From the IMG/VR virus record IMGVR_UViG_3300024264_000071, positions 1 to 41,552 of that record: DNA of 41,552 bases. The stretch is one strand, 5' to 3'. This stretch comes from a virus. Below the pieces are notes generated by a model that saw only the letters and a list, made by a program, of their open reading frames with translations, made no database searches and was not told the DNA's origin. Below, in pieces: positions 1 through 41,552 of this stretch (positions are counted from its first letter, which is position 1; each line of letters starts with the position of its first letter). A program made the translations under genes and the position numbers.

Positions 1-856
1 AGGTGAACGCATTGTAACCATTGACGATTTGCTGATTAGTTCTCAGTTCATTGCGAACATTGACGAAGCTATCAACCACTACGATGTTCGTTCTATCTAC
101 TCTAAAGAAGCTGGCATCGCATTGGCTAACGAAGCTGACCGTAACGTAGCACGTATGCTCGTTAAGGCTGCTCTGGCAACCAACGCAACTGCTGCTGCTG
201 GTCTTATCCAAGACTACAAAGCGTTTACTGAGGAAGACTTTACAGACAACGTAGACATCGGTACAGCTACTGCTGATTCACTTGACCCAGCTAAGATTGC
301 TAAAGCTATCTTTGATGCTCGTAAAGAGATGGAAGTCAAGAACGTACCAACTGAAGGTGCAACCGTTGTTCTGGCTCCTGACCAGTACTACGCATTGCTT
401 GACGTTACTGACGGTAGCAAGCTTGTTTACATGAACCGTGACTTTGGTGGCACAGGTTCAGTAGCAGGTGCTACAGTACCATCAATCGCTGGTATGCCAG
501 TTATCATGTCAAACCATGCTAACGTAAACAACCTGTATGCTTCACTGGTAACAGGTAATGCTGCGGAAGGTGAGACTTCTGACAACGCACCACTAGCAAA
601 CACTGCTGGTTCAGGCCGTACAACTCATTATGACCTGCCAACTGCTGCTGTTGATACTCGTGACATGGTTGCAGAAGCCAAGCAGTTCCGTGGCTTTGTA
701 TTTACTCCTGATGCCGTTGCTACTGTCAAGTTGCTTGACTTGGGCATGGAATCTGAGTATCAAATTAACCGTCAAGGCACATTGATGGTGGCAAAATACG
801 CAATGGGGCATAACGTCCTGCGTCCTGCTTGCTGCATCGGCTTGATCGAACAGTAA
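1..856 (+). CDS. Major capsid protein, 3' part (T7 gp10-like)
   Basis: This is the C-terminal part of the HK97-fold major capsid protein; the frame is already open at base 2 and runs to the stop at 854-856. It continues the gene that begins at 41094. Joined at the matching residue (Gly88), the protein would be about 371 aa, in the range of marine T7-like capsids. The segment NHYDVRSIYSKEAG corresponds to NHYDVRSEY of T7 gp10. A terminator follows at once. The first 199 bases overlap 41354-41552 with 22 silent differences, so this end may come from a different allele than the 5' part. Confidence 0.93.
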   Translation, partial: GERIVTIDDLLISSQFIANIDEAINHYDVRSIYSKEAGIALANEADRNVARMLVKAALATNATAAAGLIQDYKAFTEEDFTDNVDIGTATADSLDPAKIAKAIFDARKEMEVKNVPTEGATVVLAPDQYYALLDVTDGSKLVYMNRDFGGTGSVAGATVPSIAGMPVIMSNHANVNNLYASLVTGNAAEGETSDNAPLANTAGSGRTTHYDLPTAAVDTRDMVAEAKQFRGFVFTPDAVATVKLLDLGMESEYQINRQGTLMVAKYAMGHNVLRPACCIGLIEQ

Positions 857-864
857 TCTAACGA

Positions 865-900
865 GGGGAGAGGTTTCTAGAGCCTCTCTCCTTTTTTATT
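865..900 (+). terminator. Rho-independent terminator after the capsid gene
   Basis: A 9-bp stem (865-873 with 883-891, one G-U pair) is followed by six T residues at 892-897. It lies nine bases beyond the capsid stop codon, the place of the T7 terminator Tphi after gene 10. Confidence 0.85.
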
Positions 901-911
901 TGGAGTAAGAT

Positions 912-1034
912 ATGCCAAATGTAGCAGGTAAAGAATACAAGTATACTAAAAAAGGTATGGCACAGGCTAAAGCTGCGGCTAAGAAGACTGGTATGCCTAT
1001 GAAATCTAAAACAGATAAATATAAGAAGAAGTGA
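912..1034 (+). CDS. Small basic protein ending in KTDKYKKK
   Basis: A 40-aa Lys/Ala-rich protein whose ATG at 912 is preceded by GGAG at 902-905. It sits between the capsid terminator and the next small gene, which starts two bases after its stop. Its last residues, KTDKYKKK, recur in the small protein at 19687-19830, and the 20 underlying bases are identical (1011-1030 and 19804-19823). Small Lys-rich proteins are frequent in marine phage structural modules. A DNA-contacting or virion-associated role is a guess from charge and position. Confidence 0.7.
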   Translation: MPNVAGKEYKYTKKGMAQAKAAAKKTGMPMKSKTDKYKKK

Positions 1035-1035
1035 T

Positions 1036-1290
1036 ATGGCTATTACACACGCAGGTGAAACCTTCCAAGGACTACGTATACCAAAGCGTTCTCCTAAGGG
1101 TAACAAATCACATGCTGTACTGGTAGGCACAAAAGAGAAACCAAAAGTTATTAGGTTTGGTGAACGAGGTGCTAAAACAAACCAGTCAGCCGAACAACGT
1201 AAAGCTTTCAAAAGCAGACACGCTAAGAACATAGCCAAAGGGCCATCAAGCGCAGCTTATTGGGCTAATAAGGTTAAGTGGAAAGCATAG
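1036..1290 (+). CDS. Conserved phage protein of unknown function, basic, 84 aa
   Basis: An 84-aa basic protein with a short beta-rich N-terminal half (KPKVIRFG) and a C-terminal segment RHAKNIAKGPSSAAYWA that I recognise as recurring in marine phage proteins between capsid and tail genes. No function is known to me. It starts two bases after the preceding small gene and ends nine bases before tail tubular A, so it belongs to the head-to-tail transcription block. A virion or assembly role is inferred from position only. Confidence 0.8.
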   Translation: MAITHAGETFQGLRIPKRSPKGNKSHAVLVGTKEKPKVIRFGERGAKTNQSAEQRKAFKSRHAKNIAKGPSSAAYWANKVKWKA

Positions 1291-1299
1291 GTAAACGAC

Positions 1300-1884
1300 A
1301 TGGCAGGAACAACTAAATTAGATGCGGTCAACATAATGCTCTCTGCCATTGGCGAAGCACCAGTTAGTAGTCTATCATCTGGCTTGCTTGAGGCAGAGGT
1401 AGCAGAAACTATTGTAGATACAGTTGACCGTGAAGTGCAGTCTATGGGCTGGCACTTTAATACAGAATTAAATAAGTCATACGCACAGGACATTAACGGT
1501 GAGATTATATTAGGCACTGACATCCTACGTGCAGATGCAACACAAAAACCAGACAGTCCAGACCTAGTACAACGTGGTCTGAAGATGTATGATAGAAAGA
1601 ACCATACATTTACAATCAATGCAGAGGCAGCACTTGATGTTGTCGTACAGCTAAACTTTGCAGATTTACCAGAGGTGGCTAAACGCTACATAGTAATGAG
1701 AGCCACACGTATCTTCCAAGATAGAGTTGTGGGTTCTAACACATTACATGATTTCCAAATACGAGATGAGGCACAAGCACTGACAGAACTTAAAGAGTTC
1801 GACAAGGCTGCTGATGACCACAATATCTTTGACAACTATGACACCTTTAGTATTATCGACAGGCAGGGACGGAGAACACTCTAA
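1300..1884 (+). CDS. Tail tubular protein A (T7 gp11-like)
   Basis: A 194-aa adaptor protein, the same size class as T7 gp11, which forms the ring between portal and nozzle of the short tail. The N-terminus (LDAVNIMLSAIGEAPVSSL) and the following helix with VDREVQSMGWHFN are typical of the family. The stop overlaps the ATG of tail tubular B by one base (TAATG), the usual coupling of this pair. Family and order leave little doubt. Confidence 0.95.
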   Translation: MAGTTKLDAVNIMLSAIGEAPVSSLSSGLLEAEVAETIVDTVDREVQSMGWHFNTELNKSYAQDINGEIILGTDILRADATQKPDSPDLVQRGLKMYDRKNHTFTINAEAALDVVVQLNFADLPEVAKRYIVMRATRIFQDRVVGSNTLHDFQIRDEAQALTELKEFDKAADDHNIFDNYDTFSIIDRQGRRTL

Positions 1885-4226
1885 TGGCACTCATCAGTCA
1901 ATCTATCCCCAATCTGATTAACGGTGTATCACAACAACCACCATCTCTACGTCTTAACACACAGGCAGAGTTACAGGAAAACGGTTTATCTAATGTTGTA
2001 ACAGGCTTATCTAAGCGTCCTAGTTCTCAGCACATTGCTGACTTAGGAGTTATTAACAACATAGACAAGGCTTTTATCCACACTATCCGTAGAGATGAGA
2101 ACGAGTTCTACTCTATGGTTGTTGATACTGCTGGCACAATCAACGTGTTTGACAAGGATGGTGTATCAAAGACTGTAACTAATAATGCAGCCTCATACCT
2201 ATCTGGATTGACTGACCCAAGCCAAGAGTTGGCTGCTGTCTCTATTGCTGATACAACTTTTATTCTAAACAAGAACACAGTAGTAGCTAAAGGTACTAAC
2301 ACATCACCCTCACGTAATCCTGAGGCATTGGTGTATGTCAAGCAAGCTGATTACTCTTCAACATACAGATTAAAACTAACAAAGGGTGCAAGCACAAGCA
2401 CTGTTGAGTTTGCTACTAAGGCATCGACACAGAGTAGTACAGCACTAACACAGGACGCAGAACGTGGTGCATCAACAGACTTGATTGCAGAGAACTTAGA
2501 TACGTTCTCAGGCACAGCAGTTAACACTACTTACTATGATAACATTACTGACGGTACTGCTGTCACAGGTTTGACACTAACACGCTACGGTTCTGTTATA
2601 CATATCCAATCAGATGATACGACTAACTTTACAGTAGAGGTGGGTGATTCACACGGTGGTGACCACTTACTGTTGTTTAAGACTGAGACTGCTGACTTTA
2701 AGAAGCTGCCCACAGAGGGGCCAGTAGACTTTAACATTAAAGTATCTGGCGACAACCAAAAGGCACAGGACGATTACTACGTCAAGTTTACAGCAGACGG
2801 TGTGTGGAAAGAAACCATTGAGCCTAATATTATTATAGACCTTGATGCTACCACCTTACCACATAAACTAGCCAAGCAACCAGACGGTAGCTTTATCTTT
2901 GATGAGGTTAGTTACGCTGACCGTAGGGTGGGTGATGACGGTACTAACGACTTTCCATCATTCATAGGTTATACCCTTGCTGACATCTTCTTCCATCGTG
3001 ATAGGCTAGGTGTTCTAGCTGATGAGAATGTTATCTTTGCACGTGCAGGAGAATATGTTGACTTTGATTTCTTCCGTAAATCTACACTTACTATTGTTGA
3101 TAGTGACCCCATTGATGTTGCAGTATCCTCTAATAAGGTTAGTATTCTTAAACATGCTGTACCCTTCAACGAGGCCTTACTACTATTCTCAGACCTTACA
3201 CAGTTCAAGCTAACTGCTGACCCTGTACTTACCCCTGAGACTGTAAACATTACTAACACCACAGAGTTTGAGGCATCCCTTAGAGCCAAGCCAGCACAAG
3301 CAGGTAAGTTTGTGTACTTCGCATCTAAGCGTGGCGCATGGTCTGGCATGTGGGAGTACTATGTAGATACAGACACAGATACTAACGATGCTACAGAATC
3401 TACAGCACACGTACCTGAGTACCTCAATGGTGATGTAACTAATATCCAAGCATCATCCAATGAAGATATGCTACTGGTACAGACTGACAATGACCCAGAG
3501 GCCTTGTATGTATACAGGTACTATTGGTCAGGCAGAGAGAAGTTACAGTCGTCATGGTCACGCTGGGTGTTTGATGGTGATGTAATAGGATGCTCATTTA
3601 ACCGTGCAGATATTACACTACTAATCAAGAGGGGTACTAATCTATACCTTGAGCGTATCAACTTATCGGTAGATGATGCAACGAACTACACCACAGGGCA
3701 GTTTTCCATCCATCTAGATAGACGCATACAATTAGAAACTGCTGGTCTTACTACAGTACCATACGTTGACGCAGCCACAATCTACATTGACCAAACAGGT
3801 AATGTAATAAACCTAGCAGATGTAGCAGGTAAGTTAGCTAGCAGTGAAATAGTTTATGCTGGTATTCCGTACACATTTAAGTACCAGTTCTCTGAGCCTG
3901 TAGTAAAGCAAGCCAATCAACCAGTAACCACAGGTGTACTGAACCTTAGAAACTATGCAGTTGTCTATAACAACACAGGTTTCTTTGAGGTAGATGTAAC
4001 ACCTTCTAGACGTACCACATACAATCGTAAGTTTACAGGACGTATTGTGAGTGGTGCAGCAAACATACTTAATAGAGCCGCCATTGATTCAGGTACATAT
4101 GAGTTTGGTATTCTGGCTAAGTCAGACAAAGTTAGTATCGTACTAAAAAGTGATAGCCATCTGCCATGTGTGTTCCAATCAGCAGAGTGGGAAGGCTTCT
4201 ATGTTCTACGTTCTAGGAGAATGTAA
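1884..4226 (+). CDS. Tail tubular protein B (T7 gp12-like nozzle)
   Basis: A 780-aa protein close in length to T7 gp12 (about 794 aa), the nozzle of the short tail. The start ALISQSIPNLINGVSQQPP is the family hallmark: nearly the same opening is found in gp12 of many T7-like phages. The rest is beta-rich with many Thr and Asp residues, as expected for beta-propeller tail nozzle domains. It is coupled by TAATG junctions to the genes on both sides. Confidence 0.96.
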   Translation: MALISQSIPNLINGVSQQPPSLRLNTQAELQENGLSNVVTGLSKRPSSQHIADLGVINNIDKAFIHTIRRDENEFYSMVVDTAGTINVFDKDGVSKTVTNNAASYLSGLTDPSQELAAVSIADTTFILNKNTVVAKGTNTSPSRNPEALVYVKQADYSSTYRLKLTKGASTSTVEFATKASTQSSTALTQDAERGASTDLIAENLDTFSGTAVNTTYYDNITDGTAVTGLTLTRYGSVIHIQSDDTTNFTVEVGDSHGGDHLLLFKTETADFKKLPTEGPVDFNIKVSGDNQKAQDDYYVKFTADGVWKETIEPNIIIDLDATTLPHKLAKQPDGSFIFDEVSYADRRVGDDGTNDFPSFIGYTLADIFFHRDRLGVLADENVIFARAGEYVDFDFFRKSTLTIVDSDPIDVAVSSNKVSILKHAVPFNEALLLFSDLTQFKLTADPVLTPETVNITNTTEFEASLRAKPAQAGKFVYFASKRGAWSGMWEYYVDTDTDTNDATESTAHVPEYLNGDVTNIQASSNEDMLLVQTDNDPEALYVYRYYWSGREKLQSSWSRWVFDGDVIGCSFNRADITLLIKRGTNLYLERINLSVDDATNYTTGQFSIHLDRRIQLETAGLTTVPYVDAATIYIDQTGNVINLADVAGKLASSEIVYAGIPYTFKYQFSEPVVKQANQPVTTGVLNLRNYAVVYNNTGFFEVDVTPSRRTTYNRKFTGRIVSGAANILNRAAIDSGTYEFGILAKSDKVSIVLKSDSHLPCVFQSAEWEGFYVLRSRRM

Positions 4227-4684
4227 TGAAAGTCCATGTGAGACAGAGTACCCAATCAGATGTTGAATATCTTTGTGACAACTTACGCCCTGAGGATAGG
4301 GAAGAGGTACTTGCCTCACATGGTACTACAAGAGAAGCCTTACAGGTAGGCTTTGATGAATCAGAAGAGTGCTGGACTATTATAGTAACAGATACAGATG
4401 AGATAGCTGGTATATACGGACTAGCTAGGTATGACGATGACGTAGCAGTGCCGTGGCTATTGACCTCGCCAGCTATTAAAAAAGTATGGCTACCATTCCT
4501 ACGTGGCTCACGTAAATGGGTAGAAGAAGCTAATAAAAAATACCCCCTACTTACTAATGCAGTAGATGCAGACTATACAGTAGCTATCAACTGGCTACGT
4601 TTTGTTGGTTTCACGTTTATCAAGAAACATGAGAAATGGGGCGTAGGTAATAAACCATTTCTAGAATTTGTGAGGATACGATAA
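4226..4684 (+). CDS. gp13-like protein with GNAT-like fold
   Basis: A 152-aa protein in the position of T7 gene 13. The order of elements (N-terminal R-x-S-T-x-x-D-V, a central 'IAGIYGLARYD' strand, then VAINWLRFVGFTF near the C-terminus) resembles the GNAT acetyltransferase-like proteins often found between tail tube B and gp14. T7 gp13 is needed for proper internal core assembly. Acetyltransferase activity is not shown by the sequence; the similarity is of fold type and context. Both neighbours overlap it by one base. Confidence 0.8.
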   Translation: MKVHVRQSTQSDVEYLCDNLRPEDREEVLASHGTTREALQVGFDESEECWTIIVTDTDEIAGIYGLARYDDDVAVPWLLTSPAIKKVWLPFLRGSRKWVEEANKKYPLLTNAVDADYTVAINWLRFVGFTFIKKHEKWGVGNKPFLEFVRIR

Positions 4685-5364
4685 TGGATCCATTGACCAT
4701 GCTGACTATAGGTCAGGGTGTTGCTGGCTACTTTCAAGCAGAAGGTGAAGCCAAAAGAACAGAGGCACGTTACCAACAAAACAGAATTAACTCTGCTGCT
4801 GCACGTGACCTAAAGATAAACTCCTTAAATAAGAGAGCAATACAGGAAGCAGAGGCAACAGCAGGTAAAAAATTTGACCTAGCCTTACAAGCCCTAGAGA
4901 CTAGAGAAGCACGTAAGGTAGCTGCTGGTGAATCAGGTCTATCAGGAAGAACATTTGAAGCTCAGAAAGATATGGTTACTGCACGTGAACTACGTGGTGC
5001 TACAGTTCTAAACGATAACTTACGTATGGTACTAGACCAACTAGAAGACGAAAAGCAGGGTTTTAATACAGAGATGTTAAACAGGATTAACTCACTTCCA
5101 CGTGGTTATAAACCTAATGTCCTAGCACACGCACTTAGCACTGCTGCTAGTGCTTATGCAACAGAAACAATGATGACAGGTAAAAGTCCATTCAGTAGTT
5201 CCGCAAATCCTATGACTGCTACTAGTGCTACTATGCCAGTTGTAGGTCAAATGGGTCAGTCTGTAGCAGCAAGCCCACTTCAACAAAGTACTTTAAAAGC
5301 AGTACAAGCAGGTATGACACCAGCTTCTACATACGCCTATATTACTGGTATGCCTAAGATTTAA
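4684..5364 (+). CDS. Internal virion protein, gp14-like
   Basis: A 226-aa protein with the layout of T7 gp14: a short hydrophobic N-terminus (LTMLTIGQGVAGYFQAEGEA), then a long charged helical stretch to about residue 120 and a low-complexity Ala/Ser/Thr/Met C-terminus. gp14 is ejected and forms the outer-membrane part of the DNA delivery channel. It lies directly upstream of the gp15-like and gp16-like genes, which are in T7 order. Confidence 0.88.
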   Translation: MDPLTMLTIGQGVAGYFQAEGEAKRTEARYQQNRINSAAARDLKINSLNKRAIQEAEATAGKKFDLALQALETREARKVAAGESGLSGRTFEAQKDMVTARELRGATVLNDNLRMVLDQLEDEKQGFNTEMLNRINSLPRGYKPNVLAHALSTAASAYATETMMTGKSPFSSSANPMTATSATMPVVGQMGQSVAASPLQQSTLKAVQAGMTPASTYAYITGMPKI

Positions 5365-5376
5365 TAAGGAGTTATT

Positions 5377-8300
5377 ATGGCACAATCTAGAGTACAAGTG
5401 GGTAGATTAAACGCACCCACACAGTCTGATTTACGCCCACAAGCTGCTCCTGTAGAGACTTATGTAAGACCGCCGGAGACACAGCAACAACCTAGTCAGT
5501 TGTCACAATTCCTCACAGCTATAACTCCTGCTATACAAGCAGATGCTGACCTACGTAAAACTGAAAGACTAAAGCGTGAGCGTGAGATAGAAACTGGACA
5601 AAGACGTATACATGCTTCACAGCTAGACCAACAAGCTAAGATTATTGAAGCAGAACTAGATAAAGATTGGACAACAAACGAGCAAGAATATTTGCAGATG
5701 AATACGGCAGATGTTCTACAAAAGCGTAGAGATTTTGTTAGTGATGAGCTAGACAAGCTTAAAAGCACAGACATTGACCCTATGCTTTTGGATCAGTTTT
5801 CTATAAACATGGAAGCCCTGACAAATGTATGGGGCAAGACTGTTTACGAACCTGCCAAGATTAAAGAAAACAAAAGAGTAAATTTACAAACTCTTGGCAC
5901 ATCTATAATTAGTCAAGTAAAACTTAGTGAGACTGCGTTAACAACAGACCCACAAGCTTACAACAACGGTGCAGAATCTATCAAAACTCTTGTTGATGGT
6001 TTTATGACTGCCTATGGTTCTAACTTTACTAAAGCAGAAGTAAACGATGAACTAGTAAGAATAGCACATGAACAACGAGAAACAAATCCTAACAGCGCAC
6101 TGGTTCAGTACTTAGATAGTTCCTTATCAAACAATCAATTTGGTATTCCTAGACATTTAGATAAGTATACTGACATTAAAAAAGCACAAGCCTCTTCTGC
6201 TAGTGTTGGCTTTTCTGTTGCAAAAGATAATGCTGTAACTACTATGGCAACTGATGCCATGTCAAGAGCCTTTAATGGTGACGCCTCTGGCATTAACATG
6301 GAGACAGATGTTTCCTTTACTGTTAATGGTAAAAGTACTACGCATAAGTTTTCTAGAACAGATTACGCTAATGTAGCTGAATTTATCTATCAAGAAGAAT
6401 TTAACAAAGTAGCTGAATTACCTAAAGATACACCAGAAGAAATAGCTATTTTTAACGGTAGAGTGGTAGACTTAAAAAGAAAAAAACTTGAAATGTATGC
6501 TAGTATTGGTGCTGATACACCAATGATTGCTGAAGCAAAACGCTCAGGTGTAAAAATATGGTCTTCTGGGGACATAGATACATTAGACGCAGAAAAAGAA
6601 GATGGCACTAAATATAGCCAATCTTTAGAAGCAGCAAAAGATGCTTACTTGTTGTTTGAAGAAGTGTATGCTTATCAGGGTGAAGCTGGTTTACAAACCT
6701 TCTTAGAAGACGAAGACCAAAGAACAATGTTTCACACCATTAGGTCTAACATGAAGGTAGGTAACGAAGACTTTAAGAGTTCTTTACAGTATGCTCGTAG
6801 GTATAAACCAGAAGATGCGCCTAAATATACCTTTACAAAGGAAGACCTAAAAGATACTATTGATACGAGTTGGTTTACTTTTCTTCCATTTGTTGATGAT
6901 GATGTTGCAGAATCTATTAACGTAGAAGCAATGCGCCCAGCCGTACAAAAAAGGTTTGGAATACTAAAAAGTGTTGACCCTTTTAGGGACGATGACGATG
7001 TATTTGAACAAGCTGTAAAGGAAGTGTCTGATGGCTATGTAGCTGCCCCTGCAAGTGATGGGGAGTTTACAGTTATTAAACGTGCTAAAAACCTTACATC
7101 AGCTAAAGTAGATAAAGGTATCGCAGTATTAGGGGCATTAAACGAAGAAGCTATGGCTAATAAAGACTTTCGTAGTGCCATAAACTTAAAGTTAAATACT
7201 AAAGACTTAGAACTTCCTTTAGGTGGTGAAGCTTTTCTTCCTAGTTTTGTCTTAGAATACGAAACAAACCCTAACAATGATAATATGTTAGATGTACGAG
7301 CTATAGCTATAAAAGACGGTGAACGTGATTACTCTAACACATGGTTTATTCCTATGGGAGTTAGTTTACCTAGCATTGCTGAAGGGCGTAAGTCTAAGTT
7401 CATAGAAGATACAGTCAAAGCTTATAACGCTGACGTTAAAGCAGGTAAAGAAATTGCAGAACCAACAGAGGATGATGAAACACCTAACCTAACACCTAGT
7501 TTAAGTATGCCTAACATCTTTGAAGAGTTCCCAGCAGAACAGATGTTTGAAGATGTTGGACAAGAACTTAAAGATGTGGTTGGTAGTGTAGGTGATGCTG
7601 TTGTAGCACCAGCTAATGCTACTGCCTCAATCATACAAGATGAGGGTTTTGAATACACCCCCTATGATGACGAGGGTAAGCAATCAGTAGGTCACGGTCT
7701 ACAGATTGTATCACTAGAGGATGATGAGAAGGCTCTTATTGCTGACATCAACAACGTACAGCCAGAGGAATCTGCTGCTGTTGTTGCACTCAAAGTGGCT
7801 AAGATTGACAACTACTTTACTGACGTAGTAGAAGGCTTTCAAAGCCTACCAGAAACAGCAAAGTCTGGTATGATCCAGATGGGTTATCAGCTAGGTAGAT
7901 TTAATGTCACTAAGGAGTGGCCTAAGTTTATGGAGTCAATTAAAGAAGCTGCACAGTATGCTGAAGGTTCTGTAGAACAGGCAACTGCTCTTGCTAAAGC
8001 TAAGTTTAACATGCTTTACAATGTAGCAGAAGATGGTAAAGTTACAGCTACCAAGTGGGCTACACAGACTAAGAACAGAGCCATGAAAGTAGCTAATGAA
8101 CTTGCTAGTAGTGCAGGTGATGCAGCCACATCTGTCTTTGAGGCTGTTATACCTAAGGCACATGCTGATACAGACCTTATTCCGCAGAAAGAACAGTTAA
8201 AGGTAGGCGATGTACCAACGGCTTCTGCTGTTGTAGATATTGCCCTAGCTAAAAACCCTGCTGATGCTGCTTATAAATACTACGGTATTGATGAGAACAC

Positions 8301-8862
8301 AGATGAGGGTGCTGCTGCTGTTAAAGGTTTCTTTGAAACATCTGTAGGTAATTGGAACCCAGACCAAGAAACAGCGGAAGAGTTTGCCACAAATAAAGCA
8401 TGGTGTGCTGCTTTCTTAACACAGGTCTTACGTGATTCAGGCATCGACACTAAGGCTCTATTTGGTACAGACAAGTTTGACCAGATACGTGCCAAAGCTT
8501 ACACTAATGTGGGTACTCAAGTAGAGCCTACACAAGTTAAAGCTGGTGACGTAATGATTAAACAACATACACCAGAAGAGCGTAAGAAGTTTAAGTTAGG
8601 ATATGGTCACGTAGGTATTGTTGTAAAAGTAGAAGGTGATGAGGTATTCTTTATTGGTGGTAACACTGGTGATAGAGTAACCATGTCTTCTTACAGCATG
8701 AATGAGAAGCAGGTGGACTTTAGAAGAGTTCAAAACGCTTCTGACATTCCTACTGAAAGCTTACCTTCTATGCTTGAATTAAAAGCTGGCGTGTACACTA
8801 GAAAAGCAGTGAAGAAAGCAAAGAACTTGTTTACTAGTATGTACGATAACATATTTGGATAA
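5377..8862 (+). CDS. gp15-like internal virion protein with lysozyme-like and CHAP/NlpC-type domains
   Basis: An 1161-aa internal core protein in the gp15 position; T7 gp15 is about 750 aa. The first 740 residues are the helical, charged gp15-like core. Residues about 749-910 resemble a T4-type lysozyme (IIQDEGFEYTPYDDEGK then VGHG; Glu756 as candidate catalytic acid). After an Ala-rich linker, residues about 975-1125 form a cysteine peptidase-like domain of the CHAP/NlpC type: AWCAAF with Cys1010, GHVGIV with His1078, and Asn1096 in IGGNTGDRV. The start has a strong AAGGAG site. The predicted job is to cut peptidoglycan during genome entry. In T7 that activity sits on gp16. Confidence 0.88.
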   Translation: MAQSRVQVGRLNAPTQSDLRPQAAPVETYVRPPETQQQPSQLSQFLTAITPAIQADADLRKTERLKREREIETGQRRIHASQLDQQAKIIEAELDKDWTTNEQEYLQMNTADVLQKRRDFVSDELDKLKSTDIDPMLLDQFSINMEALTNVWGKTVYEPAKIKENKRVNLQTLGTSIISQVKLSETALTTDPQAYNNGAESIKTLVDGFMTAYGSNFTKAEVNDELVRIAHEQRETNPNSALVQYLDSSLSNNQFGIPRHLDKYTDIKKAQASSASVGFSVAKDNAVTTMATDAMSRAFNGDASGINMETDVSFTVNGKSTTHKFSRTDYANVAEFIYQEEFNKVAELPKDTPEEIAIFNGRVVDLKRKKLEMYASIGADTPMIAEAKRSGVKIWSSGDIDTLDAEKEDGTKYSQSLEAAKDAYLLFEEVYAYQGEAGLQTFLEDEDQRTMFHTIRSNMKVGNEDFKSSLQYARRYKPEDAPKYTFTKEDLKDTIDTSWFTFLPFVDDDVAESINVEAMRPAVQKRFGILKSVDPFRDDDDVFEQAVKEVSDGYVAAPASDGEFTVIKRAKNLTSAKVDKGIAVLGALNEEAMANKDFRSAINLKLNTKDLELPLGGEAFLPSFVLEYETNPNNDNMLDVRAIAIKDGERDYSNTWFIPMGVSLPSIAEGRKSKFIEDTVKAYNADVKAGKEIAEPTEDDETPNLTPSLSMPNIFEEFPAEQMFEDVGQELKDVVGSVGDAVVAPANATASIIQDEGFEYTPYDDEGKQSVGHGLQIVSLEDDEKALIADINNVQPEESAAVVALKVAKIDNYFTDVVEGFQSLPETAKSGMIQMGYQLGRFNVTKEWPKFMESIKEAAQYAEGSVEQATALAKAKFNMLYNVAEDGKVTATKWATQTKNRAMKVANELASSAGDAATSVFEAVIPKAHADTDLIPQKEQLKVGDVPTASAVVDIALAKNPADAAYKYYGIDENTDEGAAAVKGFFETSVGNWNPDQETAEEFATNKAWCAAFLTQVLRDSGIDTKALFGTDKFDQIRAKAYTNVGTQVEPTQVKAGDVMIKQHTPEERKKFKLGYGHVGIVVKVEGDEVFFIGGNTGDRVTMSSYSMNEKQVDFRRVQNASDIPTESLPSMLELKAGVYTRKAVKKAKNLFTSMYDNIFG

Positions 8863-8882
8863 TATTAAATTGAGGAGTTATT

Positions 8883-11800
8883 ATGGCTAAATCACTAGAG
8901 GCTATTCAGATGGAGTTAGGGTTTTCTCCCTTACCAACTTCACCTGAGACTCCTCAATTTAACAAATACCAAGTACGGCAAGCACAGGCAGAAGCAGAGA
9001 AGGATGCCAAAGGTTTTTTTAGTTTGCTTGGTCAATCTCAATATACTCAAGGAACTGCTGCTTCTACTGTTAGATACTTTGCGCCTGACTTTGATGACCA
9101 AAGACCATTTACTCAAGAGGTGGCTACTGAGCTTTTAGATGGCATTGATGATGAGATGCTAGTACAGAAAGTTCTCAAGGCTGGTGAAGAGCGTGGTACA
9201 GGCGGTGCTAAGAAAGTTGCACATGAAATAAAACTTAGCCAGCAACTTTACCAAGATATGTCTAATGCAGGTATGACAGGCTTTGCAGCTTACATGACAT
9301 CAGCCTTCTTAGACCCTGTAGATACTACTGCTGCTGTTGGTGTGGCTGCTGCTGTGTCTGCTGCTACCCCACCTCTTGCCCCTGTTACTGGTACTGCTGC
9401 TTTACTAGGTGTCAGAGGTACACAGTTATTTAGAAAGTTTCAGAAAGCCCCTGCCTTGTTTGCTACAGGTGCAGGTGCTGCCACAATGGGTGGTCTAGAA
9501 CTTCTTCGCGCACAAACTGTACACGATATTACTGGTAATCAGCTTATGTTAGCTACCGCTTTAGGTGGTGGCATAACTGGTGGATTTACCAAGTATGGCA
9601 GGTATATGCAAAAGCGTAAAGCTTTCCATGAAATTCAACAGTTGAAAGCAGAAGGCAAGCCTCTTAATGTAGAGCAAGAAGCACTTGTAAAACAGTTTTC
9701 AGATGATGTGATTGCAGAACAATTTACCAGAATGGTAGATGAGGTTGATGAGTTTAACCTAGACACCCCACGCACTGATGCTGACTTTGATAGTGATTCA
9801 CTTATAGCTGGTCTTACACGTAAAGACTTTACGGATATGACACCAGAAGAGTTAGCAGAGACATCTAAGCAAAGGGGTAAGTTTGCCAGCGCACGTGGTG
9901 TCATTTCTACTATTGTTCAGTTAAAAAACTCAGAAGACCCTGTACTGCGGTGGTTGGGTGATGGCTTGGCACTAAATAGTCTTGGTAATAAATCAGGAAA
10001 AGAAGTAGGTAGTAATGCCTTGGAACTAAGAGATACGTTAGTATCTTCAACTATACTTAAAGATGCCACAAAACTATCTGAATTGTATAAGACTGCAACT
10101 AAGAAACTTGATGTAAAAGAAACAGACGTAGAGTTTATGGTTGGTGAAGCTATGCGTAATCCTAACGCTAGGGTAATACCTGAGGTTAGAGAGATAGCTA
10201 ACATGTATAGTGCTAACATGGACAGAATGTTTAAAACAGCTATAGAATCTAATGCTGCTGGTTTTGTACCTGAGATGTTTGGTAAGATACAAAACTATTT
10301 ACCACGTATTGTTAATAGGCAACAAGTTTCAATACTACGCTTTGGTAATAAAGGCCAAGCCGCTAAGTTAAGTGACAAGGCTGACGGAGATATTAACGAT
10401 GCCTTTCTAGATTTAGGTGAGGCAGCTATCCGTGGTGGACAGCCAGACATCGAACTAAATATGGCTAAAGCACTTAAAGCTAAAGGTAAACCTGCTGGCC
10501 CTAAAGCTGTCAAAGCTGCTATCCAACAACTAGCCAAAGGGTACATGCGTACTCTACTCAACCCAAAGAATAACAACATACGTAAACTTGGGGATGGATT
10601 AGCTAGTGAAGATGAAGCACGTTTAGCACTCAAAGATTCAGGTGAATTTACCAAAGAACAAATAGATATTATTCTTGAGGTTGCTGCACAGACACCAAAG
10701 AAAGTTAAAGGTAATCCACGTGCTAGACATCGTATGCAACTAGATGAGACTGCTGAAGTTTTAGCTAGAGATGATGCTGGTAATATCTTTACTCTTAGGT
10801 TTGTAGATTTACTAGAGACAAATGGTAGAACCCTATATGAAAAGTACTTGTTTCAGACAGCAGGTGCTGCATCTTTGGCTACTAACGGTATTGATACAAA
10901 CAAGGTAGGTTCAGGCTTTAACACAATTATCGGCAAGGTAAAAGGTGGTACTGATCCTGATAAGGTAGCAAAAGAAATTAGGGCTGCTGAGTTTCTTTAT
11001 GATAGTGTAACAGGTAGACTACCGTATAGAGAAGACTGGTCATACGGAACTCGTAGAGGCTTTAATAGGTTTAGAGAAGTTAGCTTTGCTGCAAATATGG
11101 GCATGGCAGGTATGTCAGCCGTAATGGAACTTACTAACGTCTTGTTTGAAACATCTACTAAGACACTACTAAAGACAGTACCACAGTTAAACAAGCTAGT
11201 TATTGATGCACGTACAGGGCAGTTAAAAAACAAAGCTGCCCATGAGATGATGGTATTTACTGGTACTGGTGGTGATGGTCTTATGACTAAAGTTACATCA
11301 GTACGTAGTAGAACTGAGGGTTCTATCTTTGAAGAGTATGGTACTATTCAAGGTGATGTAACAGGGCTTGATGAATGGTTAGGTAAGGCACGTATCTTTG
11401 TATCAGTAGCTTCTGGTCTACAGGGTGTAACTGATATGCTACGTAGGTTGTCTATGTACAACTTTGCTACAGAATGGCAAGCAAAAGCTGCTGGCGGTAA
11501 GCTACCCTTCTCACGTATTAAACGTGAACAGATGGGTATCAATGATGCTATGGGTGTAGCCATAAACAAGGAGATACAGAAGTGGGCTGAAATAAATCCA
11601 CAGACAGGTGTTCTTGATGTACTAAACCTACAGAAGTGGGGGTCAGACGTAACAGGTGCAGAGAGGGCTGCTGCTTTGGAAGCTCGTAATGTTTTCTTAC
11701 GTGCTGCTAGAAGAGAAGCTACACAATCTGTACAGGAAGTTAATAACGGTTCTGTAAATTACTTGCTTCGTAGTGAAGTAGGTAAATCAGCATTTCAATT

Positions 11801-12284
11801 CTTGTCATTTCCTATGGCTTCTTTAGAACAACAAGCAGGACGCTTGGCTGTTAGAGCAGCTAATGGTGATGCTGTAGATGTAGCTAAAATTTTGACATCT
11901 GCTGCTGGTTTAGGTATGCTTATGTACACTGCACGTACACACCTTAACTCCCTTGGACGTAGTGATAGAGAAGACTACTTAGAAAGACAAATGCAAGCTG
12001 ACCGTTTTTGGCTTGGTTCTTTAGGTCAAATAGGTTCAGCATCTTTGTTTGCTTATTTGTACCAAGTATCAACAGGTATTCTAGATGGACAAACAAAAGG
12101 CTTAACACCTGCTGTTGCCTCTTGGATAGTCAGTGGTGCTGCTGGTGCAAAAGATTTAGGAGAGATGATAGCTGGTGATGACTTAACTGAGAATGAACTT
12201 AGGAGTTTACTAAGGATTTTACCGTTTAGTTCTTTATACGGAGCAAGGCAGTTAATTAACGGTGCAGCTTCTATGGCAGACTAA
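8883..12284 (+). CDS. gp16-like internal virion protein (DNA ejectosome)
   Basis: An 1133-aa protein in the gp16 position; T7 gp16 is about 1318 aa. I see no soluble lytic transglycosylase domain at the N-terminus, where T7 gp16 carries one; instead an Ala-rich hydrophobic region lies at about residues 140-200. The C-terminal part (SVQEVNNGSVNYLLRSEVGK, FLSFPMASLEQQAGR) is typical of gp16-like core proteins. The shorter length fits loss of the enzyme domain. It shares the GAGGAGTTATTATGGC start context with the gp15-like gene. A 13-bp promoter-like motif lies inside it at 11287-11299. Confidence 0.88.
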   Translation: MAKSLEAIQMELGFSPLPTSPETPQFNKYQVRQAQAEAEKDAKGFFSLLGQSQYTQGTAASTVRYFAPDFDDQRPFTQEVATELLDGIDDEMLVQKVLKAGEERGTGGAKKVAHEIKLSQQLYQDMSNAGMTGFAAYMTSAFLDPVDTTAAVGVAAAVSAATPPLAPVTGTAALLGVRGTQLFRKFQKAPALFATGAGAATMGGLELLRAQTVHDITGNQLMLATALGGGITGGFTKYGRYMQKRKAFHEIQQLKAEGKPLNVEQEALVKQFSDDVIAEQFTRMVDEVDEFNLDTPRTDADFDSDSLIAGLTRKDFTDMTPEELAETSKQRGKFASARGVISTIVQLKNSEDPVLRWLGDGLALNSLGNKSGKEVGSNALELRDTLVSSTILKDATKLSELYKTATKKLDVKETDVEFMVGEAMRNPNARVIPEVREIANMYSANMDRMFKTAIESNAAGFVPEMFGKIQNYLPRIVNRQQVSILRFGNKGQAAKLSDKADGDINDAFLDLGEAAIRGGQPDIELNMAKALKAKGKPAGPKAVKAAIQQLAKGYMRTLLNPKNNNIRKLGDGLASEDEARLALKDSGEFTKEQIDIILEVAAQTPKKVKGNPRARHRMQLDETAEVLARDDAGNIFTLRFVDLLETNGRTLYEKYLFQTAGAASLATNGIDTNKVGSGFNTIIGKVKGGTDPDKVAKEIRAAEFLYDSVTGRLPYREDWSYGTRRGFNRFREVSFAANMGMAGMSAVMELTNVLFETSTKTLLKTVPQLNKLVIDARTGQLKNKAAHEMMVFTGTGGDGLMTKVTSVRSRTEGSIFEEYGTIQGDVTGLDEWLGKARIFVSVASGLQGVTDMLRRLSMYNFATEWQAKAAGGKLPFSRIKREQMGINDAMGVAINKEIQKWAEINPQTGVLDVLNLQKWGSDVTGAERAAALEARNVFLRAARREATQSVQEVNNGSVNYLLRSEVGKSAFQFLSFPMASLEQQAGRLAVRAANGDAVDVAKILTSAAGLGMLMYTARTHLNSLGRSDREDYLERQMQADRFWLGSLGQIGSASLFAYLYQVSTGILDGQTKGLTPAVASWIVSGAAGAKDLGEMIAGDDLTENELRSLLRILPFSSLYGARQLINGAASMAD
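11287..11299 (+). promoter_or_regulatory. Intragenic copy of the 13-bp promoter-like motif
   Basis: CTAAAGTTACATC is identical over 13 bases to the motif at 12286 and 29542, but it lies inside the gp16-like gene and lacks the TAG-type flank. It could be a weak promoter or a chance match. Confidence 0.25.
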
Positions 12285-12309
12285 CCTAAAGTTACATCAT
12301 TAGATACAA
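12285..12309 (+). promoter_or_regulatory. Candidate phage RNAP promoter upstream of the fibre locus
   Basis: CTAAAGTTACATC at 12286-12298 followed by ATTAG, immediately after the gp16-like stop codon and about 40 bases before the fibre ATG. The same motif occurs at three other + strand gene junctions. The place is that of T7 promoter phi17. Confidence 0.65.
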
Positions 12310-12324
12310 ACACAAGGATAAGAG

Positions 12325-13554
12325 ATGGCTCTTTCATATACTAACTACACAGGGGATGGTACAACAGATACGTTTGCCATCAACTTTACATATCAAAATA
12401 CCAGTGAGATTAGCGTCACGGTAGATGGTGTGGCTGAGACAGGCCTGACCTTTCCTTCTGCTGCAAGTGTACAGCTAACATCTGCACCAGCTTCTAGTGC
12501 TATTGTACAGGTTCGCCGTACAACTGACTTGGCTACACGTGCAGTTGACTTTGCCTCAGGCTCAGTTCTCACAGAAGAAGACTTAGACAACAGTGCTATC
12601 CAACTCTTTCACGCTTCTCAAGAGGCAGTGGACAGGGTTGGAGACACTATTGGTCTTGACACAACTAATCGCTGGGATGCGGGTAACAATAGGATCATTA
12701 ACGTAGGCTCTCCTACAGCAAGCACAGACGCTGCTACAAAAGCCTATGCAGATAGCATTGTTACAGCAGCAGAAGCAGCAGCTATTGTGGCAGCACAAGC
12801 TGAAGTTAGTACAGCTACAGGTAACATCATTCCAGATGCTACTAAGCTGGCTATTCATCCGATTAATTCACAGTACACACTGTCAGATGGTACAACTACT
12901 GACTACTCAGCCAAGCATTATCAGGATGCAGCAGCTACCTCTGGTACTAATGCAGCTACCAGTGAGACTAATGCAGCAACATCTGAGACTAATGCACAGA
13001 ACTGGGCTGTCAAGGTAGACGGTGAAGCAGTAACAGGTGAAGGTTACTCAGCGAAGGCTTGGTCTGTAGGTGGTACAGGTATCACAGATACTGCTGGTGC
13101 TGGCCCTGCTAAAGATTGGGCAGTAGAAACCACAGGATTAGTGGATGGCACTGAGTTCTCATCTAAAGAATACGCTATTGGTACACAAGTAACAAACCTA
13201 GAAGGCTCCGCTAAACAGTGGGCTTTGGGTGGTGGTGCTGGTTTTGACCGTGACACAGCCGTAAAGGGTGCAGGTGCTAGTGCTGAATACTCAGCCAAGT
13301 ATTGGGCTAACCAAGCAGCTAACTCTGCTAAAGACTTTGTAGATGTGTACTACGGTTCATTCACTTCAGATTCAAACGCAGAAGATTACCAGCTAAACAC
13401 TAACGAAGGCACAGTGAATGTCGGTGATCTTTACTTCAACAGCACAGACAATGTGATGCGTGTACGCACGTTCTCAGGATGGCAGGATGTAGCTACAGAT
13501 ACTAGTAGTCTTGCCACTAACGGCTTCGCAATCGCAATGGCAATCGCCCTATAG
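12325..13554 (+). CDS. Tail fibre anchor protein (T7 gp17 N-terminal type)
   Basis: A 409-aa fibre protein. Residues 1-125 match the T7 gp17 N-terminal tail-attachment domain: a beta-rich opening, IVQVRRTTDLATRAVDF and LTEEDLDNSAIQLFHASQEAVDRV, comparable to the RLVDFTDGSILRAYDL segment of T7. An Ala-rich helical region follows (about 140-180), then Ser/Thr/Asn-rich repeats SETNAATSETNA and five spaced S/P-A-K-x-W/Y units at about 200-335, which look like a trimeric shaft. It lacks a large distal receptor domain, so the small proteins encoded next may supply the tip. A promoter-like motif precedes it. Confidence 0.9.
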   Translation: MALSYTNYTGDGTTDTFAINFTYQNTSEISVTVDGVAETGLTFPSAASVQLTSAPASSAIVQVRRTTDLATRAVDFASGSVLTEEDLDNSAIQLFHASQEAVDRVGDTIGLDTTNRWDAGNNRIINVGSPTASTDAATKAYADSIVTAAEAAAIVAAQAEVSTATGNIIPDATKLAIHPINSQYTLSDGTTTDYSAKHYQDAAATSGTNAATSETNAATSETNAQNWAVKVDGEAVTGEGYSAKAWSVGGTGITDTAGAGPAKDWAVETTGLVDGTEFSSKEYAIGTQVTNLEGSAKQWALGGGAGFDRDTAVKGAGASAEYSAKYWANQAANSAKDFVDVYYGSFTSDSNAEDYQLNTNEGTVNVGDLYFNSTDNVMRVRTFSGWQDVATDTSSLATNGFAIAMAIAL

Positions 13555-13564
13555 AGGATAAACT

Positions 13565-13900
13565 ATGGCACAAAATTTTAGACGATATATGCTACAGGGC
13601 GTAGGCACTTCGGCTGCTGATATACCTAATGGCACAGACTTTGACAGTTACGATACCATCGTAGGTATCCACATGACTAACACAACATCTAACGCAATCA
13701 CAGTAGACTGCTACCTTTCTAACGGTGGCACTAACCACTACCTCATTAAAGGCGCACCAATCGCCGCTGGCGGTGCTTTGCAGCTTCTTGATGGTGGTGC
13801 AAAAGTAGTTGTAGCTAGTGGTGACAGACTGTGGGTAGAATCTGATACGGCATCCTCATTGGATGTGTGGGTATCTGCTGTTGACGCAATTAGCACGTAA
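13565..13900 (+). CDS. Small beta-rich structural protein, fibre locus
   Basis: A 111-aa protein with alternating beta-strand pattern (IVGIHMTNTTSNAITVDCYLS, ALQLLDGGAKVVVASGDRLWV). The arrangement resembles small immunoglobulin-like virion proteins found next to fibres in marine phages; the protein at 20610-20921 has a similar outline. The function is inferred from fold type and place. Its start follows the fibre stop by ten bases with an AGAGG site. Confidence 0.75.
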   Translation: MAQNFRRYMLQGVGTSAADIPNGTDFDSYDTIVGIHMTNTTSNAITVDCYLSNGGTNHYLIKGAPIAAGGALQLLDGGAKVVVASGDRLWVESDTASSLDVWVSAVDAIST

Positions 13901-13911
13901 GGGAGAGAACT

Positions 13912-14409
13912 ATGGGTTACATTGGTAATCAGGCTGTACAAGGCTACAGCAGCATCCCTACTAAACAAGACTTAACAGGTGCGACAGGTGGGACACTAAC
14001 ATTGACCCACGCTGTATCTAGCCCAGAGGCTATTGACCTGTACATCAATAACGTCCGTCAGGAGCCTACTGAATCATACGGTGCAGCAGGTACTACAGTT
14101 ACCCTCAATGGTTACACTGTAACAGCGTCAGATGACATTTACGTGGTGCATAATGCACTAGCATTGCAGACATCTGTACCCCCTGATGGTTCTGTTACAT
14201 CAGCCAAGCTAGACCCTAACCTTGTACTAGGTGGCGGTAGCTTTCTTGGAGACAGTGGCGGCGGAACTGCGGATATATTTCGTGTACATGAGGATGAGTT
14301 GAACACAGACATTACTGTGGTGGCTAATACCAATGCTCTGTGTGCTGGCCCACTAACTGTAGCAACAGGAGTTACTGTAACTGTAAACGGTAATATGGTG
14401 GTAGCATGA
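13912..14409 (+). CDS. Fibre-associated protein, MGYIGNQ-type
   Basis: A 165-aa beta-rich protein. The opening MGYIGNQAV, an early strand pair ending in AIDLYINNVRQ, a short TVTASDDIYVVHNAL segment and the DGSVTSAKLDPN linker all recur in the larger protein at 16988-17896 (MPYIGKAPV ... DGTVTTAKI). Such proteins are common as fibre or fibre-tip components in marine phages. It ends with ATGA overlap into the next gene. The two related copies suggest duplication in this locus. Confidence 0.75.
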   Translation: MGYIGNQAVQGYSSIPTKQDLTGATGGTLTLTHAVSSPEAIDLYINNVRQEPTESYGAAGTTVTLNGYTVTASDDIYVVHNALALQTSVPPDGSVTSAKLDPNLVLGGGSFLGDSGGGTADIFRVHEDELNTDITVVANTNALCAGPLTVATGVTVTVNGNMVVA

Positions 14410-14768
14410 GTGACCTAAGAGTAAACACAATCAGTGCAAGCGATGGCACAAGTCCAGTCACGCTGACTAAGCAAGAAGCGGCGAAGGCTTGGCTATCGGG
14501 AACTGTAGATGCCAATTTGACAGACTCACTTAATTTTTCATCAGGCATTGATGTTGTTGCGGGTGATTTTGATTATTCTCTGACTAACGCCGCAGCAGCA
14601 CAAATGGACGACAGTTATCTTGGAGTGACTGCGGGCGGTGCGGCATATTATGGCCGGATAGGGACTGGTGATACAACCACAACTGTCGTGGATGTCAAAA
14701 TACATAATTCATCTGCTGCACTTTCAGATTCGACACACTTTGTAATTTTTGTTGGGGATTTAGCATGA
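14406..14768 (+). CDS. Fibre module paralogue 1 (AKAW type)
   Basis: A 120-aa protein, first of three tandem paralogues. Pattern: a short N-terminal strand region (LRVNTISASDGTSPVTL), the motif AAKAWLSG, then a beta domain with SLNFSSGIDVVAGDFDYSLTNAAA, ending in VGDLA. The A-K-A-W ... F-N-x-S ... D-Y-x-x-x-F/L-T-x-A pattern is widespread in marine phage fibre tips. It overlaps its neighbours by four bases on both sides. The bases look richer in G and C than the preceding genes, which may point to exchange. Confidence 0.75.
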   Translation: MSDLRVNTISASDGTSPVTLTKQEAAKAWLSGTVDANLTDSLNFSSGIDVVAGDFDYSLTNAAAAQMDDSYLGVTAGGAAYYGRIGTGDTTTTVVDVKIHNSSAALSDSTHFVIFVGDLA

Positions 14769-15187
14769 GTGAAATCAAAGTAGATACCCTCACAGGCAAG
14801 ACCACCGCCAACGACATTACCGTGACGGTTGGTGCTAGTGTTACACAGTCTCTAGAACAGGGTTTGGCAAAATCTTGGGCGTCTATTGACCAAACTAGCA
14901 CCGACCATCCTGTTTATGATTCATTCAATGTTTCTGCAACTGCCGATGTTACCGCTGGCACAACAAAAGTTTCGTTCACCAACGCTTTCAGCAACGCAAA
15001 TTACAGTCTAGCAGGCGTTGGGCAAACTAGAGATCATTCTGGTGCTAATTTTGGATTGTGGGGTAAAAGCACTGTTTCAAGTCGGCAAATGACAACGGCT
15101 GATTTTCATACGAGAAATGTAAGTAGCAGCGGAGTCGATACTGATATCACTTACTTTGGTTTTGCAGTTCACGGAGACTTAGCATAA
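14765..15187 (+). CDS. Fibre module paralogue 2 (AKSW type)
   Basis: A 140-aa protein and the second tandem paralogue: N-terminus EIKVDTLTGKTTANDITVTVG, motif LAKSWAS, then YDSFNVSATADVTAGTTKVS and FSNANYSLAGVG, ending in HGDLA. The domain order equals that of the genes on either side, while the sequence is quite different, as expected of receptor-contacting modules under diversifying selection. The DNA around its end (15165-15190) is repeated exactly at the end of the next gene. Confidence 0.78.
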   Translation: MSEIKVDTLTGKTTANDITVTVGASVTQSLEQGLAKSWASIDQTSTDHPVYDSFNVSATADVTAGTTKVSFTNAFSNANYSLAGVGQTRDHSGANFGLWGKSTVSSRQMTTADFHTRNVSSSGVDTDITYFGFAVHGDLA

Positions 15188-15190
15188 TGG
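15165..15190 (+). repeat. Fibre-module junction repeat, copy 1
   Basis: A 26-bp sequence identical to 15524-15549. It encodes the end V-H-G-D-L-A, stop and ATG of the next gene. It begins CAGTTCACGG and ends GCATAATGG. Confidence 0.9.
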
Positions 15191-15546
15191 CTGGAAAAAT
15201 TATAGCAGATACGCTGGAACACAGCACCGCTGGGTCAATTGCCACGAACTATGTTGTCGAGGGTAGTGCGAAGGCGTGGGTTCTAGGAACCGATGCCGCC
15301 GTCAAAATAAAATCATTCAACATTGCGTCTGGCTTAGACAATACCTACGGTGATTATACCTACTCTTTCACAAGCAGTATGGATAGTGGCGACTTTGTTG
15401 TTGGAAACAGCATAGCACAAAGTAACACAGGTAGTTCTCATAACGATTCAAGAACCTCAAGCAATTATAGGGTTAGTTATACAGATGCTGGTTTTGGTAG
15501 GGCAGACAGAGTTAATAATTCTTCAGTTCACGGAGACTTAGCATAA
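15187..15546 (+). CDS. Fibre module paralogue 3 (AKAW type)
   Basis: A 119-aa protein and the third tandem paralogue: ADTLEHSTAGSIATNYVVEG, motif SAKAWVLG, then IKSFNIASGLDNTYGDYTYSFTS, ending in HGDLA. It starts and ends in copies of the same 26-bp sequence (15165-15190 and 15524-15549), which contains the last codons of one gene, the stop and the ATG of the next. This would allow the module to be swapped or lost by recombination without disturbing the flanking genes. Confidence 0.78.
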   Translation: MAGKIIADTLEHSTAGSIATNYVVEGSAKAWVLGTDAAVKIKSFNIASGLDNTYGDYTYSFTSSMDSGDFVVGNSIAQSNTGSSHNDSRTSSNYRVSYTDAGFGRADRVNNSSVHGDLA

Positions 15547-15549
15547 TGG
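15524..15549 (+). repeat. Fibre-module junction repeat, copy 2
   Basis: The second exact copy of the 26-bp junction sequence. It closes paralogue 3 and opens the gene at 15546. Shorter relatives (TTAGCATGAGTG at 14759, GCTAGCATAATG at 16979) mark other module ends. Confidence 0.9.
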
Positions 15550-16010
15550 AAACACCATCATTCAAAGGCACCCACCTGTTTGACCGCCTATGCTGGGCAA
15601 AGGAAAACCTAGAGCCTGTGCAAACAGACTATCGGGTGGTCTACGAGGACAGTGTGGACGAATGTGCCAAGGTGCTTATTGCAGACCCGAACTGGCTAAG
15701 TTGTGCATTGCAAGGCGGTATCCTACCACCTGTGTGGGTGTACCATGAGTTAGCTAAAGATGAGGCACAGCCCGACTTTAAGAAACATACACGTGGATAC
15801 CTTCTGCATCAGACAGAGCCTGTAGGCGCAATGACAGAGGAAGAGGCTATCGAATATTTAATTATGAAAGACTGCCCTGAATCTGTATGGAAAACATATA
15901 ACGAGGGTAATCGTCCTAAGATGGTTATCTGCAAAAAACAACAACTACCTCAGACTAGACAATGGCGTAATGCTTGGAAGATTTCTGAGGAACTTAACAT
16001 AGCCGCATAG
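15546..16010 (+). CDS. Conserved protein of the fibre locus, 154 aa
   Basis: A 154-aa globular protein, acidic and with several Trp and Cys residues (GTHLFDRLCWAKENL, DPNWLSCALQGGILPPVWVY, HTRGYLLHQTEP, RPKMVICKK). Unlike its neighbours it does not look like a beta-rich fibre part. I recall similar sequences near fibre genes of marine phages but no assigned function. An assembly factor or a virion component is possible. It is coupled by TAATG to the preceding fibre module. Confidence 0.75.
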   Translation: METPSFKGTHLFDRLCWAKENLEPVQTDYRVVYEDSVDECAKVLIADPNWLSCALQGGILPPVWVYHELAKDEAQPDFKKHTRGYLLHQTEPVGAMTEEEAIEYLIMKDCPESVWKTYNEGNRPKMVICKKQQLPQTRQWRNAWKISEELNIAA

Positions 16011-16019
16011 GAGAATATA

Positions 16020-16382
16020 GTGGTTGATACATATATCGTAGATAAAGACGGTAATCAGGCAAATGCTGCTAGTGTAACCGTTCCCTCAGACCGTAACTTT
16101 CGTGGTGCTTGGGTACTCTCAGGCAACGTAATCTCTGAGGATATTGATACAGCTAGAGAAATTTTTAAGGACAAAGTACGTGAAGCACGTAAGCCTCTGC
16201 TTGAATCCAAAGACGTAGAACTGATGAAAGCACTAGAAACAGGTGCAGATACTACAGCTATCGCTGCTGCTAAGAACGCATTGCGTGATGCACCAGCCGC
16301 TGCTGCTATTGCTTCAGCATCTACCATCGAAGAACTAAAGGCTGCTTGGGACACATCTGTACTTGGTGCAAGCCCTTACTAA
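16020..16382 (+). CDS. Probable fibre assembly chaperone-like protein
   Basis: A 120-aa protein. The N-terminal beta part contains VPSDRNFRGAWVLSGNVISE; the C-terminal half is helical and Ala-rich (AREIFKDKVREARKPLLESKDVELMKALE, then a run of Ala). This two-part layout, including the R-x-R-x-P-L-L segment, resembles tail fibre assembly/chaperone proteins of other phages. The function is inferred. The start is GTG at 16020 with AGGAG at 16009-16013. Confidence 0.7.
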   Translation: MVDTYIVDKDGNQANAASVTVPSDRNFRGAWVLSGNVISEDIDTAREIFKDKVREARKPLLESKDVELMKALETGADTTAIAAAKNALRDAPAAAAIASASTIEELKAAWDTSVLGASPY

Positions 16383-16394
16383 AAGGAGGCTATA

Positions 16395-16988
16395 ATGGCA
16401 CGAAGTATAATACAATCCGAAAGCATGAACCTTGCTGATGATTTTGCGTTCACTGGTACGGTAAGCGGGGTTGCATCTGGTGTAAAGCAAACTGTTGTTC
16501 ATCAAGAAACTACAGTAAAAACAGATGGTCATGTTTTTGCCAGCAGTGGCACTAGCTTTAGGCTTATGTCTGCGGCAAACGCAGTAGATAGCACCTCAAA
16601 AATGGAAGTAACAATTACTCCAAGTTCTGCAAGTTCAAAAATACTAATTTCAGTTTCTTGTTTCTTTGAACCTAACACAAGCCAACATGATGTATTTTGG
16701 ACATTGTACAGAAATACAAGCACACGATTAGGGCAAGCAGATGACGGTAATAGGCGTGGCGGTATAGCAAATTCAATGACTTCATTAGATGGTAATAATG
16801 ACAGTACACTGGATAGTGTTAAGTTTATTTTTCAAGACGAGCCTAATACAACATCAGCCACAACATACACATTAGCTTTTAGCGGGGCTGGTTCAACGAA
16901 TTTGTTTTTGAATAGACCAGTAGGTTATGGAGATTCTACAGGCATTGAAAGAACAGTTAGTTTAATTATGGCACAGGAGCTAGCATAA
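16395..16988 (+). CDS. Fibre-tip-like protein, SSKI type
   Basis: A 197-aa beta-rich protein. After a helical start it carries VTITPSSASSKILISVSCFFE, a pattern that recurs as LNITPASNSSKIMLTASVV in the protein at 17906-18457 and is common in fibre tips of marine phages. The end SLIMAQELA parallels TAMEIAG of that paralogue. A receptor-binding or fibre-tip role is inferred. AAGGAGG at 16382-16388 is a strong ribosome site. Confidence 0.78.
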   Translation: MARSIIQSESMNLADDFAFTGTVSGVASGVKQTVVHQETTVKTDGHVFASSGTSFRLMSAANAVDSTSKMEVTITPSSASSKILISVSCFFEPNTSQHDVFWTLYRNTSTRLGQADDGNRRGGIANSMTSLDGNNDSTLDSVKFIFQDEPNTTSATTYTLAFSGAGSTNLFLNRPVGYGDSTGIERTVSLIMAQELA

Positions 16989-17896
16989 TGCCCTACATAG
17001 GAAAAGCACCAGTAGGCGGTGGGTTCCACAAGCTGGACAACCTGACTGCCTCTGCTACAGATACCTACGCTCTTACGCTAGGTTCTGCGGCATACTACCC
17101 AGAGACTGCTAATCAGCTTCTGGTTTCACTTAATGGTGTCATTCAGGCTTGCCAAGATTCGTTCACAGTATCAGGCAGCAACCTTGTATTTGCCAGCGCA
17201 CTAACAAGCTCAGACAGCATCGACTTTATTGTAGCTCTTGGTGATGTGTTGGGTGTGGGTGGTGTTACTGACGGTACTGTGACTACAGCTAAGATTGCTA
17301 ACAATGCTGTGACTATGGATAAGCTGGCAACAAGCGGTACATTACCAGCATTGGATGGTTCTAATCTTACTGGATTAAGCGGTAGTAATGTCAAAGAACA
17401 ACTTGTGATGCTCTGTGATGGCGAAGATTACACAGTATCAAGTGGAACTTATACAGCAGCAAATGTGACTGTAAAGCAAGACATGACTACTACTTATGCC
17501 GATATAACTGGCTCAAGCATATCATATACACCCCCAAGCGGCACAGTTTGTGTACTTTATGAGTTTATATTTGCATATGTTTTCATAGACGACCACGCCA
17601 TAAGCCATTTCAGACTTTATATCGATAGTGATGAAGTCACTGACCAAAGGCAAACTATTTCCTGTCAAAGTAGGCCGCAATGGCAACAAAGCCTCAGATA
17701 CATAATACCAATAGGCGGTACTGGAAGCACATCGACAGGTAGACAATCCACTTGGACAACAGCCAAAACACTAAAAATACAAGGCCGTGATTACGGTGCC
17801 AGCAATGATGCTGAACTTCATACCGCTGAGCATTGGGATGGTACTTCGTTTACTGGTGTAATCAAACCAAAACTTTTAATTACGGCACTGGGCTAG
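16988..17896 (+). CDS. Fibre protein, MPYIG-type with distal beta domain
   Basis: A 302-aa protein in two parts. Residues 1-130 resemble the protein at 13912-14409 (MPYIGKAPV, a strand pair ending LLVSLNGVIQ, then SDSIDFIVALGDVL and the linker DGTVTTAKIANNAVTMDKLA). After Gly/Ser-rich LDGSNLTGLSGS, residues about 140-300 form a distinct beta domain (SISYTPPSGTVCVLYEF, HFRLYIDSDEV) that is the likely tip. Overlaps the preceding stop by one base (TAATG). Confidence 0.8.
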   Translation: MPYIGKAPVGGGFHKLDNLTASATDTYALTLGSAAYYPETANQLLVSLNGVIQACQDSFTVSGSNLVFASALTSSDSIDFIVALGDVLGVGGVTDGTVTTAKIANNAVTMDKLATSGTLPALDGSNLTGLSGSNVKEQLVMLCDGEDYTVSSGTYTAANVTVKQDMTTTYADITGSSISYTPPSGTVCVLYEFIFAYVFIDDHAISHFRLYIDSDEVTDQRQTISCQSRPQWQQSLRYIIPIGGTGSTSTGRQSTWTTAKTLKIQGRDYGASNDAELHTAEHWDGTSFTGVIKPKLLITALG

Positions 17897-17905
17897 GAGA
17901 CTGAT

Positions 17906-18457
17906 ATGGCACTAATAAGATTAAACAATCAGTCTTTGACCAGCGTCACTGCGTTGCCAGCGGCTATTCCTACTGGTAGCGTGTTGCAGGTTGTTAGCGC
18001 AACAGAAACTGCTGCATCTTCATTCTCAAACAGTGGCGCATTTGCTGATGTAAACGGTTTGACATTAAACATCACCCCAGCATCTAACAGCAGTAAAATT
18101 ATGCTAACCGCTTCAGTTGTGGCATCAGTCCAAAACACAAATGCTGATGGTTTAGTGTTACGATTCACTGGCGGCAATTCTACAAATTACATTGCTGATA
18201 CAGAAGGTAGCAGAATATCTGGTGCAGTAGGTATGAAAACGGAAAGCACAAACTTTCACTTTTACTTTGTTCCATTTCCTTTTCCTATGCAGTACCTAGA
18301 CAGTCCAGCAACCACAAGTCAGATAACCTACAAAGTGCAAGCGGCCTACACAGGTGGTTCAGGAACTTTGTATTTCAATCAAGCAGGGCAAGATGGCGAC
18401 AACAATACGCATATGAGAACAGCATCGACATTGACTGCAATGGAGATAGCTGGCTGA
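17906..18457 (+). CDS. Fibre-tip-like protein, SSKI type, paralogue
   Basis: A 183-aa beta-rich protein with the LNITPASNSSKIML pattern shared with 16395-16988 and an aromatic stretch FHFYFVPFPFPMQY that may be surface-exposed. It is the last gene of the fibre locus and overlaps the first lysis gene by one base (TGATG). A receptor-contacting role is inferred from family type and place. Confidence 0.78.
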   Translation: MALIRLNNQSLTSVTALPAAIPTGSVLQVVSATETAASSFSNSGAFADVNGLTLNITPASNSSKIMLTASVVASVQNTNADGLVLRFTGGNSTNYIADTEGSRISGAVGMKTESTNFHFYFVPFPFPMQYLDSPATTSQITYKVQAAYTGGSGTLYFNQAGQDGDNNTHMRTASTLTAMEIAG

Positions 18458-18660
18458 TGAAACAAGTACAGGAAGTAACCCCAGAACTCCGTGTTGCCCT
18501 CGACTTAGAGAGCCATGAGAAAGAATGTGCAGTGCGCTACAAGGCTGTTGGTGATAAACTTGAAAGCCTTGATAAGCGTCTGTGGCGTTTAGAAGCAATG
18601 ATTATGGGGTCAACGATTATTGTTGTTGGCCTCGCTGCATCCTTACTAATGAAACTGTAG
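18457..18660 (+). CDS. XhlA-like small membrane protein, possible holin
   Basis: A 67-aa protein: an acidic helical N-terminus with coiled-coil spacing (ESHEKECAVRYKAVGDKLESLDKRLWRLE) and one C-terminal membrane segment of about 20 residues (MGSTIIVVGLAASLLM) ending in Lys. This is the layout of haemolysin XhlA-type proteins found with endolysins. It opens the lysis region, being followed by other membrane proteins, a 3TM-type holin and the endolysin. Confidence 0.72.
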   Translation: MKQVQEVTPELRVALDLESHEKECAVRYKAVGDKLESLDKRLWRLEAMIMGSTIIVVGLAASLLMKL

Positions 18661-18670
18661 GAGAATAGCC

Positions 18671-19141
18671 ATGTTAGCAGAACTAGCGGCGGCTAATGCT
18701 GCCTTTGCCATTATAAAGCAAACTCTAGCCAATGGTAAGGAACTAGTTGACGCTGGCACGGCTATCTCTCAGTACGTGGATGCCAAAGAAACTTTACAAT
18801 CTAGAGCCAACAAAAAGAAAAATTCTTTCTGGAACCAAGTAGGCGGTAAGTCTGGTAATGACCTAGAAGAGTTTATGGCTTTAGAAAAAATTAAGCAGCA
18901 GGAAAACGAACTGCGTGAGGCTATGCAGCTTTACGGTAGGGCAGGACTGTGGCAGGATTGGGTTAAGTTTCAAGCAGAAGCACGTAGTAAAAGAATTGCT
19001 GCACAAAAGCAAGCGGAAAAAGAACGACAACAATTTACCGACAACTGCATTATAGTCTTTTATTGGGCAGTATGTATAGGACTAGGACTAGCAATGCTAG
19101 GTATTATTCTGTGGGTTATTAAGGAGAGTATGAATGTTTAA
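18671..19141 (+). CDS. Membrane protein of the lysis region, 156 aa
   Basis: A hydrophobic/Ala-rich N-terminus (1-25), a long charged helical middle rich in Lys, Glu and Gln (about 50-120) and a strong membrane segment near the C-terminus (IIVFYWAVCIGLGLAMLGIILWVI). A helical stalk plus a membrane anchor next to holin and endolysin would suit a spanin-like or ejection-related protein, but I know of no proven function. GGAG precedes the ATG and the 3' end overlaps the next gene. Confidence 0.72.
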   Translation: MLAELAAANAAFAIIKQTLANGKELVDAGTAISQYVDAKETLQSRANKKKNSFWNQVGGKSGNDLEEFMALEKIKQQENELREAMQLYGRAGLWQDWVKFQAEARSKRIAAQKQAEKERQQFTDNCIIVFYWAVCIGLGLAMLGIILWVIKESMNV

Positions 19142-19337
19142 GACAATAGTACTAGCATGTGCTATAGCTTCTCCTGACATGTGCTGGGAATACCATGATA
19201 CACGTGGCCCCTATGAGACACAGAAACAATGTAAAGCTAGAGCCTACGAAATGGGTAATATGATTGCAGAGGTGCATGAGGGTGCTATCATGGCACAAAA
19301 GTTTAGATGTAAGCAACTAAGAGGTCAGGCACTATGA
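19134..19337 (+). CDS. Small Cys-containing exported-type protein, paralogue of 22899-23087
   Basis: A 67-aa protein with a short hydrophobic start (MFKTIVLACAIAS) and Cys residues spaced as C-x8-C ... C ... C (DMCWEY, QKQCKARAYEMG, KFRCKQL). The gene at 22899-23087 encodes a protein of the same outline: hydrophobic start, C-x4-C, a Cys about 15 residues later and a final F-x-C near the end. Periplasmic disulphide-bonded proteins are likely. Its place inside the lysis region could mean a role at the envelope. Confidence 0.68.
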   Translation: MFKTIVLACAIASPDMCWEYHDTRGPYETQKQCKARAYEMGNMIAEVHEGAIMAQKFRCKQLRGQAL

Positions 19338-19678
19338 TACTAGGAGTAGTACAAGCAGTAGCTGGACTAGCCAGTACATGGATGGAAGGTAAGGTTGAGA
19401 CACAAAAAGCCAAAGTAGCTGTAGCAAAGAAGGTTGCTGCTGGTGAAATGGAGTGGAACCAGACCATGGCACAGGCTTCTGCATCCTCGTGGAAGGATGA
19501 GTGGCTAACAATTTTGGTGAGCATACCCCTGATACTAGCCTTTACAGGACACGAAGACATCGTTCAACGTGGCTTCCAAGCATTAGACAGTATGCCAGAC
19601 TTTTATAAGACTGCTGTAGGCGTTGTATTCGCTGCAAGCTTTGGTGTTCAACAACTTACTAAGATGTTTAAAAAATAG
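19334..19678 (+). CDS. Holin, 3TM/GTA-TIM type
   Basis: A 114-aa protein with the pattern of 3-transmembrane holins related to the gene transfer agent holin: an N-terminal hydrophobic helix, a charged middle, then SSWKDEWLTILVSIPLILAF and a third hydrophobic segment YKTAVGVVFAASFGVQQL followed by a Lys-rich end. The W-K-D-E-W ... P-L-I ... A-A-S-F-G series is characteristic. The endolysin is encoded 150 bases downstream. Confidence 0.82.
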   Translation: MILGVVQAVAGLASTWMEGKVETQKAKVAVAKKVAAGEMEWNQTMAQASASSWKDEWLTILVSIPLILAFTGHEDIVQRGFQALDSMPDFYKTAVGVVFAASFGVQQLTKMFKK

Positions 19679-19686
19679 AGGTAACT

Positions 19687-19830
19687 ATGAGCCTATACGA
19701 AAACATTAACAAACGTAAAAAAGCTGGCACTAGCAGACCTAAGAGTAAGTCTACCATATCAGCTAAATCCTATGCTAATATGAAAGCTGGGTTTCCTAAA
19801 AAGACAGATAAATATAAGAAGAAAACATGA
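19687..19830 (+). CDS. Small basic protein with KTDKYKKK end
   Basis: A 47-aa very basic protein (NINKRKKAGTSRPKSKSTIS ... KAGFPKKTDKYKKKT). Its C-terminal eight residues match those of the protein at 912-1034, and 20 bases are identical. Proteins of the 'N-I-N-K-R-K-K-A-G-T-S-R' kind recur near lysis genes of marine phages, with no function known to me. The stop overlaps the ATG of the endolysin (ATGA). GAGG upstream at 19678-19681. Confidence 0.75.
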   Translation: MSLYENINKRKKAGTSRPKSKSTISAKSYANMKAGFPKKTDKYKKKT

Positions 19831-20246
19831 ACTATTCACAGTTAATTCAGCAACTTAAACGTCACGAAGGATTGAGGTTAAAGCCCTATACATGCACAGC
19901 AGACAAGCTTACTATCGGTGTTGGAAGAAACTTGGAAGATGTAGGTATCTCAGAAGAAGAAGCAGAGATGTTGCTGATAAACGACATAGAGAGAGCAACA
20001 AACCAACTCATACTGAAGTTTCCTTGGACAGAAGACCTAGACACGGCACGTTTTCAAGCCCTTATCAACTTCACCTTCAACGTAGGGATAGGGACAGTGG
20101 GCAAGTTCGTAAACGCAATGGCTCTGCTAAAGGACGGAAACTACGATATGGCAGCAGACGAATTTCTGAACAGCAGGTGGGCTAAACAAGTAGGCCAACG
20201 TGCGGTAGAAGTTGCGGAGCAGATACGCACAGGAGAGTGGCAATGA
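19827..20246 (+). CDS. Endolysin, T4-type lysozyme (GH24) with Glu-Cys-Thr triad
   Basis: A 139-aa muramidase that cleaves the glycan strands of peptidoglycan at lysis. RHEGLRLKPYTCTADKLTIGVGRN gives Glu14, Cys23 and Thr29 in the positions of T4 lysozyme Glu11, Asp20 and Thr26. Cys in place of Asp is a known natural variant of the family. ALINFTFNVG and the final R-W segment also fit. No signal or membrane anchor is visible, so release depends on the holin. It replaces the amidase used by T7. Confidence 0.93.
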   Translation: MNYSQLIQQLKRHEGLRLKPYTCTADKLTIGVGRNLEDVGISEEEAEMLLINDIERATNQLILKFPWTEDLDTARFQALINFTFNVGIGTVGKFVNAMALLKDGNYDMAADEFLNSRWAKQVGQRAVEVAEQIRTGEWQ

Positions 20247-20401
20247 CCAATAAATATAACACTAGTGGTACATCAACGCCTACTCTGGCTGACAACCTTG
20301 GTATAGGTGATAGATATAAAAAGAAAAAACTACCAAAGAAAAAAGATAATAATGGTATTCTTAAATATTTCAAAGACCTAATGAAAGGTAGCAGTACATG
20401 A
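20243..20401 (+). CDS. Small Lys-rich protein, 52 aa
   Basis: A 52-aa basic protein with GIGDRYKKKKLPKKKDNNG in the middle and a helical amphipathic end (ILKYFKDLMKG). It overlaps the endolysin stop and the small terminase start by four bases each, so it is part of one translation-coupled string. The R-Y-K-K-K segment echoes the ends of the two KTDKYKKK proteins. Function unknown. Confidence 0.68.
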   Translation: MTNKYNTSGTSTPTLADNLGIGDRYKKKKLPKKKDNNGILKYFKDLMKGSST

Positions 20402-20613
20402 CAGAAAAACAACAGATGGATGATTTACATGCTGCTGTAACACAGGACTTGTTACTACGTGTACGCAGTGGGGAAGCTACAGCGTCTGAGTTGTCGGTAG
20501 CTGTCAAATTTTTGAAGGACAATGGTGCATCTCTGGATGTTATTATGGCAGAAAGTCCTATGGCAAGTTTATTAGAGGATCTGCCGTTTGACGTAGCGGA
20601 GAGTGTACAATGA
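20398..20613 (+). CDS. Terminase small subunit (T7 gp18-like)
   Basis: A 71-aa helical protein that matches the short small-terminase proteins of marine T7-like phages: DLHAAVTQDLLLRVRSGEAT followed by ELSVAVKFLKDNGAS. It is expected to assemble on the concatemer junction and hand DNA to the large subunit. T7 gp18 is 89 aa. The large subunit lies 460 bases downstream, with two small genes between them. Confidence 0.82.
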   Translation: MTEKQQMDDLHAAVTQDLLLRVRSGEATASELSVAVKFLKDNGASLDVIMAESPMASLLEDLPFDVAESVQ

Positions 20614-20921
20614 GAGGCCATAACGCAAGTCTAGCATCTAAGAACGTCACGCTACCTGCTGACCAGTCTTGGGTAAAGGTATTAGATAACAACCCATCTC
20701 GTATGTACCTATGTATTCAAAATGACCACAACAACCATTCTATTACTATAGGCTTTAGTAATAACACTACAGCACCTACAAGCGGTCTTAATCTTGATGG
20801 TTCTGCTACCGTAGGGGACAAGGCAGCTACGTGGGAGTTCTCAGTAGCACCTATAAACGCTATATGGGCAAAGGTAAACGATGCACATACACACGACATC
20901 GAAGTGATATATGATGACTAA
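20610..20921 (+). CDS. Small beta-rich protein between terminase genes
   Basis: A 103-aa protein with beta-strand alternation (WVKVLDNNPSRMYLCIQND, ITIGFSNNTTAP, WEFSVAPINAIWAKV). The layout resembles small virion proteins such as the one at 13565-13900. It is coupled to the small terminase gene by a four-base overlap. A structural role is likely but not shown. Confidence 0.72.
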   Translation: MRGHNASLASKNVTLPADQSWVKVLDNNPSRMYLCIQNDHNNHSITIGFSNNTTAPTSGLNLDGSATVGDKAATWEFSVAPINAIWAKVNDAHTHDIEVIYDD

Positions 20922-21030
20922 ACATGTGTGTAAACATTGTAAGACTGTCCAGTACATTCCGAAGCTATTTGAGAATGTAAAACTACTATGCTATATATGT
21001 ACAAATAAAATAGTGTTTAATCGCTCATAG
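20911..21030 (+). CDS. Zinc-ribbon microprotein, 39 aa
   Basis: A short ORF overlapping the end of the preceding gene by 11 bases. It encodes HVCKHC ... LLCYIC, two CxxC pairs 16 residues apart, which would bind one zinc. A second ATG lies one codon later. The paired cysteines argue for a real gene although the ribosome site is weak. Function unknown. Confidence 0.5.
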   Translation: MMTKHVCKHCKTVQYIPKLFENVKLLCYICTNKIVFNRS

Positions 21031-21075
21031 AAGCCCACTGACAGGCCTTAGAGCCTTGAGAGGTATGTACCCACT

Positions 21076-22761
21076 ATGCAACAACCAAACGCCGTCCCTG
21101 AGGCTCTGAGAGACTTTAGGAACTTTACATACTTAGTATGGCAACATTTGGGATTACCAGAGCCTACACCAGTACAGTACGACATTGCACATTACTTGCA
21201 GCACAGTCCCAAGCGTTGTATTATTGAAGCTTTCCGTGGTGTAGGTAAGTCTTATATCACTGCTGCCTACGTAGTACACCAGTTACTGCTAGACCCACAG
21301 TTAAAGTTTATGGTGGTGTCTGCATCTAAGGCACGTGCTGATGACTTCTCTACGTTTACGCAGCGTATTATTATGGAATTGCCCATATGCCAGCATTTGG
21401 TGGCTAAAGAGGGGCAGAGATGGTCTAAGATAGCCTTTGATGTAGCACCAACTAGAGCATCTGGTAGCCCCTCAGTCAAGTCTGTGGGTGTGACAGGGCA
21501 GCTTACAGGTTCACGTGCTGACATTATTATCGCTGATGACGTAGAAGTCCCTAACAACTCCATGACCCACATGATGCGTGAGAAACTGGGGGAGACTGTT
21601 AAGGAATTTGATGCTGTCTTGAAGCCTGACGGTAAGATTATTTATCTTGGTACACCTCAGAATGAAATGAGCCTGTATAACGTACTGTTGGGGCGTGGAT
21701 ACGCCATGAGAGTATGGCCTGCTCGTTATCCTAGCCTAGAACGCGCAGAGAAGGCCTATGGGGGGCGTCTAGCACCTTTCTTGTATGAAACCCTACAGGA
21801 AAAGTTAGAGGCCGTGTACGGTCATCCTACGGACGCTAAACGATTTGATGATGAAGACTTATTAGAAAGAGAACTTAGTTATGGTAGAAGTGGTTTTGCT
21901 CTGCAATTTATGTTGGATACTAGTCTCAGTGACGCAAACAAATATCCGCTTAAACTGAGTGACCTAATTATCTACTCCTGTGACAAGGATACAGCACCAG
22001 AAAAGATGGTGTACGGAATAATGAAGCCCATGTCAGAGATTCCTAACGTGGGTTTGAGTGGCGATAAGTACTATGCGCCAGAAGATACAGTAGGTAGGGC
22101 TAAATACACAGGCTCAGTGATGGCTATTGACCCATCAGGTAGAGGTAGTGACGAGACTGCCTACTCGATTGTGAAGATGTTGAATGGTTATCTGTACGTG
22201 GTGGACTGTGGCGGTGTTGAGGGTGGTTACTCTGACACTACACTACAGCACCTTACAGACCTCGCCAAGATACATCAGGTAAATACGGTACTCATAGAGA
22301 GTAACTTTGGTGACGGTATGTTTACTGAGTTGCTCAAGCCGTACATGTTGAAGACTTATCCAGTTACGCTGGAAGAGGTTAGGCATAATACACAAAAGGA
22401 AATGCGTATCATTGATACGTTAGAGCCTGTGATGAACCAGCATAGACTTGTAGTAGACCCTAAGGTCATACAAAAGGACTATGACAGTGTACAGAACATG
22501 CCCCCTGAAAAGGGTATTAAGTACATGCTTACCTATCAGATGACTAGGATAACTAAACAACGTGGAGCATTAGCACATGACGATAGACTTGACGTACTTG
22601 CTATGGCAGTGCAGTACTGGACAGAGCAAATGGCTGCTGATGCAGATACAGAAATACGAACAAGAAAAGAAGAACTACTGGATAGTGAACTAGAAAAGTT
22701 TATGTCTCACATGAATGTTTCTGGCATTAGTAACAAGCAGGATGGATGGATAGCTTTCTAA
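21076..22761 (+). CDS. Terminase large subunit (T7 gp19-like)
   Basis: A 561-aa packaging motor. The ATPase has Walker A at residues 52-59 (AFRGVGKS) and Walker B ending in Asp154-Asp155 (IIIADD). The nuclease has Asp352 in MAIDPSGRGSDET, a middle strand VLIESNFGDG and HDDRLD at 501-506. Length and motifs match T7 gp19 (about 586 aa). Its stop codon is contained in the 13-bp promoter-like motif at 22758-22770, and a strong hairpin follows. Confidence 0.96.
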   Translation: MQQPNAVPEALRDFRNFTYLVWQHLGLPEPTPVQYDIAHYLQHSPKRCIIEAFRGVGKSYITAAYVVHQLLLDPQLKFMVVSASKARADDFSTFTQRIIMELPICQHLVAKEGQRWSKIAFDVAPTRASGSPSVKSVGVTGQLTGSRADIIIADDVEVPNNSMTHMMREKLGETVKEFDAVLKPDGKIIYLGTPQNEMSLYNVLLGRGYAMRVWPARYPSLERAEKAYGGRLAPFLYETLQEKLEAVYGHPTDAKRFDDEDLLERELSYGRSGFALQFMLDTSLSDANKYPLKLSDLIIYSCDKDTAPEKMVYGIMKPMSEIPNVGLSGDKYYAPEDTVGRAKYTGSVMAIDPSGRGSDETAYSIVKMLNGYLYVVDCGGVEGGYSDTTLQHLTDLAKIHQVNTVLIESNFGDGMFTELLKPYMLKTYPVTLEEVRHNTQKEMRIIDTLEPVMNQHRLVVDPKVIQKDYDSVQNMPPEKGIKYMLTYQMTRITKQRGALAHDDRLDVLAMAVQYWTEQMAADADTEIRTRKEELLDSELEKFMSHMNVSGISNKQDGWIAF

Positions 22762-22805
22762 AGTTACAACCTAGACAAGACCCCCTTTACTATATCTTTA
22801 AGATA
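22755..22805 (+). repeat. Inverted repeat, left arm
   Basis: This arm spans the promoter-like motif and the hairpin's left side. Read on the minus strand it matches 27062-27113 on the plus strand with one single-base gap and three mismatches; the block 22777-22805 is identical except for one G. Confidence 0.92.
22757..22779 (+). promoter_or_regulatory. Candidate phage RNAP promoter after terL (phiOR-like place)
   Basis: CTAAAGTTACAAC at 22758-22770 followed by CTAGACAAG; it includes the terL stop codon. Its neighbour downstream is the hairpin at 22777-22814. T7 has promoter phiOR at the corresponding right end. The whole block is repeated in inverted orientation at 27062-27113. Confidence 0.65.
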
Positions 22806-22814
22806 GGGGGTCTT
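22777..22814 (+). terminator. Strong hairpin after terL
   Basis: A 9-bp perfect outer stem, AAGACCCCC with GGGGGTCTT, encloses an inner stem TATCT/AGATA. No long T run follows, so it may be a terminator, a 5' stabilising hairpin or an end-processing signal rather than a classical terminator. Confidence 0.7.
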
Positions 22815-22857
22815 TAAGGGTCTTTAAGAGTCTTTAAGGGTCTTTAAGGGTCTTTAG
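22808..22857 (+). repeat. Five 10-bp tandem repeats
   Basis: Five consecutive units of GGGTCTTTAA; the third begins GAG and the last ends in TTTAG. The unit shares CTTTA with the short repeats (CCTAAAG, reverse CTTTAGG) that flank T7 terminal repeats. Confidence 0.9.
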
Positions 22858-22898
22858 GTATGCTGCTTATGCTTCGGCTATGAGAATAAGGCAAGATT

Positions 22899-23087
22899 AT
22901 GGAAGTAATATGGACACTAATGCTTACTGTATGTTCTCCTGTCAATTGTTTGACACAAGATGTACAGTGGTTTGATACTGAACCTGCTTGTATTGAGATG
23001 AAGATAGTGCATGAGGAGTATCCACTAGATGGTCATTGGAAGACTGTAGACTTTGTATGTACCATTAAGGGTGCTAAACAGGCCTAA
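22899..23087 (+). CDS. Small Cys-containing exported-type protein
   Basis: A 62-aa protein with a hydrophobic start (MEVIWTLMLTVCSPVNC), QWFDTEPACIEMKIV and a final VDFVCTI. Cysteine spacing and outline match the protein at 19134-19337, so the two are probably paralogues. It lies between the terL-end repeat array and the putative genome terminus, similar to T7 gene 19.5 in place though not in sequence. An envelope or periplasmic location is likely. Confidence 0.65.
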   Translation: MEVIWTLMLTVCSPVNCLTQDVQWFDTEPACIEMKIVHEEYPLDGHWKTVDFVCTIKGAKQA

Positions 23088-23089
23088 AA

Positions 23090-23119
23090 ATGACGAAAAA
23101 ATCTGAGGGGGTATATAAT
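23090..23119 (+). promoter_or_regulatory. Candidate host sigma-70 promoter
   Basis: -35-like ATGACG at 23090-23095, 18-base spacer, perfect -10 TATAAT at 23114-23119. Transcription would start near 23126, about 40 bases before a strong terminator stem. Confidence 0.45.
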
Positions 23120-23163
23120 ATTAGTAGATGCGCGTGACCCCCATGACACCTTAAAATCTATGC

Positions 23164-23229
23164 GACCCCAAAGATTCTTCAGGGTGCCTTCAAATGTTAG
23201 GCGTGGCTAAGATTCTTTGGGGTCTTTTA
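23164..23229 (+). terminator. Terminator-like hairpin
   Basis: An 11-bp perfect stem, GACCCCAAAGA (23164-23174) with TCTTTGGGGTC (23214-23224), with further pairing possible in the 39-base loop, followed by TTTTA. It would end transcripts from the promoter at 23090-23119 or from the late region. Confidence 0.65.
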
Positions 23230-23238
23230 GAATCTTTT

Positions 23239-23260
23239 GTGTGTCTCTCTCTATCTGTTC
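23239..23260 (+). other. Segment like the end of the T7 terminal repeat (pac-like)
   Basis: GTGTCTCTCT followed by CTATCTGTT. From memory, T7 carries GTGTCTCTCT-GTGTCC-CTATCTGTT just inside the right edge of its left terminal repeat, a packaging signal. With the 10-bp array and terL upstream, this marks the probable genome end. Confidence 0.5.
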
Positions 23261-23352
23261 TTGTTCTGTTCTTAACAAACCTTAGAGTCCTAGAACATAA
23301 CCAGAACAAACCACTAGACACTTTAAGTATATATAAACACCTGTCAAAAACC

Positions 23353-23387
23353 TGACACTTGTCAATATTCTGACGCTGCAAGTGTCA
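23353..23387. repeat. 9-bp inverted repeat
   Basis: TGACACTTG at 23353-23361 and CAAGTGTCA at 23379-23387, 17 bases apart, with GTCAATATT and GTCAAATATT beside the arms. It could be a protein-binding site or part of an AT-rich origin. Confidence 0.55.
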
Positions 23388-23435
23388 AATATTAGTCGTT
23401 TACTTTCTCAATTATTTCGTGGTAGGTTTAAGCAT

Positions 23436-23513
23436 CGAAAGAAAACGTACCGACTTACTCGCAAGAGCAATAGCAAGAAACTTTCGACAAGGCCGAAAGA
23501 AAGCGCAAGAGCA
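23436..23513 (+). other. Alternative stem-loop leader element
   Basis: CGAAAG (23436-23441), CTTTCG (23481-23486) and CGAAAG (23494-23499) allow two mutually exclusive stems. CGCAAGAGCA occurs twice (23460-23469, 23504-23513). The pattern suits an RNA switch or a processed early leader, but no known family is recognised. Confidence 0.4.
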
Positions 23514-23575
23514 GTACGACTAACCTTGCTAGGCCATACGAATAAAAGAATAGCCTAATAAATACAGAAAGTGCA

Positions 23576-23604
23576 TTGACTACCGAATAAAAATAGAATA
23601 CGCT
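23576..23604 (+). promoter_or_regulatory. Candidate early sigma-70 promoter
   Basis: -35 TTGACT at 23576-23581, 17-base AT-rich spacer, weak -10 TACGCT at 23599-23604. It is placed to drive the early island and the RNA polymerase genes with host RNAP. Confidence 0.35.
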
Positions 23605-23716
23605 TTAGAGACTAAACAAACGCTTGATAGCGATAAGACAACCGAAGTCCGTGGAACGGCGTGGCTATAGAACCCAGAATATAGTGGAGGCGGGGTGGGT
23701 CAAAGGTCTGGTGCCA

Positions 23717-23758
23717 AGCTAGGCGTGGGCGGGATAGCAACCGTAAAAACGCCTAGCT
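23717..23758 (+). other. 10-bp stem-loop before the first early gene
   Basis: AGCTAGGCGT (23717-23726) pairs perfectly with ACGCCTAGCT (23749-23758); an inner CGG/CCG pair shortens the loop. It ends 46 bases before the ATG of the first early gene, so it lies in that gene's 5' leader. It may be a processing site, in the manner of T7 early RNase III sites. Confidence 0.55.
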
Positions 23759-23804
23759 ATTACAAGGTGCAATGGTGCGCCTATATTGAGAGAGAGACTT
23801 CATT

Positions 23805-24005
23805 ATGAAAACCAAAACTATCAAAATGTTCGGCAAGACTGTAGCAGTAGTAGGCAAGCGTCCACGCGTTAACAAGTATCGTTTCGGTGTTAGCAGTGGT
23901 AGCACGTTTATGGGCTTGCATACAGGCAAGGTTAGTCGGTACTTGCATGTGCCAGCGTTTGCCAACCGTACTTTCGGTGGTGTTGCAGACATCACACGCA
24001 CTTGA
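23805..24005 (+). CDS. First early protein, basic, 66 aa
   Basis: A 66-aa basic protein (MFGKTVAVVGKRPRVNKYRFGVSSG, then GLHTGKVSRYLHVPAF) with two or three likely beta strands and a net positive charge. The ATG is preceded by GAGAGAGA. I do not recognise it. As the first gene behind the early leader it is a good candidate for a host-takeover protein, which is inferred from position only. Confidence 0.65.
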   Translation: MKTKTIKMFGKTVAVVGKRPRVNKYRFGVSSGSTFMGLHTGKVSRYLHVPAFANRTFGGVADITRT

Positions 24006-24015
24006 CATATAGGGG

Positions 24016-24038
24016 ACAACAGTGCTAGTCATTGTTGT
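24016..24038 (+). other. Intergenic stem-loop in the early operon
   Basis: ACAACAGTG pairs with CATTGTTGT over nine bases including one G-U, with loop CTAGT. It lies 10 bases beyond the first early gene and 28 bases before the next start. No T run follows, so processing or partial attenuation is more likely than full termination. Confidence 0.5.
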
Positions 24039-24065
24039 ACCTTGTAATAGCTAGGAGTGAGACCA

Positions 24066-24650
24066 ATGACTGTAGCAAACATACTGGCAATCTATAAACT
24101 TGCCAATCCAGAAGAGGTCAAGCACGGCATGACATGGTATCATGTAGCCAAGTGCGAGTGCCAAAAGATAGCAGACAAGCACGACATATCGTTGCACATT
24201 GTAGTGGGTGTTGTGGCGGCACTATCGCCAAACAACAAGTGGGATAGAAACGTGACCAATGCAGACGACTTGATCGGTGCGTTCATGCGTGGCGACCATG
24301 TCGAATCAGTAAAGGTGAGTACATACCACACCATGAGAGCCAAGGCGTGGCGCATACTGCAAGACATGCCAGACTATTCAGAGACTAAGGCTATACTCAA
24401 TGGGCAAAAGATAGTATGCTTTTATGAGAATATCATGGGCGAGGACACATGCACCATAGACGGACATGCCAGAAACATTGCCTATGGTGAGCGAGTAGGC
24501 TTGACAGATGACAAGACTAACATAGGCAAAAAAGAATATGCCATGTTGCAGGATTTATATAGACATGCGGCGAAGCAGTATGGTATCAAAGCATATGAGA
24601 TGCAAGCTATCACATGGGTAGCATGGCGCAGAATACATAACATAGGGTAG
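24066..24650 (+). CDS. Early conserved protein with glycosylase-like (HhH-GPD-like) pattern
   Basis: A 194-aa protein and the largest of the early island. It contains VVAALSPNNKWDRNVTNAD, then KAILNGQKIVCFYENIMG and TIDGHARNIAYGERVG. The K-I-x-x-F-x-x-N-I-x-G followed by a strand and T-I-D-G-H-A recalls the arrangement in HhH-GPD DNA glycosylases, where V-D-T-H holds the catalytic Asp. Related proteins of unknown function occur in other phages. Glycosylase activity is only a hypothesis. The ATG at 24066 is preferred over the GTG at 24057 because AGGAG lies eight bases before it. Confidence 0.75.
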   Translation: MTVANILAIYKLANPEEVKHGMTWYHVAKCECQKIADKHDISLHIVVGVVAALSPNNKWDRNVTNADDLIGAFMRGDHVESVKVSTYHTMRAKAWRILQDMPDYSETKAILNGQKIVCFYENIMGEDTCTIDGHARNIAYGERVGLTDDKTNIGKKEYAMLQDLYRHAAKQYGIKAYEMQAITWVAWRRIHNIG

Positions 24651-24659
24651 GGCAGGACA

Positions 24660-24854
24660 ATGTTAAGACGTAAATTTGAAATGTTAGACTTGTTTGTAAT
24701 TAGTTTACTAATGACAGGTATCTTTTTCGGGTTGGCTATGCTATCGTTGCATGGCATGGGTGAAATGAATTGGCTGGCAGGTACAATGTTTGGATCAAGT
24801 GTATGGTGTATGATCTGTGGCTGGGGTATCTTTGCCTATAACATGGAAGGTTAG
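24660..24854 (+). CDS. Early membrane protein, two segments, 64 aa
   Basis: A 64-aa protein with two predicted membrane segments (about residues 9-30, FVISLLMTGIFFGLAMLSL, and 38-58, AGTMFGSSVWCMICGWGIFAY) joined by a short loop with Met and Glu. Function unknown; small early inner-membrane proteins of phages often affect host exclusion or membrane systems. The next gene starts five bases after its stop. Confidence 0.65.
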   Translation: MLRRKFEMLDLFVISLLMTGIFFGLAMLSLHGMGEMNWLAGTMFGSSVWCMICGWGIFAYNMEG

Positions 24855-24858
24855 GACA

Positions 24859-25080
24859 ATGAGAGTGACAAAGCACATGCTAGAAAACAGACTAGGCAGA
24901 ATTAACAGACGGCTAGGTGTAAACTATGCACTGAACAACGCACCACACTATGGTGGCTGGCAGCTAACTTGTAATGAGGGCAGCACTATCATACAGCATA
25001 GACTAGCACCACGCGAAATGTTAACGTATCTTGATGGCCTAATTGTAGGCATGGACATGATGGAAGGGGCATACAAATGA
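24859..25080 (+). CDS. Early protein, 73 aa
   Basis: A 73-aa protein: helical LENRLGRINRRLG, a short strand GGWQLTCNEG and a helical C-terminus REMLTYLDGLIVGMDMM. The pattern of an R-I-N-R-R-L-G helix followed by a G-G-W-Q-L strand resembles small accessory proteins in many phages, with no known activity. ATG at 24859 is preferred over an upstream in-frame GTG that would lie inside the preceding gene. ATGA overlap with the next gene. Confidence 0.68.
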   Translation: MRVTKHMLENRLGRINRRLGVNYALNNAPHYGGWQLTCNEGSTIIQHRLAPREMLTYLDGLIVGMDMMEGAYK

Positions 25081-25277
25081 CACTAAAAAACATACAGATT
25101 GACTTTAATAAAATTGGTAAGCGTGACCAAGAATTTATATACGAGATGCTTGCTGATTATATCATTGAACACGAACTACCAGAGGATGTAGCACCACATG
25201 ACGGTGACGCATTTGTGTTTTCGTACAGCATAGATATAGCATTGGAGATATTTGATGACACTAGTAATCAACAATAA
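25077..25277 (+). CDS. Early acidic protein, 66 aa
   Basis: An acidic, mainly helical 66-aa protein (RDQEFIYEMLADYIIEHELPEDV, then AFVFSYSIDIALEIFDD). It overlaps both neighbours (4 and 23 bases). Not recognised. Confidence 0.62.
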   Translation: MTLKNIQIDFNKIGKRDQEFIYEMLADYIIEHELPEDVAPHDGDAFVFSYSIDIALEIFDDTSNQQ

Positions 25278-25584
25278 AGACTATGACGCACCAAAAGAAC
25301 ACCTTGTCGAATCGTTAGGGGTACTGCCCTATTGGGTGACTGAAAGTGTGTTGTATCAGGAAGATAACATAGAAGAATATTTAGAGAGGCGTTACGGCTA
25401 CCCATTACACAAGTTCAATGGTACTGTGGCAGATGATGGCACATATAGCAGTGAGTACGAGGAAGACCCTGACATGCCATACATAGGCAAGATGCAGACG
25501 CACAAGGGTACAGTATACTTTTATCCGTATGCTATGGTAGCAATACCAACTGATGACGGTTACACAGTGACGAGGATGGACTAA
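25255..25584 (+). CDS. Early acidic protein, 109 aa
   Basis: A 109-aa acidic protein with many Tyr residues (EEYLERRYGYPLHKFNG, GTYSSEYEEDPDMPYIG, KGTVYFYPYAMVAIP). I do not recognise it. ATG at 25255 lies inside the end of the previous gene; GGAGATA at 25244-25250 provides a ribosome site. Strongly acidic early phage proteins sometimes mimic DNA or bind nucleic-acid enzymes, but nothing here proves that. Confidence 0.66.
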   Translation: MTLVINNKDYDAPKEHLVESLGVLPYWVTESVLYQEDNIEEYLERRYGYPLHKFNGTVADDGTYSSEYEEDPDMPYIGKMQTHKGTVYFYPYAMVAIPTDDGYTVTRMD

Positions 25585-25808
25585 TGACTAACCATTGCAT
25601 AGAAAAACCACCAGAAAAAACATGGGCTAGTGCCAAGCTGTTTAGGTGTGACCTATACGACACACGCTGGCCTGTATGCGGCACACGTTTAGTGTGGGTA
25701 GTAGTAGGTAGGAAGTGGGTGAGGTTTTGCACACCCATACAGCGAGACAAGTGGAAGATCAGACGCAGTGAGTGGGACAAGATACCAAGCGAGGAGTTTG
25801 TAAAATGA
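25584..25808 (+). CDS. Early basic protein, 74 aa
   Basis: A 74-aa protein rich in Trp, Arg and Lys (WASAKLFRCDLYDTRWPVCG, VGRKWVRFCTPIQRDKWKIRR), with three central Cys residues. It contrasts with the acidic proteins on both sides; the overlapping starts (TAATG, and ATG within the stop) imply equal translation, so a complex with a neighbour is possible. Not recognised. Confidence 0.66.
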   Translation: MTNHCIEKPPEKTWASAKLFRCDLYDTRWPVCGTRLVWVVVGRKWVRFCTPIQRDKWKIRRSEWDKIPSEEFVK

Positions 25809-26116
25809 TGAGAACATTACAGCTACACTTAGACGACAGCTACAGGCTGGACATAACGCAGGATGGGGGAGAAGGCGCACACACTATGACCCTAATGGAA
25901 TACGACAAGCAGCGTAAAGGTTATGCGATTGTCGAGGCCATCGAAGTATACGAGGCACAAGAAATGTATGACCTACTATACGAGGCGTACCGTGGTGACT
26001 TGTCTATCTGGACAAACCAGTATGTAGTGTCATTAGACATTGACAATGACAACGAACCTATGCTAAGTCTTGTCGTAGACAATGACGTAGAGGAGATTGA
26101 CAATGACAAAGCTTGA
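25805..26116 (+). CDS. Early very acidic protein, 103 aa
   Basis: A 103-aa acidic protein: a beta-rich first half (LQLHLDDSYRLDITQDG, HTMTLMEYDKQRKGYAIVEA), a helix EAQEMYDLLYEAYRGD and a highly acidic end (SLDIDNDNEP ... DNDVEEIDNDKA). Start chosen at the ATG at 25805, which overlaps the previous stop and follows GAGGAG at 25791-25796. Not recognised; the acidic tail is the only notable trait. Confidence 0.66.
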   Translation: MMRTLQLHLDDSYRLDITQDGGEGAHTMTLMEYDKQRKGYAIVEAIEVYEAQEMYDLLYEAYRGDLSIWTNQYVVSLDIDNDNEPMLSLVVDNDVEEIDNDKA

Positions 26117-26321
26117 ACTACAGGACGATGAGATTGCAATCGTGTGGTCTGTTGAGGATGTAATGATGGAGTGTGACTGGCTCACAAAAGAACAAGCACT
26201 TGATGTGTTACACAAGTTAAAGTCTTGGCATAATGCAACCATCGGTATAAATTGGAATACTATTCGTGACACAGGGGAATTTCTGTATTCACAGGGAGTA
26301 GAAGATGAGCATGTATATTGA
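26103..26321 (+). CDS. Early acidic protein, 72 aa
   Basis: A 72-aa acidic protein (ELQDDEIAIVWSVEDVMMEC, TKEQALDVLHKLKSWHN, NWNTIRDTGEF). The second segment looks like a short helical EF-type or HTH-like hairpin, but no family is recognised. ATG at 26103 is preferred over a TTG two codons earlier because GAGGAG at 26090-26095 fits it. Confidence 0.62.
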   Translation: MTKLELQDDEIAIVWSVEDVMMECDWLTKEQALDVLHKLKSWHNATIGINWNTIRDTGEFLYSQGVEDEHVY

Positions 26322-26505
26322 TACATACTGCAAGGACGTATACTCTGACGACAGGCTAGAGTATACTGTCAAAAAATTGACAGCACTATCCATCAAGATA
26401 CAGGATGCAGAGTGGGATGGTGAGGATGTAACAGCTATGCGGCAGCAGCTACACACACTAAAGCAACAGCATGGGGATGGCGTAGAGTTTACGCCAAGGT
26501 TCTAA
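26305..26505 (+). CDS. Early protein, helical, 66 aa
   Basis: A 66-aa mostly helical protein (DDRLEYTVKKLTALSIKIQD, then VTAMRQQLHTLKQQHG) with coiled-coil spacing, preceded by GGGAGTAGAAG. It overlaps the previous gene by 17 bases and the next by one. Not recognised. Confidence 0.62.
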   Translation: MSMYIDTYCKDVYSDDRLEYTVKKLTALSIKIQDAEWDGEDVTAMRQQLHTLKQQHGDGVEFTPRF

Positions 26506-26738
26506 TGAAGGTGACACCAGTACACAGAGCAGTGATGCAGACTAGACGGAGACAGACAATGAATCAGGGACGCAACAAGTATGATGATGCCTACGTTATG
26601 GGCTATCACAATGGCTATCATGGGTTGACTTATGACAACCAGTATGATAAGAACAAACAGGCTCAGTATCATATCAAGTTTAAGATGGGGTATGTAGCTG
26701 GGGAATTGTTGCGTACCAATGAGGGGACAGAGCAATGA
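26505..26738 (+). CDS. Early protein with GYHNGYHG motif
   Basis: A 77-aa protein whose core AYVMGYHNGYHGLTYDNQY resembles the A-x-x-x-G-Y-x-x-G-Y-x-G pattern of ribosome-modulation-factor-like and many small phage proteins. An internal ATG at 26559, preceded by ACGGAGAC, would give a 59-aa form that keeps the whole motif and may be the real start. Ribosome binding is only a possibility. Confidence 0.6.
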   Translation: MKVTPVHRAVMQTRRRQTMNQGRNKYDDAYVMGYHNGYHGLTYDNQYDKNKQAQYHIKFKMGYVAGELLRTNEGTEQ

Positions 26739-26914
26739 GCAGGGGGTATAAGAACTGTATGCACTGTAGTGGTGAGGCTGAAGCCTTGTACGCAGTGGAT
26801 GGGATGATTGAATACTACTGCCCTGAGTGTCAGATGCAGTGGGCAGAAGAACCAACAGCAGTACAGCAGTCACCATTGGAGACATGGTTACTAGAGAACT
26901 ACGGAGAAGCATGA
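26735..26914 (+). CDS. Zinc-ribbon protein, 59 aa
   Basis: A 59-aa protein with NCMHCSG at residues 7-13 and YCPEC at 28-32: two CxxC pairs 17 residues apart, the layout of a zinc ribbon. ATGA overlaps on both sides support it as a gene. Early zinc-ribbon proteins may bind nucleic acid or RNA polymerase, but the target is unknown. Confidence 0.68.
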   Translation: MSRGYKNCMHCSGEAEALYAVDGMIEYYCPECQMQWAEEPTAVQQSPLETWLLENYGEA

Positions 26915-27069
26915 TGGATGTACTACTTATAGTATGGATTGTATCTATGATAGCAGTAGCAGTAGTAGGTATGTTAGGTGACTATGAATCAGTAACAGGT
27001 ATACAATTTGTAGTTATGTTAGCAGGTGTATTCACCATTGGTATAGCAGGGATGCTGACCGTATCTTAA
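26911..27069 (+). CDS. Early membrane protein, two segments, 52 aa
   Basis: A 52-aa hydrophobic protein with two membrane segments (VLLIVWIVSMIAVAVVGML and GIQFVVMLAGVFTIGIAGML) separated by the short acidic GDYESVT. It starts at ATG 26911 inside the stop of the zinc-ribbon gene (GGAGAAGC before it). It is the last gene before the RNA polymerase; its end overlaps the right arm of the long inverted repeat by eight bases (27062-27069). Confidence 0.65.
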   Translation: MMDVLLIVWIVSMIAVAVVGMLGDYESVTGIQFVVMLAGVFTIGIAGMLTVS

Positions 27070-27113
27070 AGATATAGTAAAGGGGGGTCTTATCATGGTT
27101 GTAACTTTAGAAA
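27062..27113 (+). repeat. Inverted repeat, right arm, over the RNAP start
   Basis: This arm covers the end of the preceding gene, the ribosome-binding site (AAGGGGGG at 27080-27087), the ATG at 27095 and the first six codons of the polymerase. It is the reverse complement of 22755-22805 with one gap and three mismatches. Confidence 0.92.
27089..27111 (-). promoter_or_regulatory. Minus-strand copy of the phage promoter-like motif
   Basis: CTAAAGTTACAAC on the minus strand (27110 to 27098), followed by CATGATAAGACC, close to the terL-end copy (CTAGACAAGACC). If active it would drive leftward RNA antisense to the RNAP ribosome site and the early island. Confidence 0.45.
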
Positions 27114-27892
27114 CTAACCAAGACCTATTTGAACACCAGCTTGAACTTGAGGCAGACATGCTGACAGGGGGTGTCAATCGCTTCAGGAAGGCCAGAGACA
27201 AGGCCATTGAGAAGGGTAGGGAATCACACCTGCCACATGGTAGAGCCATTGTGGGTACAGTTGTGGGGCAGGTAGCACAGGGTATAGAACAGTACCTAGC
27301 CAACCCCAGCAATCCATCAAGAGACATAGCATGGAAGCGTGTCAGGAATATGGATGCAGAGCAGGTAGCCTACCTCTCAGTGGTGTCGCTGGTTGACAGC
27401 ATCAGCAGGAAGAACACACTGCTGCATGTGGCACGCACCATTGGTACTAACATTGAGATGCAGGATAGACTAGACAGATGGGTACACGCAGAAGGTAGCG
27501 TAGCAAAGAACACAATCAAAGAGGCTATGAAGAAAGCCTATGGTGCTAGACGCTACGGTCTGACACACAAGATGAACAAGGATGGTTACGAAGAATTAGC
27601 ATGGCTAAAGTCAGAGCGTGTGCATGTAGGATTTAAGATGGTGGACATCATCATCCAGCACACAGGTATTGTTAAGCTGGACACACAGCAGACTGAACGT
27701 AAACGCAGGGCTACCTACGTTAAACCTACTGACGGTACGCTAGAGTTTATCAAGGCGTTCAACGAATACATGGAAGTATCAAGACCACGCTACCTACCCT
27801 GCATAGTGCCACCCAAAGACTGGACAGATGTACAGGGTGGTGGGTTTCATGGTCACGATATAGATGAACTACCTATAGTGAGGCGCAAATGA
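27095..27892 (+). CDS. T7-type RNA polymerase, N-terminal subunit
   Basis: A 265-aa protein that matches the N-terminal domain of T7 RNA polymerase, which binds the upstream promoter and helps initiation. HVGFKMVDIIIQHTGIVKL corresponds to HVGVRCIEMLIESTGMVSL of T7, and LPCIVPPKDWTDVQGGGF to QPCVVPPKPWTGITGGGY (T7 about 269-286). It ends at the equivalent of T7 residue about 300 with a TGA that overlaps the ATG of the next ORF, which continues the polymerase in the -1 frame. Start and ribosome site lie in the right arm of the inverted repeat. Confidence 0.93.
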   Translation: MVVTLETNQDLFEHQLELEADMLTGGVNRFRKARDKAIEKGRESHLPHGRAIVGTVVGQVAQGIEQYLANPSNPSRDIAWKRVRNMDAEQVAYLSVVSLVDSISRKNTLLHVARTIGTNIEMQDRLDRWVHAEGSVAKNTIKEAMKKAYGARRYGLTHKMNKDGYEELAWLKSERVHVGFKMVDIIIQHTGIVKLDTQQTERKRRATYVKPTDGTLEFIKAFNEYMEVSRPRYLPCIVPPKDWTDVQGGGFHGHDIDELPIVRRK

Positions 27893-29538
27893 GTTTGAAG
27901 ACACACTTACGCAGACTAAAGCAGGAAGACTTGAGCCAAGAGTATGCCTGTCTTAACACACTGCAACGGACAGAGTGGCGTATCAACAAGCCATTGCTTG
28001 AGGTGATGCGTACCATATGGGACAACGGACATGAGTGGGGTAAGCTACCAGCCAAAGTGGATATACCACTACCTGAGTATCCCTTTGACCGTGACCCCAA
28101 GCAGTTGACTGAGGCTGAGAGGGATGACTTTCGTGCATGGTCACGCAAGCGTAATCATATCTACTCTCTCAACAACCGCAGCGTGAGCAAGCGCATACAA
28201 GTAGAGCGTACACTACAGATAGCAGAACAGTTTTCTAAGTATGACAAGTTCTATTATGTGTGGCAGAACGACTTCCGTTCTCGCAAGTATGCAAGCAGCA
28301 CGTTCCTCTCACCTCAGTCTGCCGATTGGAGTAAGGCACTGCTAGAGTTTGGCTACCCTATGGCTATCAATAGCTGGGACGATGCACGATGGTTGTGTAT
28401 TCATGGTGCCAACCTGTACGGTAACGACAAGGTTACACTAGACCAGCGTGAGACATGGGCATGGGAGTACGCAGAGATGTGGGCGCACCGCATTGTATCC
28501 AACCCATACGAGTGCTTGGTCTGGCTTGAGGCAGACAAACCATTCCAGTTCTTGGCATGGTGTTACGAGATGTCAGGCCTGATGAAGCATAGCTGGGGGT
28601 ATGAGACACGCCTACCTGTATCAGCAGATGGTAGCTGCAATGGGCTACAGCACCTCTCTGCCATACTGCGGGACAGGCAGGGTGGCCTTGCTACTAACTT
28701 AGTACCATCAGGTATACCTCAAGACATCTACACACAGGTGGCAGACAAGACTATCGCACGTGTGCAGCAGGACGACACAGAACTAGCACGTAAGTGCTTG
28801 GCCTTTGGCGTAGACAGGAAGCTTGCCAAGCGTCCAGTAATGATCGTACCCTACAGTGGTACACGCCACGCCTGTCGTGGTTACATAGAGGAAGCTATGC
28901 GTGAGAAGATAGATGGTGGTGAGCCTAACCCATTCGGTGATGATTTGTTTGAGGCATCCAATTACCTAGCTGGTCACGTATGGGATTCAATCAGTGAGGT
29001 AATTGTATCAGCACGTAAGGTGATGGATTACATTAAGGATGTGGCTGATGTGTATGCTCAGATGAACAGGCACATGGAGTGGGTCACACCTACAGGATGG
29101 TTAGTATTACAACAATACAGTGAGGTGCAGCAGAAAAGAATCAAGACACATATCAATGGGGGCATCGTGTCGTTGTCCTTTCCTAAAGACAAACCAAACT
29201 CTGTTAACAGGCAGAGGACAGGGTTGGGCAGCAGCCCTAACTTTATCCATAGTCTGGATGCGTCAGCTATGACCAAGACTATCAACAAGGCAAGCAATCT
29301 AGGCATCCAAGACTTTGCTATGGTACACGACAGCTACGGTACACACAGTAGTATGATGCCACTGTTGTCTGAGGTATTACGTGAGGAGTTTGTTAATATG
29401 TATGAGCAGCATGATGTGTTGACAGAGTTGAGGCAACATGCTATCAAGGTACTAGGTACTGAAGATGTACCAGTGCCACCAGCTAGGGGTGAATTAAATT
29501 TGCGTGAGATACTACAATCAGAGTATTTCTTTGCGTGA
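27889..29538 (+). CDS. T7-type RNA polymerase, catalytic subunit
   Basis: A 549-aa protein covering thumb, palm and fingers of the T7 enzyme from about T7 residue 300 to the end. Catalytic Asp247 (ADGSCNGLQH, T7 Asp537), Lys314 and Tyr322 (AKRPVMIVPYSG, T7 Lys631 and Tyr639) and Asp481 (MVHDSYG, T7 Asp812) are all present, as is DFRSRKYASS near residue 127 and the C-terminal FFA. The promoter specificity loop differs from T7, so another promoter is expected. Both halves together make 814 aa against 883 in T7. The ATGA overlap suggests coupled translation and assembly in trans. Confidence 0.95.
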   Translation: MSLKTHLRRLKQEDLSQEYACLNTLQRTEWRINKPLLEVMRTIWDNGHEWGKLPAKVDIPLPEYPFDRDPKQLTEAERDDFRAWSRKRNHIYSLNNRSVSKRIQVERTLQIAEQFSKYDKFYYVWQNDFRSRKYASSTFLSPQSADWSKALLEFGYPMAINSWDDARWLCIHGANLYGNDKVTLDQRETWAWEYAEMWAHRIVSNPYECLVWLEADKPFQFLAWCYEMSGLMKHSWGYETRLPVSADGSCNGLQHLSAILRDRQGGLATNLVPSGIPQDIYTQVADKTIARVQQDDTELARKCLAFGVDRKLAKRPVMIVPYSGTRHACRGYIEEAMREKIDGGEPNPFGDDLFEASNYLAGHVWDSISEVIVSARKVMDYIKDVADVYAQMNRHMEWVTPTGWLVLQQYSEVQQKRIKTHINGGIVSLSFPKDKPNSVNRQRTGLGSSPNFIHSLDASAMTKTINKASNLGIQDFAMVHDSYGTHSSMMPLLSEVLREEFVNMYEQHDVLTELRQHAIKVLGTEDVPVPPARGELNLREILQSEYFFA

Positions 29539-29540
29539 TT

Positions 29541-29563
29541 TCTAAAGTTACATCCTAGCCAAG
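29541..29563 (+). promoter_or_regulatory. Candidate phage RNAP promoter before the SSB gene
   Basis: CTAAAGTTACATC at 29542-29554 followed by CTAGCCAAG, three bases after the RNAP stop codon. Place equals T7 phi2.5. A TATAATT follows but no -35 box. Confidence 0.65.
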
Positions 29564-29593
29564 TATAATTAGCATAGAACAGGAGTTACAAAT

Positions 29594-30214
29594 ATGCTGA
29601 AGATTAAAGGTAATGCACAGTGGGCAAAAGTATTTGAACCAGATACAAAGTTTGTACCTGAGGGTGAATACTCTATTGAAGTCTCACTACCAGAAGAACA
29701 AGCAGCAGATGTGTGTGAACAGTTAGATAGCTTGGCTCAGAACAAGCTTGAAGAAGCTGTCAAGGACAATCCAAAACTAAAGACTGTCCTGTCCACACGT
29801 AAATCATACAAGCAGGAAGTTGACGACAACGGCAACCCAACAGGTAACATTGTCTTCAAGACTAAACTGAAGGCACGTGTTAAGTCACGTGACGGTCAGA
29901 CCTTTGAACAAAAGCCTATGGTTGTAGATGCCAAGCGCACACCTATGACACAGAATGTTCTTGTAGGTAATGGATCACTCGTTAATGTAGCGGCTGAACC
30001 TATCCCCTATGTGATGCAATCAACTAAGCAAGTGGGTGTATCACTACGTCTTAAAGCAGTGCAGGTTATCAACCTTGTCGAGTACGCCAGCAATTCATCA
30101 GCTATCTTTGATGAAGAGGAAGGCTATGTGTCAGCAGCAGTATCAAAAGATAATGCAGCAGATATATTCGGTAACGAGGATGGTGTAGCCAATGCCAACG
30201 AAGGGGACTTTTGA
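29594..30214 (+). CDS. Single-stranded DNA-binding protein (T7 gp2.5-like)
   Basis: A 206-aa OB-fold protein. KIKGNAQWAKVFEPDTKFVPEGEYSIEVSLPEE is a typical gp2.5 N-terminus and KTKLKARVKSRDGQTFEQKP lies in the core. The end is acidic and closes with Phe (FDEEEGYV ... NEGDF), like the gp2.5 tail that contacts DNA polymerase and helicase. It coats single-stranded DNA and promotes annealing. The start follows AGGAG; a promoter-like motif lies 40 bases upstream. Confidence 0.92.
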   Translation: MLKIKGNAQWAKVFEPDTKFVPEGEYSIEVSLPEEQAADVCEQLDSLAQNKLEEAVKDNPKLKTVLSTRKSYKQEVDDNGNPTGNIVFKTKLKARVKSRDGQTFEQKPMVVDAKRTPMTQNVLVGNGSLVNVAAEPIPYVMQSTKQVGVSLRLKAVQVINLVEYASNSSAIFDEEEGYVSAAVSKDNAADIFGNEDGVANANEGDF

Positions 30215-30557
30215 GGCGAGGGTCATCAGTGACCTTGATGAACGTGGCGTTTCATATAAGTATGAACCAGAGAAGCTGGCCTACTATGTGGAACGTCACT
30301 ACATACCTGACCTAGCAGTAGGTACAATGATTGTAGAACTAAAGGGATACTTCAGACAGGATGCCCAACGAAAGATGAAGGCTGTCAAGGCACAACATCC
30401 AGAGTTGGACATCAGGTTTGTATTCCAAAACGCCAGTGCTACAATACAGGGTGCCAAGAAGCGTAAGGATGGAAGCAAGATGACCTGTAAAGAATGGGCA
30501 GACCGTAATGGTTTTCAATGGGCAGAGAGTACAGTACCTAAGGAGTGGTTGTTATGA
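30192..30557 (+). CDS. Endonuclease I (T7 gp3-like Holliday junction resolvase)
   Basis: A 121-aa nuclease. The PD-(D/E)XK core is visible as IPDL followed by VELKGYF (the Asp, Glu and Lys cluster near residues 36-48), then HPELDIRFVFQNA as in T7 gp3 (HPELDIRIVFSSS) and the end KEWADRNGFQWAESTVPKEW. It resolves branched DNA and helps degrade host DNA. Overlaps the SSB gene by 23 bases and the next gene by four. Confidence 0.93.
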   Translation: MPTKGTFEARVISDLDERGVSYKYEPEKLAYYVERHYIPDLAVGTMIVELKGYFRQDAQRKMKAVKAQHPELDIRFVFQNASATIQGAKKRKDGSKMTCKEWADRNGFQWAESTVPKEWLL

Positions 30558-30805
30558 GTATCATAGATACAGCAGAAGAGATTGTATCTGAGGTTGATTT
30601 ACAGGCTGAGTTTACTAAACATGGCCTGAGTTTCTCAGTCTACATGGATGACGTAGAACTTAAAGAAGAGGTAGACTATGATGACATGGCTTACATGATG
30701 TGCCATGATGCTGATAAGTACCCTGATCCTGAACTATCTAGGATTGCAGATGGGTTACGTATGATGGCTACAATCTTAGAGGAAGAGTTGGATGCAAGAG
30801 GATAG
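30554..30805 (+). CDS. Small acidic protein between endonuclease and primase
   Basis: An 83-aa strongly acidic protein (DTAEEIVSEVDLQAEF, DDVELKEEVDYDDMAYMMCHD, MMATILEEELD). Start at ATG 30554 with AAGGAG eight bases before; a GTG three codons earlier is less likely. It overlaps both replication genes around it. Not recognised; a partner of one of the replication proteins is possible. Confidence 0.68.
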   Translation: MSIIDTAEEIVSEVDLQAEFTKHGLSFSVYMDDVELKEEVDYDDMAYMMCHDADKYPDPELSRIADGLRMMATILEEELDARG

Positions 30806-32396
30806 TGAGTTCATTAGGCATGAAGCCTGTCCTCACTGTGGCAGTAGTGATGCCAATGCTTTGTATGCAGATGGTAATCACTTCTGCTTCTCTTGTGAGA
30901 CACTGACCCCTGCTGATAAAACAGATGAGGCAGTAGCTATGTTTGAGACAGATGGTACAGTGTTTCTCGACTTGGGGTTTCAAGAACTAGCCAAGCGTGG
31001 TATCACTGAAAAGACCTGTAAGGTTTGGGGCTATGGTGTCTCATCTTACAAAGGTCAGACAGTACAGGTAGCTAACTACCGTAGTCGTGATGGTGAACTG
31101 AAGGCACAGAAGGTACGATTCCTTAACAAAGACTTCTCTGTCATTGGTAATCTTAAAGACGTAGCACTGTATGGCGAACACCTGTGGCGTGATAGTGGTA
31201 AGTTTGTTACTATCACAGAGGGGGAACTAGATGCCCTCTCTCTTAGCCAAGCACTAGACCACAAGTGGCCTGTGGTTTCACTGCCCTCTGGCTGTACGTC
31301 AGCCAAGAAAGCAGTAGGCAAGGCCATCGAATGGTTGTCCAACTACGAGTACGTTGTACTTATGTTCGACAACGATGAGGCAGGACAGAAGGCAGCTAAA
31401 GAATGTGCCTCTGTGCTACCACCCAACAAGTGTAGGATAGCTACCCTACCACTAAAGGATGCCAACGAAATGCTGGTGGCTGGCCGTGTTAGGGAATTGC
31501 TTGACTGTATGTGGGAAGCCAAGACCTTCAGACCAGATGGTATCGTAGCAGGTACGGATGTATGGGACATTGTAATCAAGAATGATGACAAGGTTTCAGT
31601 AGCCTACCCATATGCTGGGGTACAGATGAAGACTGGTGGTTGTCGTAAGGGTGAGATTGTAACGCTTACAGCAGGGTCAGGTATTGGTAAGTCACAGTTG
31701 GCTAGAGAGTTTGCCCATAACTTTATTAAACATGGGGAGACCATTGGATACATAGCACTAGAGGAGAACATCAAGCGTACTGCTCTAGGCCTGATGTCCA
31801 TCGAACTCAACAAGCCACTACACCTACACAACAATGATGTACCTGAAGAGGAGATGCGTAATGCTTTCGATGCTACAGTTGGTTCTGGCAGGGTTTACCT
31901 GTATGACCATTGGGGCAGCACTGATAGCGATAACCTTCTATCCAAGATACGCTATCTTGTTCGTGGTTGTGGCTGCCACTATATTATCCTTGACCATATT
32001 AGTATCGTTGTATCTGGTATGGAAGGGGGTGATGAGCGTAGGATTATTGACAACACTATGACCAAGCTTCGTGCTTTGGTTGAAGAGTTGAACTGTGGTA
32101 TGATCCTCATCTCACACCTCAAGCGTCCCTCTGGTGACAGAGGACATGAGGATGGCGCACAGACTAGCATGTCACAACTACGTGGTAGTGCTGCAATCGG
32201 TCAGCTTAGTGACATCGTAATAGGATTAGAAAGGAACCAGCAAGACAAGAAGAACCCACACGTTAGTCAGGTCAGGGTGTTGAAGAACAGATGGTCTGGC
32301 GATACAGGATTATGTTGCTCATTAGAATATATGGCAGAGACAGGACGCATGACTGAAGCTTACTTCTCTGAGGAAGATGACGACATAGAATTTTAG
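30792..32396 (+). CDS. DNA primase-helicase (T7 gp4-like)
   Basis: A 534-aa bifunctional replication protein (T7 gp4 is 566 aa). Zinc-binding Cys13, Cys16, Cys32, Cys35; TOPRIM primase with Glu143-Gly-Glu and Asp193-Asn-Asp195; RecA-type helicase with Walker A at 294-301 (AGSGIGKS), IILDHISIV as Walker B, and LRGSAAIGQLSD. The acidic Phe-ended tail (EEDDDIEF) matches the gp4 tail that docks on DNA polymerase. It makes RNA primers and unwinds DNA at the fork. Confidence 0.96.
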   Translation: MQEDSEFIRHEACPHCGSSDANALYADGNHFCFSCETLTPADKTDEAVAMFETDGTVFLDLGFQELAKRGITEKTCKVWGYGVSSYKGQTVQVANYRSRDGELKAQKVRFLNKDFSVIGNLKDVALYGEHLWRDSGKFVTITEGELDALSLSQALDHKWPVVSLPSGCTSAKKAVGKAIEWLSNYEYVVLMFDNDEAGQKAAKECASVLPPNKCRIATLPLKDANEMLVAGRVRELLDCMWEAKTFRPDGIVAGTDVWDIVIKNDDKVSVAYPYAGVQMKTGGCRKGEIVTLTAGSGIGKSQLAREFAHNFIKHGETIGYIALEENIKRTALGLMSIELNKPLHLHNNDVPEEEMRNAFDATVGSGRVYLYDHWGSTDSDNLLSKIRYLVRGCGCHYIILDHISIVVSGMEGGDERRIIDNTMTKLRALVEELNCGMILISHLKRPSGDRGHEDGAQTSMSQLRGSAAIGQLSDIVIGLERNQQDKKNPHVSQVRVLKNRWSGDTGLCCSLEYMAETGRMTEAYFSEEDDDIEF

Positions 32397-32414
32397 CTAG
32401 TGCGGAGACACAGC

Positions 32415-34121
32415 ATGGAATATATATGGGACTTAGAATCAGACAACCTATTAGAAGAGGTGACACAGATATGGTGTCATGTCTTTAGGGATGTACACAC
32501 AGATGAGGTTCACACCTTTGACCCAACACAGACACAAGAAGCCTTGGAGTTTATGGACAACGCCAAGACTTTGATAGGTCATAACATTATTAGCTATGAC
32601 TTACCTGTGGTTAAAAAGCTACACGGTTACACCTTCAAGGGTAACATTGTAGATACGTTGGTATACTCTAGAACAATCTGGCCTGATGTCAAAGAGATTG
32701 ACTTCAAGCTACATGCTAAAGGTTTACTACCACAGAAACTAATTGGTAGCCATAGCCTCAAGGCATGGGGATACAGACTAGGAGAATTAAAAGGTGACTT
32801 CAATAATGGTAGCGAAAGCTTTGCAGCATACACCCCTGAGATGCTCGACTACTGCATCCAAGACACAACAGTCACAGGTAAACTGCATCGTAAAATTACT
32901 GAAAAAAATTTTAGTCAACAGGCACTAGACCTTGAGGCTGAGATACACACACTGCTGATACAACAGCAGGAACATGGGTTTGACTTTGATGTCAAAGCTG
33001 CTCAAGAATTGTATAGCACACTAGCCCAACGCAGAGCAGACATCGAAGCAGAGTTGGTTGCAACCTTTGAGCCTACGATAGTAGAGTTAAAGACTAAGAC
33101 CAAGACTATCCCATTCAACCCTGCATCACGCCAGCAGATTGGTGACAGACTAATGAGCAGGGGTTGGAAGCCCAAGGTATTTACTGACACTGGTATACCT
33201 AAGGTGGATGAGACTGTGCTGTCGGGTATTGATATGCCTGAGGCTAAGTTACTTAGTGAGTACTTATTACTTAACAAACGTATCGGTCAGATAGCTACAG
33301 GCAAACAGGCTTGGCTGAAGATGGAGAAGGATGGTAAGTTACATGGTAGAGTTAATCACATGGGGGCTGTTACGTCTAGGTGTACACACAGCAACCCCAA
33401 CATGGCTCAAGTTCCTAGTGTTGGTGCGCCTTATGGTGAGGAGTGTAGAGCCTTATTCAAAGCACCTGCTGGCTACAGTCTCTTGGGGGCTGATGCTTCT
33501 GGCCTTGAGTTGCGCTGCCTTGGTCATTATATGGCAGCTTATGACGATGGTGCCTATGCTACCACAGTAGTTAGTGGTGACATACACACACAGAATCAGG
33601 AAGCTGCTGGTTTACCTACACGTTCTAATGCCAAGACATTCATCTATGGATTCCTGTATGGTTCAGGTGATGAGAAGACAGGCAAGATCATAGGCAAGGG
33701 TGCGAAGGAAGGTAAGGCTATCAAGAAGAAGTTCTTATCTAAGCTACCTGCCCTCAAGTATCTAAAGGATGCAGTGTCCAAAGCTGCTGACGAGCGTGGC
33801 TGGGTTAAGGGATTGGATGGACGTATCATTCCTATTCGGCACAGCCATGCTGCACTCAACACCCTACTACAAAGTTGTGGTGCCATTATCTGTAAGACAT
33901 GGTATGTATTTATATGTCGTGCCTTACAAGAAGCAAAGTTAGATGCAAGAGTTGTAGCGTTCATCCACGATGAAGTTCAGGTAGTAGTAAAGAAGGGACA
34001 AGAAGATGATACAGGGAGACTTATTCTTAGGTGTATGCGGGACGTTGAAGACCACTTCAAATTCAGATGCAGACTTGACAGTGAGTACAAGTACGGAAGC
34101 AACTGGGCAGATACCCACTGA
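32415..34121 (+). CDS. DNA polymerase, family A (T7 gp5-like)
   Basis: A 568-aa replicative polymerase, shorter than T7 gp5 (704 aa). The 3'-5' exonuclease has Asp6-x-Glu8, GHNIISYDLP and YCIQDTTVT. Polymerase motifs: A with Asp360 (GADASGLELR), B with Arg403 and Lys407 (RSNAKTFIYGFLYGSGDEKTG), C with His518-Asp519-Glu520. The ending DSEYKYGSNWADTH parallels that of T7. ATG at 32415 preferred over an in-frame GTG at 32400 because CGGAG lies seven bases before it. The following gene overlaps its last 116 bases. Confidence 0.95.
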   Translation: MEYIWDLESDNLLEEVTQIWCHVFRDVHTDEVHTFDPTQTQEALEFMDNAKTLIGHNIISYDLPVVKKLHGYTFKGNIVDTLVYSRTIWPDVKEIDFKLHAKGLLPQKLIGSHSLKAWGYRLGELKGDFNNGSESFAAYTPEMLDYCIQDTTVTGKLHRKITEKNFSQQALDLEAEIHTLLIQQQEHGFDFDVKAAQELYSTLAQRRADIEAELVATFEPTIVELKTKTKTIPFNPASRQQIGDRLMSRGWKPKVFTDTGIPKVDETVLSGIDMPEAKLLSEYLLLNKRIGQIATGKQAWLKMEKDGKLHGRVNHMGAVTSRCTHSNPNMAQVPSVGAPYGEECRALFKAPAGYSLLGADASGLELRCLGHYMAAYDDGAYATTVVSGDIHTQNQEAAGLPTRSNAKTFIYGFLYGSGDEKTGKIIGKGAKEGKAIKKKFLSKLPALKYLKDAVSKAADERGWVKGLDGRIIPIRHSHAALNTLLQSCGAIICKTWYVFICRALQEAKLDARVVAFIHDEVQVVVKKGQEDDTGRLILRCMRDVEDHFKFRCRLDSEYKYGSNWADTH

Positions 34122-34494
34122 GTTTGAATGTCGAACTTGTGGCATCGTACAACCTTCTATTAATTTTGAAACACATCACACAGAAAGAAAGACTAGATGC
34201 AAGTCTTGTAAAAGTGGACACAGTAGAGTTATTAAAAAGTTAAGATTAGAAAACCCACTACCACCAGATGAATACTGCTGCCCTCTTTGTTTAAAAGACA
34301 TTAAGGAGTTGTCTAAGTTTGGACAACGGTATATGTCAAGCTGGGTACTTGACCACTGCCACGATACAAATACATTTCGTGGGTGGTTATGTAAAAATTG
34401 TAACATGGGATTAGGAATGTTTAAAGATAGTAAGGATTACTTAGAAAGAGCCATAACATATTTGAAAAAGCATGGGGATAAACATGGACTTTGA
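34006..34494 (+). CDS. Recombination endonuclease VII-like HNH protein
   Basis: A 162-aa protein. N-terminal region with CxxC pairs at 42/45 and 65/68 (a second zinc site), then the T4 endonuclease VII-type domain: Cys92, Cys95, catalytic-type Asp116-His117 in WVLDHCHDTN, and Cys129, Cys132 (LCKNCNMGLGMF). The enzyme class resolves branched DNA. The start at 34006 has AAGGGA seven bases before it and makes a 116-base overlap with the polymerase gene in another frame; GTG 34081 is an alternative. It duplicates the job of endonuclease I. Confidence 0.85.
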   Translation: MIQGDLFLGVCGTLKTTSNSDADLTVSTSTEATGQIPTEFECRTCGIVQPSINFETHHTERKTRCKSCKSGHSRVIKKLRLENPLPPDEYCCPLCLKDIKELSKFGQRYMSSWVLDHCHDTNTFRGWLCKNCNMGLGMFKDSKDYLERAITYLKKHGDKHGL

Positions 34495-34666
34495 TTTTGT
34501 GTGGAAGCTTATACTTACCTGCTCATTCCTGAGTGTAAGCATATGTCTAAGTGTTAAGTGGATTGTGGAAGCTTACCTAGATTACATACAGGTACAAACA
34601 GGACTACGCATACTTCGCAAGGCTGAGAAAGAAGAGGATATAAACGATGACCCTACTGCTTATTGA
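34472..34666 (+). CDS. Small membrane protein, 64 aa
   Basis: A 64-aa protein with one membrane segment (VWKLILTCSFLSVSICLSVKWIV) followed by a charged cytoplasmic-type end (RKAEKEEDINDD). An ATG at 34484, with GGGG before it, may be the true start. It overlaps the endonuclease VII-like gene and the exonuclease gene. Not recognised. Confidence 0.6.
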   Translation: MGINMDFDFVWKLILTCSFLSVSICLSVKWIVEAYLDYIQVQTGLRILRKAEKEEDINDDPTAY

Positions 34667-35375
34667 TGGTGACATCATAGCATACAAAGCGGCAGCGTCA
34701 GCAGAGACACCCATTAATTGGGGTGATGGTCTGTGGACACTGCATAGTTTTGAATCTGACGTAGCGATACGTATCAAAGACCAGATACAAAAGCTGGTTG
34801 ATGAAGCACCTGTAAAAGATTGCATCGTGGCTTTGTCAGATAAAGAAAACTTTCGTAAAGAGTTAGCCCCATACTACAAGGCTAACAGGAAGAACACTCG
34901 TAAACCTATGCTGCTCACATGGGCTAGAGAGTTTATGATGAGCGAGTACAATACAGTTATATACAGGAGATTAGAAGCTGATGATGTTCTTGGAATATTG
35001 GGTACATCAAACCCTGACACTATTATCTGGTCTGAAGACAAAGACCTACTCACTATACCAGCAAGGCATTGGATTAATGGCGAGGTGGTTACAATCTCTG
35101 AAGCAGAAGCTAACTACAATTTCGCTTACCAAACTCTGGTTGGGGATAGTACAGATAACTATAGCGGCTGTCCAACTGTTGGCCCCAAGACTGCTAATAA
35201 ACTTTTATCATCTGGTTGTGGCTGGGATACAGTGGTTGCTACGTTTAAGAGTAAAGGTCTATCTGAAGAAGTAGCCCTAGAGAACGCACGACTAGCACGT
35301 ATCCTACGCAACGGTGAGTACGATACAGATACAGGAGAAGTAAAGCTATGGAAACCAGCTTCGGTATCCCAATAA
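34647..35375 (+). CDS. 5'-3' exonuclease (T7 gp6-like)
   Basis: A 242-aa nuclease of the FEN/5'-3' exonuclease type. LLIDGDIIAYKAAAS at the N-terminus, RRLEADDVLG with clustered acidic residues, SEDKDLLTIP and GDSTDNYSGCPTVGPKTANKLL (H3TH-type helix-hairpin) are the family motifs. It removes RNA primers and digests host DNA. It overlaps the genes on both sides. Confidence 0.92.
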   Translation: MTLLLIDGDIIAYKAAASAETPINWGDGLWTLHSFESDVAIRIKDQIQKLVDEAPVKDCIVALSDKENFRKELAPYYKANRKNTRKPMLLTWAREFMMSEYNTVIYRRLEADDVLGILGTSNPDTIIWSEDKDLLTIPARHWINGEVVTISEAEANYNFAYQTLVGDSTDNYSGCPTVGPKTANKLLSSGCGWDTVVATFKSKGLSEEVALENARLARILRNGEYDTDTGEVKLWKPASVSQ

Positions 35376-35662
35376 GACATGAGGCTTACATGAAAGACTT
35401 AGCTAACACAGAACAGCCACGTATTAATGACATGGTTAACAGTCCAGAACATTACACCACAGGTAAGATTGAGACTTGGGATTACATTGTAGATGTGATT
35501 GGTGAGTATGAATCTATATCAGTGGCACATGCACAGGTACTAAAGTATCTAGGCTCACGCCTATGGAACAAGGATAATCCTATTCAGGATGCTGAAAAAG
35601 CCAGATGGTATCTAGATAAGATGATAGAACTGATGAAGAAGACAGATGGAGTGAACTGGTAA
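35348..35662 (+). CDS. DUF3310-type protein (T7 gp1.7-related)
   Basis: A 104-aa protein with the DUF3310 pattern: VNSPEHYTTGKIETWDYI, AHAQVLKYLGSRLWNKDN and DAEKARWYLDKMIELM. T7 gp1.7, a nucleotide kinase, contains a region of this kind, but the kinase activity cannot be assumed here. It lies with exonuclease, MazG and ribonucleotide reductase, which supports a role in nucleotide metabolism. A second possible ATG is at 35390. Confidence 0.85.
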   Translation: METSFGIPIRHEAYMKDLANTEQPRINDMVNSPEHYTTGKIETWDYIVDVIGEYESISVAHAQVLKYLGSRLWNKDNPIQDAEKARWYLDKMIELMKKTDGVNW

Positions 35663-35985
35663 TGATGAACTTCTATGAGTACCAGATAGGTGCGTTAAAG
35701 ACAGCCGTGTACCCTAAGAAGTATGCTATCTCATACCCTGCCTTGGGTCTAGCTGAAGAGGCAGGTGAGGTAGCAGGTAAGATTGCTAAGATGATGCGTG
35801 ATGAGATACCAATGCAGGATCAGAAGCAAGCTATTGCAGCAGAGATGGGTGACGTACTGTGGATGCTGGCTGCACTAGCACATGACTGTGGTCTATCACT
35901 ACAGACTATTGCAGAGATGAACATAGAAAAACTAAAGAAGCGACAAGAAGCTGGAACACTACACGGAGAGGGTGACGATAGATGA
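35662..35985 (+). CDS. MazG-like nucleotide pyrophosphohydrolase
   Basis: A 107-aa all-helical protein with LAEEAGEVAGKIAKMMRDE and IAAEMGDVLWMLAALAHD, the E-E-x-x-E ... E-x-x-D metal-binding motif of MazG enzymes. These hydrolyse nucleoside triphosphates to monophosphates. In marine phages they are thought to tune nucleotide pools or host stress nucleotides. Overlaps both neighbours (TAATG and ATGA). Confidence 0.9.
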   Translation: MMNFYEYQIGALKTAVYPKKYAISYPALGLAEEAGEVAGKIAKMMRDEIPMQDQKQAIAAEMGDVLWMLAALAHDCGLSLQTIAEMNIEKLKKRQEAGTLHGEGDDR

Positions 35986-37880
35986 GTAGCAACTACTTAC
36001 CAACAGACTACCAAACATTCATTGCTACTAGTAGGTACGCACGATGGTTAGAGGATGAGAACAGGCGAGAGACTTGGCCTGAGACAGTACAACGATACAT
36101 CAATTACATTGCTACCACTGGCCTACCTGCTAAAGACCTAAAAGAAATTGAGGAAGCTATCCTCAACCTTGAAGTTATGCCCAGCATGAGAGCCTTGATG
36201 ACAGCAGGGGTAGCAGCAGACCGTGACAACACCTGCATCTACAACTGTAGCTACCTGCCAGTAGACCACATCCGTGCCTTTGATGAGGCTATGTTTATTC
36301 TACTGTGTGGCACTGGTGTTGGCTTTAGTGTAGAACGTCAGTCTATTGCCAAGCTTCCTGATGTACCTGATGCACTAGAAATAAGTGATGACATCATTGC
36401 AGTCAAGGACAGCAAGGAAGGCTGGGCTAGGGCATTGCATAAGCTACTATCACACCTGTACTCAGGTGACATTCCTAAGTGGGACTTGTCTAAGATCAGG
36501 CCAGCAGGTGCTAGGCTCAAGACTTTTGGTGGTAGGGCTAGTGGCCCTGAACCACTGAATGACTTGTTTAACTTTGTGGTAGATAAGTTTAAGGCAGCAG
36601 CAGGACGTAAGCTGACCAGCATTGAGTGTCACGACATTATGTGTAAGATTGGTGAGGTTGTGGTAGTGGGTGGTGTTCGCCGTTCAGCTATGATTAGCCT
36701 GTCTAACCTTAGTGACGGACGCATGGCACACGCTAAGTCAGGTCAATGGTGGGAGAACGAGGGTCAACGTGCGTTGGCTAATAACTCTGTAGCCTACACA
36801 GATAAGCCTGATATGGAAGGGTTCATGCGTGAGTGGTTGTCTCTTGTAGAATCTAAATCTGGTGAACGTGGTATCTTCTCACGTGTAGCAGCAGACAATC
36901 ACGTTAAGATGAATGGACGTAGAGAGACAGGACATGAGTGGGGAACTAACCCTTGTTCTGAGATTATCCTTCGCCCTTATCAATTCTGTAATCTAACAGA
37001 GGTGGTTGTTAGGCACGGTGATGACCTAGAAAGCCTACGCCGTAAGGTACGACTAGCTACTATCCTTGGTACAGCACAGTCTACCTTTACTAAGATGCCT
37101 TACTTACGTAAGATATGGCAGAAGAATACAGAAGAAGAGCGTCTGCTTGGTGTATCACTAACAGGTATCATGGATAACTACTTACTATCTAAGACTACCG
37201 ACAGTTCAATATGGTTGAAAAAATTAAAAGAACATGCCGTTGATGTCAACCGTATCTATGCTGACAAGCTAGGCGTACCTACTTCTGCTGCTATTACTTG
37301 TGTCAAACCATCAGGTACTGTATCACAGTTAACGGATACAGCCTCAGGTATTCATGCACGACACAGCGAGTACTACATCCGCACTGTACGTGGCGATAAC
37401 AAAGACCCACTAACACAGTTTATGAAGGACAGTGGTATCCCTGCTGAACCGTGTGTGATGAAGCCTGATTCTACTACAGTGTTTAGCTTTCCTACTAAGT
37501 CACCATCTGGTGCTGTTACTCGTAACGATATGACTGCACTACAACAGTTAGAACTGTGGAAGAACTATGCACTCAACTGGTGTGAACACAAACCATCAGT
37601 AACTATTACAGTTAAGGATGCAGAGTGGATGGCAGTAGGTGCATGGGTCTACGAGAACTTTGACATATGTTCAGGTATATCGTTCTTACCACACAGTGAC
37701 CACACGTATGCTCAAGCCCCCTATCAAGAGATTGATAAGGAACAGTACGAGGAATTTAAAAAGCAGATGCCTGAAGCTATTGACTGGACTGCTTTATCCC
37801 TGTATGAAAAGGAAGATACTACTTCTGGTAGCCAAACATTAGCCTGTACAGCAGGTGCATGTGAGTTGGTAGACATCTAA
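35982..37880 (+). CDS. Ribonucleotide reductase, class II, adenosylcobalamin-dependent, monomeric type
   Basis: A 632-aa enzyme that makes deoxynucleotides. The active site has Asn323-Pro-Cys325-Ser-Glu327, with Cys336 eleven residues later and Cys85 in the N-terminal part. The Cys408/Cys419 pair of the Lactobacillus triphosphate reductase has the same spacing. The C-terminal redox pair is Cys622/Cys627 (C-x4-C). LLCGTGVGFSVERQ also fits. No class I partner subunit is present. It depends on cobalamin from the host. The stop lies within a promoter-like motif. Confidence 0.94.
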   Translation: MSSNYLPTDYQTFIATSRYARWLEDENRRETWPETVQRYINYIATTGLPAKDLKEIEEAILNLEVMPSMRALMTAGVAADRDNTCIYNCSYLPVDHIRAFDEAMFILLCGTGVGFSVERQSIAKLPDVPDALEISDDIIAVKDSKEGWARALHKLLSHLYSGDIPKWDLSKIRPAGARLKTFGGRASGPEPLNDLFNFVVDKFKAAAGRKLTSIECHDIMCKIGEVVVVGGVRRSAMISLSNLSDGRMAHAKSGQWWENEGQRALANNSVAYTDKPDMEGFMREWLSLVESKSGERGIFSRVAADNHVKMNGRRETGHEWGTNPCSEIILRPYQFCNLTEVVVRHGDDLESLRRKVRLATILGTAQSTFTKMPYLRKIWQKNTEEERLLGVSLTGIMDNYLLSKTTDSSIWLKKLKEHAVDVNRIYADKLGVPTSAAITCVKPSGTVSQLTDTASGIHARHSEYYIRTVRGDNKDPLTQFMKDSGIPAEPCVMKPDSTTVFSFPTKSPSGAVTRNDMTALQQLELWKNYALNWCEHKPSVTITVKDAEWMAVGAWVYENFDICSGISFLPHSDHTYAQAPYQEIDKEQYEEFKKQMPEAIDWTALSLYEKEDTTSGSQTLACTAGACELVDI

Positions 37881-37899
37881 AGTTACAACATTAGCGAAA
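37876..37899 (+). promoter_or_regulatory. Candidate phage RNAP promoter before the head genes
   Basis: CTAAAGTTACAAC at 37877-37889 followed by ATTAGCGAAAG; it overlaps the reductase stop codon. Place equals T7 phi6.5, ahead of the connector block. Confidence 0.65.
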
Positions 37900-37910
37900 G
37901 TTTGTTTTCC

Positions 37911-38090
37911 ATGAAAGTATTAGGCAACGATTTTAACATCACAGATGGATTACTTAACCACCTTAGAGAGTTGTATCCTAACAAACTGCCGCTTGGACAC
38001 GTTACCCCTGAGGAACTAAGCTTTCTTCAGGGGCAACAATCAGTCATCGACAAGTTAATAGAATTACAACACACAGATTTTGAGGAATGA
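37911..38090 (+). CDS. Conserved small protein before the head genes, 59 aa
   Basis: A 59-aa helical protein: ITDGLLNHLRELYPNKLP then TPEELSFLQGQQSVIDKLIEL. The P-E-E-L-x-x-L-x-G-Q-Q-x-V-I pattern recurs in small proteins ahead of portal genes of marine phages, with no function known to me. ATG at 37911 chosen over an upstream TTG. First gene after the promoter-like motif. Confidence 0.72.
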   Translation: MKVLGNDFNITDGLLNHLRELYPNKLPLGHVTPEELSFLQGQQSVIDKLIELQHTDFEE

Positions 38091-38094
38091 TACC

Positions 38095-38331
38095 ATGGGT
38101 GGAATTTTTAGTGGGCCAAAACCCCCACCAGTTATGCCAACACCTGCGCGTCCTGTGACAGCAGTAACCAAGACACCAGACATTGAGTTAGATGAAACAG
38201 ATTTGGAATCAGAGCAGCTTACCAAGAAGAAGAAGGGTAAGAAAGCACTGAAGACACCACTCACTGACACTGCTACACAGACAGGTAGCACTGGTGCTGG
38301 TCTACAGATTCCTAAAGCGGGGGGTATGTAA
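38095..38331 (+). CDS. gp7.3/gp6.7-like virion protein, copy 1
   Basis: A 78-aa protein: Pro-rich start (GPKPPPVMPTPARP), acidic middle (DIELDETDLESE), then KKKKGKKALKT and a Gly/Thr-rich end GAGLQIPKAGG. T7 gp7.3, an ejected tail-assembly virion protein, has the same plan with G-K-K-S-L and a final G-G-G-I-N-I, so homology is likely. The start at 38095 is preferred over 38080. The next gene is a paralogue and overlaps by one base. Confidence 0.72.
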   Translation: MGGIFSGPKPPPVMPTPARPVTAVTKTPDIELDETDLESEQLTKKKKGKKALKTPLTDTATQTGSTGAGLQIPKAGGM

Positions 38332-38579
38332 TGGGCGGCGCAATTAGAAAAGTAACAGGAAAAGGCGATGATAAAAAAGTTTATAAAGCATCAGCCCCTG
38401 CTGACGTAACCACTACAGCAGCAGCCAAAGGTACAGAAGATACAGAAGTTTCAGAAATCGAAACTGATTCAGGTATGATGCAGAAGAAAAAGAAGGGCAA
38501 GAAAGCCCTGACACTCAGCCCTGCTGCTGCTAACGTAGGCGGTGAGGGTTCTAGTGGCCTTAACATTCCAACTTCGTAA
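38331..38579 (+). CDS. gp7.3/gp6.7-like virion protein, copy 2
   Basis: An 82-aa paralogue of the preceding protein: basic start, acidic middle (DTEVSEIETDSGMM), KKKKGKKALTL and an end SSGLNIPTS. Compared with T7 gp7.3 (R-K-K-A-R-A-G-G-K-K-S-L ... G-G-G-I-N-I) the order is the same. It stands immediately before the portal gene, as gp7.3 stands before gene 8 in T7. Confidence 0.75.
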   Translation: MGGAIRKVTGKGDDKKVYKASAPADVTTTAAAKGTEDTEVSEIETDSGMMQKKKKGKKALTLSPAAANVGGEGSSGLNIPTS

Positions 38580-38589
38580 GGAATAACTA

Positions 38590-40125
38590 ATGGAACAAGA
38601 AGTAGGAACAGTAGCTAAACGCTACAGTCAATTAGAAAGTGAGCGTGATACGTTCCTAGAACGTGGGCGTGAAGCAGCAAGGCTGACTATCCCTACTCTT
38701 TTGCCAGACGAAGGGCATAGCAGTTCATCTGTATATGCTACACCGTATCAAGGCATTGGGGCAAGGGGTGTAAATAACCTTGCATCCAAATTATTGATGG
38801 CACTCTTGCCACCCAACAGCCCTTTCTTTCGCCTGACCATTGACGACTTTGACTTGCAAACTATTGCTGGTGATAATCGTGGTCAAGTAGAAGAAGGTCT
38901 AGCACGTATTGAACGTGCAGCTATGCAGGAGATTGAAAGCAAAGCCATACGTGTGCCTGTCTTTGAGGCACTAAAGTTGCTTATTGTGACAGGCAATGCT
39001 TTGGTATACATGCCTAAACAGGGCGGTATGAAAGTATATAGACCTGACCGCTACACTACCAAGCGTGATGCTATGGGTAGTATCCTAGAGATTATTACCA
39101 AGGAAAGCGTTGCAGCGTTGATGCTGCCTGATGCAGTCAAGGATATGATACCCCCATCAGATTCACCAAAGAAAAACTATGACCTGTACACATGTCTCAA
39201 GCGTACAGAAAAAGGCTTTGAGGTGCATCAAGAGGTAGCTGGTATCGAAGTACCTAATTCACGTGGTACATTCAAAGAAGACCAGAACCCATTTATCCCA
39301 TTACGTTTTATCCGTATTGATGGTGAAGATTATGGGCGTGGTTTCATCGAAGAATACATCGGTGACTTGCGTTCACTAGAGGCATTGACCCAAGCTATTG
39401 TGCAGGGTAGTGCTGCATCATCTAAGGTATTATTCTTGGTACGTCCTAACGGTAGCACTAAGTCAGCGAACCTTGCGAAAGCAGCAAACGGTGCGTTCCT
39501 AACAGGTGATGCTAACGATGTATCAACACTACAAGTGCAGAAGTCCAGCGATTTCCGTGTAGCCCTTGAGACTATGCGTATGATTAACGAGCGACTGGCT
39601 GCTGCGTTTCTACTTAACTCTTCCATTCAGCGTCCAGCAGAACGTGTGACTGCCGAAGAGATTAGGTACATGGCACAGGAACTTGAGACTGCCTTGGGTG
39701 GTGTATACTCCATCCTGTCCCAAGAGTTCCAACTACCACTCATCAACCTGCTACTTGAATCATTGACTAAGCAGGGCAAGATGCCTCGTATGCCTAAGGA
39801 TAGTGTTAAACCCACTGTCGTTACAGGTATCGAAGCACTTGGGCGTGGGCAAGACTTGAATAAACTAGCAGCATTTCTGCAATACTTACAGCCCTTGGGT
39901 CAAGAAGTTATTGCTAGTGAGATGAACCTAGGTGACTACATAGACCGTTTGGCTGCATCACTTGGTATTGATACATCTGGCCTGATTAAATCGCCAGAGC
40001 AGAAACAACAAGAGATGATGCAACAACAAATGATGATGCAACAACAGATGGAACAGCAAGCAGCTATGGGTGCAATGCAAGCAGCAGCACCACAAGTAGC
40101 TAAAGGCGTAGTAGAATCGGAGTAA
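38590..40125 (+). CDS. Portal / head-tail connector protein (T7 gp8-like)
   Basis: A 511-aa portal protein, close to T7 gp8 (536 aa). Typical segments: VAKRYSQLESERDTFLERGREAARLTIPTLLP, GARGVNNLASKLLMALLPPNSPFFRL, and VTAEEIRYMAQELETALGGVYSILSQEFQLPLI. The C-terminus is a low-complexity Gln/Met stretch (about 465-495). It forms the dodecameric DNA entry vertex. Followed three bases later by the scaffold gene. Confidence 0.96.
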   Translation: MEQEVGTVAKRYSQLESERDTFLERGREAARLTIPTLLPDEGHSSSSVYATPYQGIGARGVNNLASKLLMALLPPNSPFFRLTIDDFDLQTIAGDNRGQVEEGLARIERAAMQEIESKAIRVPVFEALKLLIVTGNALVYMPKQGGMKVYRPDRYTTKRDAMGSILEIITKESVAALMLPDAVKDMIPPSDSPKKNYDLYTCLKRTEKGFEVHQEVAGIEVPNSRGTFKEDQNPFIPLRFIRIDGEDYGRGFIEEYIGDLRSLEALTQAIVQGSAASSKVLFLVRPNGSTKSANLAKAANGAFLTGDANDVSTLQVQKSSDFRVALETMRMINERLAAAFLLNSSIQRPAERVTAEEIRYMAQELETALGGVYSILSQEFQLPLINLLLESLTKQGKMPRMPKDSVKPTVVTGIEALGRGQDLNKLAAFLQYLQPLGQEVIASEMNLGDYIDRLAASLGIDTSGLIKSPEQKQQEMMQQQMMMQQQMEQQAAMGAMQAAAPQVAKGVVESE

Positions 40126-40128
40126 CAG

Positions 40129-40884
40129 ATGGCAGATGCCTTAAATACTTATCAAGAAGAAACACCAGAATCACAGGAACATGTTCAGGCTATGCTCGAC
40201 AAAGAGCGTACAGAGACTGAAGAACGTCCTGACTGGTTGCCTGAAAAGTTTAAGTCTGTGGAAGATATGGCTAAAGCTTACTCAGCATTAGAGAGCAAGC
40301 TTGGTCAACCACAGCAAGAAGAAGAGACTACAGAAGAAGTAGAAGTCTCTGGTGAAGAAAGTGCCTCAGATGTGGCACAACTACTAGATGATAAAGGACT
40401 AGACTTTGATGTATTCCAACAGGAGTACGCAGAGAATGGTGGATTATCAGAAGAAGCGTATGACGCCTTGCAAGAGGCTGGCTTCCCACGCAGCATGGTT
40501 GATTCATGGGTTGCAGGTCAGGATGCACTAGCTGCACAAATGACCGAACAGATGTATGATGTTGCTGGTGGTGGAGAACAATACGCACAAATGGTTCAGT
40601 GGGCAGCAGATAACCTTCCAGATAATGAGGTTAATGCCTACAATGTAACAATGGAAAGCGGCGATCCTAATATGATTAGGTTAGCTGTACAAGGTCTTAA
40701 AGCACGTTATCGTTCTGAGGCAGAGCCGACACTGATGCAAGGTGGCACAGGTGCTGTATCCTCAGGTGGGCGTTTTGAAAGTACAGCGGAACTTACTGCT
40801 GCTATGAGTGACCCTAGATACGCTAAAGACCCTGCCTACAGGCAAAGCATAGCTGATAAGTTGGCTAAGTCTAGTCTGTTCTAA
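40129..40884 (+). CDS. Scaffolding protein (T7 gp9-like)
   Basis: A 251-aa acidic protein. DWLPEKFKSVEDMAKAYSALESKLGQ is the typical start of podovirus scaffolds, followed by a Glu-rich stretch and the C-terminal FESTAELTAAMSDPRYAKDPAYRQSIADKLAKSSLF, the part that contacts capsid protein. T7 gp9 is 307 aa. It guides procapsid assembly and is absent from mature heads. Confidence 0.94.
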   Translation: MADALNTYQEETPESQEHVQAMLDKERTETEERPDWLPEKFKSVEDMAKAYSALESKLGQPQQEEETTEEVEVSGEESASDVAQLLDDKGLDFDVFQQEYAENGGLSEEAYDALQEAGFPRSMVDSWVAGQDALAAQMTEQMYDVAGGGEQYAQMVQWAADNLPDNEVNAYNVTMESGDPNMIRLAVQGLKARYRSEAEPTLMQGGTGAVSSGGRFESTAELTAAMSDPRYAKDPAYRQSIADKLAKSSLF

Positions 40885-41093
40885 ATTGTTGCATGGGATT
40901 GGGGGGCTTGCTCCCCTCTCCTTTTAAGTACACCTAACGTGGGTGTATTTAATAGGGGACGCCCTATACACGAAAGCACACATACAAACGATTACCCCTG
41001 ACCCCTTGCGAGGGACAATCTTGGAGAAAGGATGTAATGTAATGCAGAGTGTAACTACAACTCAACATTAACATTACTAAGAGGTAATTTAAA
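40885..41093 (+). other. Intergenic region with hairpins before the capsid gene
   Basis: Three hairpins and no ORF: GGGG/CCCC with loop CTTGCT at 40903-40916 followed by CTTTT (weak terminator), TACACC/GGTGTA at 40929-40947 followed by TTT, and ATAGGG/CCCTAT at about 40952-40968. A promoter like T7 phi10 would be expected here, but the 13-bp motif is absent. AAGAGG at 41079-41084 is the capsid ribosome site. Confidence 0.6.
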
Positions 41094-41552
41094 ATGGCAC
41101 AAGCTGCTTCAAACCCTGCTTACAGCGTAAGCTTTCAGGGTCAGAATAACCTCTCAGGTGACGTACGTGACCTATTCCTAAAGCTGTATGCTGGGGAAGT
41201 CCTTACCGCCTTTGAGGAAAAGAAAGTAATTATGGATAAGGTGCGTACTCGCACAATTTCCAAAGGTAAGTCTGCATCATTCCCAATGACAGGCCGTGCA
41301 ACTGCTGAATACCTGACCCCCGGAAACGAAATTACTGGTGGTTCTATTCGTGCAGGTGAGCGTATCGTCACGATTGATGACTTGCTTATCTCAAGCCAGT
41401 TCATTGCTAACATTGACGAAGCAATCAACCACTACGATGTACGTAGCATCTACTCTAAAGAAGCTGGTATCGCATTGGCTAACGAAGCTGACCGTAACGT
41501 AGCACGTATGCTCGTTAAGGCTGCTCTGGCAACCAACGCAACTGCTGCTGCT
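41094..41552 (+). CDS. Major capsid protein, 5' part (T7 gp10-like)
   Basis: The first 153 codons of the capsid gene; it runs off the window and continues at base 1. LFLKLYAGEVLTAFEEK, GKSASFPMTGRATAEYL and ERIVTIDDLLISS match T7 gp10 (ALFLKVFGGEVLTAF, GKSAQFPVLGRTQAAYL, KVITIDGLL). The part after residue 87 repeats what is encoded at 1-199 with identical protein sequence but 22 base differences. Confidence 0.95.
   Translation, partial: MAQAASNPAYSVSFQGQNNLSGDVRDLFLKLYAGEVLTAFEEKKVIMDKVRTRTISKGKSASFPMTGRATAEYLTPGNEITGGSIRAGERIVTIDDLLISSQFIANIDEAINHYDVRSIYSKEAGIALANEADRNVARMLVKAALATNATAAA

Follow-up and report, generated by a model that had tools for sequence, protein, structure and literature searches.

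In phage T7, a transglycosylase is carried by gp16, an ejection protein, and is presumed to open peptidoglycan from within the ejectosome. Where would the corresponding activity reside in a T7-like phage whose gp16 appears devoid of any such enzyme? This question is raised by the 41,552-nt virus record IMGVR_UViG_3300024264_000071 (positions 1 to 41,552, called here the window). The T7 gene order is kept, with gp11, the nozzle gp12 (PF25675, 2.6e-228), a gp13-like protein (phrog_308) upstream of gp14, gp14 itself, a gp15-position protein, a gp16-like protein and then the tail-fibre genes. The first-pass annotation had proposed that peptidoglycan-cutting domains had moved from gp16 to the gp15-like protein and had been doubled there. 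The features considered are collected in Table 1.

Table 1. Ejection genes, C-terminal enzyme module and separate endolysin of the window, with predicted catalytic positions
Feature	Position	Strand	Basis
gp14 ejection protein (outer-membrane pore)	4684..5364	+	PF24072 T7_gp14 1.3e-15
gp15-position ejection protein, 1161 aa, C-terminal GH24 + CHAP module	5377..8862	+	ORF; between gp14 and gp16 homologues; homologues L001-L040 and others
N-terminal body, residues 1-734, mainly long helices; presumed tunnel part	5377..7578	+	AlphaFold mean pLDDT 75.6; assigned by position and size
GH24 (T4-lysozyme-type) domain, residues 745-910, predicted	7609..8106	+	PDB profile matches; model superposition on T4 lysozyme; homologue L160 passes PF00959
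Glu756, predicted catalytic acid	7642..7644	+	E in 60/61 homologous domains
Asp765, eight residues past Glu756 as in GH24 E-8-D-5-T; then Ser770 after four intervening residues	7669..7671	+	alignment, 61 homologues
Linker between GH24 and CHAP, residues 911-937	8107..8187	+	between the two domain models; pLDDT low over much of it
CHAP cysteine-peptidase-type domain (core 1007-1096) and C-terminal tail	8188..8859	+	PF05257 5.2e-7; TIGR02594 4.9e-11
Cys1010, predicted nucleophile	8404..8406	+	C in 44/44 related domains
His1078, predicted catalytic base	8608..8610	+	H in 44/44 related domains
Asn1096, predicted third catalytic residue	8662..8664	+	N in 44/44 related domains
gp16-like ejection protein, 1133 aa, without SLT domain	8883..12284	+	phrog_342 4.7e-69; no SLT in 44 homologues
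Separate GH24 endolysin, 139 aa	19827..20246	+	PF00959 4.8e-19; phrog_7 endolysin 1.2e-24

Outside the ejection genes, we observed tail-fibre-like ORFs of repeated families at 13912-18457 (three consecutive phrog_11355, two phrog_6942 and two phrog_18673). The phage RNA polymerase is encoded by two ORFs at 27095-29538, of 265 aa (RPOL_N) and 549 aa (phrog_414 positions 271-816), with a 4-base overlap. The N-terminal piece is an open frame of its own (261-290 aa) in all seven relatives having it, and this split looks lineage-wide.

We examined the gp16-like protein for its family membership and enzyme content. Residues 27-1130, that is the body of the protein, matched the gp16 family phrog_342, and a profile search of the PDB gave the internal virion protein 9sfn_G (2.3e-8). 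Residue 27 aligned at profile position 207 of 1235, past the SLT domain, indicating that this protein lacks the SLT part found at the N-terminus of T7 gp16; only 26 residues precede the start of the family alignment. A Pfam scan of the window gp16 and 43 relatives (44 in total) gave neither SLT nor any other peptidoglycan hydrolase at E <= 0.01, while the positive controls were readily detected with the same library (SLT at 1.7e-31 in T7 gp16 and 2.5e-9 in a Rhizobium phage gp16). A hidden transglycosylase in gp16, which would have contradicted the first-pass annotation, was dropped on these two grounds, and its description of a gp16-like protein without recognizable enzyme domain was borne out.

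The ORF immediately upstream occupies the gene position of gp15, with gp14 (PF24072) on one side and gp16 (phrog_342) on the other. Size and synteny are the usual basis for assigning gp15 homologues (PMC8954989), and the label ‘gp15-like’ used for this protein likewise rests on gene order and size. Comparison of T7 gp15 with the window gp15 body gave an hhalign probability of 0.1, Foldseek returned no T7 gp15 match, and the full-length gp15 alignment used as a profile against the PDB yielded nothing useful. Since neither the sequence nor the fold searches linked it to T7 gp15, we refer to a gp15-position protein rather than to a gp15 homologue. Homology of the N-terminal body to gp15 of T7 or K1-5 was dropped, as no similarity was detected. 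By analogy with T7, the protein would nevertheless be carried in the virion as an ejection protein and would probably form the periplasmic tunnel.

We then analyzed the C-terminal part of this protein, where a lysozyme-like domain had been reported from the letters alone. With the single window sequence, the PF00959 gathering score was not reached and Pfam matches were weak (Pesticin, 0.086). In contrast to this single-sequence search, a profile built from 14 relatives and compared with the PDB gave, as the best 60 of 415 matched sequences, T4 lysozymes or endolysin entries and one ‘artificial protein’ entry, the last being the top match (E 5.5e-4). The match reaches both ends of the domain, with the N-terminal lobe at one and the W..QT.RA motif at the other. 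The T4-lysozyme fold was also recovered in an AlphaFold model of residues 735-1161, whose GH24 part (pLDDT about 65-92 over most of the domain) superposes on T4 lysozyme with a TM of 0.62-0.69 by target length. Moreover, the homologous domain of L160 exceeds the Pfam Phage_lysozyme (PF00959) threshold (39.2 bits versus 22.3, E 1.1e-9) and that of L006 nearly reaches it. The predicted domain, a putative GH24 muramidase of T4-lysozyme type over residues 745-910, is weak from the single sequence and firm at the family level. The gp15 lysozyme as a recent copy of the endolysin of the same genome was dropped, the similarity being only marginal (BLASTP E 0.011, a single comparison).

The second domain, announced as a Cys/His peptidase-like domain with Cys1010 and His1078, extends over about 938-1125. 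The PF05257 match at 1007-1096 scored 30.5 bits, above the gathering score of 26; TIGR02594 matched at 992-1109, under its cut-off. The CHAP part of the AlphaFold model was of low confidence (pLDDT about 30-77), and matches in a viral library include proteins named CHAP, peptidase C51 and TIGR02594. The CHAP profile gave nothing useful against the PDB. We also observed that close CHAP relatives (53-54% identity) form the C-terminal end of separate proteins, about 297-339 aa long (L221-L232), on unrelated contigs of up to 74.7 kb; these proteins are a possible source of the gp15 CHAP domain.

Both proposed enzyme domains were recovered, and the wording ‘moved’ and ‘doubled’ needs correction. 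T7 gp16 and the window gp15-position protein are alike in their presumed task; however, the T7 enzyme is an N-terminal SLT lytic transglycosylase, on another protein, at the other end and of another family. A literal transfer of the T7 SLT domain was dropped since the window domain is GH24, and the difference of family corresponds to a replacement. Similarly, two enzyme domains are indeed present, but GH24 and CHAP belong to unrelated families, and duplication of one domain was dropped.

In the T7 model, gp14, gp15 and gp16 exit the head and make a conduit of which gp15 is the periplasmic part (PMC8954989). A similar scheme can be proposed here: the gp15-position protein would be packed in the head, ejected with gp14 and gp16, and would build the periplasmic conduit. 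Its C-terminal module would open the peptidoglycan around the growing conduit, GH24 cutting glycan strands and CHAP, of amidase/endopeptidase type, cutting stem or cross-link peptides, and would so take over the task of the T7 gp16 SLT domain. We consider it quite probable, from domain matches, models and the T7 analogy, that this is a gp15-position ejection protein whose last ~420 residues form a GH24 + CHAP module, accompanied by a gp16 without SLT, and that this exchangeable module opens peptidoglycan during ejection. As suggested by the first-pass annotation, we reasonably infer that one protein may cut both glycan and peptide bonds.

An alternative would be that only one domain is a working enzyme and the other a degenerate wall-binding or structural one, for instance a working CHAP with a GH24 that merely binds glycan. 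E-8-D is kept, but D-4-S replaces D-5-T in the window and most members, leaving an active-site loop one residue shorter with Ser for Thr (L004, L086 and L006 retain the full E-8-D-5-T). One relative, L126, is seemingly without the catalytic Glu, and about half of the related gp15 proteins have one enzyme domain or another. These three observations would agree with a single enzyme. However, Glu756 is kept in 60 of the 61 homologues, as read from the alignment, with Asp765 at GH24 spacing throughout, and Cys1010, His1078 and Asn1096 are invariant in the 44 related CHAP domains. Also, dN is well under dS in both domains, as in the comparison with L007 for GH24 (0.049 and 0.46) and for CHAP (0.014 and 0.30). 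We regard this alternative as unlikely.

The module might otherwise double as the lysis enzyme, an endolysin joined to a structural protein, as unrelated phages encode separate proteins of ~300-340 aa that terminate in a close CHAP relative, and the Roseobacter phages CRP-403 and CRP-804 carry a distantly similar free-standing CHAP protein. Nevertheless, the window has its own GH24 endolysin, and all eight relatives tested, whether or not they carry CHAP, have it at 75-97% identity. The existence of this separate conserved endolysin suggests that the module is not the lysis enzyme, and we give this reading very little credit.

How general is the GH24 + CHAP arrangement? Among 50,697 records of cultured phages, none had a homologue of the whole gp15 and only two short CHAP matches were found, whereas many gp15 homologues were obtained from IMG/VR. 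We compared 89 distinct gp15/gp16 pairs, a set enriched by searches using the domains themselves. GH24 + CHAP was present in 34 pairs, GH24 at the very end in 16, GH24 followed by another domain (about 200-270 residues, no Pfam match above threshold) in 11, CHAP without this GH24 in four and a distant CHAP/NlpC-like domain in six; the remaining 18 had neither GH24 nor CHAP by these two models. Other glycosidase-type domains occur among those 18, namely PF00959 in L158 (3.6e-10) and L150 (4.9e-5) and a weak PF18013 tail-lysozyme match in L193; another weak PF18013 match is seen in L190, one of the pairs classed above as having CHAP but not this GH24. For the 55 pairs found via gp16, the corresponding numbers were 12 (GH24 + CHAP), 13 (GH24 at the end), 5 (GH24 + other), 1 (CHAP), 6 (distant CHAP/NlpC) and 18 (neither). 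According to both sets of counts, GH24 + CHAP is one common form among several.

In the place of CHAP, a domain family with a conserved Y[ND]FN motif was observed in L024, L077, L083, L085, L092, L115, L120, L148, L160, L161 and L180. It forms the C-terminal 200-270 aa of gp15 and comprises two subfamilies joined by weak BLAST matches.

We next considered whether the enzyme module and the tunnel proteins follow the same history. Compared with L010, nucleotide identity of the window was ~30-50% over most of the gp15 body, 87-96% over 7602-8802 and ~35-69% in gp16. L001 gave the opposite pattern, being ~95-100% identical to the window along the greater part of the body and 62-86% identical in the module, with gp16 mostly at 82-99%. 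In the pair L016 and L021, the bodies are 99-100% identical (dS <= 0.01) while the CHAP domains are only 50% identical (dS 1.38). Consistently, for the 27 proteins with both domains, pairwise distances of the gp15 body correlated with those of gp16 (Spearman 0.72), whereas GH24/gp16 distances showed little correlation (0.17) and CHAP/gp16 distances none (0.01).

The comparison with G001, the genome of L008, was of the same kind. GH24 and CHAP are 90% and 96% identical and the other compared genes mostly 94-100%, with the exceptions of SSB (74%) and one fibre gene (61%). The entry proteins fall to 64% for gp14, 42% over less than half its length for the gp15 body and 32% for gp16. Divergence in these three far exceeds that of most other genes compared with this otherwise near-identical relative. 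Spreading of the module between distant phages was dropped as an explanation for this pair, since the two share a near-identical backbone and the differences lie instead in gp14, gp16 and the body of gp15.

The identity contrasts with L010, L001 and G001, together with the distance correlations, point to tunnel proteins and enzyme module as separate units: sequence comparison shows the module to be an exchangeable cassette that recombines apart from the gp15 body and gp16. Which of the two units was exchanged, as read from these alignments, varies from pair to pair. All compared sequences are metagenomic contigs and the window's exact gp15 body/module junction had no second independent contig among the relatives, so that chimeric assembly could in principle mimic such exchange. 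Nonetheless, the same combinations were found in several metagenomes (L008-L012 from different samples, L001 and L002 in two), many other junctions repeat in independent samples, the window's module/gp16 junction recurs in L004 and the reading frames remain open, which makes an assembly artefact highly improbable.

Several phages are already known to carry a lysozyme on the gp15-position protein. SP6 gp36, K1-5 and phiKMV gp36 (C-terminal lysozyme) have been listed as virion lysozymes (PMC5380687), and K1E and K1-5 have been discussed as domain swapping between ejection proteins (PMC8954989, a 2022 review). In SP6 gp36, K1-5/K1E gp35 and phiKMV gp36, as in the window, a glycosidase stands at the C-terminal end of the gp15-position protein; unlike the window, these phages have a single enzyme domain and no CHAP. 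We re-tested the K1-5 protein and found PF00959 at 776-910 of 982 aa and no Pfam domain in K1-5 gp16. K1-5 therefore resembles the window in having a Phage_lysozyme family domain at almost the same place and no enzyme domain found in gp16, but the profile comparison was weak (E 0.00096) and the N-terminal bodies were without similarity.

Two-enzyme virion proteins are known elsewhere. HydH5, phi11 gp49, phiMR11 gp61 and CwlP similarly unite, within a single virion protein, a glycosidase and either an amidase or a peptidase, but these are tail proteins of long-tailed phages with Gram-positive hosts. Conversely, Caulobacter phages (e.g. CcrRogue) and Ag3-type myophages have a distantly similar CHAP/TIGR02594-type domain (28-32% identity) on entry-apparatus proteins; these are tape-measure or baseplate-hub proteins of long-tailed phages and not ejection proteins. 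All two-domain virion lysins listed in 2017 come from phages of Gram-positive bacteria (PMC5380687), and peptidase domains were described in 2018 as almost confined to phages with Gram-positive hosts (PMC6116005). Our literature search for a two-enzyme virion lysin in T7-like phages found no exception, which does not prove absence.

The host is likely Gram-negative, judging from the T7-like virion genes. The sole match of the lineage among genome contigs was L194 (7625-14617; gp15 with GH24 + CHAP, and gp16), on a single-cell assembly contig labelled Candidatus Poseidoniales archaeon AG-422-I18. A Poseidoniales archaeon as host was not accepted, as this lineage is not expected to have peptidoglycan; a co-sorted virus or contamination seems likelier.

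If the host is indeed Gram-negative, the double, exchangeable GH24 + CHAP version on a tunnel protein appears to be new. We lean, with some reserve, towards a broader reading of these comparisons: an uncultured, mainly marine T7-like lineage would possess on gp15 the first two-enzyme (glycosidase and peptidase) virion lysin in a T7-like phage. This would be an interchangeable cassette of several forms (GH24 + CHAP, GH24 alone, GH24 + unknown domain, tail-lysozyme-like + CHAP and NlpC/P60-like alone) recombining apart from the gp15/gp16 tunnel bodies, so that wall chemistry and envelope passage could be tuned separately. Selection on ejection proteins is known in P22, in which mutations in gp16 and gp20 allow escape from SieA exclusion (PMC10883804); that a similar selection acts on the window ejection proteins is a guess.

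Should both domains prove active, virion lysins combining two cutting activities would extend beyond phages of Gram-positive hosts, and a T7-like phage could deliver glycan- and peptide-cutting on a single ejected protein. Ready-made comparisons are offered by the natural swaps, in which close relatives have most of the genome in common and differ in the enzyme module or in the tunnel parts. Such comparisons would allow asking which part answers to the host wall and which to other barriers.

Follow-up and report, generated by a model that had tools for sequence, protein, structure and literature searches.

The stretch between terL and the early region of this marine phage genome is very probably the site at which packaged genomes are cut, and it carries a cut-and-pause signal of the T7 type. 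Throughout, the window is the whole stretch of DNA analyzed, i.e. the 41,552 nucleotides of IMG/VR record IMGVR_UViG_3300024264_000071. From its signals, compared with those of reference phages, we hold with good confidence that the region is a T7-type concatemer junction and that the packaged DNA would be linear with a 139-bp direct repeat (23114–23252). The repeat would stand collapsed to one copy here as a result of the circular assembly of the contig. This is a known kind of terminus, and both of its edges can now be predicted from sequence alone; the two-signal rule predicts a mature genome of ~41,492 bp. The original prediction had proposed a probable physical terminus, and given the two signals and the reference termini, a T7-type terminus is its best reading. 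The features discussed below are listed in the table.

Table. Features at and around the predicted genome terminus (positions in the window; a slash marks a cut)
Feature	Position	Strand	Remarks
Endolysin of another family	19827–20246		phrog_7
Terminase small subunit gene (T7 gp18 role)	20398–20613	+	phrog_891, E 1.8e-11
terL, terminase large subunit gene (T7 gp19 role)	21076–22761	+	phrog_38, E 1.4e-124
Candidate phage-polymerase promoter TCTAAAGTTACAACCTAG, phiOR position	22757–22774	+	recurrent 16-nt element
Hairpin AAGACCCCC and GGGGGTCTT, then about 5 copies of GGGTCTTTAA	22777–22856	+	fold z −1.39, not exceptional
62-aa ORF between terL and repeat	22899–23087	+	position as T7 gene 19.5
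Left-terminus signal AAAAATCTGAGGGGGTA	23097–23113	+	predicted cut 23113/23114
Predicted direct terminal repeat, 139 bp	23114–23252	+	bounded by two signals; one copy in circular assembly
CCCCC block, repeat bases 25–29	23138–23142	+	conserved in clade
Stem–loop inside repeat	23164–23224	+	fold of 23114–23252, z −3.09
Right-terminus signal GTGTCTCTCTCT/ATCTGTT	23241–23259	+	predicted cut 23252/23253
ATCTGTT, class II pause/termination heptamer of T7-type RNA polymerase, then T-rich stretch	23253–23259	+	
N-terminal part of split T7-type RNA polymerase, 265 aa	27095–27892	+	phrog_414 positions 2–266, PF14700
Catalytic part of split T7-type RNA polymerase, 549 aa	27889–29538	+	phrog_414 positions 271–816, PF00940

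The window closes on itself. Positions 1–199 repeat positions 41354–41552 at 89% identity and without gaps, 156 nt of this overlap being 96% identical, and the overlap falls inside the major capsid gene. This makes the window effectively a circular assembly of ~41,353 bp; the differences between its closing sequences point to two co-existing variants. Circular short-read assemblies collapse a terminal repeat, as a passage of PMC10438801 describes. Since the window is circular in effect, a terminal repeat would show as a single copy, and the overlapping ends bear out the earlier expectation of such a collapse. The flagged region was also confirmed to follow terL and to precede the early region, the place expected of a T7-type junction. 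Both T7-type terminase subunits are encoded (phrog_891 and phrog_38), and TerL is up to about 62% identical to proteins recorded as 'DNA maturase B'. The 62-aa ORF had no PHROG match; one relative (L053) has similar DNA and a matching ATG. A DNA comparison of the whole region with named phages gave one 164-base match in terL and otherwise chance-level matches. Rfam and tRNA searches of the window returned no hits, and scans for sigma-70 promoters and terminators stayed near chance. Elsewhere, a 24-nt inverted repeat (92%) at 23749–23772 and 24035–24058 surrounds a 66-aa ORF. Words holding palindromes (CAGCTG, CTGCAG, AACGTT, ACCGGT, AGCGCT) were strongly depleted relative to codon shuffles in the coding regions of the window and its relatives, as expected of restriction avoidance.

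At the right edge, GTGTCTCTCT (23241–23250) adjoins CTATCTGTT (23251–23259) without a gap, exactly as first described. The resulting 19-mer, GTGTCTCTCTCTATCTGTT, begins 480 nt past the end of terL and is single-copy in the window when up to 3 mismatches are allowed; at the same tolerance, shuffled sequences held 0.03 copies on average, with at least one copy in 3 of 100 shuffles. ATCTGTTCTTGTTCTGTTCTT, at 23253, is T-rich, broken by C and G, and falls under the definition of a class II site in a passage of PMC11617373. Passages of the literature place ATCTGTT, the class II site at which T7 RNA polymerase pauses or terminates, at the concatemer junction (PMC11617373), report that class II sequences terminate this polymerase (PMC9624206) and tie the junction pause to maturation driven by gp18 and gp19 (PMC11617373, PMC3276506). 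The term 'pac-like signal', used initially, is refined: ATCTGTT is a polymerase pause signal and not a pac site of the headful type. The likeness to the end of the T7 terminal repeat proved real, the T7 record having GAGTGTCTCTCTGTGTCCCT/ATCTGTTACAG at 160/161, with 6 extra bases between GTGTCTCTCT and ATCTGTT relative to the window. The right-edge signal of T7 and T3 (a CT-rich stretch, the cut, ATCTGTT) is present at 23241–23259, and its cut is the predicted one. An edge had been anticipated near 23260; the cut position in the reference phages and the contig ends of two relatives would place it at 23252/23253.

The left edge has a signal of its own, absent from the original prediction: AAAAATCTGAGGGGGTA/TATAA at 23097–23118. 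Its 18-mer has a single match in the window within 3 mismatches, and a looser pattern had one further match there, on the minus strand at 4249. The left-edge signal of T7 and T3, AAAAATCTGA-N5-TA/, is present in the window, again with the predicted cut. The left edges read AAAAATCTGAGTGACTA/ in T7, AAAAATCTGAATGGGTA/ in T3, AAAAATCTAAATGGGTA/ in YeO3-12 and AAATTATGAGGGGGTA/ in HTVC019P, and in these four phages the signal agrees with the left terminus to the base; K30 and Syn5 have looser versions. Allowing up to 2 mismatches, we found the pattern downstream of terL in HTVC134P, CRP-125, HTVC121P and Bylgja and near the end in YeO3-12 and HTVC031P. It matched only away from the record ends in ProddE, only elsewhere and on the minus strand in K30, and not at all in LUZ100, RHEph01, SP6, Syn5, phiKMV and BB8. 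The match in CRP-361 was not at the record end, and the CRP-361 isolate record opens within its left signal. Among the paper titles listed in literature searches, none had a shared left-end signal as its subject. Of the span first flagged (22858–23262), the reading as a terminus stood and the full extent did not: the predicted repeat covers 23114–23252 only. No physical meaning was found for the left coordinate, 22858, and 22858–23113 is a spacer with the 62-aa ORF.

To compare the predicted edges with known termini, both ends of 17 T7-like phage records were examined, 11 of which had an exact terminal overlap. The repeat ends directly before ATCTGTT in T7 (160 bp), T3 (231 bp), YeO3-12 (232 bp) and Syn5 (237 bp), and in SP6 (174 bp) the edge lies one base into the heptamer. 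The heptamer was absent from the repeat edge in 5 of the 11 records (HTVC019P, LUZ100, phiKMV, BB8 and RHEph01). In K30, it lies at 179, inside the deposited 393-bp repeat. The real terminal repeat of K30 (L226 1–393, HM480846) may be 178 bp; this length, predicted from the heptamer for a przondovirus, is close to the 180–183 bp that a passage of PMC10438801 gives for the repeats of ten przondoviruses.

T7, T3 and YeO3-12 resemble the window in that the site follows terL and the cut falls directly before ATCTGTT. They also have a C-run about 26 nt inside the repeat, and T7 and T3 share AAAAATCTGA-N5-TA/ at the left cut, where YeO3-12 has AAAAATCTAA. In contrast, the body of the repeat is unlike theirs and shorter (139 bp predicted versus 160–232 bp), the polymerase is split in two and gp3.5 was not found among the proteins scanned. 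The CCTAAAG array around the T7 repeat is missing, with no copy on the plus strand between 22762 and 24056; instead, the window has an array of GGGTCTTTAA about 257 nt left of the repeat. Over the whole window, CCTAAAG occurs 14 times (4.8 expected from shuffles), scattered and without an array near the predicted repeat. Syn5, also marine, has the right cut CTCTCCCC/ATCTGTT and the left cut GAAGGGGTA/, but its left signal is only partly alike and its repeat is 237 bp as deposited. According to a passage of PMC9624206, terminated products arose with its polymerase, as with that of T7, on a template on which T7 polymerase stops at a class II site. HTVC019P shares the left signal and a CCCCCAT block (repeat 162 bp as deposited), whereas its right edge, GGGTCT/GTTTTTTT, lacks ATCTGTT. 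By eye, a run of at least four C residues lies near the left end in 10 of the 11 records with exact repeats, RHEph01 being the one without. A hairpin between a left G-run and this inner C-run was considered as a conserved feature and rejected: the C-run persists in relatives with GAAACAGTA, which lack the G-run, so pairing is not what is conserved.

Conservation was examined in relatives retrieved by terL, of which 80 of 360 candidates were kept and 60 had at least 600 nt after terL. Among these 60, regular expressions located the left signal in 59, the right signal in 58 and both in 58; L067 (both signals variant) and L041 (right signal variant) were recognised by eye. The heptamer after the cut (n = 58) was ATCTGTT in 32, ATCTATT in 24 and ATTTGTT in 2 relatives; the 26 with a variant, which may pause a polymerase, count against the junction reading. 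Extending the set to 134 distinct sequences, we located at least one signal in 102 and both in 87, spaced 133–254 nt apart in the latter. Across 50 non-redundant repeats, the 10-base signal blocks had 1.1–1.8 bits per base compared with 0.1–0.6 in the outer flanks, part of the conserved columns being fixed by the regular expressions used to locate the signals.

Contig ends gave a further view of the right cut. Two relatives from separate metagenomes, L015 and L055 (terL protein 96% and 87% identical to that of the window), end exactly there, reading ...TCTCTCTCT. They account for 2 of the 22 contig ends counted between the left edge and 200 nt beyond the right edge, and the other 20 were scattered. 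If ends were uniform, at least 2 of 22 would fall on one given base of 375 with a probability of about 0.0016; a CT-rich run alone could also break assemblies. Three contig starts were found in the region, each away from the predicted cuts. Near the left edge, L022 ends 5 nt and G001 (a 40,075-base record) 6 nt beyond the predicted cut. G001 and G002 start 152 nt ahead of the right edge; both derive from a single metagenome, show 98% likeness over the first 1500 bases and cannot count as independent. A direct joining of the G001 ends 6 nt from the cut was rejected, as L171 has 26 further bases between them; G001 and G002 thus begin within the predicted repeat, about 32 nt in, and not at its edge. 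A separate record, IMGVR_UViG_2802429358_000003 (L050/L051; 45,238 bases), repeats 4,253 bases exactly at both ends and is an over-run circle with a unit length of 40,985.

The phage encodes an RNA polymerase of the T7 type, as two ORFs rather than one chain. The ORFs overlap by ATGA. The stop between them was kept in 59 of 59 loci matching both parts (some on the same contigs), whose identity in the N part falls as low as about 44%; a sequencing error is therefore very unlikely. A known heterodimer is RNAPII of N4, whose gp15 carries the thumb and the DX2GR region according to a passage of PMC4496689, but in the window the break falls directly after the N-terminal domain. Given the split, T7 behavior is not to be assumed. 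A lysozyme of the gp3.5 type, an aid to the pause, was not among the 22 distinct proteins scanned; the endolysin at 19827–20246 belongs to another family (phrog_7).

The element YCTAAAGTTACAWC (16 nt; the TCTAAAGTTACAWC element) recurs on the plus strand at 12285, 22757, 29541 and 37876 and on the minus strand at 27096. In a search of 12 clade records allowing up to 1 mismatch, the element had exactly four sense copies and one antisense copy in 8, the window among them; the partly self-repeating G012 has five and one, and 3 records have none. The reversed element, used as a control, was absent from all 12. In the 8 records, the copies keep the same order around the right cut: approximately −10 kb, −0.4 kb, +3.8 kb (antisense), +6.3 kb and +14.8 kb. 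In the window, one sense copy precedes the tail fibre gene, one stands at the end of terL, one follows the polymerase and one precedes the late genes. At these places T7 has phi17, phiOR, phi1.x and phi6.5–10, respectively; in the T7 and T3 records, phiOR follows gene 19. From this arrangement, the element is probably a phage promoter and its copy at 22757 a candidate promoter at the phiOR position. The antisense copy sits at the start of the polymerase N gene, where the polymerase could transcribe against its own gene. In addition, a 54-nt block at the end of terL (22755–22808) recurs inverted at 27059–27113, before and over the polymerase start, in two overlapping pieces of 88% and 96% identity.

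ATCTGTT itself has a marked strand bias. Of its 15 copies in the window, one is sense (the plus-strand copy at the cut) and 14 are antisense; across the 12 clade records, 5 sense and 130 antisense copies lie outside the cut. In T7, T3, YeO3-12, SP6 and Syn5, the copy at the cut is the sole sense copy. Strong avoidance of an internal pause site was rejected as the explanation, since a within-gene codon shuffle removed most of the strand asymmetry. With such shuffles, sense copies numbered 0 against 2.4 expected in the window (P = 0.08) and 3 against 10.8 expected in 287 pooled ORFs (Poisson P = 0.006), where the depletion ranked 442 among 10315 7-mers. Likewise, 0–1 sense copies were found in LUZ100 and phiKMV, whose edges lack the heptamer, and in VSW-3, whose polymerase ignores it. 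The depletion is moderate and not outstanding after codon control, and so lends weak support only.

By analogy with T7, the signals suggest the following order of events. Late in infection, the phage RNA polymerase would start upstream, probably at the promoter-like element at 22757, transcribe through the repeat on concatemers and pause at ATCTGTT (23253–23259). The paused complex would mark the junction for both terminase subunits, and the terminase would then cut beside the pause, at 23252/23253. The other end would be made at the left signal, AAAAATCTGAGGGGGTA/TA (23113/23114), after the repeat has been copied.

Two other readings place the physical ends elsewhere or do away with fixed ends. 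ATCTGTT and its T-rich tail might be a mere terminator between late and early transcription: the site does lie between the late and early blocks, and class II sequences terminate T7 RNA polymerase, as in the passage of PMC9624206 cited above. However, conservation extends to the CT-rich stretch left of the heptamer and to the separate left signal, both of these coincide with cuts in reference phages and two contigs end at the cut base, all of which makes a terminator quite unlikely. That the window self-closes, as permuted DNA would too, and that contig ends are scattered would also fit headful packaging with permuted ends, the conserved block then being a pac site. The TerL argues against this. 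In T7-like phages, members of its family carry the annotation DNA maturase B, and its relatives in HTVC019P and LUZ100 (57–59% identity) belong to phages with fixed direct repeats of 162 and 244 bp (reference records; PMC10134795, passage); we consider headful packaging very improbable.

A narrower doubt concerns the left edge. The right end could be correct and the left end not at the AAAAATCTGA signal, giving a repeat of a length other than 139 bp. The deposited LUZ100 repeat starts 12 nt right of a similar motif, and SP6, phiKMV, BB8 and RHEph01 have no clear motif at the edge. Against these stand the base-exact agreement in T7, T3, YeO3-12 and HTVC019P and the ends of L022 and G001 only 5–6 nt away, and a misplaced left end is in our judgment unlikely. 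The T7-type junction with both edges at the two signals is the reading that we retain.

Many phage genomes assembled from short reads have unknown ends; here, two short signals predict both edges to the base, and the same prediction extends to dozens of uncultured relatives. More tentatively, AAAAATCTGA-GGGTA/ on the left and ATCTRTT on the right may form a two-part terminus code common to a large part of the T7-like phages, the pause half being served in this marine clade by a two-chain polymerase. If so, physical ends would be readable from metagenome sequence, and the two-part signal may serve the wide annotation of phage ends. Our findings also suggest that marine phages, including some with a split polymerase, have kept the coupling of packaging to a polymerase pause known from T7.
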